A stretch of 64,000 nt of DNA. It comes from Neisseria subflava (GTDB lineage Bacteria; Pseudomonadota; Gammaproteobacteria; Burkholderiales; Neisseriaceae). The stretch is from contig NZ_CP073117.1 of NCBI RefSeq assembly GCF_024205745.1, forward strand, positions 1,364,001 through 1,428,000. The letters run 5' to 3'. This document shows positions 1 to 64,000 of the stretch, piece after piece. The notes under the pieces are model-generated. The model was given only the letters and a program-made list of their open reading frames with translations, had not been told where the DNA came from and made no database searches. Made by a program: the position numbers and the translations under genes. Every line of letters begins with the position of its first letter. The first letter of the stretch is position 1.

Positions 1-2
1 AA

Positions 3-818
3 CACCGCAAAATTGCGATTTACCGCTTAATCTCCAAAATCCCGACAATTGCAGCAATGTGTTACCGTTATTCCAACGGTCTGCCGTTCAATTATCCAAA
101 AAATAACCTTTCCTATGCTGAAAACTTCTTGCACATGATGTTTGCAACACCATGTGAAGAATACAAACCTAATCCAGTATTGGCTCGCGCGCTCGACCGC
201 ATCTTTATTTTGCATGCCGACCACGAGCAAAACGCTTCTACTTCGACCGTACGTTTGGCCGGCTCTTCTGGTGCAAATCCATTTGCCTGTATCGCTGCCG
301 GTATTGCCTGTCTGTGGGGTGCTTCACACGGCGGTGCAAACGAAGCTGTGTTGAAGATGCTGGACGAAATCGGCGATGTATCTAATGTTGCCGCATACAT
401 GGAAGGTGTGAAACAACGTAAATACCGTCTGATGGGCTTCGGTCACCGCGTATACCGCAATATGGACCCACGAGCCAGCATCATGCGCGAAACCTGTTAT
501 GAAGTCTTGAAAGAATTGGGCTTGGAAGACAGTCCTAAATTCAAGCTGGCGATGGAATTGGAACAAATCGCACTGAAAGATCCATTCTTTGTTGAACGCA
601 AGCTGTATCCAAACGTCGATTTCTACTCCGGTATCGTCTTGTCCGCATTGGGCATTCCAACTGAAATGTTTACCGTTATTTTCGCATTGTCGCGCAGTGT
701 AGGTTGGATTTCTCATTGGCATGAAATGATTAGCGATCCGGCACTGAAAATTGGTCGCCCACGTCAACTTTATACCGGTGCAGAGCGTCGCGATTACGTT
801 CCGGTAGATAAACGCTAA
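3..818 (+). CDS. gltA: citrate synthase, 5' end outside window
   Basis: Citrate synthase condenses oxaloacetate with acetyl-CoA in the first step of the TCA cycle. The reading frame is open from the first bases of the window, so the true start lies upstream; about 271 residues are visible of a family usually near 427. The catalytic histidine regions [10 protein letters not shown] and [14 protein letters not shown] are present, as is the [10 protein letters not shown] stretch with the catalytic aspartate. It is the first gene of a plus-strand TCA block running to sucD. The identification is firm; the partial state is only a window effect. Confidence 0.97.
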
Positions 819-1027
819 TAGACAATACATTAATATATTGTTGAAAAGTCGTTTGAAAAAATCGAATTGCCGTTTTCAATGAGGTTGGTCGTAATTAATT
901 AAGTTGATAGCAGGTAATTTGATTTGAAATAGGGTAGAATAAAGTGTCATTTCAGACGGCCTGAATTCCGTTCGGAGAACACGGAATTCTACCCTTTGTT
1001 TATATTTTAAAGAAAAGAGCTCACGCC

Positions 1028-3856
1028 ATGATGGACGAAAAACTCAATTTCTCTTATCTGTTTGGTTCTAATGCGCCATACATCGAGGAGTTGTATGAAA
1101 AGTTTCTGGATAATCCGGAATCTGTCGATGAAAAATGGAAACAGTACTTTACCGATTTGAGTAAACAGCCGGGCGCAGTCGCTGTCGATGTTGCCCATAC
1201 ACCGATTCGTGAATCATTTGCCACTTTGGCTAAAAAGAAAATTGCCGCGGCCGTCGCAGGCGGTGTGGATGAGGCAATGATGAAAAAGCAAGTCAGCGTT
1301 TTGCGACTGATTTCTGCCTATCGTATCCAAGGCGTGGGTGCAGCCCAACTTGATCCGCTCAAACGTATTCCTCCTCAAAATATCGAAGCGCTCGATCCTA
1401 AATTCCACGGTCTGTCAGATGCCGACATGGCGCTTCAGTTCAATATGGGCGAGGGCGATTTTTCCGGTCAGAGCAAACTGCCTCTGTCCCAAATCATCAG
1501 CAACCTCAAACAAACCTACTGCGGCCATATCGCGGTAGAGTACATCTACATTCCAAATACCGAAGAGCGTCGCTGGGTTCGCAATTATTTTGAAAGCGTA
1601 CTGTCTACGCCAAGCTACAGCGTTGAACAAAAACGCCGTATCTTGAAAGAAATGACTGCTGCCGAAACTCTGGAACGCTACCTGCATACCAAATATGTCG
1701 GCCAAAAACGCTTTGGTGTAGAAGGCGGCGAAAGCGCGATTGCCGGTTTGAACTACCTGATTCAAAACGCCGGTAAAGACGGTGTAGAAGAAGTCATCAT
1801 CGGTATGGCACACCGTGGCCGTCTGAATGTTTTGGTGAACATTTTGGGCAAAAAACCCAGCGATTTGTTCGCTGAGTTTGAAGGCCGTGCCGAAATCAAA
1901 TTGCCTAGCGGCGACGTGAAATACCACATGGGCTTCAGCTCCGATATCGCTACGCCACACGGCCCAATGCACGTTTCTTTGGCATTTAACCCATCACACT
2001 TGGAAATTGTTAACCCGGTAGTGGAAGGTTCTGCGCGCGCCAAACAAAAACGTTTGGGCGAAAACGGCCGCGATAAAGTCTTGCCGGTATTGATTCACGG
2101 TGACTCCGCATTTATCGGTTTGGGTGTTAACCAAGCAACATTCAACCTGTCTAAAACACGCGGTTATACCACCGGCGGTACCGTTCACATTGTGATCAAC
2201 AACCAAATCGGCTTTACGACTTCCGATACCCGCGATACCCGTTCAACCGTACATTGTACCGATATCGCGAAAATGGTTTCCGCTCCGGTTATCCATGTGA
2301 ACGGCGATGATCCTGAACGTGTTTGCTTTGCCATCCAAGCTGCCTTGGATTACCGCAAAAAATTCCATAAAGACATCGTGGTCGACGTTGTCTGCTACCG
2401 TAAATGGGGTCACAACGAGGGCGATGATCCGACCTTGACCCAACCGATGATGTACAAAAAAGTATCGCAACACCCAGGTGCGCGTGCTTTGTACACCGAG
2501 CAACTGATTGCCGAAGGCGTGGTAACTCAAGCTGAGGCTGACGGTTACATCCAAGCCTACCGTGATGCTTTGGACAAAGGCGAACATGTTGAACAAACAA
2601 CTTTGAGCAACTTCCAACGTACGCAAATCGACTGGAGCAAATACCAAGGCAAAGATTGGCGCGAACACATCGAAACCGGTTTGCCTGCCGCGGATATTGA
2701 GCGCCTTACCGAGAAGTTTACCGCCGTGCCGGAAGGCTTTGCCCTGCATCCGACTGCAAAACGTGTGATTGAAGCGCGTAAAGCCATGGCATCCGGCAAA
2801 CAAGCCATCGACTGGGGTATGGCAGAAACCTTGGCATATGCAAGCCTGCTGACTAAAGGTTATGGCGTGCGTATCTCCGGTGAGGACTCCGGCCGCGGTA
2901 CATTCTCACACCGTCATGCAGTATTGCACGATCAAAACCGTGAAAAATGGGACGACGGTACTTATGTTCCTCTGCGCCATATGGGCGAAGGCATGGGCGA
3001 GTTCCTGGTTATCGACTCCATTTTGAACGAAGAAGCCGTGATGGCGTTTGAGTACGGCTTTGCCTGCTCCGCACCTGACAAGCTGACCATTTGGGAAGCT
3101 CAATTCGGTGACTTCGCCAACGGTGCGCAAGTGACTATTGACCAATTCCTGTCTTCAGGCGAAACCAAATGGGGTCGTTTGTGTGGTCTGACCACCATCC
3201 TGCCGCACGGCTATGACGGTCAAGGTCCTGAACACTCTTCTGCACGCGTAGAACGTTGGTTGCAACTGTGTTCCGAGAACAATATGCAAGTCATCATGCC
3301 GTCTGAAGCGTCGCAAATGTTCCACATCTTGCAACGTCAAGTCTTGGGTTCATACCGTAAACCGCTGGTGATTTTCATGTCCAAACGCCTGTTGCGCTTC
3401 AAAGGTGCAATGAGCCCGCTGGAAAACTTCACCGAAGGTTCGACCTTCCGTCCGGTTATCGGCGATACCGTAGAACGTGCAAGCAATGACAGCGTGAAAC
3501 GCGTGGTATTGTGTGCCGGTCAGGTTTACTATGACTTGGAAGCTGGTCGTGCTGAGCGTAAACTGGAAGATGATGTTGCTATCGTCCGCGTTGAGCAGCT
3601 GTATCCATTCCCATACGACGAGGTTAAAGCTGAACTGGCGAAATATCCGAACGCAAAATCTGTGGTTTGGGCACAAGAAGAGCCGAAAAACCAAGGCGCG
3701 TTCTACCAAATCCGCCACCGCATCGAAGACGTTATCAGCGAAGAGCAAAAACTGTCTTATGCCGGTCGTCCAAGCAGCGCATCGCCTGCAGTGGGCTACT
3801 CAAGCAAACACATTGCTCAATTGAAACAATTGGTTGAAGACGCTTTGGCGTTGTAA
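1028..3856 (+). CDS. sucA: 2-oxoglutarate dehydrogenase E1 component
   Basis: SucA is the thiamine-diphosphate-dependent E1 subunit that decarboxylates 2-oxoglutarate and passes the succinyl group to the lipoyl arm of SucB. At 942 residues it has normal family length. The N-terminal YLFGSNAPYIEELYEKFL segment is the typical E1o leader. The ThDP region carries GMAHRGRLNVLVN, and the C-terminal transketolase half carries the GEDSGRGTFSHRHAV stretch. The ATG at 1028 follows a purine-rich AAAGAAAAGAG stretch. It lies 209 bases after gltA and 99 before sucB, and assembles with SucB and LpdA into the cytosolic complex. Confidence 0.97.
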   Translation: MMDEKLNFSYLFGSNAPYIEELYEKFLDNPESVDEKWKQYFTDLSKQPGAVAVDVAHTPIRESFATLAKKKIAAAVAGGVDEAMMKKQVSVLRLISAYRIQGVGAAQLDPLKRIPPQNIEALDPKFHGLSDADMALQFNMGEGDFSGQSKLPLSQIISNLKQTYCGHIAVEYIYIPNTEERRWVRNYFESVLSTPSYSVEQKRRILKEMTAAETLERYLHTKYVGQKRFGVEGGESAIAGLNYLIQNAGKDGVEEVIIGMAHRGRLNVLVNILGKKPSDLFAEFEGRAEIKLPSGDVKYHMGFSSDIATPHGPMHVSLAFNPSHLEIVNPVVEGSARAKQKRLGENGRDKVLPVLIHGDSAFIGLGVNQATFNLSKTRGYTTGGTVHIVINNQIGFTTSDTRDTRSTVHCTDIAKMVSAPVIHVNGDDPERVCFAIQAALDYRKKFHKDIVVDVVCYRKWGHNEGDDPTLTQPMMYKKVSQHPGARALYTEQLIAEGVVTQAEADGYIQAYRDALDKGEHVEQTTLSNFQRTQIDWSKYQGKDWREHIETGLPAADIERLTEKFTAVPEGFALHPTAKRVIEARKAMASGKQAIDWGMAETLAYASLLTKGYGVRISGEDSGRGTFSHRHAVLHDQNREKWDDGTYVPLRHMGEGMGEFLVIDSILNEEAVMAFEYGFACSAPDKLTIWEAQFGDFANGAQVTIDQFLSSGETKWGRLCGLTTILPHGYDGQGPEHSSARVERWLQLCSENNMQVIMPSEASQMFHILQRQVLGSYRKPLVIFMSKRLLRFKGAMSPLENFTEGSTFRPVIGDTVERASNDSVKRVVLCAGQVYYDLEAGRAERKLEDDVAIVRVEQLYPFPYDEVKAELAKYPNAKSVVWAQEEPKNQGAFYQIRHRIEDVISEEQKLSYAGRPSSASPAVGYSSKHIAQLKQLVEDALAL

Positions 3857-3862
3857 ACCAAG

Positions 3863-3897
3863 TGGCATTCCGTCTGAGGCTGCTCAGGCGGAATGCC
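3863..3897 (+). other. hairpin between sucA and sucB
   Basis: GGCATTCCGTCTGAG pairs with CTCAGGCGGAATGCC as a 15-bp stem with one wobble and a short loop, just after the sucA stop. It resembles a degenerate DUS and lacks a following T-tract. It looks more like an mRNA processing or stability element than a full terminator. Confidence 0.4.
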
Positions 3898-3955
3898 CAT
3901 ATGCAGAATTAAAAACACACAACAGGCCGTCTGAAAGGGCCATTGGAGACACAAA

Positions 3956-5134
3956 ATGATTATTGATGTAAAAGTACCTATGCTGTCTGAAAGCGTATCT
4001 GAAGGCACGCTCTTGGAATGGAAGAAAAAAGTTGGCGAAGCAGTTGCCCGTGACGAAATCCTGATCGATATCGAAACTGACAAAGTGGTTTTGGAAGTAC
4101 CTTCTCCACAAGCCGGCGTATTGGTTGAAATCGTAGCGCAAGACGGTGAAACCGTTGTTGCCGACCAAGTTTTGGCACGTATCGATACAGCTGCTACTGC
4201 CGCTGCTGAAGCACCTGCCGCCGCTCCTGCCGAAGCAGCCCCAGCCGCCGCTCCTGCTGCTGCACAAAACAACGCCGCTATGCCTGCCGCCGCCAAACTG
4301 GCTGCCGAGACCGGTGTTGACGTGAACGCATTGCAAGGTTCCGGCCGTGACGGCCGCGTATTGAAAGAAGACGTACAAAATGCCGCTGCCAAACCTGCCG
4401 CAGCCGCTGCTGCTGTTGCACTTCCTGCCGGCGCACGTCCTGAAGAACGCGTACCAATGAGCCGCCTGCGTGCTCGTGTTGCAGAACGCCTCCTGGCTTC
4501 TCAACAAGAAAACGCTATTTTGACTACATTCAACGAAGTCAACATGAAACCAATCATGGACTTGCGTGCGAAGTACAAAGATAAATTCGAGAAAGAACAC
4601 GGCGTAAAACTGGGCTTTATGTCCTTCTTCGTTAAAGCCGCTGTTGCCGCCCTGAAAAAATACCCGGTTGTGAATGCTTCTGTTGACGGTAAAGACATCG
4701 TGTACCACGGCTACTTCGACATCGGTATCGCGATTGGCAGCCCACGCGGTTTGGTTGTGCCAATCCTGCGCGATGCCGACCAAATGAGCATTGCCGACAT
4801 CGAACAAGCAATTGTTGATTACGCGAAAAAAGCCAAAGACGGCAAAATCGCTATCGAAGATCTGACCGGCGGTACATTCAGTATTACCAACGGCGGTACT
4901 TTCGGTTCTATGATGTCTACCCCGATCATCAACCCGCCTCAATCTGCGATTTTGGGTATGCACGCCACTAAAGAGCGCGCCGTGGTTGAAAACGGTCAAG
5001 TTGTTGTCCGTCCAATGATGTATCTGGCTCTGTCTTACGACCACCGTATCATTGACGGCCGCGAAGCTGTATTGACCCTGGTAGCCATTAAAGACGCGTT
5101 GGAAGACCCAGCTCGCCTGTTGTTGGATCTGTAA
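3956..5134 (+). CDS. sucB: dihydrolipoamide succinyltransferase (E2)
   Basis: SucB is the core E2 subunit of the 2-oxoglutarate dehydrogenase complex and transfers succinyl from lipoyl-lysine to CoA. The 392 residues show an N-terminal lipoyl domain ([14 protein letters not shown], lipoyl lysine near residue 42), then an Ala/Pro-rich flexible linker at about 77-105. A peripheral subunit-binding domain follows near 112-145, then the acyltransferase domain ending in the catalytic [13 protein letters not shown]. The alanine linker is typical of neisserial E2 proteins. The start is supported by a GGAG-like site upstream (ATTGGAGACACAAA). It sits between sucA and lpdA in the usual order. Confidence 0.97.
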
Positions 5135-5138
5135 TCGT

Positions 5139-5180
5139 TTCAGACGGCCTTTTATTTGTTAATGAAAAGGTCGTCTGAAT
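5139..5180 (+). terminator. inverted DUS pair after sucB
   Basis: TTCAGACGGCC and GGTCGTCTGAA form an inverted pair with one G-T wobble, followed by a T-rich run. It is placed directly after the sucB stop. The right arm is the AGGTCGTCTGAA variant known from the N. mucosa DUS dialect. Confidence 0.55.
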
Positions 5181-5238
5181 TTTTATTTAGATGTAGCGTA
5201 ATGTAGTATCGTGCTACAATAGGCTCAACAAACGATTG

Positions 5239-5299
5239 AGGCCGTCTGAAACATTTGATTCGAATGAATCGGCAGGTATGGACTTTCAGACGGCCTTTT
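5239..5299 (+). repeat. second inverted DUS pair upstream of lpdA
   Basis: AGGCCGTCTGAAA and its complement TTTCAGACGGCCT are separated by about 37 bases and followed by TTTTCTT. It may serve as a DNA uptake site and a weak terminator in the sucB-lpdA gap. Together with the previous pair it suggests that lpdA has its own promoter. Confidence 0.5.
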
Positions 5300-5392
5300 C
5301 TTAAAACCATCAAAACGCAGTCATTCAAAATAAAAAAGAAACAAAAAGTATCGTTTTTATTTTGAGATACTGCAAAAGCAAAGGATGACACG

Positions 5393-6826
5393 ATGTCTCA
5401 ATATGATGTAGTAGTGATTGGTGCAGGCCCGGGCGGATACGTTGCCGCCATCCGTGCCGCGCAACTGGGTTTCAAAACCGCTTGCGTCGATGCAGGCGTT
5501 AACAAAGCAGGCAATGCCCCTGCATTGGGCGGTACTTGCTTGAATGTAGGCTGTATCCCTTCCAAAGCCCTGTTGCAATCGAGTGAACATTTCCACGCCG
5601 CGCAACACGATTTTGCCGAACACGGTATCACTGTCGGCGACGTAAAATTCGACGCGGCCAAAATGATTGAGCGCAAAGATGCCATCGTGACCAAGCTGAC
5701 CGGCGGCGTGAAATTCCTGTTCCAAAAAAACAAAGTAACCAGCCTGTTCGGTACTGCTTCCTTTGCCGGTAAAAATGGCGATGCTTACCAAATCGAAGTC
5801 GATAACAAAGGCGAGAAAACCGTTATCGAAGCCAAACACGTCATCGTAGCGACCGGTTCCGTACCGCGTCCGCTGCCACAAGTCGCTATCGACAATGTGA
5901 ACGTTTTGGACAACGAAGGCGCATTGAACCTGACCGAAGTTCCTGCCAAACTCGGCGTGATCGGTTCCGGCGTGATTGGTTTGGAAATGGGTTCCGTATG
6001 GAACCGCGTGGGTGCAGAAGTTACCATTCTTGAAGCTGCGCCGACCTTCCTGGCTGCCGCCGACCAACAAATCGCCAAAGAAGCCTTCAAATACTTCACC
6101 AAAGAGCAAGGTTTGAGCATTGAATTGGGCGTGAAAATCGGCGACATCAAATCTGAAGGCAAAGGCGTTTCCGTTGCTTACGAAACAGCTGCCGGCGAAG
6201 CCAAAACCGAAGTATTCGACAAACTGATCGTTGCCATCGGCCGTATTCCAAACACCAAAGGCCTGAACGCCGAAGCCGTAGGTTTGGAAAAAGACGAACG
6301 CGGCTTTATCAAAGTAGATGGCGAATGCCGTACCAACCTGCCTAACGTATGGGCAATCGGCGACGTGGTTCGTGGCCCGATGTTGGCACACAAAGCCAGC
6401 GACGAAGGTGTTGCCGTTGCCGAGCGCATTGCCGGTCAAAAACCGCATATCGATTTCAACAACGTACCGTTTGTTATTTACACCGATCCTGAAATCGCTT
6501 GGGTGGGTAAAACCGAAGAGCAGCTCAAAGCCGAAGGCGTGGAGTACAAAAAAGGTACTTCAGGTTTCGGTGCAAACGGTCGCGCATTGGCCATGGGCAA
6601 AGCCAAAGGTACGGTTAAAGTGTTGGCAGATGCCAAAACCGACCGCATCTTGGGCGTACACATGATCGGCCCGGTTGTCAGCGAATTGGTTACCGAAGGC
6701 GTGACTGCGCTCGAATTCTTCGCCAGCAGCGAAGACATCGCCCGCATTATCCATGCCCACCCAACCTTGTCCGAAGTGGTTCACGAAGCTGCATTGGCGG
6801 CCGACAAACGCGCTTTGCACGGTTGA
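5393..6826 (+). CDS. lpdA: dihydrolipoamide dehydrogenase (E3)
   Basis: This FAD enzyme reoxidises the dihydrolipoyl arm of SucB with NAD+. The 477 residues begin with the FAD-binding [15 protein letters not shown] motif. The redox-active disulfide sits in [13 protein letters not shown] (Cys49 and Cys54). A second dinucleotide motif, [13 protein letters not shown], follows mid-protein, and the C-terminal [13 protein letters not shown] carries the catalytic His-Glu pair. It has no N-terminal lipoyl domain, unlike the second Lpd linked to pyruvate dehydrogenase in neisseriae, and its place after sucB argues it is the E3 of this complex. Confidence 0.96.
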
Positions 6827-6834
6827 TAGACATT

Positions 6835-6864
6835 AAGGCCGTCTGAAACTTTTCAGACGGCCTT
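6835..6864 (+). terminator. inverted DUS terminator after lpdA
   Basis: AAGGCCGTCTGAAA pairs with TTTCAGACGGCCTT across a very short loop, 9 bases after the lpdA stop. The T-tract is weak, so termination may be partial. Confidence 0.55.
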
Positions 6865-6950
6865 AAGGCCTTCGACAAATTGAATGTTCCGAGAGCTTCG
6901 TTTTCTGATTTATAATTCCGTCAGACAAACAAACAGCATTTACATTCATT

Positions 6951-7238
6951 ATGAACAAAGAAATAGTCGGTATTTTCTTTATACCGATGGGCATCATCAG
7001 CATGTGTATGGCCGCATTGTGGCAGATGTATGTGATGATGACCGAAACTTATACGCTCAACCGTTTCAAAGATAAAGAATTGGTTTGGCGCGTGGCATTG
7101 TTGTTTATCAGTTTCAGCCTTGCCGTTTATCTGCTCTGCCCGAATTCGCGTAAAAAAGGCATCGTCTTTTTTATTCTCGGGGGAGGCGGTGCAACCATGT
7201 ATCTGCTGGCGCGGATGTGGTTGCCCTTCAGTAAATAG
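6951..7238 (+). CDS. small three-helix membrane protein
   Basis: A 95-residue hydrophobic protein with three likely membrane segments, at about residues 5-28, 48-64 and 71-90. Positive residues lie in the loops (SRKKG near 68). I recognise no domain. It sits between lpdA and sucC, separated from lpdA by an inverted DUS pair and from sucC by 71 bases carrying a single DUS. It may be co-transcribed with sucCD, but nothing in the sequence links it to the TCA enzymes. The absence of frame breaks and the regular hydrophobic pattern support a real gene. Confidence 0.75.
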
Positions 7239-7309
7239 TAGGGCCGTCTGAAAATATGGGATTGGCCGCAGGGCGATTCCTAAAACCCACTCACCTTAAG
7301 GAGAAATCC

Positions 7310-8476
7310 ATGAATTTACACGAGTATCAGGCTAAAGAACTGCTGGCTAGCTACGGTTTGCCCGTACAAGGCGGTATTTTGGCACACAACGGCGAAGAAG
7401 CCGCTGCAGCTTACGACAAATTGGGCGGCAAATTCGCTGTTGTCAAAGCACAAGTACACGCCGGCGGCCGCGGTAAAGCGGGCGGCGTAAAAGTCGTTAA
7501 AAGCCGCGAAGAAGCTAAAGAAGTGGCTGAAAGCCTGATTGGCACCAACTTGGTAACTTACCAAACCGATGCCAACGGCCAACCTGTCAACAGCGTTTTG
7601 GTTTGCGAAGACATGTATCCTGTTCAAACCGAGCTGTACTTGGGCGCAGTGGTTGACCGTTCTACCCGCCGCGTTACATTCATGGCTTCTACCGAAGGTG
7701 GCGTGGAAATCGAAAAAGTTGCTGCCGAAACTCCAGAAAAAATCTTCAAAGTAACCGTTGATCCGCTGGTCGGCCTGCAACCTTGCCAAGCTCGTGAAGT
7801 TGCCTTCCAACTGGGCTTGAAAGACAAACAAATCAACGAGTTCGTCAAACTGATGACCGGCGCGTACAAAGCGTTTATCGAAAACGACTTCGCCCTGTTT
7901 GAAGTAAACCCATTGGCAGTCCGTGAAAACGGCGACTTGGCCTGTGTGGACGGCAAAATCGGTATCGACAGCAACGCGCTCTACCGTCTGCCGAAAATTG
8001 CCGCTTTGCGCGACAAATCTCAAGAAAACGAACGTGAGCTGAAAGCTTCCGAATTCGACCTGAACTATGTTGCCCTGGAAGGTAACATCGGCTGTATGGT
8101 GAACGGTGCCGGTTTGGCGATGGCCACTATGGACATCATCAAACTGAAAGGTGGCCAACCTGCCAACTTCTTGGACGTTGGCGGCGGCGCAACCAAAGAC
8201 CGCGTGGTTGAAGCGTTCAAACTGATTTTGGAAGACAAATCCGTTAAAGGCGTATTGATCAACATCTTCGGCGGTATCGTACGTTGCGACATGATTGCGG
8301 AAGCCATCGTGGCAGCCGTTAAAGAAATCAACGTCAACGTTCCTGTCGTTGTTCGTTTGGAAGGTAACAACGCCGAACTCGGCGCGAAAATCCTGAACGA
8401 ATCAGGTCTGAAACTGACTTCTGCAGACGGCCTGAATGACGCAGCCGAAAAAATTGTTGCAGCCGTAAACGCCTAA
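7310..8476 (+). CDS. sucC: succinyl-CoA synthetase beta subunit
   Basis: SucC with SucD converts succinyl-CoA to succinate with nucleotide triphosphate formation. The protein has an N-terminal ATP-grasp domain beginning [19 protein letters not shown], the glycine-rich [11 protein letters not shown] stretch, and the C-terminal ligase motifs LDVGGGA and [11 protein letters not shown]. The ATG at 7310 is preceded by AAGGAG at 7298-7303, which decides this start over an in-frame ATG at 7256. This gives 388 residues, the usual length. The sucC stop is 10 bases before sucD, so the two subunits are translated as a pair. Confidence 0.97.
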
Positions 8477-8486
8477 GGAGAAAAGA

Positions 8487-9377
8487 ATGAGCGTATTGAT
8501 TAATAAAGACACCAAAGTATTGGTTCAAGGTTTCACCGGTAAAAACGGTACTTTCCACTCCGAACAAGCTCTGGCTTACGGCACTAAAGTTGTTGGCGGC
8601 GTTACCCCAGGCAAAGGCGGTCAAACCCACCTGAACCTGCCCGTGTTCAACACCATGAAAGAAGCCGTTAAAGAAACCGGCGCGGACGCATCTGTAATTT
8701 ACGTTCCAGCTCCGTTTGTTTTGGACTCAATCGTTGAAGCCGTTGATTCAGGCGTAGGCTTGGTCGTTGTGATTACCGAAGGCGTACCAACTCTGGACAT
8801 GCTCAAAGCCAAACGTTACTTGGAAACCAACGGCAACGGTACCCGCTTAGTCGGCCCTAACTGCCCGGGCGTGATTACTCCGGGTGAGTGCAAAATCGGT
8901 ATTATGCCGGGCCACATCCACACTCCAGGCCGCATCGGTATTATTTCCCGTTCCGGTACATTGACTTACGAAGCTGTGGCACAAACCACCAAACTGGGCT
9001 TGGGTCAATCAACCTGTATCGGTATCGGCGGCGACCCGATTCCTGGTATGAACCAAATCGACGCACTGAAACTCTTCCAAGAAGACCCGGATACCGACGC
9101 CATCATCATGATCGGTGAAATCGGCGGTACTGCGGAAGAAGAAGCAGCCGAATACATCCAATCCAACGTAACCAAACCTGTTGTAGGTTACATTGCTGGT
9201 GTTACCGCTCCTAAAGGCAAACGTATGGGCCACGCCGGTGCGATTATTTCCGGCGGTAAAGGTACTGCCGAAGAAAAATTCGCCGCTTTCGAAAAAGCCG
9301 GTATCGCTTACACCCGCAGCCCTGCCGAGTTGGGCACTACCATGCTGGAAGTGTTGAAGGCAAAAGGTTTGGCATAA
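8487..9377 (+). CDS. sucD: succinyl-CoA synthetase alpha subunit
   Basis: SucD carries the CoA-binding Rossmann domain ([15 protein letters not shown] near the N-terminus) and the active-site histidine that is transiently phosphorylated ([10 protein letters not shown], about residue 246). Its 296 residues match the family. It follows sucC by 10 bases with an AAGGAGA ribosome site in the gap. It closes the TCA block; an inverted DUS terminator lies 25 bases downstream, separating it from the convergent accessory operon. Confidence 0.97.
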
Positions 9378-9401
9378 GACTTAAGTCTTTAGGCTGAATT
9401 G

Positions 9402-9433
9402 AAAAGGCCGTCTGAAGTTTTCAGACGGCCTTT
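9402..9433. terminator. bidirectional inverted DUS terminator
   Basis: An A-flanked AGGCCGTCTGAA and its complement with a short loop, followed by TTTAATTT, lies between the convergent sucD and the GIY-YIG nuclease gene. It can serve sucD directly; the nuclease gene ends about 110 bases further right. Confidence 0.65.
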
Positions 9434-9544
9434 AATTTAAGGGATAAATGGCAGATAAGAATACATTTTTGCAAATCAAACCAATGTTGGTAAGGACAGT
9501 ACCGAAAGGGCATATGGATAGAATCCCCTAATTGTTAAACTGTT

Positions 9545-10783
9545 TTACTTCATCAGTTTTTGAACGATTTTCCCAGTTGTGTTGTCCATTCGGTATTGGT
9601 TAATTGTACCGTTGACAATATATTCAGCGGCTTTTTCAATGACATCTAATCCGACATCAAACCATTCATTTGGGATGTAACTTTTCCCGTCTTTCCCTAT
9701 TAAACGGATATTCAGTTTTTGTGCAGCAAAGAAGGCGTGCAATAAACGCTCGAACGTATGCGGATTGATATTGCGACATTCAAAAGACAATACAGGGACA
9801 ACTTTGCTTTCCAAGAAAGCAGTATCGCTTTCCGCATTAGCGATTCTGTTTTCCACCGTATCCGTCGTGAAGCCTATTTTATAGAGATTTTTATAGGCGG
9901 CAAGCTGCGGTTTGGGTTGAAGCAGTTTGACGATATAAAGGTGTCCAGTTACCAAATCCGGCTGATTATGGGCGGTCAAAATATCCGGCAGGGCTTCAGT
10001 ATCGGCCAGCATGACTTTTTTACCGTTTTCATCTTTATATACAGCGCGGGCGAGCGAGCGGGTCAGGATGTTGGATTCCGTCCCGTTTTCATAAATAACG
10101 CGCAGCCGTCTGTTTCCTCTTGTACTTTTCCTATCTTCCGTCTCCGCAAAATCAGCGACGTAACACAAGGCCCCGTGTAATAGGAACACATCGCCCGGCT
10201 GAAGAAAGGTTTCAGTTTTGAGGCGTTCAAAATGGGCTTTACCGTGTTTGAGCATGTGGTGGATTTGTTTGAACCAAGCTTCAAACCGCCAAAAGTCCGT
10301 ACAGGGTTGCCGTACCGCATTGTCTTCGTCCGTATAGGGAGCCCCATTTATCGTCCGCTGTTGGATGTGTTCTATCCTGAAAATATCCGTATTGCCCACG
10401 TCGAGCAGGTTTAAATCGTCATTGTTGAAGATGTCTTCCAGCGTAACCACATTTTCAGCTTTGCAGCATTCCGTTTTTTCAGACGGCCTTAGCAGATTGA
10501 GCGTATCGTATTGTCGAAGGGTTTCACAATGCTGTTTGTTGTTCAGCAAGGCTTGCCATTTCCTATCTAAAATTTTTTCATCCAAATTACCGTCTTTATT
10601 CGGTAAACGTCCATGCCGTCTGAAAAACGATTCGACTTCGCCGAATGTTTGTAAAACCATTGCGTCGGCATCGGCTTTGGCGGTAATCGGTTTGACATCG
10701 GCAAGCAGACCTAAATCGTCATGATTGAAAATATCGTCCAAGCTGGTGATTTTAGAATCAACGCGCATACCTTTTAGCAACAT
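9545..10783 (-). CDS. GIY-YIG (T5orf172/Mug113-type) nuclease of defence operon
   Basis: A 412-residue protein whose C-terminal third is a GIY-YIG nuclease of the T5orf172/Mug113 type. HLYIVK (281-286) and YKIGFT (301-306) are the GIY and YIG strands, Arg313 follows, Glu345 (FERLLH) is the likely metal ligand, and PNEWF (371-375) closes the fold. The N-terminal half is unfamiliar. It has a 20-residue element at 11-30 repeated at 111-130 (core LDDIFNHDDL / LEDIFNNDDL). Residues 50-83 resemble the last 40 residues of the helicase encoded just upstream. Its start lies only 2 bases after the helicase stop, so the pair is probably translationally coupled. It would be the nucleolytic arm of the operon; that role is inferred. 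Confidence 0.85.
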   Translation of the reverse strand: MLLKGMRVDSKITSLDDIFNHDDLGLLADVKPITAKADADAMVLQTFGEVESFFRRHGRLPNKDGNLDEKILDRKWQALLNNKQHCETLRQYDTLNLLRPSEKTECCKAENVVTLEDIFNNDDLNLLDVGNTDIFRIEHIQQRTINGAPYTDEDNAVRQPCTDFWRFEAWFKQIHHMLKHGKAHFERLKTETFLQPGDVFLLHGALCYVADFAETEDRKSTRGNRRLRVIYENGTESNILTRSLARAVYKDENGKKVMLADTEALPDILTAHNQPDLVTGHLYIVKLLQPKPQLAAYKNLYKIGFTTDTVENRIANAESDTAFLESKVVPVLSFECRNINPHTFERLLHAFFAAQKLNIRLIGKDGKSYIPNEWFDVGLDVIEKAAEYIVNGTINQYRMDNTTGKIVQKLMK

Positions 10784-10785
10784 AT

Positions 10786-12924
10786 TCAGCCCCTTGCCAT
10801 GCGTTCCGCTTTTTTGTTGCGGATATAGATTAAGGCCTCGCCCATGCGTTTTTCCAAGGGGTCGTCTGAATCTTTGTCAGGCATCCGATTGTTGGTGCGG
10901 ACAAATTCATTGATACGCGGCCACAGCATAGCGGCCTCATCTTCCGTCATTTGGATACGGTCTGCCTGCACATAATCCTGAATCGCTTTCAACAGCGGCG
11001 CGTCCACATTTTTGGACAAGACTTCATATGCGTCCCTGAAAGGATTGACTTCGCGGATTAAATCCACATTCAACCTATCTACATTGATAAATTTTTCGCC
11101 GACTTTGATAAAACGGTTGTCAGCGGTTTTGACTTCGCCTGTTTGCAGATTTTTGATTTTCGCGTTGTCAGGCAAATCTCGTTCCCTGACAGTTTCTTCA
11201 ACAGAATAACTCTGCCCGGCTTCTTGCAACTTAACCGTATCGACAAAAAAATCTCCTTGTCTGATATAGGTTTTTTCGCCTTCGATAAGCGCGTTATCGG
11301 GCAAATCCTTGCCGTCTTTGATACCGCCGCCCTGGGTTACCGCCATTTTAGTCAGCGTCCCTTGCACAATTTGGTCTTGCTCTTCTACCGACAGCTCGGG
11401 ATAACGGCAGGCAACAATCTTCGGCAGCGCGGTTTCATTGATGGCAGAAGCAGGCGTGTCTTCCTGAATATAGCGTTTGGCATTTTGCGTATCCTGTACC
11501 AACGCAGCGATAAGGTCGTCTGAATCCTTATTCAGAATATCGACGACTTTTTTAGAGGCGGGCAGCGTCGTATCGTCGATAATCACATCGCCCGGATTGG
11601 GCTGTTCATCCGGCCTCATATCAGAGCGGCGGCGGAAAGTGATATTGGGCGCCAACACCTGCTCCATCAGCAGCGACAGCGTAATCGCCTTCAAAAGATT
11701 ATTAACCGACACTTTGACATCTTCATCTGCCGCATCAGGCTGCGCAATCAGATTGGTAAATTGAGCATGGGTTTTCCCCTCGCAATCTCGAGTGGCGCGA
11801 CCGATGATTTGGACGACTTCCGTCATCGAGCTGCGGTAGCCTATGGTCAGTACATGCTCACAATAGGGCCAGTCGAACCCCTCCTTCGCCATACCCAGCG
11901 CAACAATAATATCCATATCGTCGCGCGATTTGATATTGCGTAAATATGCCTGAATTAAAGAACGGTCGGATGTTTTACGGTCGTCCACCAAATCCGCCAG
12001 TTTCAGCAGCCTGCCGTCATGGGCTTTGACCGTGATGATGCCTGTTTCGCGGTCTTTTTCCACAAATTCGCCCAAGGTGTCGATGATATGGTCGACTGCC
12101 GAATACTTATCGACCGCCGCTTCGCCCGAATTGACGTTGGGAATATGGATAATCGTCTTTTTCGACGGATCGAGCACTTCACCCAAAGCATCGAGATAGC
12201 GGCCTTGGTAGAAATGGTAGCCCAATCCCAGAGATTTCAAATATCGGTAGCCGTTGAGTTGTTCGTAGTAGGTGTAGGTTACTTTTTCAAACTTGGCTTC
12301 GTCTTCTTCACTCAAAATCGGTACGGCGTCGCCTCGGAAGTACGAGCCGGTCATGGCGATAATATGAGCCGAGGAGTTGCGCATGATTTCGTCCAAGACT
12401 GCGCCCAAACGGTTGTTTTCTTCCGCAGAAACATGATGGAACTCGTCAATCGCCACCAGCGTGTCATTAAATGCCCCGACATCTGCGAGTTTGTCGAAAG
12501 CAAAGCGGAACGTCGCATGGGTGCAGACCAAAACTTGGTCATTGCCGCGCATAAAGCGGATAAAGGCATCCACTTTGCCTTGGTCTTTGTCGTCGCCGCT
12601 GCCGGTGCAGAGATTGTTTTCCGGCTTGACGCGCCAATCGGCAAAAAAGCCGTGTTTCGCCAATTCGGTATCGGCAAACGAGCCGCCGATGGACATTTCG
12701 GGTACGGCGATAATCGCCTTTTTGATGCCTTGATGGGCCAGCTTGTCCAAAGCCAAAAACATCAGCGCGCGGGATTTGCCTGAAGCGGGCGGCGCTTTGA
12801 GCAGCAGATATTGCGCGTCGCGCTTGGCAAACGCTTTGGCCTGCATTTCGCGCATGCCCATATTGTTTGGTTTGGTGCTGTTACCGGTTTGTCCGTATTC
12901 GACGTGGAGCAGGGGGATAGTCAA
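10786..12924 (-). CDS. DEAD/DEAH-box superfamily 2 helicase of defence operon
   Basis: A 712-residue SF2 helicase/translocase. Motifs in order are Walker A APPASGKS (44-51), DEFHH Walker B (160-164), MTGSY motif III (191-195), AKEGFDWP motif V (346-353) and QIIGRATRD motif VI (372-380). After the motor domains comes a region with two copies of a DLPDNA-beginning element (about 540-566 and 583-618). The C-terminal segment (671-705, core RMPDKD then EKRMGEAL) is echoed in the N-terminal half of the adjacent nuclease. Methyltransferase lies 46 bases upstream and nuclease 2 bases downstream, as in restriction systems where a helicase moves DNA for a separate nuclease. No nuclease motif is visible in it. 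Confidence 0.88.
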   Translation of the reverse strand: MTIPLLHVEYGQTGNSTKPNNMGMREMQAKAFAKRDAQYLLLKAPPASGKSRALMFLALDKLAHQGIKKAIIAVPEMSIGGSFADTELAKHGFFADWRVKPENNLCTGSGDDKDQGKVDAFIRFMRGNDQVLVCTHATFRFAFDKLADVGAFNDTLVAIDEFHHVSAEENNRLGAVLDEIMRNSSAHIIAMTGSYFRGDAVPILSEEDEAKFEKVTYTYYEQLNGYRYLKSLGLGYHFYQGRYLDALGEVLDPSKKTIIHIPNVNSGEAAVDKYSAVDHIIDTLGEFVEKDRETGIITVKAHDGRLLKLADLVDDRKTSDRSLIQAYLRNIKSRDDMDIIVALGMAKEGFDWPYCEHVLTIGYRSSMTEVVQIIGRATRDCEGKTHAQFTNLIAQPDAADEDVKVSVNNLLKAITLSLLMEQVLAPNITFRRRSDMRPDEQPNPGDVIIDDTTLPASKKVVDILNKDSDDLIAALVQDTQNAKRYIQEDTPASAINETALPKIVACRYPELSVEEQDQIVQGTLTKMAVTQGGGIKDGKDLPDNALIEGEKTYIRQGDFFVDTVKLQEAGQSYSVEETVRERDLPDNAKIKNLQTGEVKTADNRFIKVGEKFINVDRLNVDLIREVNPFRDAYEVLSKNVDAPLLKAIQDYVQADRIQMTEDEAAMLWPRINEFVRTNNRMPDKDSDDPLEKRMGEALIYIRNKKAERMARG

Positions 12925-12970
12925 GATATTTTCCTTTTAAAGACGGTGATGTCGGGGCAAAGATGCCGTT

Positions 12971-15730
12971 TTACGGCGTTTTTTGGCCGTTGACGGCTTT
13001 TTCGTATAAATCAAACAAAAATTCTACGCGCTCCATGCCGTCTGAAAAGGGTTTGGTGCGGTAGAGGCGGTCAACGGCGGTATCGAGGCGGAGATGGGCT
13101 TCTTTGAGCGGCAGCGGCATTTTATCGGGATCGTAGAGTTGCGCGAGGGTTTGGTCGGGGTAGTCGGCGCGGATAAGCAGGATGTCTTCAGCAAGCGCGG
13201 CTATGCGAGATTTTTCAGCTTCGTCGGCTTCGGGCCAAGGAAAATTGTTGTACACAATCGTGCCGGAATAGCGATAACGGCTTTCCAGACGGCCTGCGAC
13301 AGTGCGCATCCAGTCGTTGTGCATGGCAGAGGTAAGGATGCCGAATTCGTAGAGGGTGGCATTGGGGATCATCAGGTTGGCATTGTTACTGATGGTTCCA
13401 TCTATCAAAAAACCTAGAGGAATATAGTCCCGATTTTCAGATGAATGACAAGGAACGAGAATGTAGTTGCCGGAAGTAGGATGGCGGATTTCATCAAACA
13501 AATGGGGGATGTCTGCTTTTTGAACGGTTGCAGCTTTTTTGCTGGCAAGGCGGACAGCGCGTACTTTTTCTACCCTTTCGGCAACGAGGGGATGTTTTTC
13601 AGGCAGACTGTCGAGTTCTTCTTGGGTCAGGTCAGTCAGCCAGAGACACCAGCGTTGTTTGCCGTTGAGAAATTCGTCAGAGCCGAGCAGTTTTTTAATC
13701 CATTTGGCAGACTGCGGCTCACGGGCGATGAGGCTGTCTTTTTCTTCTGTGGTAAGGATGAGATTGCCGCCATCTCCAGGTTGGTTTCCTTTGTACATTT
13801 TTGAGACAGAGCAAATAGGATTCGAGCGTTTTTCAACAGAAAGATTGCTGCCTGCAATTAGATAGGGACTGATGTTGGCAACGCTTTGGCTGTGCCATTC
13901 TTTATCGAGAAGTTTGTAGAGCTTGGGCTGAGCGCTATTGGGGCTGAGGCCGTCTGAAAGATATGCTGCTTCCAGGCCGATGATGACAACGTGGACGGCG
14001 GCTTTGTCTTTGGCATTGTTTGCCCACGGGAAGGTCTGGTAGGCGAAGGCAATGCGGTTGCCCAATGCGAAGATAGGGGGCCAGAGGGTGGCAACTTGGT
14101 CGCCTTGGCTGATGGAATTGGTGGCGACAAGGGCGAGCCTGGCGCGGCTGGTGCGGATATATTGCGCGCCTTTCCAAAACCAACAGGCAACGTAATCCAA
14201 GACGCCGTATTTTTTCCAGCCGTCAAAAACCATATCCATATCTTCGTTTTGTTCCTCGTCGCGCGAATTTGAGCCGCCAAACGGGGGATTGCCGACGATA
14301 TAGACTTCGTCTTCAGCGCGGTTGTTGCGGTGGCAGAAGGCCTCCCAGTCTTCGCGCAGGCTGTTGGCGGCCTTGATGTTGCCGCCGCTTTTGAGAGGCA
14401 GGGTGGGCAGGCTGTTGCCCAGCTCGTTTTCGTGGGCAAGGTTCATTTGGTGTTCGGCCAGCCAAAGCGAAAGCATGGCGATTTCGTGGGCGAAGTCGTC
14501 CAGCTCGATGCCGTAAAATTGGTCGAGACGGATTTGGCTGCTGAAAATGGCGTTGCTGTCGATTTCTTTGACGGCTTTGAAGATTTCGATTTCGAGGCGG
14601 CGCAGCTCTTTGTAGGCGATAATCAGGAAATTGCCGCTGCCGCAGGCAGGGTCGAAGATTTTGATGTTGCCCAGCCGCATGGAGAGGCTGTATAGGGCTT
14701 TCAGACGGCCTTCATTGCTGGGATAGCGTTTGAAGATGTCTTGAAACGCCGTCTGAAGCTCGTCAAGAAAGAGCGGCTTGATGGCTTTCATGATATTGGG
14801 GACGGAGGTGTAGTGCTGTCCCAAACGGCTGCGCTGTTTCGGGTCTATCACGCTTTGAAACATGGAGCCGAAGATGTCGGGATTGATTTCAGACCAGTTG
14901 AGTTTGCCGCATTCGAGCAAAAGGCGGCGGGTGCGTGTATCGAAATCGGGGATGGGCTCGTCTGCCTGGAAAAGCCCGCCGTTGACGTAGGGGAAGCTTG
15001 CGAGATGGGCAGGCAGGGCTTCGGAACGTTTTTCAGGAGGCGTGTCGAGGGTTTGGAAAAGTGCGGTCAGGACTTCGTCTGTATTCTCGCCGGTTTTATG
15101 CGTATGGCTTTCAATGAGTTTGGTAAAGCTGTCTTTGGGGAAGATTTTGGTGTCTTCGGCAAAAAAACAGAAGAGCAGGCGGGTCAGGAAGACATTGAGG
15201 GCATGGATGTCTTCGGGTTTCTCGAGATGGTTGGTGCGGCGGATTTGGTCGAAAAGGCGCCCCATTTTTTCGGCGGCTTTGGTGTCGGCAGGATTTTCTT
15301 CAAATCCGCTGCTTTTTTCCAAGCCTGCGAGAGGAAGGAAAAAGCCGTAGTTTTGCGCTAAATCGGTATAGGCGCATTCGAGGTAGTCGTCGGCTTGGAT
15401 ATCGTAGGCGGCGATGTTTTGAAAATCGGTTACGATAAAGAAGCGGATTTTGTTTTTGTCGGCTGTGGCGGATTGTTTCAGGTCTTGCAGGACGTCGTAT
15501 ATGTCTGCATCGGGGGCGACAGGTTTGAAATAGAGTTTGCGGCTGAGGGCAATTTCGCCATGCAAGGGCATATCGGCGACGTTGGTGCCGGGGGTTTGGT
15601 TTTGCAGTTTGGTAATGGTGGCTTTCGGGGTATCGAACAGGCGTAGGAAGCCGTAGATGAAGTTTGCTTTGTCTTCCGACTGCACGAGCTTGGCCAGCCC
15701 GTCAAAAAGTTTGGTAGGATTGACTGCCAT
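12971..15730 (-). CDS. MmeI-like N6-adenine DNA methyltransferase, nuclease domain degenerate
   Basis: A 919-residue class I SAM-dependent DNA methyltransferase. Motif I is FDPACGSGNFL (359-369) and the catalytic motif IV is NPPF (481-484), marking an N6-adenine (gamma-class) enzyme. Overall order (N-terminal fold, helical spacer, methylase, target-recognition region near 620-830, C-terminal helices) and length match type IIL MmeI-like enzymes. MmeI carries a D-x9-E-x-K nuclease site near its N-terminus. Here the matching stretch reads Asp53-x9-Ser63-Arg-Lys65, so the key glutamate is missing and this domain is probably not a nuclease. The ATG at 15730 is preceded by AAAGGTG. First gene of the minus-strand operon. 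The domain mapping is from memory of the family. Confidence 0.88.
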   Translation of the reverse strand: MAVNPTKLFDGLAKLVQSEDKANFIYGFLRLFDTPKATITKLQNQTPGTNVADMPLHGEIALSRKLYFKPVAPDADIYDVLQDLKQSATADKNKIRFFIVTDFQNIAAYDIQADDYLECAYTDLAQNYGFFLPLAGLEKSSGFEENPADTKAAEKMGRLFDQIRRTNHLEKPEDIHALNVFLTRLLFCFFAEDTKIFPKDSFTKLIESHTHKTGENTDEVLTALFQTLDTPPEKRSEALPAHLASFPYVNGGLFQADEPIPDFDTRTRRLLLECGKLNWSEINPDIFGSMFQSVIDPKQRSRLGQHYTSVPNIMKAIKPLFLDELQTAFQDIFKRYPSNEGRLKALYSLSMRLGNIKIFDPACGSGNFLIIAYKELRRLEIEIFKAVKEIDSNAIFSSQIRLDQFYGIELDDFAHEIAMLSLWLAEHQMNLAHENELGNSLPTLPLKSGGNIKAANSLREDWEAFCHRNNRAEDEVYIVGNPPFGGSNSRDEEQNEDMDMVFDGWKKYGVLDYVACWFWKGAQYIRTSRARLALVATNSISQGDQVATLWPPIFALGNRIAFAYQTFPWANNAKDKAAVHVVIIGLEAAYLSDGLSPNSAQPKLYKLLDKEWHSQSVANISPYLIAGSNLSVEKRSNPICSVSKMYKGNQPGDGGNLILTTEEKDSLIAREPQSAKWIKKLLGSDEFLNGKQRWCLWLTDLTQEELDSLPEKHPLVAERVEKVRAVRLASKKAATVQKADIPHLFDEIRHPTSGNYILVPCHSSENRDYIPLGFLIDGTISNNANLMIPNATLYEFGILTSAMHNDWMRTVAGRLESRYRYSGTIVYNNFPWPEADEAEKSRIAALAEDILLIRADYPDQTLAQLYDPDKMPLPLKEAHLRLDTAVDRLYRTKPFSDGMERVEFLFDLYEKAVNGQKTP

Positions 15731-15769
15731 GGTTGCGACACCTTTGTTAAGAAATTGTAATGATATGAA

Positions 15770-15775
15770 ATTATA
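15770..15775 (-). promoter_or_regulatory. candidate -10 element of methyltransferase operon
   Basis: TATAAT on the minus strand, 40 bases upstream of the methyltransferase start, in an A/T-rich stretch. No good -35 hexamer is seen at 17 bases, so this is only a candidate. Confidence 0.35.
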
Positions 15776-15824
15776 TCTTTTTTTATCAAAAAAGAATATT
15801 GGAATAGGCTGTGTAAAAGGTATT

Positions 15825-15861
15825 AAAAAAGGCCGTCTGAAGTTTTCAGACGGCCTTTTTT
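15825..15861. repeat. inverted DUS pair between divergent genes
   Basis: AGGCCGTCTGAA and its complement, flanked by A6 and T6, form an ideal terminator-like hairpin. Yet it lies between the divergent methyltransferase operon and the DUF883 gene. It cannot end either transcript unless one promoter lies beyond it; its likely role is DNA uptake or insulation. Confidence 0.7.
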
Positions 15862-15994
15862 AAATTCCATTTAGTCATTTTCAGAATAAGCACTTAATTT
15901 AATTTAAATTAACGTTTATTTCGGAATAAACGGTTATAATTTATTAACAGATAAATAGTCTGTAACCATATCAACCTATATCAAGGAGAAAAGC

Positions 15995-16429
15995 ATGAAA
16001 AAACACGATTTTGAAGCACGTCGCGAGGCTTTGCTGAAAGACATCCGAGAAGTGATGGATGATGTGGAAGAGTTGTACCGCAATGGTGTTGAAGCCGGTT
16101 CGGAAGAGGGCAGCAAAGCCCGAGCCAAATTGGAAGAAAAATTGGCTGTGGCCAAAGAGCGTTTGAGCCGTTTTGAAGAAGAAGCCGGCGAGCGTCTGCG
16201 CCATCATGCCGAGCGTGCGCGTGAAAAATACGAGCAGTTTGAAGAGGCGGCTCAGGAGCGTTTGAAAGAAGGCAAAGAGCGTTTTGCCGAATTTGAAGCC
16301 GATGCAGGTGCGCGTTTGAAACGCGGTGCCAAACACGCTGATGAAGTGGTGCATGAAAAACCATATTATGCAATGGGTTTTGCCGCATTAGCCGGTTTGG
16401 TTGTCGGTGTGTTGTTGAACCGCCGTTAA
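15995..16429 (+). CDS. DUF883 (ElaB/YqjD-type) membrane-anchored protein
   Basis: A 144-residue, highly charged, mostly helical protein (repeated EE/RE/KE heptads at about 5-115, probable coiled coil). It ends in a single hydrophobic segment, YYAMGFAALAGLVVGVLLNRR. This is the architecture of the ElaB/YqjD/DUF883 family: inner-membrane tail-anchored proteins, some of which bind ribosomes in stationary phase in E. coli. The start follows an AAGGAG site. It heads a three-gene set with a YqjE-like and a YqjK-like protein, the same order as E. coli yqjD-yqjE-yqjK, which supports the assignment. Confidence 0.85.
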   Translation: MKKHDFEARREALLKDIREVMDDVEELYRNGVEAGSEEGSKARAKLEEKLAVAKERLSRFEEEAGERLRHHAERAREKYEQFEEAAQERLKEGKERFAEFEADAGARLKRGAKHADEVVHEKPYYAMGFAALAGLVVGVLLNRR

Positions 16430-16441
16430 TGCGAATATGTT

Positions 16442-16505
16442 AAGGCCGTCTGAACAGGCGTGCACATGAAATCATGGATTTCATTGCGCCGTGCAGACGG
16501 CCTTA
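16442..16505 (+). repeat. long imperfect DUS hairpin with nested stem
   Basis: TAAGGCCGTCTG and CAGACGGCCTTA bracket a region with an inner perfect stem (ATGAAATC / GATTTCAT). The inner right arm reads GCAGACGG rather than a true DUS. It lies between the DUF883 and YqjE-like genes and has no T-tract, so read-through is expected. Confidence 0.5.
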
Positions 16506-16540
16506 GCCTTATGTTTCCTGAGAAAAAAAGGATAGTTAAG

Positions 16541-16948
16541 ATGGGAATTCGCCAGCGTTTTGAACATGGCAAGGCTTTGTTGAATCAGGGCGCGGATTTG
16601 CTGCTGCTGCGCTTGCAGGTATTGAGCTTGGATTTGACGCGTCAGGCGGAAAATGTGTTCCGGTTGGCGATTTGGCTGGTATTGTCCGGCGCACTGTTGA
16701 TGGTGGGCTTGGTCGGTTTGCTGTTCGGATTGAACCGCGTGCTGACGGATGTTGCGGCTTTGTGGGTGTTTTTCGGCATTTTCTTCGTGAGTCTGCTGAT
16801 TATTACCGTATTGTTCCGCAAAGTATCGGCAGATTATCGGGAGCAGGGTAGTCGCGTGGCTGAGACCTTGCAGGATATTCGATCGGATATTGCGTATTTG
16901 CGCGGTGAGATAGACAAGGATGCGGACGATGAAGCAACAGGAGTATGA
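16541..16948 (+). CDS. phage holin family / YqjE-like membrane protein
   Basis: A 135-residue protein with two strong membrane segments at about residues 43-65 and 75-96, and charged amphipathic ends. Its context between DUF883 and YqjK-like genes fits the YqjE (phage_holin_3_6, PF07332) family. The holin name is historical; a lysis role is not implied. The start at 16541 is chosen because AAAAAAAGGATAG precedes it, whereas the longer frame from 16460 runs through the DUS hairpin. Its end overlaps the next gene, so the two are coupled. Confidence 0.8.
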   Translation: MGIRQRFEHGKALLNQGADLLLLRLQVLSLDLTRQAENVFRLAIWLVLSGALLMVGLVGLLFGLNRVLTDVAALWVFFGIFFVSLLIITVLFRKVSADYREQGSRVAETLQDIRSDIAYLRGEIDKDADDEATGV

Positions 16949-17195
16949 AGAAGCGCGCGAGTTGCTGCTTTTGGAAGCCAAGCTGGTGCGGTTGCGGATT
17001 GAAGCGGAAAATTTGAAACTGCGTAAAGCGGAAGAAAGCAAAACACGACAGGGCAATCAGTTGATTAAGCTCGCAGATGTGGCGTATCAGCTGAGCCAAA
17101 CGCGTTTGTTGTCTCAACGCTCTTTGTTCTCTACATCACGCCGTCGGCATTGGATTTGGCTGGTGTTGGCGGTCATACTGGGTTTGTCGAGATAA
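16929..17195 (+). CDS. YqjK-like small membrane protein
   Basis: An 88-residue protein: a charged helical N-terminal 60 residues (EEARELLLLEAKLVRLRIEA), then SRRRHWIWLVLAVILGLSR as a C-terminal membrane anchor. It overlaps the end of the YqjE-like gene by about 20 bases; an ATG at 16920 in the same frame is an alternative start. The position and anchor resemble YqjK, which follows yqjE in enterobacteria. The function is unknown. Confidence 0.7.
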   Translation: MKQQEYEEARELLLLEAKLVRLRIEAENLKLRKAEESKTRQGNQLIKLADVAYQLSQTRLLSQRSLFSTSRRRHWIWLVLAVILGLSR

Positions 17196-17331
17196 TCGAG
17201 GGAAGAGGTTTGGTCAAAATGATATTTGCGGCGAGTTGTTGGCCCGTGTGAGCCGCTGGTTGAGGACGCTGCGTCATTGTGTTGCTGAAACTGAAACTTT
17301 ATCTATGTTGAGTATTTTTACAAAAGACACC

Positions 17332-17357
17332 GGCCGTCTGAACATTTCAGACGGCCT
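17332..17357 (+). terminator. inverted DUS pair before psd
   Basis: GGCCGTCTGAA and TTCAGACGGCC with a short loop lie 137 bases after the YqjK-like gene and 63 before psd. There is no T-run on the plus strand, so it is a weak terminator. The 137 bases before it hold no gene I can see. Confidence 0.45.
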
Positions 17358-17419
17358 CAATGTTTGGAGTTTCAGATATAATGGCGACAATTTTGAAATT
17401 ATTAAATGAAGGATAAGTG

Positions 17420-18232
17420 ATGAACCGTTTGTATCCCCACCCGATTATCGCCCGTGAGGGCTGGCCGATTATCGGCGGCGGTTTGGCTTTGAGCCTGCTG
17501 GTGTCGATATGCTGCGGCTGGTGGTCTTTGCCGTTTTGGGTGTTTACCGTATTTGCTTTGCAGTTTTTCCGCGACCCTGCGCGTGAAATTCCGCAAAATC
17601 CTGAAGCGGTGTTGAGTCCGGTTGACGGCCGTATCGTGGTGGTCGAGCGCGCACGCGATCCGTATCGTGATGTCGATGCTTTGAAAATCAGTATTTTTAT
17701 GAACGTGTTCAACGTGCATTCGCAAAAATCGCCTGCCGATTGTACGGTTACTAAAGTGGTCTATAACAAAGGCAAATTCGTGAATGCGGATTTGGACAAA
17801 GCCAGCACGGAAAACGAACGTAATGCGGTGTTGGCGACTACGGCTTCTGGCCGTGAAATTACTTTTGTTCAAGTGGCCGGTTTGGTGGCGCGCCGTATTT
17901 TGTGCTACACCCAAGCCGGTGCGAAACTGTCTCGCGGCGAACGCTATGGCTTTATCCGCTTTGGTTCGCGCGTGGATATGTATCTGCCTGTCGATGCGCA
18001 GGCGCAAGTGGCGATTGGCGATAAAGTTACCGGCGTCAGCACTGTATTGGCGCGTTTGCCGCTGACTGCGCCGCAAGCTGAATCTGATCCTAAAGCCGCA
18101 GCTCCACAAGCTGCGCCTGCTTCACAAGCGACTCCGGTTGAAACAGTGGCAAACCAATCTACCGAACAGCAGCAAATTGAAGCAGCGGCGGCTAAGATTC
18201 AAGCGGCTGTGCAAGATGTGTTGAAAGATTAA
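17420..18232 (+). CDS. psd: phosphatidylserine decarboxylase proenzyme
   Basis: Psd converts phosphatidylserine to phosphatidylethanolamine, the main neisserial phospholipid, at the inner membrane. The precursor cleaves itself at a Gly-Ser bond to form the pyruvoyl group; here [10 protein letters not shown] places it at Gly182-Ser183. A membrane segment ([19 protein letters not shown]) lies near the N-terminus. After residue 215 the protein carries a roughly 55-residue Ala/Pro/Gln-rich tail that is not needed for the fold. The ATG at 17420 is favoured over the GTG directly before it; AAGGATAA precedes both. It converges with znuD across a strong terminator. Confidence 0.93.
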
Positions 18233-18263
18233 TAGTCAGTTTTAAATGATTGGTTAAAACAAG

Positions 18264-18300
18264 AAAAAGGTTTTCAGACGGCCGTCTGAAAACCTTTTTT
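18264..18300. terminator. bidirectional terminator between psd and znuD
   Basis: A perfect palindrome of about 36 bases built on two abutting DUS (TTCAGACGGCCGTCTGAA) with A5 and T6 flanks, between convergent genes. An ideal two-way intrinsic terminator. Confidence 0.8.
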
Positions 18301-18316
18301 GTTTGCCTGTCCGATT

Positions 18317-20604
18317 TTAAAACTTCACGTTTACACCGCCGGTAAAGCTGCGGCCCATTTGCGGCGTATCAGAGAGGAAGCTGCTGTGGGCGTAAACGGA
18401 TTGGTTGAGCAGGTTGTCGGCTTTGACGTACCAATTCCACTCACCATAGCGCGTATTGCGGCGATAGTTTGCGCCGAGGTTGAGCATATGGTGTCCGGGC
18501 GTGCGCGTTTCGTAGCGGGCGAGTTTGTTTTGTGCGAACACGCGGTAGTAGTCCAAGTTGGCATCAATGCGGTCGGTCAGCGAGGCTTTCAGGTGGACGC
18601 CAAGGCGCGCAGCCGGAACGCGAGGGGCGTTTTGGTCTTTCTGTGCGATGAAAGGACGGTTGCCGTAGGCATCTTCCCTGCTGGGAAGGGACGGCAGGTT
18701 TTTCAGACGGCCTCGTACATAGTCGCCGGAAACGCCGATGCGGTAGCGCGGTGTCGGTTTGAAGTAGATTTCGCCTTCCGCGCCGTAGAAGTCGGCGCCG
18801 GATTGGTTGTAGCGCACGAGCTTCATTTCGCTGTCGTCTTCAATGGATTTGGGGCCGCGTCCGTCATTTAAGGTTTGGGCGTAGATGTAGTTGCCGAAGC
18901 GGTTGCGGTAGAGCGCCAGATTGTATTGCCAGCGGTCGCCTTCGTAGCCCAGCGCGAGTTCGATATTGTTGGAACGCTCTTTGTTGAGGTGTTTGTTGCC
19001 GACTTCAAAAGTGTTGGTGGCGACGTGTTTGCCGTGTGCGTACAGCTCTTGCGTTGACGGCAGGCGTTCCTGATGGGAGGCAGTCAGGCTGAGTTTGTGT
19101 TGTGGCGTGAAATACCAGTTGCCCGAAAGTGCGAACGAGCGGGCGGTTTGGCGGTGCGCGCCAAGGTCGGGCAGGGGTTGGTTGTAGTAGTTTTCCCGAT
19201 CAATCAATGCTTTGTCGTACTGGATGGAGGCTTTTTGTTTTTCCACGCGTACGCCGCCTTCAAGCGTGAAGTTGTCCCAGTTTGCTTGTTCTACACCGAA
19301 AAAGCTGTAATGGCGCACATTATTGTCAATCAACATCGGTTGTTGGACGGTTTCAGGAATGGCGGAAAGCGCGCTGGATTTTTGTCCCAAATATTGCACG
19401 CCCCAGCTGCCTTTCAGACGGCCTATGGGTTGGTGGCGCAACTCGATACGGGCGTTGTGTGTTTTGTTGTTGAAGAAGTTTTCTACTGCATCGCCTGCTT
19501 TTTCGTCGTGGTGGTAGTCGTTGCGGTTTAGGTGTATGCGCAGGGCTTCAAAACCGGGGAGCGGCTGCTTCCATTCGGCGCGGAGTTCATAGCGTTTGTT
19601 ACGCAGGTCTATCCACGGTTTGCCGTTGTGGGCATGGGCGTGTGCATCATCGTCGTCGTGAAAGCCGCAGCTCAAGCCCGGGTTGTCGTAATCAACGTCT
19701 TCTTCGGTCAGAAGGTGCGGATAAAGCTGCAAATAGCGTTTGTTAATCAAGCTCTTTTGCCAGATGATGTCGGCGTGGCAGTCGTCGTAGAGATGGCTGT
19801 GGGCAGGCAGGCCGTAGCGGTCGCGACGGTCGCTGTACGCCACGCCGAGGAAACCCTTATCTCCAACCCAAGACAGGCCGATGCTGCCGGTTTTTGAATC
19901 GGCATGGCTGTCGGGCAGTCGTTTCAGACGGCCTTCTTCTTTTTGATAGCGCGGTACGGCGTAATCGCCCGATTTGCGGTACAAGCCTTCGGTATGCAGC
20001 ACGAAGTTGTTACCCAAACCGATATTGATGCCTGCGGATGTCAGTTTTTCCAAATTGCCGCTGCTCAAACGCAATCCGGCTTCGCCCGATACGCCGTTTT
20101 CAGGCATTTTTTCGGGAATTTTGCCATCGGCAACATCGACCAAACCGGCCACATTGCCCGAGCTGTATAAGAGCGTAACCGGGCCGCGCAAGATTTCGAT
20201 CTGTTGCGACAAGGCGCTGTCCACCATGATTGCATGGTCGGGCGAGAAATCCGCCATATCGCCGGTTTCGCCATGATGGTTCAACACTTTAATCCGTCTG
20301 CCTGTTTGACCGCGAATAACGGGAGCGGACGCGCCGCCACCGTATTGCGAGGCATGAATGCCCGGTACGCCGTCTAAAGCATCGCCTAGGTTGACGGCTT
20401 TTTGACGCAAGGTATCGCCGGAGATGATTTTGTCGGAGGCGGTCGAAGTGTGCAGCAGCCCCGACGTAGCGCGCGGACGGCTTTTACCGACGACGGTAAC
20501 CTCGTCCAAGTCAACAGACTGTTCGGTTTCATGCGCTTGGGAGAGGATGGGGTGCTGATTAGAAGAATAGATAAAACAATGGGCTTGAGTGTGGTTTGTG
20601 TCAT
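18317..20604 (-). pseudogene. znuD: TonB-dependent zinc receptor ZnuD, frameshifted in signal peptide
   Basis: Closely matches meningococcal ZnuD, the outer-membrane TonB-dependent receptor for zinc (and haem). Features: a plug with GDTLRQKAVNLGDALDGVPG, then a beta-barrel with His/Asp-rich extracellular stretches (CGFHDDDDAHAHAHNG, NDYHHDEKAGD), ending in aromatic GGVNVKF. The ATG at 20604 begins the signal peptide MTQTTLKPIVLSILLISTP, but the frame then breaks. In the frame of the mature protein the continuation reads ILSQAHETEQSVDLDEV. Restoring one C in the run at 20549-20552 rejoins the two. As given, only a leaderless protein from an internal start (for example TTG at 20509) could be made. 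Either a real loss of function or a one-base sequence error. Confidence 0.88.
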
Positions 20605-20632
20605 TTTAGTTTCTCATCATATTTTAAAAGGC

Positions 20633-20647
20633 TGTTATTATATAACA
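20633..20647 (-). promoter_or_regulatory. Zur box over znuD promoter
   Basis: TGTTATTATATAACA fits the meningococcal Zur consensus TGTTATDNHATAACA at every position. Read on the minus strand it contains TATAAT, the probable -10 of znuD, 29 bases upstream of the znuD ATG. Bound Zur-Zn would therefore block the promoter, giving induction when zinc is low. Confidence 0.8.
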
Positions 20648-20677
20648 TTGCATCATTTATATAATAAGATTTTTGAG

Positions 20678-20722
20678 AAAAAAAGGCCGTCTGAAAACGA
20701 AGCGTGGTTTTCAGACGGCCTT
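20678..20722 (-). terminator. inverted DUS pair between cupin gene and znuD
   Basis: AAGGCCGTCTGAAAAC and GTTTTCAGACGGCCTT arms with a short loop; the minus strand continues into TTTTTTTCTC. It ends the upstream cupin transcript before the znuD promoter. Confidence 0.65.
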
Positions 20723-20823
20723 CAGCTTGTATGTAGGTTTAAATGAAAATGGAACAATCTCTCTGTTTCCTGGTTTGGGTAAGGCAGAAAGTCATGGCAG
20801 ATTGTTTGCTTTCATTGAAAGTA

Positions 20824-21306
20824 TTACTTGGTTTCAGTGGCTTTAGCGCCAGCGGTCTCTGCAATCAAATCTAAGAATACCAACGGCTTTTTGCCGATGT
20901 TTTTGAGTGCATGGGACTGGCCGGGGCGGGCGATGGTAATGTCGCCGGCGCCGACTTCGATTTGTTTGCCTTCACTGTCGGTAAACAGGCCTTTGCCGGA
21001 TACGATGATGTAAACGTCTTCATTGCCGGTATGTTTGTGTTGGCCGATGGAAGCGCCCGGCGGCAAGGTGAGCCAGCCGATTTCTTTGAATGCGTCTTGG
21101 TCGGCGGTTTGATGGCGAGTGAAGGCAAAGCTGCCGAGCAAGGGGCCTTGGCCTCCGGCTGCATTTTCGCGGTTCCATTCTGCTAAGTCGGCTTTTTTGT
21201 ACACTTGGATGTTGCGGTCTGTGGGGGTAGTTTGTTCGGCAGCTTGAACGCTGATGGATGTGCCGAGCAGAAGGGCGACAGATAATGCGGCAAATAGTGG
21301 TTTCAT
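20824..21306 (-). CDS. periplasmic cupin-domain protein
   Basis: A 160-residue protein with a Sec signal peptide (MKPLFAALSVALLLGTSISVQA, cleavage after AQA-type motif) and a single small beta-barrel cupin domain. Cupin motif 1 is seen as GASIGQHKHTGNEDVYIIVSGKG (described from positions near 84-107; His-His-Glu metal ligands). Motif 2 is PGQSHALKNIG. A metal-binding role is likely, but the substrate is unknown. It lies upstream of znuD on the same strand but is separated by a terminator and the Zur promoter, so co-regulation by zinc is not shown. Confidence 0.85.
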   Translation of the reverse strand: MKPLFAALSVALLLGTSISVQAAEQTTPTDRNIQVYKKADLAEWNRENAAGGQGPLLGSFAFTRHQTADQDAFKEIGWLTLPPGASIGQHKHTGNEDVYIIVSGKGLFTDSEGKQIEVGAGDITIARPGQSHALKNIGKKPLVFLDLIAETAGAKATETK

Positions 21307-21407
21307 GGTGGTTCTCCGTTTGTCAGGTTGAGTCAGATAATGCGGATTCCGTTTTCAGACGGCCTGCGGGGTTGAAACGATTAACCCCGCAGGCTTCCCC
21401 CCAAGAT

Positions 21408-22967
<1,560 letters not shown>

Positions 22968-22975
22968 TCAATCTT

Positions 22976-24091
22976 ATGATTTACCAAAGAAACTTTATTA
23001 AAGAACTTTCCTTTACCGCCGTCGGCATCTTTGTCGTCCTCTTGGCGGTATTGGTGTCGACGCAGGCCATCAACCTGCTTGGCCGCGCAGCCGACGGGCG
23101 TGTCGCCATCGATGCCGTGTTGGCCTTGGTCGGCTTCTGGGTAATCGGCATGACCCCGCTTTTGTTGGTGTTGACTGCATTTATCAGTACGTTGACCGTA
23201 TTGACCCGCTACTGGCGCGACAGCGAGATGTCGGTCTGGCTTTCTTGCGGATTGGCATTGAAACAATGGATACGCCCGGTCATACAGTTTGCCGTGCCGT
23301 TTGCCATTTTGATTGCCGTCATGCAGCTTTGGGTAATGCCGTGGGCAGAGTTGCGCAGCCGCGAATATGCCGAAATCTTGAAGCAGAAGCAGGAATTGTC
23401 TTTGGTGGAAGCCGGCGAGTTCAATAACTTAGGCAAGCGCAACGGCAGGGTTTATTTTGTCGAAACCTTCGATACCGAATCCGGCATCATGAAAAACCTG
23501 TTCCTGCGCGAGCAGGACAAAAACGGCAACGACAACATCGTTTTTGCCAAAGAGGGCAATTTTTCGCTGACCGACAACAAACGCACGCTTGAATTGCGCG
23601 ACGGCTACCGTTACAGCGGTACGCCCGGAAAAGCCGATTACAACCGCGTTTCTTTCCAACACCTCAGCCTGATTATCAGCACCACGCCTAAACTCATCGA
23701 CCCTGTTTCACACCGCCGCACCATTCCGACTGCCCAACTGATTGGCAGCAGCAATCCCCAACACCAGGCGGAATTGATGTGGCGTATTTCCTTGACAGTC
23801 AGCGTTTTGTTGTTGTGCCTGCTTGCCGTGCCGCTTTCCTATTTCAATCCGCGCAGCGGCCATACCTACAATATCCTGATTGCCATCGGTCTATTTTTGG
23901 TTTACCAAAACGGGCTGACCTTCCTGCGCAACGCCGTGGAAGACGGCAAAATCCATTTCTGGCTCGGACTGCTGCCTATGCACATCATCATGTTTGTGAT
24001 TGCCGTCGTCCTGCTGCGCGTGCGCAGTATGCCCAGCCAACCCTTCTGGCAGGCGGTGGCCAAAAGTCTGACATTGAAAGGCGGAAAATGA
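22976..24091 (+). CDS. lptF: LPS export permease LptF
   Basis: LptF is one of two inner-membrane subunits of the LptB2FG ABC transporter that extracts lipooligosaccharide for export. The 371-residue protein shows membrane segments at about 10-35, 55-80 and 98-122, a periplasmic beta-jellyroll domain at about 130-260, and three more helices near the C-terminus. This is the YjgP/YjgQ layout. The ATG at 22976 begins MIYQRNFIKELSFTAVGIFV. Its last four bases overlap the lptG start (ATGA), so the two subunits are coupled. Confidence 0.94.
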   Translation: MIYQRNFIKELSFTAVGIFVVLLAVLVSTQAINLLGRAADGRVAIDAVLALVGFWVIGMTPLLLVLTAFISTLTVLTRYWRDSEMSVWLSCGLALKQWIRPVIQFAVPFAILIAVMQLWVMPWAELRSREYAEILKQKQELSLVEAGEFNNLGKRNGRVYFVETFDTESGIMKNLFLREQDKNGNDNIVFAKEGNFSLTDNKRTLELRDGYRYSGTPGKADYNRVSFQHLSLIISTTPKLIDPVSHRRTIPTAQLIGSSNPQHQAELMWRISLTVSVLLLCLLAVPLSYFNPRSGHTYNILIAIGLFLVYQNGLTFLRNAVEDGKIHFWLGLLPMHIIMFVIAVVLLRVRSMPSQPFWQAVAKSLTLKGGK

Positions 24092-25158
24092 ACCTGATTT
24101 CACGTTACATCATCCGTCAAATGGCGGTTATGGCGGTTTACGCCCTCCTTGCCTTTCTCGCTTTGTATAGCTTTTTTGAAATCATCAACGAAGTCGGCGA
24201 TCTTGGAAAAGGCAGCTATAACGGCGCAAAATTGGGGCAGTATGTTTTAATGCAGATGCCTGCGCGCGCATATGAACTGATGCCGCTAGCTGTTTTGATC
24301 GGCGGCCTGATTTCCCTCAGCCAACTGGCTTCCGGCAGCGAGCTGACCGTTATCAAAGCCAGCGGCATGAGCACCAAAAAGCTGCTGTTGATTCTGTCGC
24401 AGTTCGGTTTGATTTTCGCCATTGCCACCGTTGCGCTCGGCGAATGGGTCGCCCCCACGCTGAGCCAAAAAGCCGAAAACATCAAAGCCGCCGCCATCAA
24501 CGGCAAAATTAGTACCGGCAATACCGGCCTTTGGCTGAAAGAAAAAAACAGTATTATCAACGTGCGCGAAATGCTGCCCGACCATACGCTTTTGGGCATC
24601 AAAATTTGGGAGCGCAACGATAAAAACGAATTGACCCAAGCGGCAGAAGCAGAATCAGCCGTTTTGAATCCCGACGGTAGCTGGCAGCTGAAAAATATCC
24701 GCCGCAGCATATTGGGCGAAGATAAAGTCGAGGTTTCTACTACCGCCGAAGAAAACTGGCCGATTTCCGTCAAACGCAACCTGATGGATGTATTGCTCGT
24801 CAAGCCCGATCAAATGTCTGTCGGCGAATTGACCACCTACATCGACCATCTGGAAAAAAACAACCAAAATACCCAAGTCTATGCCATCGCATGGTGGCGC
24901 AAGCTGGTGTATCCCGTTGCCGCATGGGTGATGGCGCTTGTTGCCTTTGCCTTTACCCCGCAAACCACGCGCCACGGCAATATGGGCTTGAAACTTTTCG
25001 GTGGTATCTGCCTCGGTTTGCTGTTCCACTTTGCCGGACGGCTCTTTAGCTTTACCAGCCAATTGTACGGCGTGCCGCCGTTTTTGGCGGGCGCATTGCC
25101 GACGGTTTTGTTTGCACTGTTGGCGGTGTATCTGATACGTCGTCAGGAAAAAAGATAA
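24088..25158 (+). CDS. lptG: LPS export permease LptG
   Basis: The partner of LptF in the LptB2FG transporter. 356 residues with the same architecture: N-terminal helices (MAVMAVYALLAFLALYSFFE), the coupling-helix region GGLISLSQLASGSELTVIKA, a periplasmic jellyroll, and three C-terminal helices. The ATG at 24088 overlaps the lptF stop; a much longer frame from 23779 only runs backwards through lptF. An inverted DUS terminator follows 15 bases after the stop. Confidence 0.94.
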   Translation: MNLISRYIIRQMAVMAVYALLAFLALYSFFEIINEVGDLGKGSYNGAKLGQYVLMQMPARAYELMPLAVLIGGLISLSQLASGSELTVIKASGMSTKKLLLILSQFGLIFAIATVALGEWVAPTLSQKAENIKAAAINGKISTGNTGLWLKEKNSIINVREMLPDHTLLGIKIWERNDKNELTQAAEAESAVLNPDGSWQLKNIRRSILGEDKVEVSTTAEENWPISVKRNLMDVLLVKPDQMSVGELTTYIDHLEKNNQNTQVYAIAWWRKLVYPVAAWVMALVAFAFTPQTTRHGNMGLKLFGGICLGLLFHFAGRLFSFTSQLYGVPPFLAGALPTVLFALLAVYLIRRQEKR

Positions 25159-25173
25159 GACAAAATAAACTTC

Positions 25174-25205
25174 AGGCCGTCTGAAAGGCAATCTTCAGAC
25201 GGCCT
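25174..25205 (+). terminator. inverted DUS terminator after lptG
   Basis: AGGCCGTCTGAA and TTCAGACGGCCT with an 8-base loop close the lptFG operon; the T-tract is absent, so strength is uncertain. Confidence 0.55.
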
Positions 25206-25277
25206 GAGTATTTTGTGTGCAAAAAACAAAATGCTAAAGTAAAATAATACCTTTCCAAACCAATGCGGCTATTGAAA

Positions 25278-26498
25278 ATGTCCCAAACCATCTGCTTGAA
25301 TATGATTGTCAAAAACGAAGCAGCAATCATCGAAGAAACACTGGCCAACATCACCGACCACATCAAACTTGACTACTACGTCATCAGCGACACCGGCTCG
25401 ACCGATGATACCGTCGGCGTGATCCGCCGCTTTTTCGATGCAAAGGGCATAGCGGGCGAGGTTCATCATGATGGTTGGCAAAATTTTGCATACAACCGCA
25501 ATCAGGCGTTGAAACACGCAAAAGGAAAAACCGATTACGTGTTGATTTTTGATGCGGACGACCGCTTTGAAGGCAAATTAGAATTGCCCGAGTTGACCGC
25601 CGACCGTTACCGCCTCCGCATGAGAAATGCCATGGGCAGCGTGGTTTATTACCGTCCGCTGTTGTTGCGCAATGACGGTACATTCTACTGGCGCGGCGTG
25701 TTGCACGAGTTTATCGAAACCGACAAACAAGATACCAGCGAAGCCACGCTTCATGGCGACTATACGGTTCTCAGCGGCCGTTTCGGCGCGCGCAGCAATA
25801 TGGCGAACAAATACCTGCTTGACGCTGTTTCTTTGGAAAAAGCGTTTTACAGCCCTGAAGATGAAGACCTGAAACCGCGTTACGCCTTTTATGCAGCGCG
25901 TTCTTATTGGGACTCTGATATGCCCGAGCGTGCGAGCGAATGGTTTAAAAAACGCATCGAGTTGGGCGGTTGGGTTGAGGAAGTGACGGTTTCTTACCAA
26001 CAGCTGGGCGAGTGCTACAAATTAATGGGCAAACGCGATGAAGCCTTGGCGACTTGGTTGGCAGGTTACGATTACAACCCGCACCGTGCTGAGTGTCTCT
26101 ACCTTGCGCAAACCATGCTGCGTCAGGAAGGGAAATATCGTATTTCCCATGCGATCGGCCTGATGGCGAAACGCATTCCGTTCCCAACAGACGATATTCT
26201 TTTTGTTCAAAGCAATGTTTATCAGTTGGACATCGACTATGAATTGTCGGTTACCGCCTATGCGGCCGGCGATTTGCGCCAAGGCTACGAGTCTTGCCGC
26301 CACTTGCTCTTGCTTAATGTACGCGAGGAATTGACCACGGTAACCATGCAAAATATGTGGCTCTACCGCGAACACGCGCAAACCGAAACGCGCGAAGTGT
26401 TGGAGCAGCTGGTGGCCGTAATGCAGCCTTATGCCGCGCAGGGTGGACGTTTGGCAGAAGTGACCGAATATTTTGCCGATATTTTGAAAAACCGTTAA
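25278..26498 (+). CDS. family 2 glycosyltransferase with TPR-like C-terminus
   Basis: The N-terminal half is a GT2 (GT-A fold) glycosyltransferase: ICLNMIVKNEA opening strand, DTGSTDDT nucleotide-sugar loop, and FDADDR as the DxD metal motif near residue 95. After about residue 190 come helical repeats resembling TPRs (YAFYAARSYWDSDMPERASE, YQQLGECYKLMGKRDEAL). This layout is common among bacterial glycosyltransferases acting on surface glycans or proteins, but the acceptor cannot be read from sequence. Start choice is uncertain: ATG at 25278 begins MSQTICLNMIVKNE, an in-frame ATG lies at 25263, and neither has a clear ribosome site. Confidence 0.85.
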   Translation: MSQTICLNMIVKNEAAIIEETLANITDHIKLDYYVISDTGSTDDTVGVIRRFFDAKGIAGEVHHDGWQNFAYNRNQALKHAKGKTDYVLIFDADDRFEGKLELPELTADRYRLRMRNAMGSVVYYRPLLLRNDGTFYWRGVLHEFIETDKQDTSEATLHGDYTVLSGRFGARSNMANKYLLDAVSLEKAFYSPEDEDLKPRYAFYAARSYWDSDMPERASEWFKKRIELGGWVEEVTVSYQQLGECYKLMGKRDEALATWLAGYDYNPHRAECLYLAQTMLRQEGKYRISHAIGLMAKRIPFPTDDILFVQSNVYQLDIDYELSVTAYAAGDLRQGYESCRHLLLLNVREELTTVTMQNMWLYREHAQTETREVLEQLVAVMQPYAAQGGRLAEVTEYFADILKNR

Positions 26499-26542
26499 TC
26501 GGCACTTTGACCCAGCCGTCAGGCCGTCTGAAAGGAAATTTT

Positions 26543-27703
26543 TTGAGCAAGCGCAATCTGTTTTCCGTCGATAAATCTTTGGAGCAGCCCGAACGCGTCC
26601 TCTTGGTTGGCGTAATGCTGACGGCGGATTATTCCGGCGCAAACGAAACGCGCGAGCGCGGCTTTCAGACGGCCTTGACCGAAGCGGCAGAATTGGTGAG
26701 CGCGGCCGGTGGCGATTTGGTTTCTATCGAAACTTCACGCCGCGACAAACCGCATCCGGCTTTGTTTGTCGGTACGGGCAAGGCGGAAGAGTTGGCGGCA
26801 GTGGTCAAGCAGCATGATGTCGGGCTGGTCGTGTTCAACCACGAACTCACGCCGACACAAGAGCGTAATCTGGAAAAAGAGCTTCAATGCCGTGTCCTCG
26901 ACAGAGTAGGTTTGATTTTGGCGATTTTCGCCAAACGCGCCCAGTCGCAGGAAGGTAAGTTGCAGGTGGAGTTGGCCCAGCTGAACCATTTAAGTGGACG
27001 GCTGGTACGCGGTTATGGACACCTGCAAAGTCAGAAGGGCGGCATCGGCTTGAAAGGGCCGGGTGAAACCCAGCTGGAAACCGACCGCCGTTTAATCGGA
27101 CAAAAAATCACGGCATTGAAAAAGCAGCTTGCCGATGTCCGCAAACAACGCGCCACACGCCGCAAATCGCGCATGAGCGGCCGTCTGAAAACCTTTGCCA
27201 TTGTCGGCTATACTAATGCCGGAAAATCCAGCCTGTTCAACCGTTTGACCAAAGCGGACGTATTGGCGAAAGACCAGTTGTTCGCCACTTTGGATACCAC
27301 TGCGCGTCGGCTTTTTTTGTCGCACGAGGCGAGCGTGATTTTGACCGATACCGTCGGTTTCGTCCGCGATTTGCCGCACAAGCTGGTGTCGGCGTTTTCT
27401 GCTACTTTGGAAGAGACGGCAATGGCGGATGTGCTACTGCATGTTGTTGATGCCTCCAATCCCGATTTTGAACGGCAGATGGACGATGTCAACGAAGTCT
27501 TGGAAGAAATCGGCGCGCATGAAATTCCGCAATTGGTGGTGTACAACAAAATTGATTTGCTGCCGTCGGGTATGCGTGAGGCAGGCATTTTGCGCGACAA
27601 CTCCGGGCATGCCGTCGGCGTGAATGTTTCCGTTGCCGAAAGTTTGGGCTTGGACGGTTTGCGCGAAGCGATGATTGAATTGGCTGTACAGCCAAGTGAT
27701 TGA
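26543..27703 (+). CDS. hflX: ribosome-associated GTPase HflX
   Basis: HflX is a GTPase that splits stalled or heat-damaged ribosomes. The protein has the HflX N-terminal domain (VLLVGVML; GTGKAEELA), the linker helix with GPGETQLETDRR, and the G domain: G1 GYTNAGKSSL, G3 DTVGF and G4 NKID. Translation probably starts at a TTG (26543), because AAAGGAAA sits just upstream and the frame before it runs back into the glycosyltransferase gene; this gives 386 residues. The ribosome site immediately follows a DUS, so the uptake sequence lies in the leader. Confidence 0.93.
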   Translation: MSKRNLFSVDKSLEQPERVLLVGVMLTADYSGANETRERGFQTALTEAAELVSAAGGDLVSIETSRRDKPHPALFVGTGKAEELAAVVKQHDVGLVVFNHELTPTQERNLEKELQCRVLDRVGLILAIFAKRAQSQEGKLQVELAQLNHLSGRLVRGYGHLQSQKGGIGLKGPGETQLETDRRLIGQKITALKKQLADVRKQRATRRKSRMSGRLKTFAIVGYTNAGKSSLFNRLTKADVLAKDQLFATLDTTARRLFLSHEASVILTDTVGFVRDLPHKLVSAFSATLEETAMADVLLHVVDASNPDFERQMDDVNEVLEEIGAHEIPQLVVYNKIDLLPSGMREAGILRDNSGHAVGVNVSVAESLGLDGLREAMIELAVQPSD

Positions 27704-27719
27704 TAGTATGGAATGAAAC

Positions 27720-27747
27720 AAGGCCGTCTGAATGTTCAGACGGCCTT
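27720..27747. terminator. inverted DUS terminator after hflX
   Basis: AAGGCCGTCTGAA and TTCAGACGGCCTT with a two-base centre, 16 bases after the hflX stop and 24 bases past the end of the small minus-strand gene at 27772. Usable by both. Confidence 0.6.
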
Positions 27748-27771
27748 ACCGTAAAATTTTAAATCCGAGGA

Positions 27772-27897
27772 TTATGCCGACAGAGGGCTTTTCTTTTTGA
27801 ACACGCTTTCGTAAAGCATCCAAGCGGCGAGGCTCAGGTATACGGTGCTGGACAAAATGCCGATAACGGCAAAGATAGGCATAAGGCGATCAATCAT
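27772..27897 (-). CDS. 41-residue single-helix membrane peptide
   Basis: Too short for most gene callers. On the minus strand an ATG at 27897 opens 41 codons reading MIDRLMPIFAVIGILSSTVY, then LSLAAWMLYESVFKKKSPLSA. It is one clean membrane helix with a positively charged C-terminal tail, as expected for an accessory subunit with the tail in the cytoplasm. It is divergent from the CcoI/FixI-type copper ATPase, which hints at a respiratory-oxidase accessory peptide, but the sequence does not match CcoS, CcoQ or CydX that I know. An FNR-like site lies about 90 bases upstream. The ribosome site is weak. Confidence 0.5.
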   Translation of the reverse strand: MIDRLMPIFAVIGILSSTVYLSLAAWMLYESVFKKKSPLSA

Positions 27898-27985
27898 GGT
27901 GAGGTTTCCCAATAAGTTAGTGTTATAAGTAAATGTGTGTTTTTTATTTCCGTCTTCGCGGAATGCCTAAAGTATGCTGCTTAAA

Positions 27986-27999
27986 TGGATTAAGGTCAA
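27986..27999 (-). promoter_or_regulatory. possible FNR-type site
   Basis: TGGATTAAGGTCAA matches the FNR consensus TTGATNNNNATCAA at 8 of 10 informative positions. It lies in the 360-base A/T-rich gap between the small membrane peptide gene and the copper ATPase. It is suggestive only because cbb3-oxidase assembly genes are often FNR-controlled. Confidence 0.25.
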
Positions 28000-28069
28000 T
28001 AAAAAATGTATTGGGATTTTTAAAAAAGTTCCATTTTCACATTAAAATAATTGGAAGTTTTTAAAGATA

Positions 28070-28092
28070 AACGGTATTTATATGTTACCGTT
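28070..28092. promoter_or_regulatory. inverted repeat in ccoI upstream region
   Basis: AACGGTA and TACCGTT are perfect 7-base arms spaced by 9 bases, with a third AACGGT half-site at about 28103-28108. It could be an operator, but the protein is unknown. Confidence 0.3.
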
Positions 28093-28257
28093 CATTATAT
28101 GATAAACGGTCAATACTTTGTTTTCCATATTTTTTATAAAATTCGACAGTCTATTAATTCAAAAGTAAATGAAATGAGGCGGAAAAACGCTTTTTGCTAA
28201 AATGTAACACCCTGAGATGATTGTTTCAGGCCGTCTGAAAAATAAATCGAACACATT

Positions 28258-30744
28258 ATGACATCTTCCACACATCCCCAAAAAAACTGCTTCCATTGCG
28301 GACTTGAAGTCCCGGAGCATCTGCATCTGACGGTTCGTTTTGAAGACGAAGAACACGAAACCTGCTGCGCCGGCTGCCAAGCGGTGGCGCAGAGTATTAT
28401 TGATGCAGGTTTGGGCAATTATTACAAACAGCGTACTGCAGACGCGGAAAAATCCGAATTGCCGCCACCGGAAGTGTTGTCGCAATTAAAACTATATGAC
28501 TTGCCCGAAGTGCAGGCTGATTTTGTTGAGGTTGGTGCAGGGGATGAGCGCGAGGCGGTGTTGATGCTGGGCGGCATTACCTGCGCCGCGTGTGTGTGGC
28601 TGATTGAGCAGCAGTTGTTGCGCATGAAGGGCGTGGTGCGCGTGGATTTGAATTACAGCACCCACCGTTGCCGCGTGGTGTGGGACAGTGCCCACATCGA
28701 ATTGTCGGACATTCTGCTTAAAATCCGCCAAACCGGTTATACCGCCGCGCCTTATGATGCGCAAAAAATCGAAGCGCAGGCGCAGAAGGAACGCAAACAG
28801 TTTATCGTCAGATTGGCCGTGGCCGGTCTGGGTATGATGCAGACGATGATGTTTGCCCTGCCGACTTATTTTTACGGCGGTGACATCGAGCCGCTTTATT
28901 TAGAAATCCTGCATTGGGGCGGCTTTTTGATGGTGCTGCCCGTTGTGTTTTACAGTGCGTTGCCGTTTTACCGCGGCGCATGGCGCGACTGGAAAAACCG
29001 CCGTGTCGGCATGGATACGCCGATTGCCATTGCCATTGTGATGACTTTTATCGCCGGTATTTACAGCTTGGCTACCAACGCAGGGCAGGGCATGTATTTT
29101 GAATCCATCGCCATGCTGCTGTTTTTCCTGTTGGGCGGGCGTTTTATGGAACAGATTGCCCGACGCAAAGCAGGCGATGCGGCGGAGCGGTTGGTTAAAT
29201 TGGTTCCGGCATTTTGCCACCGTTTGCCGTCTTATCCTGAAAGCGAAGCCATCGAGGAAGCCGCAGTCGTCCGCCTCAATATCGGCGATACGATTGTTGT
29301 GAAACCCGGCGAAGTCATTCCGGTGGATGGTACGGTTTTATCCGGCGAGAGCGAAGTTAATGAAGCCATGTTGACCGGCGAAAGCCTGCCCATTGTGAAA
29401 AGGCCGTCTGAAAAAGTAACCGCCGGCACGCTCAACACCAGCAGTCCTTTAATCATTCGCACCGACCATACCGGCGGCAACACGCGCCTGTCCCATATCG
29501 TCAAACTGCTCGACCGCGCGCTGGCGCAAAAACCGCGTGCCGCCGAGTTGGCCGAAAAATACGCGTCCAGTTTCGTGTTTGGCGAACTCTTGCTTGCGAT
29601 TCCTGTTTTTATCGGTTGGGCTTGGTATGCTGATGCGCACACCGCCTTGTGGATTACCGTTGCCCTGCTGGTCATTACCTGCCCATGCGCCTTGTCGCTC
29701 GCTACTCCGACCGCACTGGCCGCTTCGACTGGCGCACTTGCCAAAGACGGTATTCTTATCAGCGGCAAACAAAGCCTGGAAACGCTTGCCCAAATTGACG
29801 ATGTCGTGTTCGATAAAACCGGTACGCTGACCAAAGGGCAGCTTTCCGTCAGCCGTATGTTGCACGCAGGCCGTCTGAACGAAGCCCAAGCCCTTGCTAT
29901 CGCCCAAGCATTAGAACAGCAATCCGAACACCCCATCGCCCGTGCCATTTTGAACCATACGCTTTCAGACGGCCCTGTATCCGCGCTTGATGTGAAAGTG
30001 CAGCAACGGGTCAACCGTATCGGACACGGCGTCAGTGCGCAAATCGAATTTGATGGCGAAACCCAAGTTTGGGCTTTGGGCAAAGCGGCGTTTGTTTCGG
30101 AAATCGCCGGTAATCTGCCCGAAGCCTTTGCCCATATCGACCACACAGGCGGCATTATTTTCTTGGGCAATCAAAGCGGTTTTCAGATGGCCTTTTTATT
30201 GGAAGACCAAATCAAAGACAGCGCCGCTGAAATGTTGCAAAACCTGAAACAGCACGGCATCCGTCTGCACCTTTTAAGCGGCGACCGTCAGGCTGCCGTA
30301 GCCCAAGTCGCGCAAGAACTGGGTTTGGATGCCTATCGTGCCGAAGCCACGCCTGAAGACAAGCTGGCTTATGTAGAAAATTTGCAAAAACAAGGGCGTA
30401 AAGTCATGATGATCGGCGACGGTATCAACGATGCTCCCGTCCTTGCCCAAGCCGACGTATCGGCTGCCGTGGCTACGAGTGCCGATGTGGCACGAGACGG
30501 TGCGGATGTGGTTTTGCTCAATGATGATTTGAACGTTTTGCCCGTGATGATGGAACAGGCACGCCGCACTCATCAAATCATCTGCCAAAACCTGACTTGG
30601 GCGAGCGCATACAATCTGGTTGCCGTTCCGATGGCCGTGTTTGGTTACGTTACCCCGTGGATCGCCGCGCTCGGCATGAGTTTCAGCTCGCTGCTGGTGT
30701 TGGGCAATGCCTTGAGATTGTTGAAAACCAAAAAGGCCGTCTGA
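28258..30744 (+). CDS. ccoI: copper-transporting P1B-type ATPase (CcoI/FixI type)
   Basis: A P-type ATPase of 828 residues that moves copper across the inner membrane. It begins with a cysteine-rich segment (CFHCG at about 12, CCAGC near 41) of the FixI/CcoI N-terminal type, then an HMA metal-binding domain with Cys109-Ala-Ala-Cys112. The CPC transport motif is at 475-477, the phosphorylated Asp519 lies in DKTGTLT, and the hinge motif is GDGINDAPVLAQAD. The cysteine-rich extension favours the CcoI/FixI branch (copper for cbb3-oxidase assembly) over CopA detoxification. No cco structural genes are in the window. holC follows after 37 bases. Confidence 0.88.
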   Translation: MTSSTHPQKNCFHCGLEVPEHLHLTVRFEDEEHETCCAGCQAVAQSIIDAGLGNYYKQRTADAEKSELPPPEVLSQLKLYDLPEVQADFVEVGAGDEREAVLMLGGITCAACVWLIEQQLLRMKGVVRVDLNYSTHRCRVVWDSAHIELSDILLKIRQTGYTAAPYDAQKIEAQAQKERKQFIVRLAVAGLGMMQTMMFALPTYFYGGDIEPLYLEILHWGGFLMVLPVVFYSALPFYRGAWRDWKNRRVGMDTPIAIAIVMTFIAGIYSLATNAGQGMYFESIAMLLFFLLGGRFMEQIARRKAGDAAERLVKLVPAFCHRLPSYPESEAIEEAAVVRLNIGDTIVVKPGEVIPVDGTVLSGESEVNEAMLTGESLPIVKRPSEKVTAGTLNTSSPLIIRTDHTGGNTRLSHIVKLLDRALAQKPRAAELAEKYASSFVFGELLLAIPVFIGWAWYADAHTALWITVALLVITCPCALSLATPTALAASTGALAKDGILISGKQSLETLAQIDDVVFDKTGTLTKGQLSVSRMLHAGRLNEAQALAIAQALEQQSEHPIARAILNHTLSDGPVSALDVKVQQRVNRIGHGVSAQIEFDGETQVWALGKAAFVSEIAGNLPEAFAHIDHTGGIIFLGNQSGFQMAFLLEDQIKDSAAEMLQNLKQHGIRLHLLSGDRQAAVAQVAQELGLDAYRAEATPEDKLAYVENLQKQGRKVMMIGDGINDAPVLAQADVSAAVATSADVARDGADVVLLNDDLNVLPVMMEQARRTHQIICQNLTWASAYNLVAVPMAVFGYVTPWIAALGMSFSSLLVLGNALRLLKTKKAV

Positions 30745-30781
30745 AAACGGCAAATCCATTGCTCAAACGAAAGAATACGCC

Positions 30782-31222
30782 ATGCCTAAAGCCACTTTTT
30801 ATACACACGTCGCCCAGCCGGCCGCCTTTGCCTGCCGCCTGATTGCGCGCGTCATACGCGATGGCGGGCAGATTTTGGTGTGGTCTGATTCTGCTGCGGC
30901 AGTACAGCAACTAGACGTTGATTTGTGGCAGCAGATTCCCGAAAGCTTTATTCCGCATGAAGTCTGGCTGCCTACCGACCCCATGCCGTCTGAAACGCCG
31001 GTATTGCTTGCGTTTGGAAATGCATTACCGAATATTCCGCAGGATTGCACGGTTTTAAACCTGTCTGCCGATTTTTGGAGCCAAGCCCCGGCCATTCCAA
31101 ACCGTATTCTTGAAATTGTGGGCAACAGCTTGGAAGATTTGGCCGAAGCCCGAGACCGTTTTCGAGCTTATCGTCAGAGCGGATTTGAGATTGAGCATTT
31201 TTCGAGAGAAGGGAAGGATTGA
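30782..31222 (+). CDS. holC: DNA polymerase III chi subunit
   Basis: Chi links the polymerase III clamp loader (through psi) to single-stranded DNA-binding protein. The 146 residues show the HolC pattern: ATFYTHVAQPAAFACRLIARVI at the N-terminus, WLPTDPMPSETPVLL with the conserved proline loop, and a C-terminal RFRAYRQSGFEIEHF. It starts 37 bases after the copper ATPase and probably shares its transcript. A DUS forms part of the gap. A hairpin terminator follows at 31258. Confidence 0.9.
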   Translation: MPKATFYTHVAQPAAFACRLIARVIRDGGQILVWSDSAAAVQQLDVDLWQQIPESFIPHEVWLPTDPMPSETPVLLAFGNALPNIPQDCTVLNLSADFWSQAPAIPNRILEIVGNSLEDLAEARDRFRAYRQSGFEIEHFSREGKD

Positions 31223-31257
31223 GGGTTGAAGATATTCAAGGCCGTCTGAATATAAAC

Positions 31258-31291
31258 AAAGGGACATTTTGATGATGTCCCTTTATTTTTT
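31258..31291. terminator. intrinsic terminator after holC
   Basis: AAAGGGACA and TGTCCCTTT form a 9-bp stem with a 9-base loop, followed by ATTTTTT. It is not built from DUS, unusual for this window. It sits between convergent genes and its A-rich 5' side may also serve the minus strand. Confidence 0.75.
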
Positions 31292-31298
31292 AGATTGA

Positions 31299-31733
31299 TT
31301 ATCGGAAGGCTTCGCGCCATATGCCATAAAATATGAGGCAACAGCAGAAAGAGTAGAAATAGTGGAAAAAGCGTTCAAAAAGGGAGGTATTGGCAAGATA
31401 CCATTGAACAGACTGATGGTGGTGTTGGGGATTTTTGAGGATTAAGTTGGGGAAACGGGCAATCGAAGGTACGGCAAGCAAGTCAAACAGATTGAGGAAG
31501 ACTGTAACCAATAATGAAAACCCGATTGCCTCATGAAATACGTCGAATGGCTGTAATGACAGGGTGTGTGTAAATAGGGAGGCTAGGGCAGGTTTGTTGG
31601 ACATCCATAAATAAATCAGCCCACCGATAGACAGGTAAAGCGCCAACCGGGCCCATATGGACAGCTTGCGTGGCAAATAGAGGATAAAGAATAAGTTGAG
31701 CAGGATAAAGAAAATAGGAAAAACAGATTTCAT
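31299..31733 (-). CDS. hypothetical membrane protein, four helices
   Basis: A 144-residue hydrophobic protein with likely membrane segments near residues 2-20, 25-44, 65-88 and 122-140, and a histidine run (NPQHHHQSVQWYL) in the last loop. I recognise no family. It is the last of several small membrane-protein genes on the minus strand between 31.3 and 33.9 kb. A DUS pair upstream separates it from its neighbour, so it is probably transcribed on its own. Confidence 0.7.
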   Translation of the reverse strand: MKSVFPIFFILLNLFFILYLPRKLSIWARLALYLSIGGLIYLWMSNKPALASLFTHTLSLQPFDVFHEAIGFSLLVTVFLNLFDLLAVPSIARFPNLILKNPQHHHQSVQWYLANTSLFERFFHYFYSFCCCLIFYGIWREAFR

Positions 31734-31841
31734 GGGTTTGTTTGCTTACAGTTTGGTATTTAAAGCTGTTAAGGGAAACGCATTACTGCTTGTATGAAGG
31801 GCTGCCTTAGGAAAAGACAGTCTGAAAAGACCATTCTATTT

Positions 31842-31892
31842 TAGGCCGTCTGAAAAAGATTTGCGTAAGAGCAAGGGTTTCAGACGGCCTTA
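31842..31892 (-). terminator. inverted DUS pair
   Basis: AGGCCGTCTGAAA and TTTCAGACGGCCT with a 26-base loop, between two minus-strand membrane-protein genes. Confidence 0.45.
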
Positions 31893-31920
31893 AGTCTTTT
31901 TGAAGTCAAAATCCGATGGT

Positions 31921-32331
31921 TCAGGATTCGGTTTTTGAGGCCGAGTTGGCGAAATAGCGGTTGGATACCGGATTGAAGATGAGGAGCAGCAAAACAGGGT
32001 GGAGAATGGATTGAATAATGATTTGTTGAAAGCTATAGCTCGCCATATCGCTATACACCATGATCAGCGAAGCGGCCGCTAGCACAACAGCCAGCCAACG
32101 GGCAGTACGGTTGCCTGAAAGCAGACCAACGGCAATAAATACCGGCAAGGAAAGGAGGATGAAGTATAGGGGCATAGACAGCCACCAAGGCAGGAAAGGG
32201 AATGCTAAAGCTGCAACCTCTATCAGTAAATCGCCCGAATAAATCGCAAGAGCAACAGTAGTAAAGCAAGTAAGGGCAGTTAGGATGAAATAGAGAACTG
32301 CGGTGATGGTAACAGGGACTGGACGTTTCAT
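31921..32331 (-). CDS. hypothetical membrane protein
   Basis: 136 residues with four membrane segments (about 8-30, 36-60, 62-76 and 80-118 as two helices) and short polar ends. No domain recognised; general resemblance to small polytopic proteins of unknown function. ATG at 32331 follows a long A/T-rich stretch with little ribosome-site signal. It lies downstream of the zinc-ribbon gene at 32425. Confidence 0.65.
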   Translation of the reverse strand: MKRPVPVTITAVLYFILTALTCFTTVALAIYSGDLLIEVAALAFPFLPWWLSMPLYFILLSLPVFIAVGLLSGNRTARWLAVVLAAASLIMVYSDMASYSFQQIIIQSILHPVLLLLIFNPVSNRYFANSASKTES

Positions 32332-32424
32332 GTAATAAAAGCCTTGGAGGGATATCGGGGATAAGGATTGAAATCGGCATCGGCCAAACCTTGTTATTGA
32401 AGGCGATAGCCGTCTGAAAGCAGG

Positions 32425-32748
32425 CTATTCGTCTTTCTCAAATGAAGAAAGCTTGATAATGGCAGGCTGGAAGACTGCAACCAAATAGATCATGATAGGA
32501 AGGATGAGATACGTAAAAGGAATATCTGCGCGAAATAGTGCAATCAGAAAGGCAAGGTATAAGGTCAGCAGGGCGATGAAAATAACGCTCTTTTTCCATG
32601 TCGCCTGGCGGATTTCTTTTGCAGTCGGTTGCTTATAGCGGACTTTTTTGTGGCAGGTCGGACATTCTTTAATGCTCTTCAATCCTTTGAATGCATTACC
32701 TCGAATCGGATTGGAGCAATGCGGACAAGAGAATGGGGACGGTTTCAT
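32425..32748 (-). CDS. zinc-ribbon membrane protein, copy A
   Basis: 107 residues: an N-terminal zinc ribbon with two CxxC knuckles (CPHC and CPTC, about 17 residues apart), a basic stretch (HKKVRYKQ), then two membrane helices (about 52-72 and 77-97) and the C-terminal motif LSSFEKDE. The next gene upstream encodes a protein of the same plan with the same last eight residues, so the two are tandem paralogues. Function unknown; the ribbon would face the cytoplasm. Confidence 0.75.
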   Translation of the reverse strand: MKPSPFSCPHCSNPIRGNAFKGLKSIKECPTCHKKVRYKQPTAKEIRQATWKKSVIFIALLTLYLAFLIALFRADIPFTYLILPIMIYLVAVFQPAIIKLSSFEKDE

Positions 32749-32817
32749 TATTTTTTATTGGGCTGTATTAAGGTATTGCCCATCCGGGAAAATGGGTTGG
32801 ATGGGCAATGTATATGT

Positions 32818-33144
32818 TTATTCGTCTTTTTCAAAAGATGAAAGTTTGTTTTGAATCGGGATAATGTAGTAGACGAGAAAGCCTATAACTAATGCCGTAC
32901 TGATATATGGGGGAAATGTACCAAACAGGCTGATCAGTATTGCCGCTACGATGCAGACGACTACTACAAAAATAGCGAAAGGCTTTAGTAAAGCTTTAAA
33001 ATATTCGCCAACAGGCGGTTTTTTGAATTTGACTTTTTTATGGCAGGAAGGGCATTCTTTAACTGCAGCCAATCCTTTAACCAATCCGCCTTGGATCGGG
33101 GCATGGCAGTGTGGGCAGGGGAGTGAAGGATTAAGATTGTTCAT
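32818..33144 (-). CDS. zinc-ribbon membrane protein, copy B
   Basis: 108 residues with the same plan as copy A: CPHC and CPSC knuckles, HKKVKFKKP basic stretch, two membrane helices and the identical ending LSSFEKDE. The ATG at 33144 has AGG about nine bases upstream; a TTG at 33153 is an unlikely alternative. The shared ends and diverged middle point to an old tandem duplication. Function unknown. Confidence 0.75.
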   Translation of the reverse strand: MNNLNPSLPCPHCHAPIQGGLVKGLAAVKECPSCHKKVKFKKPPVGEYFKALLKPFAIFVVVVCIVAAILISLFGTFPPYISTALVIGFLVYYIIPIQNKLSSFEKDE

Positions 33145-33224
33145 TGTATTCAACCTGACTTATGGTTTGGAAAGGTGATATCGATGTTGTCGATACCACC
33201 CACTATTTATTGGAAACGATAGGC

Positions 33225-33875
33225 TTATTGGGAGTATTTTTTGCCTAAAGCTTCGGCTGCTTTTTGTATTTCTTGATTGGCTGCACGCAGGGTTTCTTGC
33301 AATTTTTGAGATTTTTCCTGGAAATCTTTGGCAAATTTGAGCGAATCTTTATCTTTGCCGTCGATAGTCAGCTCAGAAGCATGTTTGCCTGCATAAATCA
33401 TCATGTTGTTGGCAGCACTGCTGACTTGTAATGCACGATCCAGAACTGCTTTGATTTCAGGATCTTTGATGTCGAGGGCAGCTGCGCTCTGATGGAATTG
33501 TTCCAGTGCGGCAGTCAGTTTGTTCATCTGCTCCAAAGCTTCTTTTTCTTTATTTTGGTTAGCCAAGTTTTGCAATTCTAGGCCTAGCTGAGTAATTTTT
33601 TGAGCTTCTTCACCAGTGGTGAAGTGAATGAATTTTTGCAATTCGGCAAGACCGTCTGGGGATTTTTTATCGGAAATGACGATAGGTTCGGCCAGTTTAG
33701 GATCTGCTTCCGGGAATTCGCTCAGGGCTTTTTCGTATTTGTTGGCCGGGCTAGATTCGCTTTGGGCAACTTGTTCTGCCGGTTTGTCGCTGCTGCCTTT
33801 ATTGCCGGAGTCTCCGCAAGCTGCCAGTAGGGAAGCGGTCAAGATCAGCATACCGAATTTGTTTAATACGTTCAT
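33225..33875 (-). CDS. putative lipoprotein, helical
   Basis: 216 residues with a lipoprotein signal peptide: MNVLNKFGMLILTASLLAAC, lipobox LAAC, then a Gly/Ser-rich tether. The mature part is charged and mostly alpha-helical (EEAQKITQLGLELQNLANQN; KDFQEKSQKLQETLRAANQE), with a possible coiled coil near the C-terminus. This layout resembles DUF3053/YiaF-like or similar helical lipoproteins, but I cannot name it with confidence. It has its own A/T-rich upstream region of about 280 bases, which holds no other gene. Confidence 0.75.
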   Translation of the reverse strand: MNVLNKFGMLILTASLLAACGDSGNKGSSDKPAEQVAQSESSPANKYEKALSEFPEADPKLAEPIVISDKKSPDGLAELQKFIHFTTGEEAQKITQLGLELQNLANQNKEKEALEQMNKLTAALEQFHQSAAALDIKDPEIKAVLDRALQVSSAANNMMIYAGKHASELTIDGKDKDSLKFAKDFQEKSQKLQETLRAANQEIQKAAEALGKKYSQ

Positions 33876-34107
33876 ATTAGGATTCCTTCTTAAGTTAGGG
33901 GAAAATTGGGGAAAATTTGTTTTTATTGATGAGCGTAGATAATTATTTGTACTTTTGTTCTATTTTATTACAAATTTGTTTATTTTTCTCAAATTAGGTT
34001 AAGTGGTATGTTTTTGGAATTAAACGGCAAGGTGGGGTGGATATACTGTTTTGAGCAGAAGTGGATGTATTGCGCATCATAGAATTATTGATTGATATGA
34101 TGGAAAT

Positions 34108-34148
34108 AAAAAGGCCGTCTAAAACAATAAAGTTTCAGACGGCCTTTT
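34108..34148 (-). terminator. terminator after aspartokinase
   Basis: A slightly mutated DUS (AGGCCGTCTAAA) paired with TTTCAGACGGCCT. The minus strand runs into TTTTTATTTCC, giving a good U-tract for the aspartokinase transcript. Confidence 0.65.
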
Positions 34149-34161
34149 CGACTGGCTGGAA

Positions 34162-35382
34162 TCAGTTGCCCAAGTCAAATGCTTTATGCAGAACGCGGGT
34201 AGCCAGTTCCATGTATTTTTCGTCAATCAGGACGGATACTTTGATTTCGGAAGTTGAAATCATTTGGATGTTGATGCCTTCTTCTGCGAGGGTGCGGAAG
34301 ATTTTGGCGGCTACGCCGACGTGTGAACGCATGCCCAAGCCGACTGCGGAGACTTTGCATACGGTGTCGTCGCCGTCGATGTAGGCGGCGCCGATGCTGT
34401 CTTGGCGTTGTTGCAGCAGTTCGATGGTTTGTTTGTAGTCGCCGCGCGGAACGGTGAAGGAGAAGTCGGTTGTGCCTTCGCTGCCGACATTTTGGATGAT
34501 CATGTCGACTTCGATATTGGCATCGGCCACTGCGCCGAGGATTTGGTAGGCAACGCCGGGTTTATCAGGTACGCCGCGTACGTTGATGCGTGCTTGGTTT
34601 TTGTCGAATGCGATACCGGTTACGGCTGCTCTTTCCATGTTGTCGTCCTCTTCAAAGGTAATCAGGGTGCCGTTGCCGCCATCTTGCAGGCTGCTGAGTA
34701 CGCGCAGGCGCACTTTGTATTTTCCGGCGAATTCTACGGAGCGGATTTGTAAAACTTTTGAGCCGAGGCTGGCCAATTCGATCATTTCTTCGAATGTGAT
34801 CGTGTCCATGCGGCGTGCTTCGGGTACGACGCGCGGGTCGGTGGTGTAAACGCCGTCCACGTCGGTGTAAATTTGGCATTCGTCGGCTTTGAGGGCTGCG
34901 GCGATGGCAACGGCAGAGGTATCCGAACCGCCACGGCCGAGGGTTGAGATATTGCCTTCGCTGCTGATGCCTTGGAAACCGGCTACGATAACGACTTTAC
35001 CGGCGGCCAAATCGGCACGCATTCTTTCGTCGTCGATGTTTTCGATGCGGGCTTTGGTGTGGGAAGTGTCGGTTTGGAGGGCGACTTGCCAGCCGGTGTA
35101 GCTTTTGGCGTCAACGCCGATGTCTTTCAGCGCCATGGCCAGCAGGCCGATGGTCACTTGTTCGCCGGTGGCAAGGACGACGTCCAGCTCGCGCGGATCG
35201 GGATGTTCTTGCATTTCGTGCGCCAGGGCGACCAGTCGGTTGGTTTCGCCGCTCATGGCAGATACGACGACTACGATGTCGTGTCCTTCGGCGCGGGCTT
35301 TGGCGACACGTTTGGCTACGTTTTTGATGCGTTCGGGCGAGCCTACTGATGTGCCGCCGTATTTATGTACGATTAACGCCAT
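34162..35382 (-). CDS. lysC: aspartokinase
   Basis: Phosphorylates aspartate, the entry to lysine, threonine and methionine synthesis and to diaminopimelate for peptidoglycan. The ATG at 35382 gives 406 residues, typical of the monofunctional class; a longer frame to 35622 has no ribosome site. The kinase domain opens with VHKYGGTSVGSPERI and has GFQGISSEGNISTLGRGGSD. The C-terminal third holds two ACT domains (VTGIAFDKNQARINV; VSAVGLGMRSHVGVAAKIF), which usually give feedback inhibition by lysine and threonine. No lysine riboswitch is seen in the leader. Confidence 0.95.
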   Translation of the reverse strand: MALIVHKYGGTSVGSPERIKNVAKRVAKARAEGHDIVVVVSAMSGETNRLVALAHEMQEHPDPRELDVVLATGEQVTIGLLAMALKDIGVDAKSYTGWQVALQTDTSHTKARIENIDDERMRADLAAGKVVIVAGFQGISSEGNISTLGRGGSDTSAVAIAAALKADECQIYTDVDGVYTTDPRVVPEARRMDTITFEEMIELASLGSKVLQIRSVEFAGKYKVRLRVLSSLQDGGNGTLITFEEDDNMERAAVTGIAFDKNQARINVRGVPDKPGVAYQILGAVADANIEVDMIIQNVGSEGTTDFSFTVPRGDYKQTIELLQQRQDSIGAAYIDGDDTVCKVSAVGLGMRSHVGVAAKIFRTLAEEGINIQMISTSEIKVSVLIDEKYMELATRVLHKAFDLGN

Positions 35383-35515
35383 GTTTCGTGCTTTCTTGTG
35401 GGGGGTTGTCGGGCAGCTTGGTTTGCTGGAAAAAGGGTTATTATTACTATTTTTTACATGGAATTCAAGGATAGAACGCGCTTTTTTGAGTAAATGCGCA
35501 TAAATGGACGGGGTT

Positions 35516-35549
35516 AAAAAAGGCCGCCTGAAATCTTTCAGACGGCCTT
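35516..35549 (-). terminator. terminator after rph
   Basis: AGGCCGCCTGAAA (one change from DUS) paired with TTTCAGACGGCCT, with six A on the left that become U6 on the minus strand. Directly after the rph stop. Confidence 0.7.
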
Positions 35550-35554
35550 GCTGC

Positions 35555-36283
35555 TTATCGGGACAAAAGGGCGGCCTGCTGGTGTTGAACCAATTCGGCA
35601 ATGCCTTTGTGCGCGAGGGCAATCAGCTTGCCCAATTCTTCGATGCTGAACGGTGCGCCTTCGGCCGTGCCTTGGATTTCGATGATTTTGCCGGATGCGG
35701 TCATGATGATGTTAACGTCGCTGTCGCAGCCTGAATCTTCGGGGTAGTCCAAGTCCAAAAGCGGTACACCGCTCACCACGCCTGCAGAAACGGCGGCAAC
35801 GGCTTCACGGATGGGGTTTTCGCTGATAAGGCCGTCTGAAAGGAGTTTGTCTACGGCGATTTGCAGGGCAACGTAGGCACCGGTAATGGAAGCGGTACGC
35901 GTGCCGCCGTCGGCTTGGATGACGTCGCAGTCAATCAGGATTTGGCGTTCGCCGAGTTTTTCCATATCGACGACAGCGCGCAGCGAGCGGCCGATTAGGC
36001 GTTGGATTTCTTGTGTGCGGCCGGATTGTTTGCCCGCGGCAGCTTCACGGCGCATACGGGAGGCAGTGGACGCCGGCAACATGCCGTATTCAGCCGTTAC
36101 CCAGCCTTGTTCTTTACCGCGCAGAAAAGGGGGAACGTTTTCGTCGATGGAGGCAGTGCAAATCACTTTGGTGTTGCCGCACTCGATAAGGCAGGAACCA
36201 TCGGCATGTGGCAGGAAATTGGGGGTGATTTTAATGTTGCGCAGGCTGTCGGCGGCGCGGCCGGTACGGGTGTAGTCGCTCAT
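35555..36283 (-). CDS. rph: ribonuclease PH
   Basis: Phosphorolytic 3'-5' exoribonuclease that trims tRNA 3' ends. The ATG at 36283 has AAAGGA just upstream and gives 242 residues, the family norm. [14 protein letters not shown] at the N-terminus and the phosphate-binding [19 protein letters not shown] stretch are diagnostic, with [18 protein letters not shown] in the core. Longer upstream frames run through a DUS and can be ignored. It is divergent from the yicC gene, with about 138 bases between starts. Confidence 0.95.
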
Positions 36284-36421
36284 GATGGTCCTTTGGGGAG
36301 AATAAAAAACAGGTTGCCTTGAATTATAGAGGAATTTGGCACCAAAGGCCGTCTGAAAATCGTCGGTCGGGTGTGTTATAGTGTCCATACTTTCACTCGT
36401 ATTTGGAAACGGAGTAAAACC

Positions 36422-37309
36422 ATGGCTACAAGACGAACTATTCAAATCCACAGCATGACCGGCTTTGCCAATGCCGCAGGCGAATGCGGCGGCAAGCGGA
36501 TTAATTTGGAAATCCGCGCGGTCAACCATCGTTATTTGGATGTCCAATTCCGTATGCCGGAAGAGTTGCGTTATTTGGAAGGTGCATTGCGCGAACAGAT
36601 TGCCGCGGCTGTGGCACGCGGTAAACTGGAATGCCGCGTCCAGCTACAAGATGCGGCTTCGGGCGGACAGACTTTGGAAGTCAATCAGGATTTGGTCGCA
36701 CAGCTGGCGCATTTAAACAAAGAATGGCGCAAGGAACACAATTTCGGCAAGCTGAGCGTGGCCGATGTTTTGCGTTTTCCCGGTGTTTTGGCAGGCCAGA
36801 GTGAAGACTCCGAGGCTTTGGCGAAAGGTGTTAAAGATTTATTGACCGGCGCGTTGAAAGAGTTTACAGCCGCCCGCAAACGCGAGGGCAAAAAACTGGG
36901 TGAACATTTGCTGCAACGTCTGGACGGCATGGAAGAGATTGTGGATGCTTTGAACGAATTGTTCCCAAGCCTTTTGCAGGCGCATATGGATAAAGTCAAA
37001 GCCCGTTTGGCAGAAGCCGTCGGCAACATCGACAACGACCGCTTACAACAAGAATTTGCTTTGTTTATTCAAAAATCCGATGTGGATGAAGAATTCAGCC
37101 GTTTGCGTACCCATATCGCCGAAGTGCGCCGCATTGTTACCGAAGGCAAGGGCAGCGCAGGTAAACGTTTGGACTTCTTAATGCAAGAGTTGAATCGTGA
37201 AGCCAATACCTTGGGTAGCAAAGCCATCGCCGCCGAATGTACGCAAGCTTCTGTTGAACTGAAAGTCTTAATCGAACAAATGCGCGAACAGGTTCAAAAT
37301 ATCGAATAA
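36422..37309 (+). CDS. yicC: YicC-family endoribonuclease-like protein
   Basis: A 295-residue YicC family protein. The hallmark SMTGFANA stretch is near the N-terminus, [20 protein letters not shown] follows, and the C-terminal DUF1732 part reads [21 protein letters not shown]. Enterobacterial and Bacillus members are reported to act on RNA; the sequence alone shows only family membership. The ATG at 36422 is preceded by CGGAGTAAAACC. It is next to rph in divergent orientation, as in E. coli, where rph and yicC are also neighbours. Confidence 0.92.
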
Positions 37310-37331
37310 ATCGATGATTAACGGATAGGAT

Positions 37332-37362
37332 AAGGCCGTCTGAAAAGTTTCAGACGGCCTTT
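37332..37362 (+). terminator. inverted DUS terminator after yicC
   Basis: AAGGCCGTCTGAAA and TTTCAGACGGCCTT with a near-zero loop, 22 bases after the stop, followed by TTGTG. Confidence 0.6.
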
Positions 37363-37440
37363 GTGTTGATATTGGGTGGAATCGGTGCGGTTTGTTTTTA
37401 AACATTATTGGATGGTAGGTTTCCTGTTACGCTACTGTAA

Positions 37441-37470
37441 TTGCACACAAGAGTTAACATGTGTTAAATT
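37441..37470 (+). promoter_or_regulatory. candidate promoter with palindromic operator
   Basis: TTGCAC (37441-37446) and TAAATT (37465-37470) are spaced 18 bases. A perfect 14-bp palindrome, TTAACATGTGTTAA, lies at 37454-37467 inside the spacer and over the -10. It would suit a repressor of the downstream transporter gene. Confidence 0.4.
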
Positions 37471-37514
37471 ATGGCAATTATTGTCATGATAAAAACATAC
37501 AAAGGAGTAAAAAC

Positions 37515-38465
37515 ATGAACTTTCTGACCGCTATCAGCCGACAAATGACCCGCGTCACCGCCCTGATTATCGTCCTTGCCTCCATCATCGCCTTTATCGA
37601 GCCTACCACTTTTTCGTGGGTGAAAGGCGATACGCAAGTCGTTGTACTCGGCATCATCATGCTCGGTATGGGCATGACTTTGGGCAAAGAAGATTATCAA
37701 ATTTTGGCGCAACGTCCGCTCGATATTTTCATCGGTGCCATCGCCCAATACACCATCATGCCGCTGCTTGCCATCGGTATTGCCAGAGCCTTCGATCTGT
37801 CGCCCGGATTGACGCTGGGTTTGGTTTTGGTCGGTACTTGTCCGGGCGGTGTTTCGTCCAACATTATGAGTTTTTTGGCTAAAGGCGATGTTGCCTTTTC
37901 GGTTGGTATGACCACTGTTTCCACCGTCCTCGCGCCTGTGATGACGCCATTGTGGATGACTTATTTGGTCGGACAAACCGTCGAAATGGACGGCTGGGGT
38001 ATGTTCAAGTTTATGTTGCTCGTTACCCTGTTGCCTGTCGTTATCGGCTCTGCCGCCAATATCTTGCTGCATAAAAAACACTGGTTTGAAGACGTGCGCG
38101 CTATTATGCCCGCCGTTGCCGTTGTCGCGTTTGCCTGTATTGTCGGCGGCGTTGCTGCCGTTCATGGCCACCGTTTCGCCGAATCCGCCTTCGTTATGGT
38201 ACTCGCCATCGCTGCCCACAACATCGGCGGCTATATTCTTGGCTATTACAGCGGCGCGCTGACCGGCATGAACACTGCTAAAAAACGCACCCTTGCCATC
38301 GAAGTCGGCGTACAAAATGCCGGACTTGCCACCGGTTTGAGTGCTAAATTCTTCCCCGGTAATGCTGAGTCTGCCGTTGCCGCCGCAGTTGCCTGCGTTT
38401 GGCACTCTGTATCGGGAACGGTTTTGGGCAATTTGTTTGCCTGGTGGGACAAGCGCAAGCAATAA
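37515..38465 (+). CDS. sodium-dependent BASS-family transporter
   Basis: A 316-residue membrane protein of the bile acid:sodium symporter (BASS) family, related to meningococcal ASBT-NM. It shows about ten helices and the two conserved crossover regions: CPGGVSSNIMSFLAKGD (helix 4 break) and EVGVQNAGLATGLSAKFF (helix 9 break), where sodium binds. The natural substrate is unknown; BASS members carry bile acids, pantoate, pyruvate or other organic anions. The ATG at 37515 has AAAGGAG upstream. It appears monocistronic, between two DUS terminators. Confidence 0.9.
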   Translation: MNFLTAISRQMTRVTALIIVLASIIAFIEPTTFSWVKGDTQVVVLGIIMLGMGMTLGKEDYQILAQRPLDIFIGAIAQYTIMPLLAIGIARAFDLSPGLTLGLVLVGTCPGGVSSNIMSFLAKGDVAFSVGMTTVSTVLAPVMTPLWMTYLVGQTVEMDGWGMFKFMLLVTLLPVVIGSAANILLHKKHWFEDVRAIMPAVAVVAFACIVGGVAAVHGHRFAESAFVMVLAIAAHNIGGYILGYYSGALTGMNTAKKRTLAIEVGVQNAGLATGLSAKFFPGNAESAVAAAVACVWHSVSGTVLGNLFAWWDKRKQ

Positions 38466-38487
38466 GCTGTAAATATTGCCAAATGAC

Positions 38488-38521
38488 AAAAGGCCGTCTG
38501 AAATATTTCAGACGGCCTTTT
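38488..38521. terminator. bidirectional inverted DUS terminator
   Basis: AAAGGCCGTCTGAAA and TTTCAGACGGCCTTT around a two-base centre, between the convergent transporter gene and the broken yqhA gene. Confidence 0.7.
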
Positions 38522-38533
38522 GATTGCCTTTTA

Positions 38534-39065
38534 TCAATGCGCTTTATGCGTCGTGCTGTACACGATTTTGTCTGTTAAAGCCATGGCGAGGGCGGAAATC
38601 AGGAAGCAGATGTGGGTAATACATTGCCACATGATTTGTTTTTCCGATAAATTGTCGGCGTTGAGGAAGGTTTGCAGCAAATAGATGGAAGAGATGCTGA
38701 TGATATGGACAGTTTGACCTTCAAAACCGAAGCATTGACGTGGCTGAGCCATTCGGGTTGGTTGGGATGTTCGTCAACATGGAGGCGGGAAACGAAGGTC
38801 TCGTAGCCGCCGACGATGACCATCGTTAACAGGTTGGCAATCATCACGATGTCGATCAGATTCAACACGGCGATCTGTCATCCATAATGCCGAAGTTGGA
38901 GATCAAGTACCACAGGGATTTGAGGAACTTACAGGCATAAATGACTTGGGCGATAATCAAGCCTATATAAATCGGCAGTTGCAGCCAGCGGCTGGCAAAA
39001 ATGAAATGCGCGAAGATGCCCATTCGTTCGTGGGCGGTGCGTTTGGTCGGGGTGGAATGTTCCAT
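38534..39065 (-). pseudogene. yqhA: YqhA-family (UPF0114) membrane protein with two frameshifts
   Basis: Three minus-strand frames join into one YqhA/UPF0114 protein. The first runs from the ATG at 39065 (HFIFASRWLQLPIYIGLIIA) and breaks near 38875. The second reads [20 protein letters not shown] and then [10 protein letters not shown], and breaks near 38701. The third reads [20 protein letters not shown] and ends at 38534. Each join needs one added base, so two single-base deletions separate it from an intact gene of about 177 codons. The order matches E. coli YqhA, with three or four membrane helices. Either a decaying gene or two sequence errors; the retained similarity argues the lesions are recent. 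Confidence 0.8.
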
Positions 39066-39152
39066 ATAATGTGTTGTGTGTAGGGAAGATAAGGGGCGGC
39101 ATTTTAATGGAAAAATTTTCAAGCTGTAATTTGAGCGGCTGAATTTAAAAAG

Positions 39153-39200
39153 AAAGGCCGTCTGAAAACAGAATAAGGTTTCTTGTTTTCAGACGGCCTT
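39153..39200. repeat. inverted DUS pair between divergent genes
   Basis: AAGGCCGTCTGAAAAC and GTTTTCAGACGGCCTT with a 16-base loop, between the divergent yqhA remnant and the TauE/SafE permease gene. As at 15825, a terminator role is not obvious here. Confidence 0.6.
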
Positions 39201-39260
39201 GTAGGTTGTCAGGACAGGCAAACACGCGCAAAATCGCTTTGCTTTTTAGAGATGGACATT

Positions 39261-40031
39261 ATGCTTGCAGATTCGTTTTTTTATTATCTGGTATTGGTCG
39301 GCTTTGCCGCCGGGCTGATGGATGCGGCCGTTGGCGGAGGCGGGCTGTTGCAGATTCCCGGATTGTTCAACCTATTGCCAAACGCTACGCCTGTGGCCTC
39401 GGTGATGGGTGTCAATAAATTTGCTTCCTGCTGCGGCACTTTGACTGCGACAGGGCAATATCTGCGCCGAATCCCCGTGCCGTGGAAAATGCTGCTGCCT
39501 GCCGCGGCGTTGGCATTTGCCGCTTCATATTTGGGCGCGAAAACGGTGGTGTATTTCCCCGTGCAATACATGAAACCGGCGATGCTGGTCATCATGATTG
39601 CCATGTGTCTGTACACTTTTTTGAAAAAAGACTTGGGGCAGACAGTGCGCACTGAAAAGCTGACACGCCGCGAAACCTTATGGGGCTTATTTTTCGGCGC
39701 GTTAATCGGGTTTTACGACGGCGTGTTCGGGCCGGGAACGGGCAGCCTACTGGCTTTTGTGTTCGTCCGCTTTTACGGCTACGATTTTTTAGCGGCGAAC
39801 GCCTCGGCAAAGGTCATCAATTCGACTACCAATCTTGCCGCGCTGGCGTTTTTTATCCCGCAAGGCCATGTCGTGTGGGCATGGGCGATACCGTTGGCGG
39901 TGGCAAATTTATGCGGCGGCGTGGTTGGTGCGCGCTTGGCAATACGCGGCGGAACCAAGCTGCTGCGTTACGGATTTATGTTGCTGCTGTGCCTGACTAT
40001 TGGGAAGTTTGCTTGGGATTTATTGGGTTGA
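39261..40031 (+). CDS. TauE/SafE (TSUP) family permease
   Basis: A 256-residue membrane protein of the TSUP family (sulfite, sulfoacetate or related anion export). It has two repeated halves with the glycine-rich starts AAGLMDAAVGGGGLLQIP and GFYDGVFGPGTGSLLAFVFV, each followed by three or four helices. The ATG at 39261 is chosen because AGAG lies nine bases upstream; an in-frame ATG at 39252 is possible. The substrate is unknown. It converges with prfC across a DUS terminator. Confidence 0.85.
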   Translation: MLADSFFYYLVLVGFAAGLMDAAVGGGGLLQIPGLFNLLPNATPVASVMGVNKFASCCGTLTATGQYLRRIPVPWKMLLPAAALAFAASYLGAKTVVYFPVQYMKPAMLVIMIAMCLYTFLKKDLGQTVRTEKLTRRETLWGLFFGALIGFYDGVFGPGTGSLLAFVFVRFYGYDFLAANASAKVINSTTNLAALAFFIPQGHVVWAWAIPLAVANLCGGVVGARLAIRGGTKLLRYGFMLLLCLTIGKFAWDLLG

Positions 40032-40040
40032 TATCGAATG

Positions 40041-40074
40041 AAAAAAGGCCGTCTGAAAGTTTCAGACGGCCTTT
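40041..40074. terminator. bidirectional inverted DUS terminator
   Basis: AAAAGGCCGTCTGAAA and TTTCAGACGGCCTTT around a short loop between convergent genes, flanked by A and T runs. Confidence 0.7.
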
Positions 40075-40079
40075 GTGTT

Positions 40080-41675
40080 TTACAGTTTAACCGAATGCTC
40101 GCGTGTTTCGTGGAACACGATGTCCGGCCAGCGTTCTTGTGTCAGATTCAGGTTGACGCGGTTAGGCGCGAGGTAGGCGAGGTTGCCGCCTGCGTCTATC
40201 GCCAGATTGCCTGCGTTAGCTTTTTCAAATTCCGCCAGCTTTTTCTTGTCTTCGCACGATACCCAGCGCGCCGACCAGATGGATGCGCTGTCGAACACGG
40301 CTTCTACGCCGTATTCGTTGGCCAGCCGCGAGGTAACAACTTCAAACTGCAACACGCCGACCGCGCCCAAAATCAAATCTGCGCCGCTCATCGGTTTGAA
40401 GACCTGTACCGCGCCTTCTTCGCCAAGCTGTTGCAAACCTTTTTGCAGTTGTTTGATTTTCAGCGGGTTTTTGATGCGGACGCTGCGGAACAGTTCGGGT
40501 GCGAAGAAGGGGATGCCGGTAAACGCCAGTTGTTCGCCTTCGGAGAAGCTGTCGCCGATTTGGATGTTGCCGTGGTTCGGGATACCGATGATGTCGCCCG
40601 CGTAGGCTTCTTCCACCAGCTCACGGTCGTGCGACATGAAGGTTACCACGCTGGAGGCGGCGATTTCGCGGTTAATACGCAGGTGTTTCATCTTCATGCC
40701 GCGCTCGAATTTACCGGAGCAGACGCGTAAGAAGGCGATGCGGTCGCGGTGTTTCGGGTCCATATTGGCTTGGATTTTGAAGATAAATCCGGAAAATTTC
40801 GGCTCGTCCGGCTCGACCATGCGTACGGTCGCGTCGCGCGGTTTCGGCGCAGGCGCCCATTCAATCAATGAATTGAGGATTTCCTGAATACCGAAGTTGT
40901 TAATCGCCGAACCGAAGAACACGGGCGTGAGTTCGCCGGCAAGAAATTCGTCAAGGTTGAACTCGTTGGAAGCAGCCTGCACCAATTCGATTTCGTCGCG
41001 CAACTGTTGGATTTCCAACGGAAAGCGTTGTTCCAATTCAGGATTGTCTATGCCTTTGATGATGTCGAACTCGTGCGGCAGGCGTTCGCCGCCGGCTTCA
41101 AAGAGATAGATTTCGTCGTTCAGGATGTGGTACACGCCTTTGAAGTTTTTGCCCATGCCGATCGGCCAGGTTACGGGCGCGCAGCGGATTTGCAGGATGT
41201 TTTCCACTTCGTCCAGCAATTCCAGAGAATCGCGCACTTCGCGGTCGTATTTGTTCATGAACGTGACAATCGGCGTATTGCGCAGGCGGCAGACGTTCAA
41301 GAGTTTGATGGTTTGCGCTTCCACGCCTTTTGCCGCGTCGATGACCATCAAGGCGCTGTCCACGGCGGTCAATACGCGGTAGGTATCTTCGGAGAAGTCT
41401 TGGTGTCCCGGCGTGTCCAAGAGGTTGACGGTATGGTCTTTGTAGTCGAACTGCATCACGCTTGATGCCACGGAAATGCCGCGCTGCTTCTCGATTTCCA
41501 TCCAGTCGGAGGTGGCGAATTTGCCGGTTTTCTTGCCTTTTACCGTACCCGCGCTTTGAATCGCACCTGAAAACAGCAGCAGTTTTTCGGTCAGCGTGGT
41601 TTTACCCGCGTCGGGGTGGGAGATGATGGCAAACGTGCGGCGGCGGCGCACTTGGTCGAGGATTTCTTGGGACAT
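40080..41675 (-). CDS. prfC: peptide chain release factor 3
   Basis: RF3 is the translational GTPase that removes RF1 and RF2 from the ribosome after peptide release. The 531 residues start [20 protein letters not shown] (G1 in SHPDAGKTT), with G3 DTPGHQDF and G4 NKYDRE. The insertion and C-terminal domain ([20 protein letters not shown]) separate it from EF-G. Normal length. ATG at 41675. No sign of an operon partner. Confidence 0.96.
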
Positions 41676-41839
41676 GGTTTTCTTTGCAAAAAGTTTCAGG
41701 CCGCTTTTTCAGACGGCCTGAAGGATATGGGTGTTGGAAAACAGGCTAAAATAAGGGCGTGTGCAACACGCCCTGCAATAGGTTGAAAGATGCGGAATTG
41801 TACAAAAAAATGCTTGATAATTCAATGTTTGCACCAAAA

Positions 41840-41873
41840 CAAAGGCCGTCTGAAAAGTTTCAGACGGCCTTTG
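41840..41873 (-). terminator. inverted DUS terminator
   Basis: AAAGGCCGTCTGAAA and TTTCAGACGGCCTTTG with a short loop, just after the oxidoreductase stop on the minus strand; the left flank (CAAAACAAA) gives a moderate U-tract. Confidence 0.6.
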
Positions 41874-41888
41874 TTTATGAATCGATGA

Positions 41889-43031
41889 TTAAATATCTAT
41901 CGGTTTCCATTCCGCGCCTTTTACCGGCGGCAGCCATGATTGCGTACCGCTGGAGGAAAATCCCCATAAGGTGTCGGGGAGGCCGTAATGGTCGTCGCGC
42001 GTCGGATCGAGTTGCGTTTCGATTTCATCTTCGCGGCCTTCACGGATTTGCGTGGCGATGTGCGGATTAATCATCACGGTTTTGCCCAATGCGATAAATT
42101 CTGCCCAGCCGGTTTCATAGGCGGCCAAAATTTGGTCGGCGGTAAACAGGTTGCCCACGCCGATAAGCGGCAGTTTGCCGTTGATGCGTTCGTGGATGAA
42201 CTGCATACGGGTTTGCGCGGTATCGCCGCCACGACGGATTTTTTTATCAAATTCCCACAGGGAAACGTGCAGATATTGCAGCGGTTTTTGTACCAATGCG
42301 TCAATCAGTGCGCCGGTCTCGGTCATGGTTAAGCCGTCATCGCCCGGCTCTTCAGGGGAGAAGCGGTAGCCGATAATGAAGTCGTCGCGCTGGTGTTTTT
42401 CACGGACGGCAACCACGGCATCGATAACGGCCAGCGGGAAGCGCATTCTGTTTTCCAAGCTGCCGCCCCATTGGTCGTTGCGGCAGTTGCTTTGGGCAGA
42501 GTAAAACTGTTGGATCAGATAGGTATTGGCACCGTGGATTTCCACGCCGTCAAAACCGGCACGAAGCGCCAAATCGGCGGCTTGCGCATAAGAGGCGATG
42601 AGTGCTTCGACTTCTTTTGCGGTCGCTTCGCGTGCGTGTTCGGCTTCGCTGGCGGAAGCACTGATTTTGTCGAGACCGTCCAAAAGTTCATCAATGGCTT
42701 TGGAACCGCCGTGATGGATTTGCAAAATCGCTTTTGCGCCTTGCTGTTGCAGGATTTGTGCGGTTTCTTTCAGGCTGTCGAGGCAGTGTTCGCCTGTGGC
42801 TTCAGGTTGGCCGTGAAAGGCTTTGCCGTCTTTTTGAACCAAAGTGGCGGCAGTGATAAACATGCCCATATCGCCTGCGCGGTTGCTGAGGAAGGTACGC
42901 TCTTGGTCGCTGATTAAACCGTCGGCTTGTGAGCCGAAATGGGTCATAGGGGCGACGACAAGGCGGTTTTTGATGGTTACGCCGTTATTGAGGGTGTATG
43001 TTTGAAAGAGTGGGGCGTATTTTGGATTCAT
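41889..43031 (-). CDS. NADH:flavin oxidoreductase, old yellow enzyme family
   Basis: A 380-residue FMN TIM-barrel oxidoreductase: NRLVVAPMTHFGSQADG at the FMN edge, LQIHHGGSKA, the active-site GVEIHGANTYLIQQF with the His/Asn pair, and GVGNLFTADQILAAYETGWA near the phosphate site. Members reduce activated alkenes such as enones. The C-terminal iron-sulfur extension of the 2,4-dienoyl-CoA reductase branch is missing. The next gene upstream on the same strand is a zinc dehydrogenase, but a terminator lies between them. Confidence 0.9.
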   Translation of the reverse strand: MNPKYAPLFQTYTLNNGVTIKNRLVVAPMTHFGSQADGLISDQERTFLSNRAGDMGMFITAATLVQKDGKAFHGQPEATGEHCLDSLKETAQILQQQGAKAILQIHHGGSKAIDELLDGLDKISASASEAEHAREATAKEVEALIASYAQAADLALRAGFDGVEIHGANTYLIQQFYSAQSNCRNDQWGGSLENRMRFPLAVIDAVVAVREKHQRDDFIIGYRFSPEEPGDDGLTMTETGALIDALVQKPLQYLHVSLWEFDKKIRRGGDTAQTRMQFIHERINGKLPLIGVGNLFTADQILAAYETGWAEFIALGKTVMINPHIATQIREGREDEIETQLDPTRDDHYGLPDTLWGFSSSGTQSWLPPVKGAEWKPIDI

Positions 43032-43095
43032 AGAATTTTGCTCTTGATAAGTGAATGGTTGGCAGAGGATTGGGCCATTTGGGAATTTATCAAGT

Positions 43096-43131
43096 AAACA
43101 GGCCGTCTGAAAAGTTTCAGACGGCCTGTTT
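43096..43131 (-). terminator. inverted DUS terminator
   Basis: AAACAGGCCGTCTGAAA and TTTCAGACGGCCTGTTT, an extended stem beyond the DUS core, between the dehydrogenase stop and the flavin oxidoreductase gene. Confidence 0.65.
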
Positions 43132-43149
43132 ATTCTTTAAACCTTAGGA

Positions 43150-44214
43150 TTAAAGATTAGGATTGACAATGATTTTTACTGCGGATTCGTTGTTGTGGAT
43201 CAAGCGCTCGAAGCCTTCGGAAATCAATTCGTCCAGTTTGATGCGTTGGGTGATGAAAGGCTCAAGGTTGATTTTGCCTTCTTCAACCAATTTGATGGTT
43301 TCTGCGTGGTCGTTGCAGTAGGCGATGGTGCCGCGCACGTCCAGCTCTTTCATCACAACGCTGTGGACGTTGATGGTGGCGGGGTGGCTCCAAATGGATA
43401 CGATGACGACTTTCGCAGTCGGACGGCAGGCTTCAACCATGGTGTCCAGCACTTTGTTGACGCTGGTGCATTCGAATGCGACGTCCACGCCTTCACCGTT
43501 GGTCAGTTTTTTCACTTCTTCGACGACATCGACTTCGGATGGGTCGAGGATGTAGTCGGCCACACCGGCTTCGCGTGCTTTGTCTTTACGCGCTTTGCTC
43601 AATTCGGTGATGATGACTTTGATGCCTTTGGCTTTCAGTACGGCAGCCAACAGCAAACCGATCGGGCCTGCGCCGCCAACCAATGCAACATCACCTTCTT
43701 TTGCGCCACTGCGTACATAAGCATGGTGGCCGACAGACAGAGGCTCAATCAAAGCAGCTTGGTCCAATGGGATTTTGTCGGAAATAGGGTGTACCCAACG
43801 GCGTTTAACGGCAATTTTTTCAGACAAGCCGCCACCGCAGCCGCCCAAGCCGATGAAGTTCATGTCTTTGGAGAGGTGGTAGTTGCTGCCTTCACCGGTC
43901 GGTACGTCGTCGCGGATGATGTAGGGTTCAACGACAACGTGTTGGCCGACTTTGATGTCGTCCACACCTTCGCCTACGGCATAAACTACGCCGGAGAACT
44001 CGTGACCCATGGTTACGGGGGCTGACTCGCCGGAGATTGGGTGTGGATGGCCGCAAGGCGGAATGAAAATCGGGCCTTCCATGAATTCGTGCAGGTCGGT
44101 ACCGCAGATACCGCACCACGCAACATTAATGCCGACAGTACCCGGAGCTACGGTTGGCTCGGGAATGTCTTCGATGCGGATGTCGCCTTTGTTGTAAAAA
44201 CGTGCTGCTTTCAT
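43150..44214 (-). CDS. zinc-dependent 2,3-butanediol-type dehydrogenase
   Basis: A 354-residue medium-chain zinc dehydrogenase, close to (R,R)-2,3-butanediol dehydrogenases. Catalytic zinc ligands sit in CGICGTDLHEFM and GHEFSGVVYAVGEG, and the NAD-binding motif is VALVGGAGPIGLLLAAVLKA. It lacks the four-cysteine structural zinc lobe of classical ADH; GLGGCGGGLSEKI replaces it. The ATG at 44214 has AAGGAG upstream, which rules out the longer frame to 44262. Substrate could be butanediol/acetoin or a polyol; the BDH branch is an inference from overall similarity. Confidence 0.87.
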   Translation of the reverse strand: MKAARFYNKGDIRIEDIPEPTVAPGTVGINVAWCGICGTDLHEFMEGPIFIPPCGHPHPISGESAPVTMGHEFSGVVYAVGEGVDDIKVGQHVVVEPYIIRDDVPTGEGSNYHLSKDMNFIGLGGCGGGLSEKIAVKRRWVHPISDKIPLDQAALIEPLSVGHHAYVRSGAKEGDVALVGGAGPIGLLLAAVLKAKGIKVIITELSKARKDKAREAGVADYILDPSEVDVVEEVKKLTNGEGVDVAFECTSVNKVLDTMVEACRPTAKVVIVSIWSHPATINVHSVVMKELDVRGTIAYCNDHAETIKLVEEGKINLEPFITQRIKLDELISEGFERLIHNNESAVKIIVNPNL

Positions 44215-44389
44215 TGTAACGCTCCTTTTTTTAAGTGGAGGCCGTCTGAAAAAGACGGTCAATTAGGGAAAGGGAAGCGGTGTGGCGTGTGAAATGTTTT
44301 TATTGATATGTTTTATGTTTGTTATTTTACTACTGACAATATGGAAATGGTTTGTCTTTGCTCAAATTAAAGTTTGTAAATGAAAAAAA

Positions 44390-44427
44390 AGGCCGTCTGA
44401 AATGGATAATCTGTTTTCAGACGGCCT
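44390..44427 (-). terminator. inverted DUS pair with A8/U8 flank
   Basis: AGGCCGTCTGAA and TTCAGACGGCCT; eight A before the left arm become U8 on the minus strand, fitting a terminator for the deacetylase-like gene upstream on that strand. Confidence 0.6.
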
Positions 44428-44447
44428 GGGGCAATAGTTTGAATGCG

Positions 44448-45506
44448 TTATGGTGTAGGATTGTTACTTTTGCCGCGCTTCAGATGCTTTTGGTAGGCGA
44501 TGACGTAGTCGGCCTTGCTTAAGCCCGCCAATACGCGGATGTGGGCGGCGGCGGATTTGGACAGGGATTCCAAGGTGTAGCCGCCTTCCAGTACGGAAAC
44601 GACACGTCCCTGACAGCTTGCCGTTGCTTGGACGATTTTGTGCGTCAGCCAGGCAAAATCAGCTTCATGCAGGTTCAGACGGCCTGTTTCGTCTTGTTTG
44701 TGCCCGTCAAAACCGGCTGAAAGCAACACCAACTCGGGACGGAAAGCCGTGAGCTTGGGCAGCCATTGTTCGCGGATGGTCGTGCGGAAGATACGGCTGC
44801 CTGTGCCCGGTTTGAGGGGTGTATGCAGCATATTTTTGCTGCCGGCGTATTGTTCCGCCTCCGGGAAGGGGAAGATGTCGGTTTCAAACAGGTTGAAAAA
44901 CATCACGCGCGGATCGTCTTGGAGAATCTCCGCCGTACCGTCGCCGAAGTGGGCGTCGAAATCGATGACGGCGATGCGTTGCAGGCGGTACTGGGCAATG
45001 GCGTGCATCACGCCGGCGGCGGTGTTGTTGACGAGGCAGAATCCGCTGGCGCTGTTGCTGTGGGCATGGTGGCCGGGTGGGCGGATGGCGCAAAAAGCAT
45101 GCCATGCCTTTTTGTTCATCACCATATCGACTGCCTTGACAACGGCTCCGGCCGCAAAACGGGCGGCTTTGAGGGAGTCGTGGCAGATGACCGTATCGTC
45201 ATCGATGCGGTGGATTTTGCCGGGAAGCGGCTGGGCAGCTTCCAATTCGTGCAGATAATTGCGTGAGTGGACCAATGCCAGTTGCGCATCTTTGATTTCG
45301 GGTGCTTCAGCGGTTTGCAGATGACGCCAAATGCCTTCCTTTTTTAAGGCGGCTTGAATGGCGCTGATGCGTTCTGGCTTGTCGGGGTGGTTGGTGCCCG
45401 GTTGGTGCTGCAGAAATATCGGATGGGAAATCCATACGGTGCGGGCATTTTTGCCAAGTAATCGACGCAGTAGGGTACGCACGCGCCAAATGATTTTTTT
45501 AAGCAT
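44448..45506 (-). CDS. histone deacetylase-like / acetoin utilization family protein
   Basis: A zinc-dependent arginase-fold amidohydrolase of the HDAC/AcuC/acetylpolyamine deacetylase family. The active site is recognisable: RPPGHHAHSNSASGFCLVNN (tandem His), VIDFDAHFGDGTAEI (zinc-binding Asp and His) and LLSAGFDGHKQD (second zinc Asp). The substrate in bacteria is usually acetylated polyamines or an acetylated protein; the sequence does not decide. Start is uncertain: ATG at 45506 gives 352 residues, an in-frame GTG lies at 45533, and neither has a clear ribosome site. Confidence 0.87.
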   Translation of the reverse strand: MLKKIIWRVRTLLRRLLGKNARTVWISHPIFLQHQPGTNHPDKPERISAIQAALKKEGIWRHLQTAEAPEIKDAQLALVHSRNYLHELEAAQPLPGKIHRIDDDTVICHDSLKAARFAAGAVVKAVDMVMNKKAWHAFCAIRPPGHHAHSNSASGFCLVNNTAAGVMHAIAQYRLQRIAVIDFDAHFGDGTAEILQDDPRVMFFNLFETDIFPFPEAEQYAGSKNMLHTPLKPGTGSRIFRTTIREQWLPKLTAFRPELVLLSAGFDGHKQDETGRLNLHEADFAWLTHKIVQATASCQGRVVSVLEGGYTLESLSKSAAAHIRVLAGLSKADYVIAYQKHLKRGKSNNPTP

Positions 45507-45683
45507 GGGAAGTGTGTATCGAACGAGTCGCACGGACTGCTAAATATGGTTAATAAATACGGAAATGCTTGGAAATTTTTCAGACGGCCTTTAGAATAGC
45601 TCAATTTTACAGTCCGACCAACTGCGTTTTGGACTGTATGCAGTTTTTTACTTTATCTTAAAACTCAAAAGAACGGATATATT

Positions 45684-45950
45684 ATGAATCAAGCTGTGGC
45701 TCAATTTGCCCCTTTACTGCTGATTATGGTGGTGTTTTACTTCCTGATTATGCGTCCTCAACAAAAGAAATTCAAAGCACACCAAGCTATGCTGGCTGCT
45801 TTGAAAGTAGGCGATAAAGTCGTTTTGGCTGCAGGTTTCAAAGGCCGCGTGACCAAAGTCGGCGAGCAATTCTACACTGTCGATATCGGCCAAGGTGCGA
45901 GAATCGAAGTGGAAGTGGAACGCAACGCGATTGCCGCGAAAGCCGAATAA
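45684..45950 (+). CDS. yajC: Sec translocase accessory subunit YajC
   Basis: An 88-residue inner-membrane protein with one N-terminal helix (FAPLLLIMVVFYFLIMRPQQ) and a small beta domain (VGDKVVLAAGFKGRVTKVG). YajC joins the SecDF-YidC holotranslocon. Next come secD at 75 bases and secF, the normal order. The short upstream gap ends near the divergent deacetylase-like gene and is A/T-rich. Confidence 0.95.
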   Translation: MNQAVAQFAPLLLIMVVFYFLIMRPQQKKFKAHQAMLAALKVGDKVVLAAGFKGRVTKVGEQFYTVDIGQGARIEVEVERNAIAAKAE

Positions 45951-46025
45951 TCCGTTTTTTTGCGAAAAGCCGCCTCATTTTCCGAGTGCGGCTGTTTGCC
46001 TTTATAAATAAAGCAAAGGTTTACC

Positions 46026-47879
46026 ATGAACCGTTATCCTTTATGGAAATACCTGCTGATTGCGTTCACGATTGTGGTTGCGGCTGTGTATTCGCTGCCC
46101 AACCTTTTCGGTGAAACGCCTGCCGTACAGGTATCGACCAACCGACAAGCCATCGTTATCAATGAGCAAACCCAGTCTAAAGTGTCTTCTGCGTTGCAAA
46201 GCGCAGGTATTCAGACGGACGGTATGTTCATTGTTGATAATTCGCTGAAAGTGCGTTTTAAAGATACTGAAACGCAATTGAAAGCGCGTGATGTCATCGA
46301 AAACACTTTGGGCGAAGGTTATATTACCGCGCTCAACCTTTTGGCGGACAGTCCTGAGTGGATGGCAAAAATTAAAGCCAATCCGATGTTCTTGGGTCTG
46401 GACTTGCGCGGCGGTGTGCATTTCACCATGCAGGTGGACATGAAAGCTGCGATGCAGAAAACGTTTGAACGTTACGCCGGCGACATCCGTCGCGAATTGC
46501 GTCGCGAAAAAATCCGTACCGGTACGGTGCATCATACTGAAAACGGTCTGACCGTGCCTCTGCAAGATGCTGCCGATGTACAAAAGGCCTTGCCTCAGTT
46601 GCAAAAAATGTTCCCTGAAGCCACTTTAGTTGCAGACGGCAACAATATCGTGCTGACTCTGTCTGAAGAGGCGATTAATAAAGTACGCTCTGATGCGGTT
46701 AAGCAAAACATCAACACTTTACACAATCGTGTGAACGAATTGGGTGTGGCAGAACCGGTTATCCAGCAATCCGGTCTTGACCGCATTGTTGTACAGCTGC
46801 CGGGTGTACAAGATACTGCCAAAGCAAAAGACATTATCGGTCGTACCGCGACTTTGGAAGTGCGCATGGTGGAAGACGATCCGATTAAACTGCAAGAAGC
46901 CTTAAACGGTAATGTACCGACTGGTTATGAGTTGCTGTCAAGCGGTGGTGATCATCCGGAAACTATTTTGGTCAACAAACAAGTTGAACTGACCGGCGAC
47001 AATATCAACGACGCGCAACCTAGCTTTGACCAAATGGGTGCGCCTGCCGTGAGCCTGAGCTTGGACAGCGCAGGTGGCAGCATTTTTGGCGAATTGACTT
47101 CGGCCAATGTGGGTAAACGTATGGCTATGGTGTTGATCGATCAAGGTAAATCCGAAGTCGTGACCGCGCCTGTCATCCGCGCCGCCATTACCGGTGGCCG
47201 TGTAGAAATTTCCGGCAGCATGACAACTGCCGAAGCCAACGATACTTCATTGTTGCTGCGTGCCGGCTCGCTGGCTGCGCCTATGCAGATTGTCGAAGAA
47301 CGTACCATCGGCCCGTCTTTGGGTAAAGAAAACATTGAAAAAGGTTTCAATTCTACCTTGTGGGGCTTTGCCGCCGTTGCCGCATTTATGGTGGTTTACT
47401 ACCGTCTGATGGGTTTCTTCTCTACCATCGCTTTGAGTACCAATATTTTGTTCTTGGTAGGTATTTTGTCTGCCATGCAGGCAACGCTGACCCTGCCGGG
47501 TATTGCTGCGTTGGCATTGACATTGGGTATGGCGATTGACTCCAACGTATTGATTAACGAACGTATCCGGGAAGAATTGCGCGGAGGTATGCCACCTCAG
47601 CAGGCAATCAATCTGGGTTTCCAACATGCTTGGGCAACCATTGTCGACTCTAACTTGACCTCTCTGATTGCCGGTATTGCTTTGTTGGTATTCGGTTCCG
47701 GTCCTGTACGCGGTTTTGCCGTTGTACACTGTATCGGTATTCTGACCTCGATGTATTCGTCTGTGGTCGTGTTCCGTGCTTTGGTCAACCTGTGGTACGG
47801 CCGCCGTCGCAAATTGCGGAATATTTCCATTGGTGCGGTATGGAAGCCGAAAGCTGAAATGGCAGAAGGCAAGGAGTAA
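46026..47879 (+). CDS. secD: protein translocase subunit SecD
   Basis: SecD uses the proton gradient to help pull exported proteins through SecYEG. The 617 residues show an N-terminal helix (YLLIAFTIVVAAVYSLPNLF), a large periplasmic P1 domain (about 35-430) starting with LGLDLRGGVHFTMQVD. A block of five C-terminal helices follows, with the conserved TLGMAIDSNVLINERIREEL. Normal size. The secF start is 3 bases after the stop, so the pair is translated together. Confidence 0.96.
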   Translation: MNRYPLWKYLLIAFTIVVAAVYSLPNLFGETPAVQVSTNRQAIVINEQTQSKVSSALQSAGIQTDGMFIVDNSLKVRFKDTETQLKARDVIENTLGEGYITALNLLADSPEWMAKIKANPMFLGLDLRGGVHFTMQVDMKAAMQKTFERYAGDIRRELRREKIRTGTVHHTENGLTVPLQDAADVQKALPQLQKMFPEATLVADGNNIVLTLSEEAINKVRSDAVKQNINTLHNRVNELGVAEPVIQQSGLDRIVVQLPGVQDTAKAKDIIGRTATLEVRMVEDDPIKLQEALNGNVPTGYELLSSGGDHPETILVNKQVELTGDNINDAQPSFDQMGAPAVSLSLDSAGGSIFGELTSANVGKRMAMVLIDQGKSEVVTAPVIRAAITGGRVEISGSMTTAEANDTSLLLRAGSLAAPMQIVEERTIGPSLGKENIEKGFNSTLWGFAAVAAFMVVYYRLMGFFSTIALSTNILFLVGILSAMQATLTLPGIAALALTLGMAIDSNVLINERIREELRGGMPPQQAINLGFQHAWATIVDSNLTSLIAGIALLVFGSGPVRGFAVVHCIGILTSMYSSVVVFRALVNLWYGRRRKLRNISIGAVWKPKAEMAEGKE

Positions 47880-47882
47880 AAC

Positions 47883-48818
47883 ATGGAACTCTTTAAAATC
47901 AAACGCGATATTCCGTTTATGAGCTACGGCAAACTGACGACCTTTATTTCGTTGGTTACGTTTATCGTCGCCGTGTTCTTTTTGGTAACCAAAGGCCTGA
48001 ATTTCTCCGTCGAATTTACCGGCGGTACGGTAATGGAAGTCCAATATCAGCAGGGTGTGGATGTGAATCAAACGCGCGAACGCCTCGATACGCTGAAAAT
48101 GGGTGATGTACAGGTTCAGGCATTGGGTACGAACAAGCACATCATGATTCGCCTGCCGAATAAAGAAGGCGTAACGTCAGCCCAGCTGTCCAACCAAGTG
48201 ATGGATTTGCTGAAAAAAGACAATCCTGACGTTACCTTGCGCCAAGTTGAATTTATCGGCCCTCAGGTTGGTGAAGAATTGGTTACCAATGGTTTGATGG
48301 CATTGGGCTTCGTGGTGGCAGGTATTATTATTTACTTGTCCATGCGTTTTGAGTGGCGTTTTGCAGTATCTGCGATTATTGCGAATATGCACGATATCGT
48401 GATTATTCTCGGCTGTTTCGCCTTCTTCCAATGGGAATTTTCTCTGACTGTTTTGGCAGGTATTTTGGCAGTTTTGGGTTATTCCGTGAACGAATCTGTG
48501 GTTGTATTTGACCGTATTCGTGAAAACTTCCGTAAGCCGCATATGCGCGGCCATACTGTGCCGGAAGTCATCGACAACGCGATTACTGCAACCATGAGCC
48601 GTACCATCATTACCCACGGTTCGACCGAGGCAATGGTTGTTTCTATGCTTGTGTTCGGCGGTGCAGCCTTGCACGGTTTCTCTATGGCGCTGACCATCGG
48701 TATCGTATTCGGTATTTACTCTTCCGTATTGGTTGCCAGCCCGCTCTTGCTGATGTTTGGCTTGAGTCGTGAGAACATTGCCAAAGAAGTGAAGAAAAAA
48801 GAAGAAGTTGTAGTCTAA
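47883..48818 (+). CDS. secF: protein translocase subunit SecF
   Basis: SecF is the second half of the SecDF proton-driven motor. 311 residues: first helix FISLVTFIVAVFFLVTKGL, the conserved FSVEFTGGTVMEVQYQ, and the helical block with GYSVNESVVVFDRIRENFR, mirroring the SecD motif. An inverted DUS terminator follows after about 20 bases. Confidence 0.96.
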   Translation: MELFKIKRDIPFMSYGKLTTFISLVTFIVAVFFLVTKGLNFSVEFTGGTVMEVQYQQGVDVNQTRERLDTLKMGDVQVQALGTNKHIMIRLPNKEGVTSAQLSNQVMDLLKKDNPDVTLRQVEFIGPQVGEELVTNGLMALGFVVAGIIIYLSMRFEWRFAVSAIIANMHDIVIILGCFAFFQWEFSLTVLAGILAVLGYSVNESVVVFDRIRENFRKPHMRGHTVPEVIDNAITATMSRTIITHGSTEAMVVSMLVFGGAALHGFSMALTIGIVFGIYSSVLVASPLLLMFGLSRENIAKEVKKKEEVVV

Positions 48819-48836
48819 ACACTGCAATAATTCGAT

Positions 48837-48882
48837 AAAGGCCGTCTGAAAATTGATTGAATCAGTTTTCAGACGGCCTTTT
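48837..48882 (+). terminator. inverted DUS terminator after secF
   Basis: AAAGGCCGTCTGAAAA and TTTTCAGACGGCCTTTT with a 14-base loop and T-run; it ends the yajC-secD-secF operon. Confidence 0.75.
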
Positions 48883-48883
48883 G

Positions 48884-49143
48884 TATTTAAATTTCAGAAT
48901 ATTTTGTTTTAATGAAATAGGAGGGGATAAATGTGAAAGAAAAAGAAAAAAATAGGAACAATATAATTTTGTGATGAATCAAGTTTATTGTCTGATGTCC
49001 CCTTAATTGCTTGTCAGTCCCAATGTTTTAAAACATAATACTTTTGCCCCCGATACTGGAATTTTACTACAATTACATGATTTGCAAAAAATCTGTCGGG
49101 TGTGCAGACCCTGCCAATCAACCTCAAAAAAGGAAGGCCAAGA
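48884..49143 (+). promoter_or_regulatory. A/T-rich upstream region of sugar kinase
   Basis: The 325-base gap between secF and the kinase holds no gene I can support. After the terminator it is A/T-rich. It contains a perfect 14-bp palindrome, ATGTTTTAAAACAT, at 49023-49036 and a TACAAT at 49068-49073 that may be the -10. A clear -35 is not visible. Confidence 0.35.
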
Positions 49144-50025
49144 ATGAAAGTAACCAGTTTCGGCGAAGTGCTGTGGGACGATTTTCCAAACGGAAAGGTA
49201 TTGGGTGGAGCACCCCTGAATGTTACCGTTCGTTTGCAGTCTTTGGGTATCGATACTGCCATCATCAGCCGTCGTGGCGATGATGCCGATGGTGAAGAAT
49301 TGCTATGCCAGATTCAAAGTAAAAACGTCAATACTGATTATTTGCAGGTTTGCCATGAATGTGCGACCAGCTTGGTGAAAGTACACTTGGACAAGTATGG
49401 CAGTGCGTCTTATGAGATTGTCTATCCTTGCGCGTGGGACAGGATTGCGGTTGATGATGCGGCAATCAAACGTGTGGCAGAATCAGATGCTTTCGTTTTT
49501 GGCAGCTTGGCAACCCGTGATGAAGTTTCGCGTAAAAGCTTGGCAGTTTTGCTGAAAGAAGCCAAATTCAAAATTTTTGACGTTAATCTGCGCAAGCCCC
49601 ATTACGATATTGACCGCTTGCTGGAGACCATGAAACAGTCCGATATGGTCAAACTCAATGATGATGAGTTGTATGAATTGGCTGCGGCTTATGGCTCTCC
49701 TTATCACAGTATCGAGCAAAATATCGGCTACCTCGTTGAGCTGACCGGCGTCAAAATTCTTTGCGTGACTTTGGGCAGCCATGGCGCGGTTTTGTATAAG
49801 GACGGCGAGTTATACCGTCATTGCGGTTTCCGCGTCAAAGTGGTGGATACTGTCGGCTCGGGCGACAGCTTTCTTGGCGGCTTGACCTACAAACTGCTGA
49901 ACAATGCGCCTCCTCAAGAAGCTATTGCTTTTGCTTGTGCGTTGGGTGCATTGGTAGCTTCACGCCATGGCGCGACGGCGAATATTTCTTTGGAAGAAAT
50001 TGAAGCGTTTATGTATCCGGCTTGA
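49144..50025 (+). CDS. PfkB-family carbohydrate kinase (fructokinase-like)
   Basis: A 293-residue ribokinase/PfkB-fold sugar kinase. SFGEVLWDDFPNGKVLGGAPLN covers the sugar-binding start (positions about 4-25), and the DTVGSGDSFLGGLTYKLL stretch holds the PfkB signature with the catalytic Asp in GSGDSF. The lack of a neighbouring sugar operon leaves the substrate open; fructose is the best guess from the FGEVLWD opening. The ATG at 49144 is supported by AAGGAAGG upstream. Confidence 0.87.
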   Translation: MKVTSFGEVLWDDFPNGKVLGGAPLNVTVRLQSLGIDTAIISRRGDDADGEELLCQIQSKNVNTDYLQVCHECATSLVKVHLDKYGSASYEIVYPCAWDRIAVDDAAIKRVAESDAFVFGSLATRDEVSRKSLAVLLKEAKFKIFDVNLRKPHYDIDRLLETMKQSDMVKLNDDELYELAAAYGSPYHSIEQNIGYLVELTGVKILCVTLGSHGAVLYKDGELYRHCGFRVKVVDTVGSGDSFLGGLTYKLLNNAPPQEAIAFACALGALVASRHGATANISLEEIEAFMYPA

Positions 50026-50044
50026 TGCTTCGATAATAGATATA

Positions 50045-50088
50045 AAAAGGCCGTCTGAAAACCATTAAATCAGGTTTTCAGACGGCCT
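50045..50088. terminator. bidirectional inverted DUS terminator
   Basis: AGGCCGTCTGAAAACC and GGTTTTCAGACGGCCT around a 10-base loop, between the convergent kinase and nitroreductase genes. Confidence 0.7.
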
Positions 50089-50103
50089 GAGTGTTTTCAA
50101 GCT

Positions 50104-50661
50104 TTACCAATAAGTTGTAAAACATTCCAAGTTGGTATTTTTCGGGCCGCCTCCTTCTTCGGTTGGCGAACCAATCATCATCAGGCCGATGATTTTGTCT
50201 TTGTCGGCACACTCAAATGCTTCGCGCAACAATGGGCTGTTGACCCACATGCCCGTAATCCAAACATTGTCGAAGCCTTGGGCTGAAGCAGCCAGTTGTA
50301 AAGCATAGGCGGCGCAGCCGGCAGTCAGCATTTGCTCCCATTCAGGTTTGGGTTTTGCCACTTCACGGTTTGGCGTAAATGTAACGCCGATAATCATAGG
50401 TGCCATGTTGCCGACGCGTTCAGCCTTTTTCATGGCATCGTCGCCGAAGTTGAGATCGGTAACGGTCTTGCTCAACAGCTCGCGGAAACGTTGTAAGCCG
50501 GCTTCGCTTTGAATTACAGTAAAGCGGTAAGGGCGCATATTACCGTGATCAGGTACTTGTGTTGCCGCTTGCAGCATTTGTTCCAGTTGCTCAGCATTGG
50601 GTGCCGGAGCAGTCAGTTTTTTGGAAGAACGACGCGTGGTGAGGAGATTTAAGGCATCCAT
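50104..50661 (-). CDS. nitroreductase-family FMN oxidoreductase
   Basis: A 185-residue nitroreductase-fold protein of the compact YdjA type. The FMN-binding opening is LTTRRSSKKLTAPAP, followed by PDHGNMRPYRFTVI, and GMWVNSPLLREAF lies near the C-terminal cofactor edge. YdjA-type proteins use FMN and NAD(P)H, and the physiological substrate is not known. Single gene; its promoter region borders the RTX terminator. Confidence 0.87.
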   Translation of the reverse strand: MDALNLLTTRRSSKKLTAPAPNAEQLEQMLQAATQVPDHGNMRPYRFTVIQSEAGLQRFRELLSKTVTDLNFGDDAMKKAERVGNMAPMIIGVTFTPNREVAKPKPEWEQMLTAGCAAYALQLAASAQGFDNVWITGMWVNSPLLREAFECADKDKIIGLMMIGSPTEEGGGPKNTNLECFTTYW

Positions 50662-50733
50662 TTTTATTCTTTCTTGTGAATTCGAATGAGAATAATTATA
50701 TAGCAGAACGATAAATAAATCAGCAAAGGACTG

Positions 50734-50764
50734 AGGCCGTCTGAATTAAGGTTTCAGACGGCCT
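50734..50764 (-). terminator. inverted DUS pair after RTX gene
   Basis: AGGCCGTCTGAA and TTCAGACGGCCT with a 7-base loop, 8 bases after the RTX stop. No U-tract on the minus strand, so strength is uncertain. Confidence 0.45.
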
Positions 50765-50771
50765 TTGAGTT

Positions 50772-53510
50772 TTACAGGATACCGTTGTTTTGTGTATTTT
50801 CAGTAATCAGTGCTTTGCTGATTTCGTCGGCGGTGTAGCTCTTACCGTTTCCGAATACAAAGCTGTCAACATTATTGTTGGCAATATCATGGATGGTCAG
50901 GGTGTCGCCTGTATCTTTGATGGTTAAGACCCAATCATCGCCGGTTTTCAGCTGTAAATCTTTCAGTGTAAGCCCTTCTTTGAAAAGGACTTGGGTATTG
51001 CTGCCACCATACGGATTAAAGGTGTCGTTGCCGCTGTTTCTGCCAAACATGATAACGGTGTTGTCGGCACCCGGGTCGGTAATGGTATCGTTGCCGCCGG
51101 CCGTATCAACGATGTTGATACCACGTCCTAACGTAATGGTTTCATCGCTGCGGTTGCCCCTGTATTCGACAACAGAAGTGTAACGCGACAAATCTAAATC
51201 GCTGTTATCGCTATCGGCATGGATGGTGTGGTTGAAGTTGTTGTACACATCACGGTTGAGTTCTTCAACGGGTTGGCCGGTGTATTGGACGATGTTTGTG
51301 TTGCCGATCATGTGCGGGATAGACAGTTTGAAGTGGTTGATTAGCTCGCCTGTGCTGTATGAGGTATTGCCGTCAAACTGAAATTCGGAAATCGCACCAT
51401 AAATGCCGCTTTGGTTTTTGATGGTTAAAACATCATCCGTGCCTTTAATGCGGATATGCCAAGTATCGCCATCCAGCAGGGGATTGGATACAAATTGGTT
51501 GCTGTCGGGCATGTCGGCAATACTGGTTTTGTCGTAACCTTTTTCAACGGTAATTTCAAGGTCGTTAAGGGTAATGCCGCCGGTAAATTTCACAACGTTG
51601 GCGTTTAGTCTGTGCAGGCTTGCTTCGCTATCAAAACCGAAGTTGTAGTCGAAAATGGTGTCGTGACCGTAACCTTTCCCGAAAACATAGGTATCGTTGT
51701 GTTCGCCGCCTTCCAGATAATCATTGCCTGCGCCGCCGTTGAGCAAATCGGCGCCTACATGGGCATAGAGTTTGTCGTTGCCGTTGCCGCCATAGAGTTT
51801 ATCGTCGGAAGCAGGTTCGTTGCCGTAATAGGTTTCGCTGTGTTCGCGCAAGATGTCATCGCCGTCGTGGCCATAAAGGGTATCATGGCCGTCGTTGCCG
51901 CCGTCAATTTCATTGTTGCCTGCATTGCCATGCAAGATGTCATCGCCGTTTGTGCCGACAAATTTAATGGTTTCAGCCTTCAGCGCTTGGAAGGCTTGTT
52001 GGAACTGTGCGGCAGTGTAGGTTTGGTCGTTGAACTGGAAACGGTCGATGGAAATACTGCCATCAGCGCCGATTTGGTTTTGAATCAGGGCTGAACCTTG
52101 CTCCGAAGTAATTTCCCAGCTTTGGCTGCCGTCATCGTTATGAATGGCCTTCAGGTTGAGCTTGGTATTGTTCAGGCCGTCTGAAAACTTGAGGGTATTG
52201 ATGCCTTGGTTGTCGATAATGGTATCGTTGTCGCCGTAGATATAGGTATCGTTTCCTGCGCCGCCTTTCAGAATGTCTTTACCCTTGCCACCCACTAAAA
52301 TGTCGTCGCCTGCATCACCGTTGATGACATCGTTACCGTCGCCGCCATCCAGATAATCGTTGCCGTCGCCGCCGTTGAGGTTGTCGTTGCCACCCATGCC
52401 GTAAACGGTATCATCACCGCGTCCGCTATTGAGGCGGTTGCGGCCTTCGTTACCGGTCAGAATGTTATTGCTGTTGTTGCCGGCGGCAAAAATATTGGCC
52501 GAGCCGGTCAAGGTAACATTTTCGACGTGGGTAGCGGCAGTATGAGAAATGCTGCTGAATACGGTGTCTTCGCCGCCGCCAGCCTGTTCGATCACCACGT
52601 CTTTTACATCATCAACGTAGTAAGTATCATTGCCGTCCCCACCTTCCATAATGTCGGCACCGGCTTTGCCGTCGATAATATCATCGCCGGATGTGCCGAT
52701 CAGATGGTCATGGCCGTCGCTGCCATTGATGGTCTTGCCGCTTTCGGTATGCTCAGTCAGGGAAATATTGAAATATTTGGCAAAGCTGTTTACATCCAGT
52801 TTTTGTGTGCCAATGATGAATTGGGAAATTGCCGGTGTTGTACCGTTTTGAGTGTATTGGTTTTTGATGGTTAACACGGCGTTGCTGTTTTTCACGGCAA
52901 TCAGCCAGTCTTGACTGCCGGTTTCGTTGTTTCGGACTTCGACGGTTAAATCGTTAAGGCTCAGGTCGGTATGGAAGCGGATGCTGTTGTGGCCTTGATT
53001 GTCGATGATGATGTCTTGCTCGCTTTTGGCAGAGAAAAGGTAGGTGTCGTCGCCTTCGCCACCTTCAAGCACATCATTGCCTGCTTCGCCGTTGAGGGTG
53101 TCATTGCCTGTTTCACCGAAAAGATGGTCGTTGCCTTCGCCGCCATTAATAAAATCGTTGCCACCGCCACCGTAAACGACGTCGTCACCGCGCCCGCTGT
53201 TGAGGCGGTTGCGGCCTTCATTGCCGATGAGGATATTGTTACTGTTGTTGCCTGCGCCGAAGATGTTGGCTGTACCGGTCAAAACAAGGTTCTCAACGTG
53301 GTTTGGAAGGGTATAGCTGACGTTGCTGTAAACCGTATCATCTCCGCCATTTGGGTTTTCAATGATTTTATCGTCGCTACGGGTTACATAATAAACGTCA
53401 TCTCCCGATGTGCCTGTTGTTGCTTGTGCAAGGGGGGATGGCTGCAATTGCTCTAAATGTCGTAATTCAAATTGCGCATTGGGGGCGCGCATTGCTTTTT
53501 CTATTGTCAT
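50772..53510 (-). CDS. RTX-type calcium-binding repeat protein (FrpC-like repeats)
   Basis: A very acidic, Gly/Asp/Asn-rich protein of about 912 residues built from nonapeptide RTX repeats (GGxGxDxxx, such as GGEGNDHLF and GGDGNDYLD) in several blocks, which fold as calcium-loaded beta-rolls outside the cell. Between blocks are repeated modules of HVENLVLTGTANIFGAGNN and HVENVTLTGSANIFAAGNN type, so the N-terminal 400 residues look duplicated. No Sec signal is seen; RTX proteins leave by type I secretion through an uncleaved C-terminal signal. No pore-forming, protease or lipase domain is visible. No type I secretion genes are nearby. ATG at 53510 chosen (AAAGAAAA upstream); 53564 is possible. 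Confidence 0.85.
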   Translation of the reverse strand: MTIEKAMRAPNAQFELRHLEQLQPSPLAQATTGTSGDDVYYVTRSDDKIIENPNGGDDTVYSNVSYTLPNHVENLVLTGTANIFGAGNNSNNILIGNEGRNRLNSGRGDDVVYGGGGNDFINGGEGNDHLFGETGNDTLNGEAGNDVLEGGEGDDTYLFSAKSEQDIIIDNQGHNSIRFHTDLSLNDLTVEVRNNETGSQDWLIAVKNSNAVLTIKNQYTQNGTTPAISQFIIGTQKLDVNSFAKYFNISLTEHTESGKTINGSDGHDHLIGTSGDDIIDGKAGADIMEGGDGNDTYYVDDVKDVVIEQAGGGEDTVFSSISHTAATHVENVTLTGSANIFAAGNNSNNILTGNEGRNRLNSGRGDDTVYGMGGNDNLNGGDGNDYLDGGDGNDVINGDAGDDILVGGKGKDILKGGAGNDTYIYGDNDTIIDNQGINTLKFSDGLNNTKLNLKAIHNDDGSQSWEITSEQGSALIQNQIGADGSISIDRFQFNDQTYTAAQFQQAFQALKAETIKFVGTNGDDILHGNAGNNEIDGGNDGHDTLYGHDGDDILREHSETYYGNEPASDDKLYGGNGNDKLYAHVGADLLNGGAGNDYLEGGEHNDTYVFGKGYGHDTIFDYNFGFDSEASLHRLNANVVKFTGGITLNDLEITVEKGYDKTSIADMPDSNQFVSNPLLDGDTWHIRIKGTDDVLTIKNQSGIYGAISEFQFDGNTSYSTGELINHFKLSIPHMIGNTNIVQYTGQPVEELNRDVYNNFNHTIHADSDNSDLDLSRYTSVVEYRGNRSDETITLGRGINIVDTAGGNDTITDPGADNTVIMFGRNSGNDTFNPYGGSNTQVLFKEGLTLKDLQLKTGDDWVLTIKDTGDTLTIHDIANNNVDSFVFGNGKSYTADEISKALITENTQNNGIL

Positions 53511-53784
53511 GATATTTTCTTTAGATATTGATGAGAGTAACAAGGAAGTAAACGTATCCGGCATATGGCCGGTATTGCTTAATTTGTATTGTGTTTAGGC
53601 TGTATATACTAGTGCCGAAATTTGATAAAAACAACAAAAACGTTAAGATATGACAATATATAGAGAGCCTTATCAGGCTTAGTTTGCCGTCTATTCTTTT
53701 GCTAAATGGCTTTGCCTTGTGCGGCTGTTTTGTTTCTTATATACCACACATCAATTTTAATAGTTTCAAACTATGAATGGTTGT
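53511..53784 (-). promoter_or_regulatory. A/T-rich upstream region of RTX gene
   Basis: The 350-base gap before infB holds no other gene. It is strongly A/T-rich and includes a short inverted repeat (CCGGC-CATAT-GCCGG, 53558-53572) overlapping the alternative RTX start. Several TATA-like stretches could be promoters, but none has two good hexamers. Confidence 0.3.
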
Positions 53785-53853
53785 AAAAAGGCCGTCTGAA
53801 AAAAGAAGCAGGTTTCGCATTGCAAAACCTGCTTCTGATTTTTCAGACGGCCT
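53785..53853 (-). terminator. nested double-stem terminator after infB
   Basis: An outer DUS pair (AGGCCGTCTGAAAAA / TTTTTCAGACGGCCT) encloses a perfect 12-bp inner stem (AGAAGCAGGTTT / AAACCTGCTTCT). The minus strand continues with TTTTTAC. It ends the rimP-nusA-infB transcript. Confidence 0.75.
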
Positions 53854-53859
53854 GTCTGA

Positions 53860-56754
53860 TTACAGAGTACGGGCAACTTCGACGATGTCGAAACATTCGA
53901 GTTGGTCGCCTTCCATAATCTCGTTGTAGCCTTTGAGCATCAGACCACATTCAAAGCCCATGCGGACTTCTTTGACGTCGTCTTTGTAGCGTTTCAAAGA
54001 AGACAGCTCGCCGGTATGGATAACTACGTTGTTGCGGATGAGGCGGACGTGGGAATCGCGTTTGACCACACCGTCGGTAACCATACAGCCTGCAATGTTG
54101 CCGACTTTGGAAACGGAGATAACCTGACGGATTTCGACCGTACCGGTTACTTGCTCTTTCTCTTCCGGAGAGAGCATACCGCTCATGGCGGCTTTCACGT
54201 CGTCGATGGCATCGTAAATGATGTTGTAGTAACGGATTTCCACGTTTTCATTCTCAGCCAGTTTGCGGGCGGAAGCATCTGCACGGACGTTAAAGCCGAT
54301 GATGAATGCGCCGGAAGCGATGGCTAAGTTAACATCAGATTCGGTAATGCCGCCAACGCCGCTGTGTAACACGTTTACTTTCACTTCGTCAGTGGACAGT
54401 TTTTTCAGGCTGCCCGCCAAAGCTTCGTAAGAACCTTGTACGTCTGCTTTGATGATGACAGACAAGGATTGGGCTTGGTTTTCGCCCATGTTGTTGAACA
54501 TGTTTTCCAGTTTTGCGGCCTGTTGTTTGGCCAAGCGTACATCGCGGTATTTGCCTTGACGGAAGAGAGCGATTTCGCGTGCTTTTTTCTCGTCGGCCAA
54601 TACCATTGCATCTTCGCCTGCGTTCGGTACGTCGGACAAGCCGAGGATTTCGACAGGGATAGAAGGGCCGGCTTCATTGATGGCTTTGCCGTTTTCGTCA
54701 ACCATCGCACGGATTTTACCGAATGCAGTACCGGCAAGCAGCATATCGCCTTTTTTCAGTGTACCGCTTTGTACCAAAAGGGTGGCAACCGCGCCGCGGC
54801 CTTTGTCCAAACGTGCCTCAACGATGATGCCTTTGGCAGGTGCATCGACTGGTGCAGTCAGTTCCAAAACTTCGGCTTCGAGCAATACCGCTTCGAGCAA
54901 TGCATCGATGTTCAGGCCTTTTTTAGCGGAAACGTCGATGAACTGTACATCGCCGCCCCATTCATCAGGCACGACTTCGTGCGCAGTCAGCTCTTGGCGG
55001 ATACGCTCAGGGTTGGCAGCTTCTTTATCGATTTTGTTGACGGCAACCACCATCGGTACGCCCGCGGCTTTAGCGTGGGCAATCGCCTCGATGGTTTGAG
55101 GCATTACGCCGTCGTCGGCTGCTACAACAAGAATCACGATATCGGTTGCTTTCGCACCGCGCGCACGCATGGCGGTAAACGCTTCGTGACCCGGAGTATC
55201 CAAGAAGGTAATCACGCCGCGAGGGGTTTCAACGTGGTATGCACCGATGTGTTGGGTAATGCCGCCCGCTTCGCCTTGTACCACTTTGGCGCGGCGGATG
55301 TAGTCCAGCAGGGAAGTTTTACCGTGGTCAACGTGACCCATTACGGTCACAACCGGCGGACGTGGCAATGCTTCGGCTTCTACTGCTTCAACGCCTTCAT
55401 CCAAGAATGCTTCAGGGTCGTCGGCTGCGGCAGGTTTACCGATGTGGCCGAGTTCTTCCACCACAATCAGGGCAGTGTCTTGGTCGATGGATTGGTTGAT
55501 GGTTACCATCATGCCCATTTTCATCAGGGCTTTAACCACTTCGACGCCTTTAACGGCCATTTTGTGCGCCAAGTCGGCAACGGTAATGGTTTCGGGAACC
55601 AAAACTTCGTGTACGACGGGCTCAGTCGGCGCTTGGAAGGCGTGTTGGTTTGGCTCAAGTTTGAGTTTTTTGCCTTTTTTGCCGCCGCGTACGCGCTCGT
55701 CGTCACCATTGCGCGCATTGTTGCGGTCACGGCCGCCTTTGCCGCCTTTGCCTCTGGCGTTACGGCCTTGATTTTCTTCATCACGATCACGACGGTCTTC
55801 TTTTTTACTGCGCGCGTTGTGTTCGGATTTACCTTCGCCGGATGCTGCTTTGGCTTTCTCGGCGGGTTTACTGCGTTCGCCTGATTTGGCTTCTTTAGTA
55901 GGTTTTGAGTCTTGCTCGGCCTGTTGTTTTATGGCTTCACGGCGTGCTTGACGCTCTTGTTTTTCTTTCAACAAGGCTTCTTGATGCGCACGCAGGGCGG
56001 CAGCACGACGGGCTTCTTCATCGCGTTGAGCCTGTTCTTCCTCGCTGACGACAGGTTGCGGTACGGCAGGAGCGGCAGGTTTGGCTGCCTTTTTCGCTTC
56101 TTTGCCTTTGCCGCCTTTGTCTTGTTTGGCTTTGACAGGTTTTTTGGTTTCGGCTGGTTTTTCAGCTTCAACGGATTTTTCAGACGGCTTGTTGTCTGCT
56201 TTCGCTTCAACTTTTGCTTCGGCCTTGGCTTCTACGGCTTCAACCGGTTTGGCTTCTTCTTTTTTGGCTTCGGCAGGTTTGCCTTCTGCTTTTGGTGCGG
56301 TTTTGGCTGCTTTCAGTCTGGCTGCTTCGGCCTCTGCTTTGGCACGGGCTTCGGCTTTTGCGGCAGCTTCTGCTTCGGCTTTGGCTTTTTCTTCGGCAGC
56401 TTGGGCGGCTGCTTTTTCTGCTTCGGCTTTTTGGTTTTCCGCTGCTACTTTGGCTTTGGCTTCCGCTGCCAATTCTTCGGAAGAAGGAATGGTAACGGCA
56501 CGGCTGCGGCGGCGTGTTTCCACTTTTACGCCGTCAACGGTGCTGACTTCGGTTTTTTTGCGGCGGATGCTGATGGTGCCGCTGTTGCTGCCGTTTTTCT
56601 TTTGCAGGTAAGCAGTCAACAGTTGTTTGTCGTCAGTGGTTATGCTGTCATTACCGCTGTTTTTGTTGACCCCGGCTTCTTTCAATTGTTTAAGCAAATC
56701 ATCGACGGGGCGGTTTAGTTCGGCGGCAAATTGCGCTACGGTTGTATTACTCAT
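53860..56754 (-). CDS. infB: translation initiation factor IF-2
   Basis: IF-2 is the GTPase that places initiator fMet-tRNA on the ribosome. The 964-residue protein has an N-terminal IF2_N domain ([20 protein letters not shown]) and a long, charged Ala/Lys/Glu-rich linker (about 85-350) that explains the large open frames on the opposite strand. A second IF2_N-like segment follows, then the G domain ([32 protein letters not shown]), then domains 2-4 ending [12 protein letters not shown]. It is last in the rimP-nusA-infB operon, 11 bases after nusA. Confidence 0.96.
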
Positions 56755-56765
56755 TCAGTACCCCC

Positions 56766-58271
56766 TTAGTTATTTTCTTCAGTAAACCAGTGTTCGCGTG
56801 CAGCCAAAATCACTTTTTTGGCTTCTTCTTCGTCAACACCGGTAATTTCGATCAATTCGTCAACAGACAATTCGGCCAGATCATCGCGTTGGGTTACGCC
56901 GGCTTCGGCCAGTTTGCGCAACATATCGGAATCTACGCCGTCCAAATTGCGCATGTCTTCAGATACTTCACCCAATTTTTCTTCTGCGGCGATGGTAATG
57001 GTCAGGATAGCGTCGCGTGCGCGGTTGCGCAGGGTTTCAACGATTTCTTCGTCAAAGCCGTCAATGGCGAGCAATTCTGCCGCTGGAACGTAAGCAACTT
57101 CTTCCAAAGTGGCAAAGCCTTCTTCCACCAAGATATCGGCGGTTTCGTCGTCGATGTTCAAGTGGGTAGTGAAGAGGTTGCGGATAACCGCGTCTTCGGC
57201 GGCATTGCGCTCGTCGGCTTCTTCAACGGTCATGATGTTCAGCTGCCAGCCGGTCAGGATGGAAGCCAGACGGACGTTTTGACCGCCGCGGCCGATGGCC
57301 AGCGCCAGTTGGTTTTCATCAACGATTACGTCAACGGCGTGTTTGTCTTCGTCAATCACGATGCGGCTCACTTCGGCAGGAGACAACGCATTCATCACGA
57401 ATTGCGCAGGCTCAGGAGACCATAATACGATGTCGATGCGTTCGCCGGACAATTCGTTGCTTACGGCGTTAACACGGGAACCGCGCACGCCGATACAAGT
57501 ACCTTGCGGGTCGATGCGTTGGTCGTTGGCTTTAACGGCAACTTTGGCGCGTTGGCCGGGGTCGCGTGCTACTTCGCGGATTTCCAACAGGCCGTCTGCA
57601 ATTTCAGGCACTTCGTTGGCGTAGAGTTTGGCCAAGAAGTCGCCGCTGGTACGGCTCAAAATGACTTGTTTGCGGCCGGTATTGCCGATTTCGTCCACAC
57701 GCAGGAAGAGGGCGCGGATGCGGTCGCCGCTGCGGAAGTTTTCGCGCGGAATCATTTCTTCGCGCGGAATCAGTGCGTCGAGTTTGCCTGCAACGACTTC
57801 AACGATGATGCCGTGGCGCTCGACGCGTTTTACCGTACCGGAAACGATGTCTTCTTTAGAAGCGAGGAACTCGTTCAGGTTTTGCTCGCGCTCCGCATCA
57901 CGGATGCGTTGCAGGATGATTTGTTTGGCAGTTTGTGCGGCTTGGCGGCCGAAGCCTTCGTTTGGCAGCTGCTCTTCGTAGTATTCGCCGATTTGGATGG
58001 TAGTGCCGGGAATTTCTTCTTGGATTTCCTCGATGGTTTTTTCTACGTCGGGGTAGGTGTAGTCTTCATCGGCAACAATCAGCCAGCGGCGGAAGGTTTG
58101 GTATTCGCCGGTATCGCGGTCAATTTCGACGCGCACGTCCATGTGCTCGCGGTCGGCTTTTTTCTTGGCAGCAGTAGAGAGGGCGAATTCAAGGGCTTTG
58201 AATACGACTTCCGTTTCAACGTTTTTTTCACTTGCCAGCGCTTCGGCCAGCTGTAACATTTCGCGACTCAT
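56766..58271 (-). CDS. nusA: transcription termination/antitermination factor NusA
   Basis: NusA binds RNA polymerase and RNA to control pausing and termination. The 501 residues show the N-terminal RNAP-binding domain, an S1 domain ([20 protein letters not shown]), KH domains ([39 protein letters not shown]) and C-terminal acidic repeats. The first acidic repeat is about 360-420 and the second is near 435-495. Its position between rimP and infB is universal. The hairpin in the operon leader may be its own target. Confidence 0.96.
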
Positions 58272-58298
58272 TTTCTAGAATCTCCAAGTAATCGGTTT

Positions 58299-58730
58299 TC
58301 AAAATTTAAATTCGGGGCGCAAACGGGCTTTGTCGATGTTGCTCAATTCGATTTGGGCAGTTTTGCCGTCGAAAGAGACGGTAACGATGTCGTTTTCGCA
58401 AGATTCGATGCGGCCGATGAAGTTTTTCTGACCATCAATCGGCAGGCGTGTTTTGATTTTGGCGTTCTGGCCGGCAAAGCGCACGAAGTCGGCGGCTTTT
58501 TTCAGCGGGCGGTCAAGGCCCGGGCTGGAGATTTCCAAACGTTTGTAGTCGATGTCTTCAACCATAAACACGCGGCTCAGATGGTTGCTGACAGTGGCGC
58601 AGTCTTCGACGGTGATACCGCCTTCTTTATCGATGAAAACGCGCAAATCGCCTTGTGCGGTCAGTTCGAAATCGACCAGCTCGTAGCCCAAGCCGGGCAG
58701 GGTTTTATCAAGAATGCTTTGAATATCCAT
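58299..58730 (-). CDS. rimP: ribosome maturation factor RimP
   Basis: RimP assists late 30S assembly. The ATG at 58730, with CTGGAG upstream, gives 143 residues; the longer frame to 58754 can be set aside. Family motifs include [20 protein letters not shown] and [18 protein letters not shown]. It heads the rimP-nusA-infB operon on the minus strand, 27 bases before nusA. Its leader holds a strong palindromic terminator-like hairpin only 25 bases upstream. Confidence 0.94.
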
Positions 58731-58754
58731 GCTTCTCCAGAAGTACATAAACAA

Positions 58755-58778
58755 AAAAATGGCCGCGCGGCCATTTTT
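58755..58778 (-). terminator. palindromic terminator/attenuator in rimP leader
   Basis: A perfect 24-bp palindrome with the core ATGGCCGCGCGGCCAT. On the minus strand it is followed by seven U residues, an ideal intrinsic terminator. It lies upstream of rimP, whose divergent neighbour serC reads away from it, so no upstream gene needs ending here. This suggests attenuation of the nusA operon. Confidence 0.65.
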
Positions 58779-58801
58779 CGTGTGATTTGAAAAATTGGCC
58801 T

Positions 58802-58807
58802 ATTATA
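58802..58807 (-). promoter_or_regulatory. candidate -10 of rimP operon
   Basis: TATAAT on the minus strand would put the transcription start near 58795, giving a leader of about 65 bases that includes the hairpin at 58755-58778. The -35 at 17 bases is a weak TTTTCT. Confidence 0.45.
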
Positions 58808-59009
58808 ACTGTTTTCAAGATAAAAGAAAAGTGTTGATTTGGCGTGGATTTTTTGAAGTGATTGCTTAAATGGAAGGTGGAAGAGTGAGGCCGTCTGAAA
58901 AGGAAATTGTTGACAAGTTTTGATATGGCGTTTTTGAAATTATTTTGGAAAACAAAGAATTGGTATTGCTTTGTTTTCAGACGGCCTTGGATTTTCTGAT
59001 TTTTCGTGC

Positions 59010-59038
59010 TTGCACAATGTGCAAGGCGGTTCTACAAT
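59010..59038 (+). promoter_or_regulatory. serC promoter with palindromic operator
   Basis: TTGCAC (59010-59015), 17-base spacer and TACAAT (59033-59038) make a good sigma70-type promoter. A perfect inverted repeat, CTTGCAC-AAT-GTGCAAG at 59009-59025, overlaps the -35. The 343-base gap around it also holds a DUS pair at about 58889-58987 and no gene. Confidence 0.6.
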
Positions 59039-59073
59039 TTCTTCATACCCACCGAATAAGAAAGAAGGCCGCC

Positions 59074-60180
59074 ATGTCCGCACACCCGATTTACAATTTT
59101 TCCGCAGGTCCTGCCGTATTGCCGGAAGCGGTATTGCGTACCGCGCAACAGGAAATGCTCGACTACAACGGTACGGGCTTCCCCGTGATGGCGATGAGCC
59201 ACCGTTCGGATATGTTTTTGAGCATTCTGCATCATGCCGAACAAGACTTGCGCCAGCTTTTGAATATTCCGTCCAACTATAAAATCCTGTTTTTACAGGG
59301 CGGTGCGACCACGCAATTCAATATGGTGGCCATGAATTTGGCGTACGGTTTTGCGACTGCCGACGCGGTGGTAACGGGCAACTGGAGCCGTATTGCCTAT
59401 GAACAGATGAGCCGTTTGAGCAATGCCGAAATCCGTTTGGCCGCGCATGGTGGCGAGCAATATGCCTATAAAAACCTGCCTGCGGTTGAGGATTGGGATG
59501 TCAACCCGAATTCCGCGTTTGTTCATTTTGCGATTAATGAAACCGTAAACGGCTTGCAGTATCAAAACGTCCCCAAACTTTCAGACGGCCTGCCGCCGCT
59601 GGTGTGCGATATGTCCAGCGAGATTTTGTCGCGTGAGTTTGATGTATCCGATTACGGCCTGATTTATGCCGGCGCGCAAAAAAATATCGGCCCTGCCGGT
59701 GCGACCGTGGTCATTATCCGCGAGGATTTGCTGGAGCGTTGTCCGAACGATATTCCCGATGTGTTCAACTACCGTTCGCACATCAACCGCGACGGTATGT
59801 ACAACACGCCTTCCACCTATGCGATTTATATGTCGGGCTTGGTGTTCCGCTGGTTGCAAACGCAGGGTGGTGTGAAAAAAATTGAAGCGGTCAATCGAAT
59901 GAAGGCGCAAACCTTGTATGAGGCGATAGACGGCAGCGGCGGTTTTTACATCAACGATATTTATCCTGATGCGCGTTCCAAAATGAACGTGGTCTTCAAA
60001 ACCGCAAGCGAGGATTTGGACCGCCACTTTGTGTTGGAGGCCGAGTTGCAGGGCTTGTGCCTGCTCAAGGGCTATAAAACCGTCGGTGGTATGCGCGCCA
60101 GCATTTACAATGCGATGCCGCTTGAAGGTGTGAACGCGTTGGCCGAATTTATGAAAGATTTCCAACGACGTTACGGTTAA
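59074..60180 (+). CDS. serC: phosphoserine aminotransferase
   Basis: SerC makes phosphoserine from phosphohydroxypyruvate and glutamate, and also acts in pyridoxal phosphate synthesis. The ATG at 59074 has AAGAAGG upstream and gives 368 residues, the family length; a longer frame from 58945 crosses the promoter and is rejected. Motifs: YNFSAGPAVLPEAVL, LFLQGGATTQFNMVAMNL, and the PLP lysine in YGLIYAGAQKNIGPAG. It is divergent from the rimP operon. Confidence 0.96.
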   Translation: MSAHPIYNFSAGPAVLPEAVLRTAQQEMLDYNGTGFPVMAMSHRSDMFLSILHHAEQDLRQLLNIPSNYKILFLQGGATTQFNMVAMNLAYGFATADAVVTGNWSRIAYEQMSRLSNAEIRLAAHGGEQYAYKNLPAVEDWDVNPNSAFVHFAINETVNGLQYQNVPKLSDGLPPLVCDMSSEILSREFDVSDYGLIYAGAQKNIGPAGATVVIIREDLLERCPNDIPDVFNYRSHINRDGMYNTPSTYAIYMSGLVFRWLQTQGGVKKIEAVNRMKAQTLYEAIDGSGGFYINDIYPDARSKMNVVFKTASEDLDRHFVLEAELQGLCLLKGYKTVGGMRASIYNAMPLEGVNALAEFMKDFQRRYG

Positions 60181-60191
60181 GATGAAGATAT

Positions 60192-60229
60192 AAAAAGGCC
60201 GTCTGAAACTGGGTTTCAGACGGCCTTTT
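60192..60229. terminator. bidirectional inverted DUS terminator
   Basis: AAAAGGCCGTCTGAAA and TTTCAGACGGCCTTTT with a short loop, between convergent serC and the LD-carboxypeptidase gene. Confidence 0.75.
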
Positions 60230-60243
60230 GATTTGAACAAGCC

Positions 60244-61437
60244 TTATTCGGTCACTTCTTCAGTAATGCTGTCGCGGTAGATGGTGCTGTCGTAAGTCGG
60301 CACGGGAGGCGGCAGCAGGTTGTTGAGCGTCAGCGCGGACGGGTTCAGCGTCGGGTAGCCGCTGAAGGTGACGGAATAACCGCCGTTGCCGGTACTGCGG
60401 ACTTTGGCATGCGCACCCAACGGGAAAGTGGTTTTGTTGGTGATGTGGCCGAATGGGAAACCGGTCAACACAGGAATCTTGGCGGTGCGCGAAATGTGGT
60501 TGACGACGGCGGAGAAGTCGTAGCTGGAATCGTACGCGTCACGGATGGTGCCCATGCGGAAATCGCCGAAGATGATGGTGCGTTGTTTTTGCAAAACACC
60601 TGACAGATAAAGCGTATTGAGCATACGCTCGATGCGGTAAGGCTGCTCGCTGACGTCTTCGATAAAGAGGATGCCGCCTTGAATATCGGGCATGTAAGGT
60701 GTGCCGGCGAGGGATGCGAGAACGCTGAGGTTGCCGCCCCACAATGTGCCTTCGACGTTAACATCGGCGCGTTGGATGGTCGGAACATCAACGATGTTGA
60801 CGTTGTTGGTCGTGCCGCGGATGAAGGAATCCATGGTAAAGACGCTGGGGTCTGCTTTGCCGAATTCGCTGTACACCATCGGGCCGGCAAAGCTCATCAT
60901 ATTGCCTTTGGCCAACAGGGCGAGTTGGACGGCGCACACGTCGCTGAAGCCGAAGAACAATGTGCCGCGTTCGCGCATTCTGGCGCCGAGTGAGGCGAAG
61001 TCGATTTGCGGCAGGATACGTGCCGCGCCATAGCCGCCGCGCAGGCCCATGAGGACTTTGGGCGTTTCGACGCGGCCGCTGGCAACGTCTTGGAAGTCGG
61101 CGGCACGTTGGGCATCGGAGCCGGCGAAGCGTTGGTAACGGCGGCTGCCTGCCTGTTGGTTGGTTACGGTAAAGCCTGCGTTGTAGAGGCGGGTCAGGCC
61201 GGTGGTTACGCGGTTGGGGTCTTCGGCGAAGCCCGACGGCGCAACAACGCGCAGGAGGTTGTCGCCGGAACGTGGCGGATGGGGTTGCTTAGGTTGCACG
61301 GTTTTGGCTTTCGCGGTGGTAGAAGTGGTTTTGGTTTGCGGCGTGGTGGTCGTGCCTGTGCCGCAGGCTTGCAACAACCCTGCACCTGCCGCGGCAGAGC
61401 AGGTACGCAGAAAATGGCGGCGCGTGGTAGAGTTCAT
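60244..61437 (-). CDS. ldcA: LD-carboxypeptidase (peptidase S66) lipoprotein
   Basis: A 397-residue S66 serine peptidase, the family that cuts the D-Ala from tetrapeptide stems of peptidoglycan. Catalytic region: LMGLRGGYGAARILP, nucleophile Ser in FFGFSDVCAVQLALL, Glu in the GGILFIEDVSEQPYRIERML stretch and His in GFPFGHITNK. Unlike cytosolic E. coli LdcA, it begins MNSTTRRHFLRTCSAAAGAG with LLQACG as a lipobox and a Thr/Lys/Pro-rich tether (about 28-55). A twin-arginine-like RR precedes the hydrophobic stretch. This fits the periplasmic gonococcal LdcA, which trims shed peptidoglycan. Whether export is Tat or Sec cannot be told. Confidence 0.9.
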   Translation of the reverse strand: MNSTTRRHFLRTCSAAAGAGLLQACGTGTTTTPQTKTTSTTAKAKTVQPKQPHPPRSGDNLLRVVAPSGFAEDPNRVTTGLTRLYNAGFTVTNQQAGSRRYQRFAGSDAQRAADFQDVASGRVETPKVLMGLRGGYGAARILPQIDFASLGARMRERGTLFFGFSDVCAVQLALLAKGNMMSFAGPMVYSEFGKADPSVFTMDSFIRGTTNNVNIVDVPTIQRADVNVEGTLWGGNLSVLASLAGTPYMPDIQGGILFIEDVSEQPYRIERMLNTLYLSGVLQKQRTIIFGDFRMGTIRDAYDSSYDFSAVVNHISRTAKIPVLTGFPFGHITNKTTFPLGAHAKVRSTGNGGYSVTFSGYPTLNPSALTLNNLLPPPVPTYDSTIYRDSITEEVTE

Positions 61438-61460
61438 TGAGGTTTTCCTTTCGTTATATG

Positions 61461-61508
61461 TTCAGACGGCCTGAACTTGGCGTGTCGGACCTTACAGGCC
61501 GTCTGAAA
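61461..61508 (-). repeat. inverted DUS pair between HIT and ldcA genes
   Basis: TTCAGACGGCCTG and CAGGCCGTCTGAA with a 22-base loop, directly after the HIT gene stop on the minus strand. A weak terminator at best. Confidence 0.45.
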
Positions 61509-61510
61509 GT

Positions 61511-61909
61511 TTAAGCGATTAAGTTTTTGATTTGTTGCGGCCAGTTTTCGGGCAAGGTCATACCGTGTTCGCGGACGGGAGCGGCCCAAATCGGCGCGGG
61601 GAAGTTGGCGTCGTTTTCAAAGCGGGCGATAACGTGCCAATGCAGGTGGGGCACAACATTGCCGAGGCTGGCCAGATTGATTTTGGCCGGGCGGAAGACT
61701 TGGCGCATGGCGGCTTCAACCTGATACACCATTTCCATGATTTCGTTGCGTTCGGCAGGGGAAAGGTTGGTCATCTCGGAAACATGGTCATTCCAAATAA
61801 CGCGGCAGAATGCCGGTGCGCCGGCTTCGTTGTGGACGGCGATAACGCGTAGGTTTGGCGTTTGCAGCAAAATGTCTTCGTTGTCGGCAGTGCAGATAGG
61901 GCAGGTCAT
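61511..61909 (-). CDS. HIT-family hydrolase
   Basis: A 132-residue histidine-triad protein with the motif HLHWHVIAR and a zinc-knuckle-like CPIC at the N-terminus. HIT proteins hydrolyse adenylated or other nucleotide conjugates; the exact substrate is unknown. The start ATG overlaps the stop of the membrane protein gene upstream (ATGA), so it is translationally coupled to it. Confidence 0.88.
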   Translation of the reverse strand: MTCPICTADNEDILLQTPNLRVIAVHNEAGAPAFCRVIWNDHVSEMTNLSPAERNEIMEMVYQVEAAMRQVFRPAKINLASLGNVVPHLHWHVIARFENDANFPAPIWAAPVREHGMTLPENWPQQIKNLIA

Positions 61910-62220
61910 GGGTTTTTCTTTCTCAGTCTGAATAGGAATCGGATGATTTCAATCAGGATTTTTAGAATGAGGTAAATAGCAGTCAGTGTGATGAATGTAA
62001 AAAACCACGGTTTAGGTATAAACCACCAAAATAAATAGGCGGGCGTGATTAAGTCGTCACATTCTTCGGCACTCTCAATGTGATCGCACAATCCAAAGTT
62101 AAAATAATCATTGACATTATGAAAGGGCGAATAGGCGAACATAAGTGCTATTGGCGTCACACAAATCAATGCAATGATAGCAATCCAAAAGAATGGTTTG
62201 AGATATTTGAGTACAGTCAT
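61906..62220 (-). CDS. small membrane protein coupled to HIT gene
   Basis: 104 residues with two membrane helices (about 9-33 and 72-92), a loop with acidic and cysteine residues (CDHIESAEECDDLITP) and a basic tail (RFLFRLRKKNP). The ATG at 62220 is preferred over a longer frame to 62298 that overlaps rnhA. The stop overlaps the HIT start. No family recognised. Confidence 0.7.
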   Translation of the reverse strand: MTVLKYLKPFFWIAIIALICVTPIALMFAYSPFHNVNDYFNFGLCDHIESAEECDDLITPAYLFWWFIPKPWFFTFITLTAIYLILKILIEIIRFLFRLRKKNP

Positions 62221-62230
62221 GGGTGAAGTG

Positions 62231-62668
62231 TTATGCAAATTTTGCCGCCCCTTGATTGGCGAGCTCGTCGGCTTTTTCGTTTTCAGGGTGTCCGGCATGG
62301 CCTTTTACCCAAGTCCAGCGGACATCGTGCTGTTGAACCAAACTATCCAGCTCTTTCCATAAATCGTCGTTTTTGACCGGTTTTTTGGCGGCGGTTTTCC
62401 AGCCGTTTTTTTTCCAACCGTGTATCCAGCTTTCCATGCCGTTTTTGACGTATTGCGAGTCGGTGCAGATGACGACTTGGCAGCGGCGTTTTAAGGATTT
62501 CAGTCCTTCGATGACGGCGGTCAGCTCCATGCGGTTGTTGGTGGTTTCGGCTTCGCCGCCGAACAATTCTTTTTCGTGTGTGCCGTAGCGCATAAATACA
62601 CCCCAGCCGCCTGCGCCGGGGTTGCCTTTGCATGCGCCGTCTGTGTAGAGGTAAACGGGTTTATCCAT
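62231..62668 (-). CDS. rnhA: ribonuclease HI
   Basis: RNase HI cuts RNA in RNA-DNA hybrids. Catalytic residues are in place: Asp in [16 protein letters not shown], Glu in [13 protein letters not shown], Asp in [18 protein letters not shown] and the late Asp in [13 protein letters not shown]. The ATG at 62668 gives 145 residues; MPMDK from 62674 is an alternative. A DUS lies upstream near 62708. A 10-base gap separates it from the next membrane protein gene, so the three minus-strand genes may form one operon. Confidence 0.95.
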
Positions 62669-62786
62669 GGGCATGTCTTTGTCGAATAAGGCGGTATCAT
62701 AACATAAGGCCGTCTGAAATATCGGCAAATACGGTTTGCGCGTGTAAAATACCCTGACTTATCACTCGTATAGAAAGCAGGCAGAT

Positions 62787-63176
62787 ATGGGATTGTTCAG
62801 CGGCCTTTTGGGCAATGCTTCGCAAAAAGACGCCGATGCGGTGGAACGCGATTTGGCGAATATCCTGATTGATGGCGAACAGGTAAAAATGGCATTCAGC
62901 CTGGTGCGCGATTTGATTGTGTTTACCGAATATCGGCTGGTGTTGGTGGACAAGCAGGGGTTGACCGGTAAGAAAGTGTCTTACCGTTCGATTCCGTATC
63001 GTTCCGTGTCGCGCTTTTCGGTGGAAACCTCGGGTCATTTCGATTTGGATGCCGAGCTGAAGATTTGGGTTTCTTCCGGCGAAGCGCCGACCGAAACCTT
63101 GCAGTTTAAAAGCGACAAGAGCGTGATTGCCATTCAGAAAGCCTTGGCAGAAGCTGTGTTGAAACCGTCAAAATAG
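62787..63176 (+). CDS. bacterial PH-domain protein
   Basis: A 129-residue protein matching the bacterial pleckstrin-homology fold (bPH_1, PF08000 type): MGLFSGLLGNASQKDADAVE, then beta strands FSLVRDLIVFTEYRLVLVD, the YRSIPYRSVSRFSVETSG strand pair and a C-terminal helix. Members form rings in crystal structures and have unknown cellular roles. It starts divergently from rnhA and ends 9 bases before tehB, so the latter pair is probably an operon. Confidence 0.85.
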   Translation: MGLFSGLLGNASQKDADAVERDLANILIDGEQVKMAFSLVRDLIVFTEYRLVLVDKQGLTGKKVSYRSIPYRSVSRFSVETSGHFDLDAELKIWVSSGEAPTETLQFKSDKSVIAIQKALAEAVLKPSK

Positions 63177-63185
63177 AAAGGAAAC

Positions 63186-64000
63186 ATGATGAGCGAACAG
63201 CAAGAATTGTTTTGTTATAAACAGATGCCGGTGTGGACGGCGGACGAGATTCCCGAAGCCTTGTTGTCCAAACACAATACCGCCGCCGGTACTTGGGGCT
63301 GCCTCAATGTCCTCCAAGGCCGTCTGAACTTCAATGAAGTGGACGAAGCAGGCAATATTACGGCCACGCACGAGCTGACGCCTGAAAGCGATGATTGGAT
63401 TATCCATCCGCAAGCATGGCACTTTATCGCGCCGCAAACGCAAGACACGGAAATTCAACTGTCGTTTTACTGCGAGGCGGCGGACTATTTCAATAAGAAA
63501 TACGGCATGAGCGCGACACATTCGGCCGTCCGCGCCGCCGAAGGCATCGTACCCGTCGGTAAGGTTTTGGATATGGGCTGCGGTCAGGGCCGCAATGCGC
63601 TGTATCTGGGTTTGAAAGGTTTTGACGTTACCGCTGTCGATAATAATCCCCATGCGGTTCAAAACGTGGAAGAGCTGGCGCGTATTGAAGAATTGAATGT
63701 CCGCGCGTTTGAATACGACCTCAACGCCGCCAATATTCAGGAAAACTTCGATTATATGGTGGCAACCGTGGTGTTTATGTTCTTGATGCCGCGTTACGTT
63801 CCTGACGTGATTGCCAACATGAAGGAACACACCAACCCCGGAGGCTACAACCTGATCGTTTCTGCGATGGATACGGAAGATTTCCCTTGTCCGATGCCGT
63901 TCCCGTTCAAGTTTGGAGAGGGTGAACTGCGCGAATACTATAAAGATTGGGAATTGGTGGAATACAAGGAAGAGCTGGGCTCGATGCACGCAAAAGACGA
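63186..64000 (+). CDS. tehB: TehB-type SAM-dependent methyltransferase, 3' end outside window
   Basis: The reading frame is open to the window end (about 271 residues visible). The N-terminal 95 residues are the DUF1971/TehA-associated domain (KQMPVWTADEIPEALLSKHN), and the rest is a class I methyltransferase with VLDMGCGQGRNALYLGLKGF as motif I. This two-domain form is typical of TehB in Haemophilus and Neisseria, which methylates tellurite and, in Haemophilus, helps resist oxidative stress and take up haem. Start at 63186 (or the next codon) follows AAAGGAAAC. Partial only because the window ends. Confidence 0.92.
   Translation, partial: MMSEQQELFCYKQMPVWTADEIPEALLSKHNTAAGTWGCLNVLQGRLNFNEVDEAGNITATHELTPESDDWIIHPQAWHFIAPQTQDTEIQLSFYCEAADYFNKKYGMSATHSAVRAAEGIVPVGKVLDMGCGQGRNALYLGLKGFDVTAVDNNPHAVQNVEELARIEELNVRAFEYDLNAANIQENFDYMVATVVFMFLMPRYVPDVIANMKEHTNPGGYNLIVSAMDTEDFPCPMPFPFKFGEGELREYYKDWELVEYKEELGSMHAKD

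What the first reader, a model, noticed from the sequence alone, without database searches (positions are those of the whole stretch)
9545..15730. Three-gene defence-like operon with an MmeI-like methylase whose nuclease site is lost and a separate helicase plus GIY-YIG nuclease
Seen: methyltransferase, SF2 helicase and GIY-YIG nuclease genes lie on one strand with gaps of 46 and 2 bases. The methylase has the length and order of type IIL MmeI-like enzymes, but the expected D-x9-E-x-K reads Asp53-x9-Ser63-Arg-Lys65. Known: MmeI cuts and methylates in one chain and needs no helicase. Inference: cleavage has moved to the GIY-YIG partner, driven by the helicase, making a hybrid between type IIL and type I/III restriction, or a modification-guided defence unlike BREX and DISARM. 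I know of no named system with this exact trio.
Basis: partly seen in the sequence, partly recalled or inferred. Interest (0 to 1): 0.8.

Follow-up and report, generated by a model that had tools for sequence, protein, structure and literature searches.

The report
Split MmeI-like restriction-modification cassette in Neisseria
Three neighbouring genes in a Neisseria-type genome form a DNA-marking, DNA-moving and probably DNA-cutting defence cassette of a kind already described in other bacteria; what is useful here is evidence that the marking enzyme's target-reading part is swapped while its motor and cutter are kept intact.

Summary
Window 9545-15730 (minus strand) encodes an MmeI-like methyltransferase without the D-x9-E-x-K nuclease triad, an SF2 helicase and a GIY-YIG nuclease, with gaps of 46 and 2 nt. 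The claim 'no named system' is wrong. Blow et al. 2016 describe exactly this trio as OspHL35III, with several hundred members in REBASE; it is also dnmA-yeeB-yeeC of Bacillus subtilis. So this is a new member of a known kind. I add: 0 of 37 methyltransferases with a partner in view keep the triad, against 48 of 53 without; trio methyltransferases from several phyla form one clade; the cassette lies between two copies of an uptake-sequence hairpin that is single in empty relatives; a sister genome has the same cassette with an exchanged recognition domain, while helicase and nuclease are under purifying selection; two other lineages show apparent phase switches in the methyltransferase gene. 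Best reading: a Type I/ISP-like restriction system. Cleavage is not shown.

The parts
12971..15730 (-). MmeI-like N6-adenine methyltransferase/target-recognition protein (DnmA-like), 919 aa, nuclease triad lost
   Evidence: Pfam MmeI_N, MmeI_hel, MmeI_Mtase, MmeI_TRD, MmeI_C all above cut-off; PADLOC REase_MTase_IIG 1025 bits; DPACGSGNF and NPPF motifs
15518..15556 (-). stretch aligned to the MmeI D-x9-E-x-K triad: here E59, K69, V71
   Evidence: alignment columns; MmeI itself aligned with a solo relative
13229..13855 (-). target-recognition domain (residues 626-834); residues 626-790 are exchanged relative to sister genome G024
   Evidence: (PF20466, 627-834)
10786..12924 (-). SF2 helicase/translocase (YeeB-like), 712 aa, TTG start
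   Evidence: Walker A, DEFH, TGSY and QIIGR motifs invariant in 7 aligned homologues
10801..10938 (-). helicase C-terminal module (residues 663-708) that resembles a module in the nuclease N-terminus
   Evidence: hhalign probability 95.2, E 2.8e-8 for the single comparison
9545..10783 (-). GIY-YIG nuclease (YeeC-like, T5orf172/MUG113), 412 aa
10526..10660 (-). nuclease N-terminal module (residues 42-86) matching the helicase C-terminus
9749..9937 (-). GIY-YIG catalytic stretch: Y283, G304, R313, E345 invariant in 27 aligned homologues
   Evidence: catalytic roles recalled from the GIY-YIG superfamily
15760..15789 (-). promoter-like site upstream of the methyltransferase (TTGATA-18-TATCAT)
   Evidence: consensus match only; fewer sites found (4) than in shuffles (mean 7.2)
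9402..9433 (.). left copy of the hairpin made of two inverted DNA-uptake sequences (terminator-like), left border of the insert
15827..15858 (.). right copy of the same hairpin, right border of the insert; empty relatives G035, G036, G037 have one copy

Best explanation
A member of the OspHL35III / DnmA-YeeB-YeeC kind of split, Type IIG-like restriction-modification system, acquired as a cassette. The methyltransferase reads an asymmetric short site through its recognition domain and methylates one adenine to mark self DNA. At an unmodified site it serves as the platform for the helicase, which translocates along the DNA and brings or activates the GIY-YIG nuclease to break it, most likely (as in Type ISP enzymes) after two complexes on oppositely oriented sites converge. 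Shown: gene content, lost triad, intact helicase and GIY-YIG motifs, purifying selection, exchange of the recognition domain, insertion borders. Inferred: methylation, complex formation, translocation, cleavage, the two-site rule.
For: Same trio described as OspHL35III and dnmA-yeeB-yeeC. Triad lost in 37 of 37 methyltransferases with a partner in view, kept in 48 of 53 without; one clade. Helicase motif residues invariant in 7 rows and GIY-YIG ones in 27 rows. dN/dS 0.039 for the helicase and 0.086 for the nuclease against sister G024. Recognition domain 65% identical to G024 while the other methyltransferase parts are 92-100% apart from one loop at 78%: specificity changes while motor and nuclease stay, as expected if both follow the methyltransferase. 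The methyltransferase gene is interrupted or lost while helicase and nuclease frames stay open in three L. salivarius plasmids, G038 and G047, and B. subtilis without dnmA has no growth defect: the nuclease seems harmless without the methyltransferase. One-strand marking needs some two-site rule (argued for MmeI, and described for Type ISP enzymes, in passages of PMC3874165). Per PMC9973331, deleting the V. crassostreae homologues of dnmA and yeeB raised sensitivity to some phages.
Against: In B. subtilis plasmid uptake did not change without dnmA and three tested phages were not affected by deletions of dnmA, yeeB or yeeC. No methylation, cleavage or phage test exists for this Neisseria locus in what I saw. 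Only 3 of 45 species genomes of the genus, the window's own included, hold the nuclease. In some relatives the partners are broken or split: helicase and nuclease in L033, nuclease in L027, L036, L037, L048 and L066 come in two frames. In G047 helicase and nuclease keep low dN/dS (0.069 and 0.095 against the window) although its methyltransferase is cut down, which may mean a recent loss or a function without it. The structure predictions did not finish. The translocation-collision step rests on analogy alone.
Confidence: 0.72

Rival explanations
1. A restriction relic: only the methyltransferase still acts, as an orphan that affects gene expression, as proposed for DnmA in B. subtilis.
For: PMC7261158 and PMC9973331 report no restriction and effects on promoters (passages); some plasmids hold remnants of the trio (rows with 13-18% coverage, two inspected); split partner frames in some relatives.
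Against: Intact frames and motifs in the window; dN/dS 0.039 and 0.086 for helicase and nuclease; the recognition domain has been exchanged between sister genomes, which a regulator with fixed target sites would not be expected to tolerate.
Confidence: 0.15
2. A BREX-like or abortive system: methylation marks self, and the helicase and GIY-YIG protein stop phage replication or kill the cell without cutting at or between sites.
For: Weak similarity of the methyltransferase to PglX and DrmMI; no cleavage shown for any member in the passages I read; PMC9973331 notes that the DnmA motif is not avoided by phages and that any action must differ from canonical RM.
Against: No room in the insert for PglZ, BrxC or DISARM core genes: it holds three genes; the best PADLOC model is Type IIG; GIY-YIG catalytic residues are invariant in 27 rows.
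Confidence: 0.1
3. A system of no described kind, a new hybrid of Type IIL and Type I/III.
Against: Exact trio in print since 2016 as OspHL35III and, second-hand, noted in 2009.
Confidence: 0.02

Closest known systems
OspHL35III-type split Type IIG-like RM system (Blow et al. 2016, PMC4752239; a results section and the legend of S4 Fig seen as passages)
   Same: MmeI-like methyltransferase/TRD lacking the nuclease motif, separate translocase, separate GIY-YIG endonuclease
   Different: Another host; no sequence of OspHL35III was compared here
dnmA-yeeB-yeeC of Bacillus subtilis (PMC9973331, PMC7261158; passages)
   Same: Same three families in the same order downstream of the methyltransferase; MmeI homologue without the endonuclease motif
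   Different: B. subtilis copy shows no restriction; PMC9973331 says its YeeB and YeeC miss stretches of the C-terminal domain relative to V. crassostreae; its site is GACGAG, whereas the recognition residues here predict a site ending in C. No B. subtilis sequence was aligned here (the B. subtilis control genome does match PF20466)
Type IIL enzymes MmeI / NmeAIII
   Same: Five-domain architecture; solved structure 5hr4 aligns over residues 78-912
   Different: MmeI keeps D-x9-E-x-K and cuts in one chain; here the triad is gone and two partners are added. NmeAIII is named from PMC3874165 and was not compared
AchA6III-type (PMC4752239)
   Same: MmeI-like methyltransferase without nuclease motif plus a helicase partner; locus L011 here looks like one
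   Different: Partner is one PLD-SNF2 chain, not a helicase plus GIY-YIG pair
Type ISP enzymes (PMC3874165, passages; the names LlaGI and LlaBIII from its reference list)
   Same: One recognition domain for an asymmetric site, methyltransferase, translocase and nuclease
   Different: Single chain with an Mrr-like nuclease; here three chains and GIY-YIG

Membership tests
OspHL35III / DnmA-YeeB-YeeC | MmeI-like methyltransferase with TRD | tested here: met
   five MmeI Pfam domains
OspHL35III / DnmA-YeeB-YeeC | N-terminal PD-ExK motif absent | tested here: met
   E59/K69/V71 in the triad columns
OspHL35III / DnmA-YeeB-YeeC | separate translocase gene | tested here: met
OspHL35III / DnmA-YeeB-YeeC | separate GIY-YIG endonuclease gene | tested here: met
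OspHL35III / DnmA-YeeB-YeeC | methyltransferase clusters with other trio methyltransferases | tested here: met
   99% SH-aLRT branch around 40 rows, 37 of them with a partner in view (quick method); neither B. subtilis DnmA nor OspHL35III was in the tree
OspHL35III / DnmA-YeeB-YeeC | methylates an asymmetric site and restricts unmodified DNA | not testable with these tools
   needs methylome and restriction assay
Type IIL (MmeI) | nuclease triad in the same chain | tested here: not met
Type IIL (MmeI) | self-sufficient, no helicase partner | tested here: not met
   helicase and nuclease adjacent in the same orientation
Type ISP | nuclease, translocase, methyltransferase and TRD in one chain | tested here: not met
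   three chains
Type ISP | two head-to-head sites needed for cleavage | not testable with these tools
   biochemical test needed
BREX | PglZ and BrxC/PglY next to the methyltransferase | tested here: not met
   the insert between the hairpin copies has room for only the three genes; only these three proteins were scanned with PADLOC, not the rest of the window
DISARM | DrmA, DrmB, DrmC next to the methyltransferase | tested here: not met
   same insert and same limits; DrmMI models score 106 bits or less against 1025 for Type IIG

The most novel reading that the evidence does not exclude
The methyltransferase is the single switchboard of the system. Its dead nuclease domain has become a docking platform, so that exchange of the recognition domain, or phase switches in the methyltransferase gene (a G11 tract in Neisseria genome G038, a 284-bp invertible segment in L. 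salivarius), re-aims or turns off the whole system safely because helicase and GIY-YIG nuclease, tied together by a shared 46-residue module, are inert without it. Window and sister G024 would then restrict different sites with the same motor and cutter (predicted position 3: probably C in the window, G in G024; position 6: C in both).
Probability: 0.45. Interest if true: 0.6.

Novelty: new member of a known kind. Interest (0 to 1): 0.36.

Why it matters
This kind of system has several hundred members in REBASE (PMC4752239) and in my sample occurs in Pseudomonadota, Bacillota, Bacteroidota, Campylobacterota and smaller phyla. In the paper searches made (listings, and passages of some papers) I saw no demonstration of cleavage by a member, and the B. 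subtilis member looks inactive. A naturally swapped pair (window and G024) with near-identical motor and nuclease is a ready experiment for how recognition is coupled to cutting.

Tried and rejected
Rejected: chance ORFs (homologues over full length); BREX or DISARM membership (and gene content); carriage by the phages searched (no tblastn match for the nuclease in 50,697 phage records at E 1e-5); a phase-variable repeat in the window's own trio (no run of 7 or more G or C or 9 or more A or T; only weak short tandem repeats). Led nowhere: PDB sequence search with the helicase profile (no hit at 0.001) and the nuclease profile (only unrelated hits with E 0.21-0.34); structure prediction of the nuclease and the methyltransferase (two jobs accepted, unfinished, so no fold evidence is used); papers on the trio in Neisseria or on inversion in L. 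salivarius (listings showed none that I could see to be about them; the second listed 10 of 21).

Rows dropped before counts: of the 101 loci held, those whose methyltransferase frame was open at the 5' end (L027, L061, L095-L098, L100, L101) or that held no methyltransferase hit are not in the 90 rows; the tree also leaves out L088 and L099 and adds L104. Results against my reading: in 2 of 11 closely related pairs (helicase identity at least 0.92) the recognition domain was not the most variable methyltransferase segment, and the pairs share members and are not independent. The N-terminal domain is the least conserved part within the trio (mean pairwise identity 0.333 against 0.541 among enzymes without partners), so a docking role for it is only a guess. 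The tree is a quick one with long branches (L011, L012, L013) and rows of odd composition.
Full report
OBSERVATION. Window 9545-15730, minus strand, holds three open frames: 15730..12971 (919 aa), 12924..10786 (712 aa, TTG) and 10783..9545 (412 aa), with gaps of 46 and 2 nt. Pfam finds all five MmeI domains in the first, Helicase_C above and DEAD and ResIII just below their cut-offs in the second, and T5orf172 and MUG113 in the third. PADLOC's best model for the first is REase_MTase_IIG with 1025 bits; for the helicase and nuclease its best hits are weak (36 and 14 bits). Flanking genes are sucD (8487-9377) and a small conserved gene (15995-16429); the name sucD is my recognition of the sequence, not a tool result. 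The genome is one contig of 2.21 Mb; that it is Neisseria is my inference from the DNA uptake sequences and gene content.

THE NUCLEASE SITE. MmeI's triad is D-x9-E-x-K: its chain 5hr4 aligns with a relative that has no partners (L010), both showing the motif in register, whereas the window protein aligns to 5hr4 only from residue 78. I aligned 90 MmeI-like methyltransferases whose frame is not open at the 5' end: the window's, ten plasmid loci, most of the 80 species-genome loci, and one partial frame. Of 37 methyltransferases with a helicase or nuclease partner in view, 0 keep D, E and K; of 53 without, 48 do, and 33 of those 48 have at least 5 kb of downstream DNA held. The five exceptions: L020, L040 and L071 end 827, 37 and 1 nt before the contig end and fall inside the trio clade; L099 is a partial frame; L011 is of another kind (below). 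A chance D-x9-E-x-K in L037 lies outside the triad columns. In the tree of 89 rows (quick method, SH-aLRT only) the 37 partner-bearing rows and L020, L040, L071 form one branch of 40 with support 99; with the labels as given 4 changes are counted, which is one plus the three cut contigs. So loss of the triad and presence of the partners go with a single old split. The rows are related, so the table is not a set of independent events. Inside the genus both kinds exist: genome G005 has an MmeI-like enzyme with D-x9-E-x-K intact and no match to the nuclease or helicase of the window.

THE TRIO ELSEWHERE. Of 41 rows with methyltransferase and helicase in one locus (two of them the window's own) all have the same strand and order; the nuclease is seen downstream in 36, the other five being short or contig-end loci; the gap between the first two genes is at most 113 nt in 25 and 704-5088 nt in 16. 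In plasmids 172 of 225 records with a match to the nuclease cover at least 80% of it; in phage records there was no match. Within the genus the nuclease is in 3 of 45 species genomes, and in the family the helicase is in 4 of 82 at E 1e-60; both counts include the window's own genome.

HOW IT GOT THERE. In relatives G035, G036 and G037 the two flanking genes are adjacent, with a single hairpin of two inverted uptake sequences between them. In the window this hairpin is present twice, at 9402-9433 and 15827-15858, bracketing the trio. This fits uptake and homologous exchange at the hairpin; the direction (gain rather than loss) is inferred. G018 and G023 hold a TonB-type receptor gene at the same place (name by my reading of the sequence). 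G024 holds the trio at the same place, G038 elsewhere. Genome G047, of another genus, has the helicase at 98% and the nuclease at 89% identity but only the last 86 residues of the methyltransferase in the stretch searched.

IS IT ALIVE? Against G024, dN/dS is 0.039 for the helicase, 0.086 for the nuclease, 0.106 for the methyltransferase N-domain (few changes). Nucleotide identity is 86-99% in 150-nt windows from 8401 to 16950, except 57-81% in the four windows from 13351 to 13950, that is the recognition domain: 136 of 209 residues identical against 161 of 165 in the N-domain. A loop of the methyltransferase domain (461-510) is also changed (78%). Silent divergence in residues 626-790 is 1.5 per site, against 0.10-0.25 elsewhere in the gene apart from that loop (0.61), so this looks like an import by recombination rather than in-place change. 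In five Enterobacterales copies plus the window pair, the recognition domain is the most variable methyltransferase segment, or ties, in 9 of 11 pairs with helicase identity of at least 0.92. Against: in some relatives the partner genes are split or broken (L033, L027, L036, L037, L048, L066), and in G047 helicase and nuclease keep low dN/dS (0.069, 0.095) without a full methyltransferase.

WHAT IT MAY READ. By the contact rules of PMC4833311 (passages) MmeI residues E806 and R808 mean C at position 6, R810 with A774 means R at position 4, E751 and N773 mean C at position 3, and K or R751 with D773 mean G. The window has E816, R818, R820, A784, N783 at the matching places, but C761 where MmeI has E751; G024 has R761 and D783, and S784 for A784, with residues 791-834 unchanged. 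So I predict a site ending R-A-C in the window, and G at position 3 in G024. Position 3 of the window is unsure because C761 is outside the rule.

SWITCHES. In L. salivarius a 284-bp segment of the methyltransferase gene (L014:7471-7754) lies inverted in place in L121, L122 and L123, between 18-nt inverted arms with 83% complementarity; in those three the methyltransferase is annotated in pieces while helicase and nuclease frames are whole. In one search, 15 of 18 records show two places, which suggests the inverted form; one of these (H96) also runs from the record start, and only three were checked. A site-specific integrase gene is nearby in the three. In genome G038 the methyltransferase frame changes at an 11-base G tract within the N-domain region, a form of phase variation well known in Neisseria (recalled). 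The window and G024 trios have no such tract. In these cases, and in G047, the helicase and nuclease frames remain open without an intact methyltransferase frame, and B. subtilis lacking dnmA has no growth defect (PMC7261158). The simplest reading is that the nuclease needs the methyltransferase, as in Type I systems, whereas a free Type II endonuclease would kill the cell.

COUPLING. The helicase C-terminus (residues 663-708) and the nuclease N-terminus (42-86) share a module: hhalign probability 95.2, E 2.8e-8 for that single comparison of two 20-row profiles; the two window sequences alone give only E 0.002. I take it as a joint contact or DNA-binding element; this is a guess. In the nuclease Y283, G304, R313 and E345 are invariant in 27 rows.

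CARGO. Of the 16 rows with a long gap between methyltransferase and helicase I scanned inserted proteins of nine: eight, chosen because their sequences looked alike, are of the RhuM family (PF13310), and that of L019 is SIR2-like. PMC3710099 (passages) reports RhuM-like genes in loci with RM genes. L011 (Rhodococcus plasmid) pairs a methyltransferase without the triad with a PLD-SNF2 protein, which resembles the AchA6III kind of PMC4752239.

WHAT IS KNOWN. [quoted passage not shown] PMC7261158 and PMC9973331 (passages): DnmA is 38% identical to MmeI, lacks the motif, is followed by yeeB and yeeC; no restriction in B. subtilis; Morgan et al. 2009 is cited there for the Type I-like suggestion; a Vibrio crassostreae study cited there found more sensitivity to some phages after deletion. 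I did not read Morgan et al. or the Vibrio study.

MECHANISM. Methyltransferase marks and recognises; helicase moves; GIY-YIG cuts. Because an asymmetric site is marked on one strand only, newly replicated self DNA carries unmarked sites; a rule of two convergent unmarked sites, as argued for MmeI and described for Type ISP enzymes in PMC3874165 (passages), would spare self. This step is inference. Rivals are a relic or orphan (0.15) and a non-cutting BREX-like block (0.10).

VERDICT. Real, ordinary in kind, already in print; new member. The swapped recognition domain and the switches in relatives make it a useful test case. Interest 0.36.

Noticed in passing
L014:7471-7754; L121, L122, L123 (L. 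salivarius plasmids): A 284-bp segment inside the trio's methyltransferase gene is inverted in place between 18-nt inverted arms; helicase and nuclease frames stay whole. Looks like an on/off inversion switch; 15 of 18 records show two places, three checked.
   Followed up: partly
L103:14664-14674 (genome G038): An 11-base G tract in the N-domain region of the methyltransferase gene with a frame change at it; looks like a phase-variation tract.
   Followed up: partly
L126 (genome G047, another genus of the family): Helicase 98% and nuclease 89% identical to the window's, but only the last 86 residues of the methyltransferase are left in the stretch searched.
   Followed up: partly
L115 and L116 (genomes G018, G023): The same chromosomal site that holds the trio in the window holds a TonB-type receptor gene there, so the uptake-sequence hairpin behind sucD looks like an insertion hotspot.
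   Followed up: partly
L017, L021, L025, L028, L030, L032, L036, L048: RhuM-family gene inserted between methyltransferase and helicase in 8 of the 16 rows with a long gap; seven of the 16 were not scanned.
   Followed up: partly
L011:3357-9373: MmeI-like methyltransferase without the triad, overlapping an upstream PLD-SNF2 helicase gene (resembles the AchA6III kind).
   Followed up: partly
L104:7141-9981 and L105:9064-11476 (genomes G005, G019): MmeI-like Type IIL enzyme with intact triad near an alaS-like gene in G005; in G019 the corresponding gene is in overlapping broken frames.
   Followed up: no
L124, L125 (Serratia and Acinetobacter plasmids): C-terminal remnants annotated as Type IIL MmeI, in Serratia still followed by an annotated GIY-YIG gene: they look like decayed trios.
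   Followed up: no
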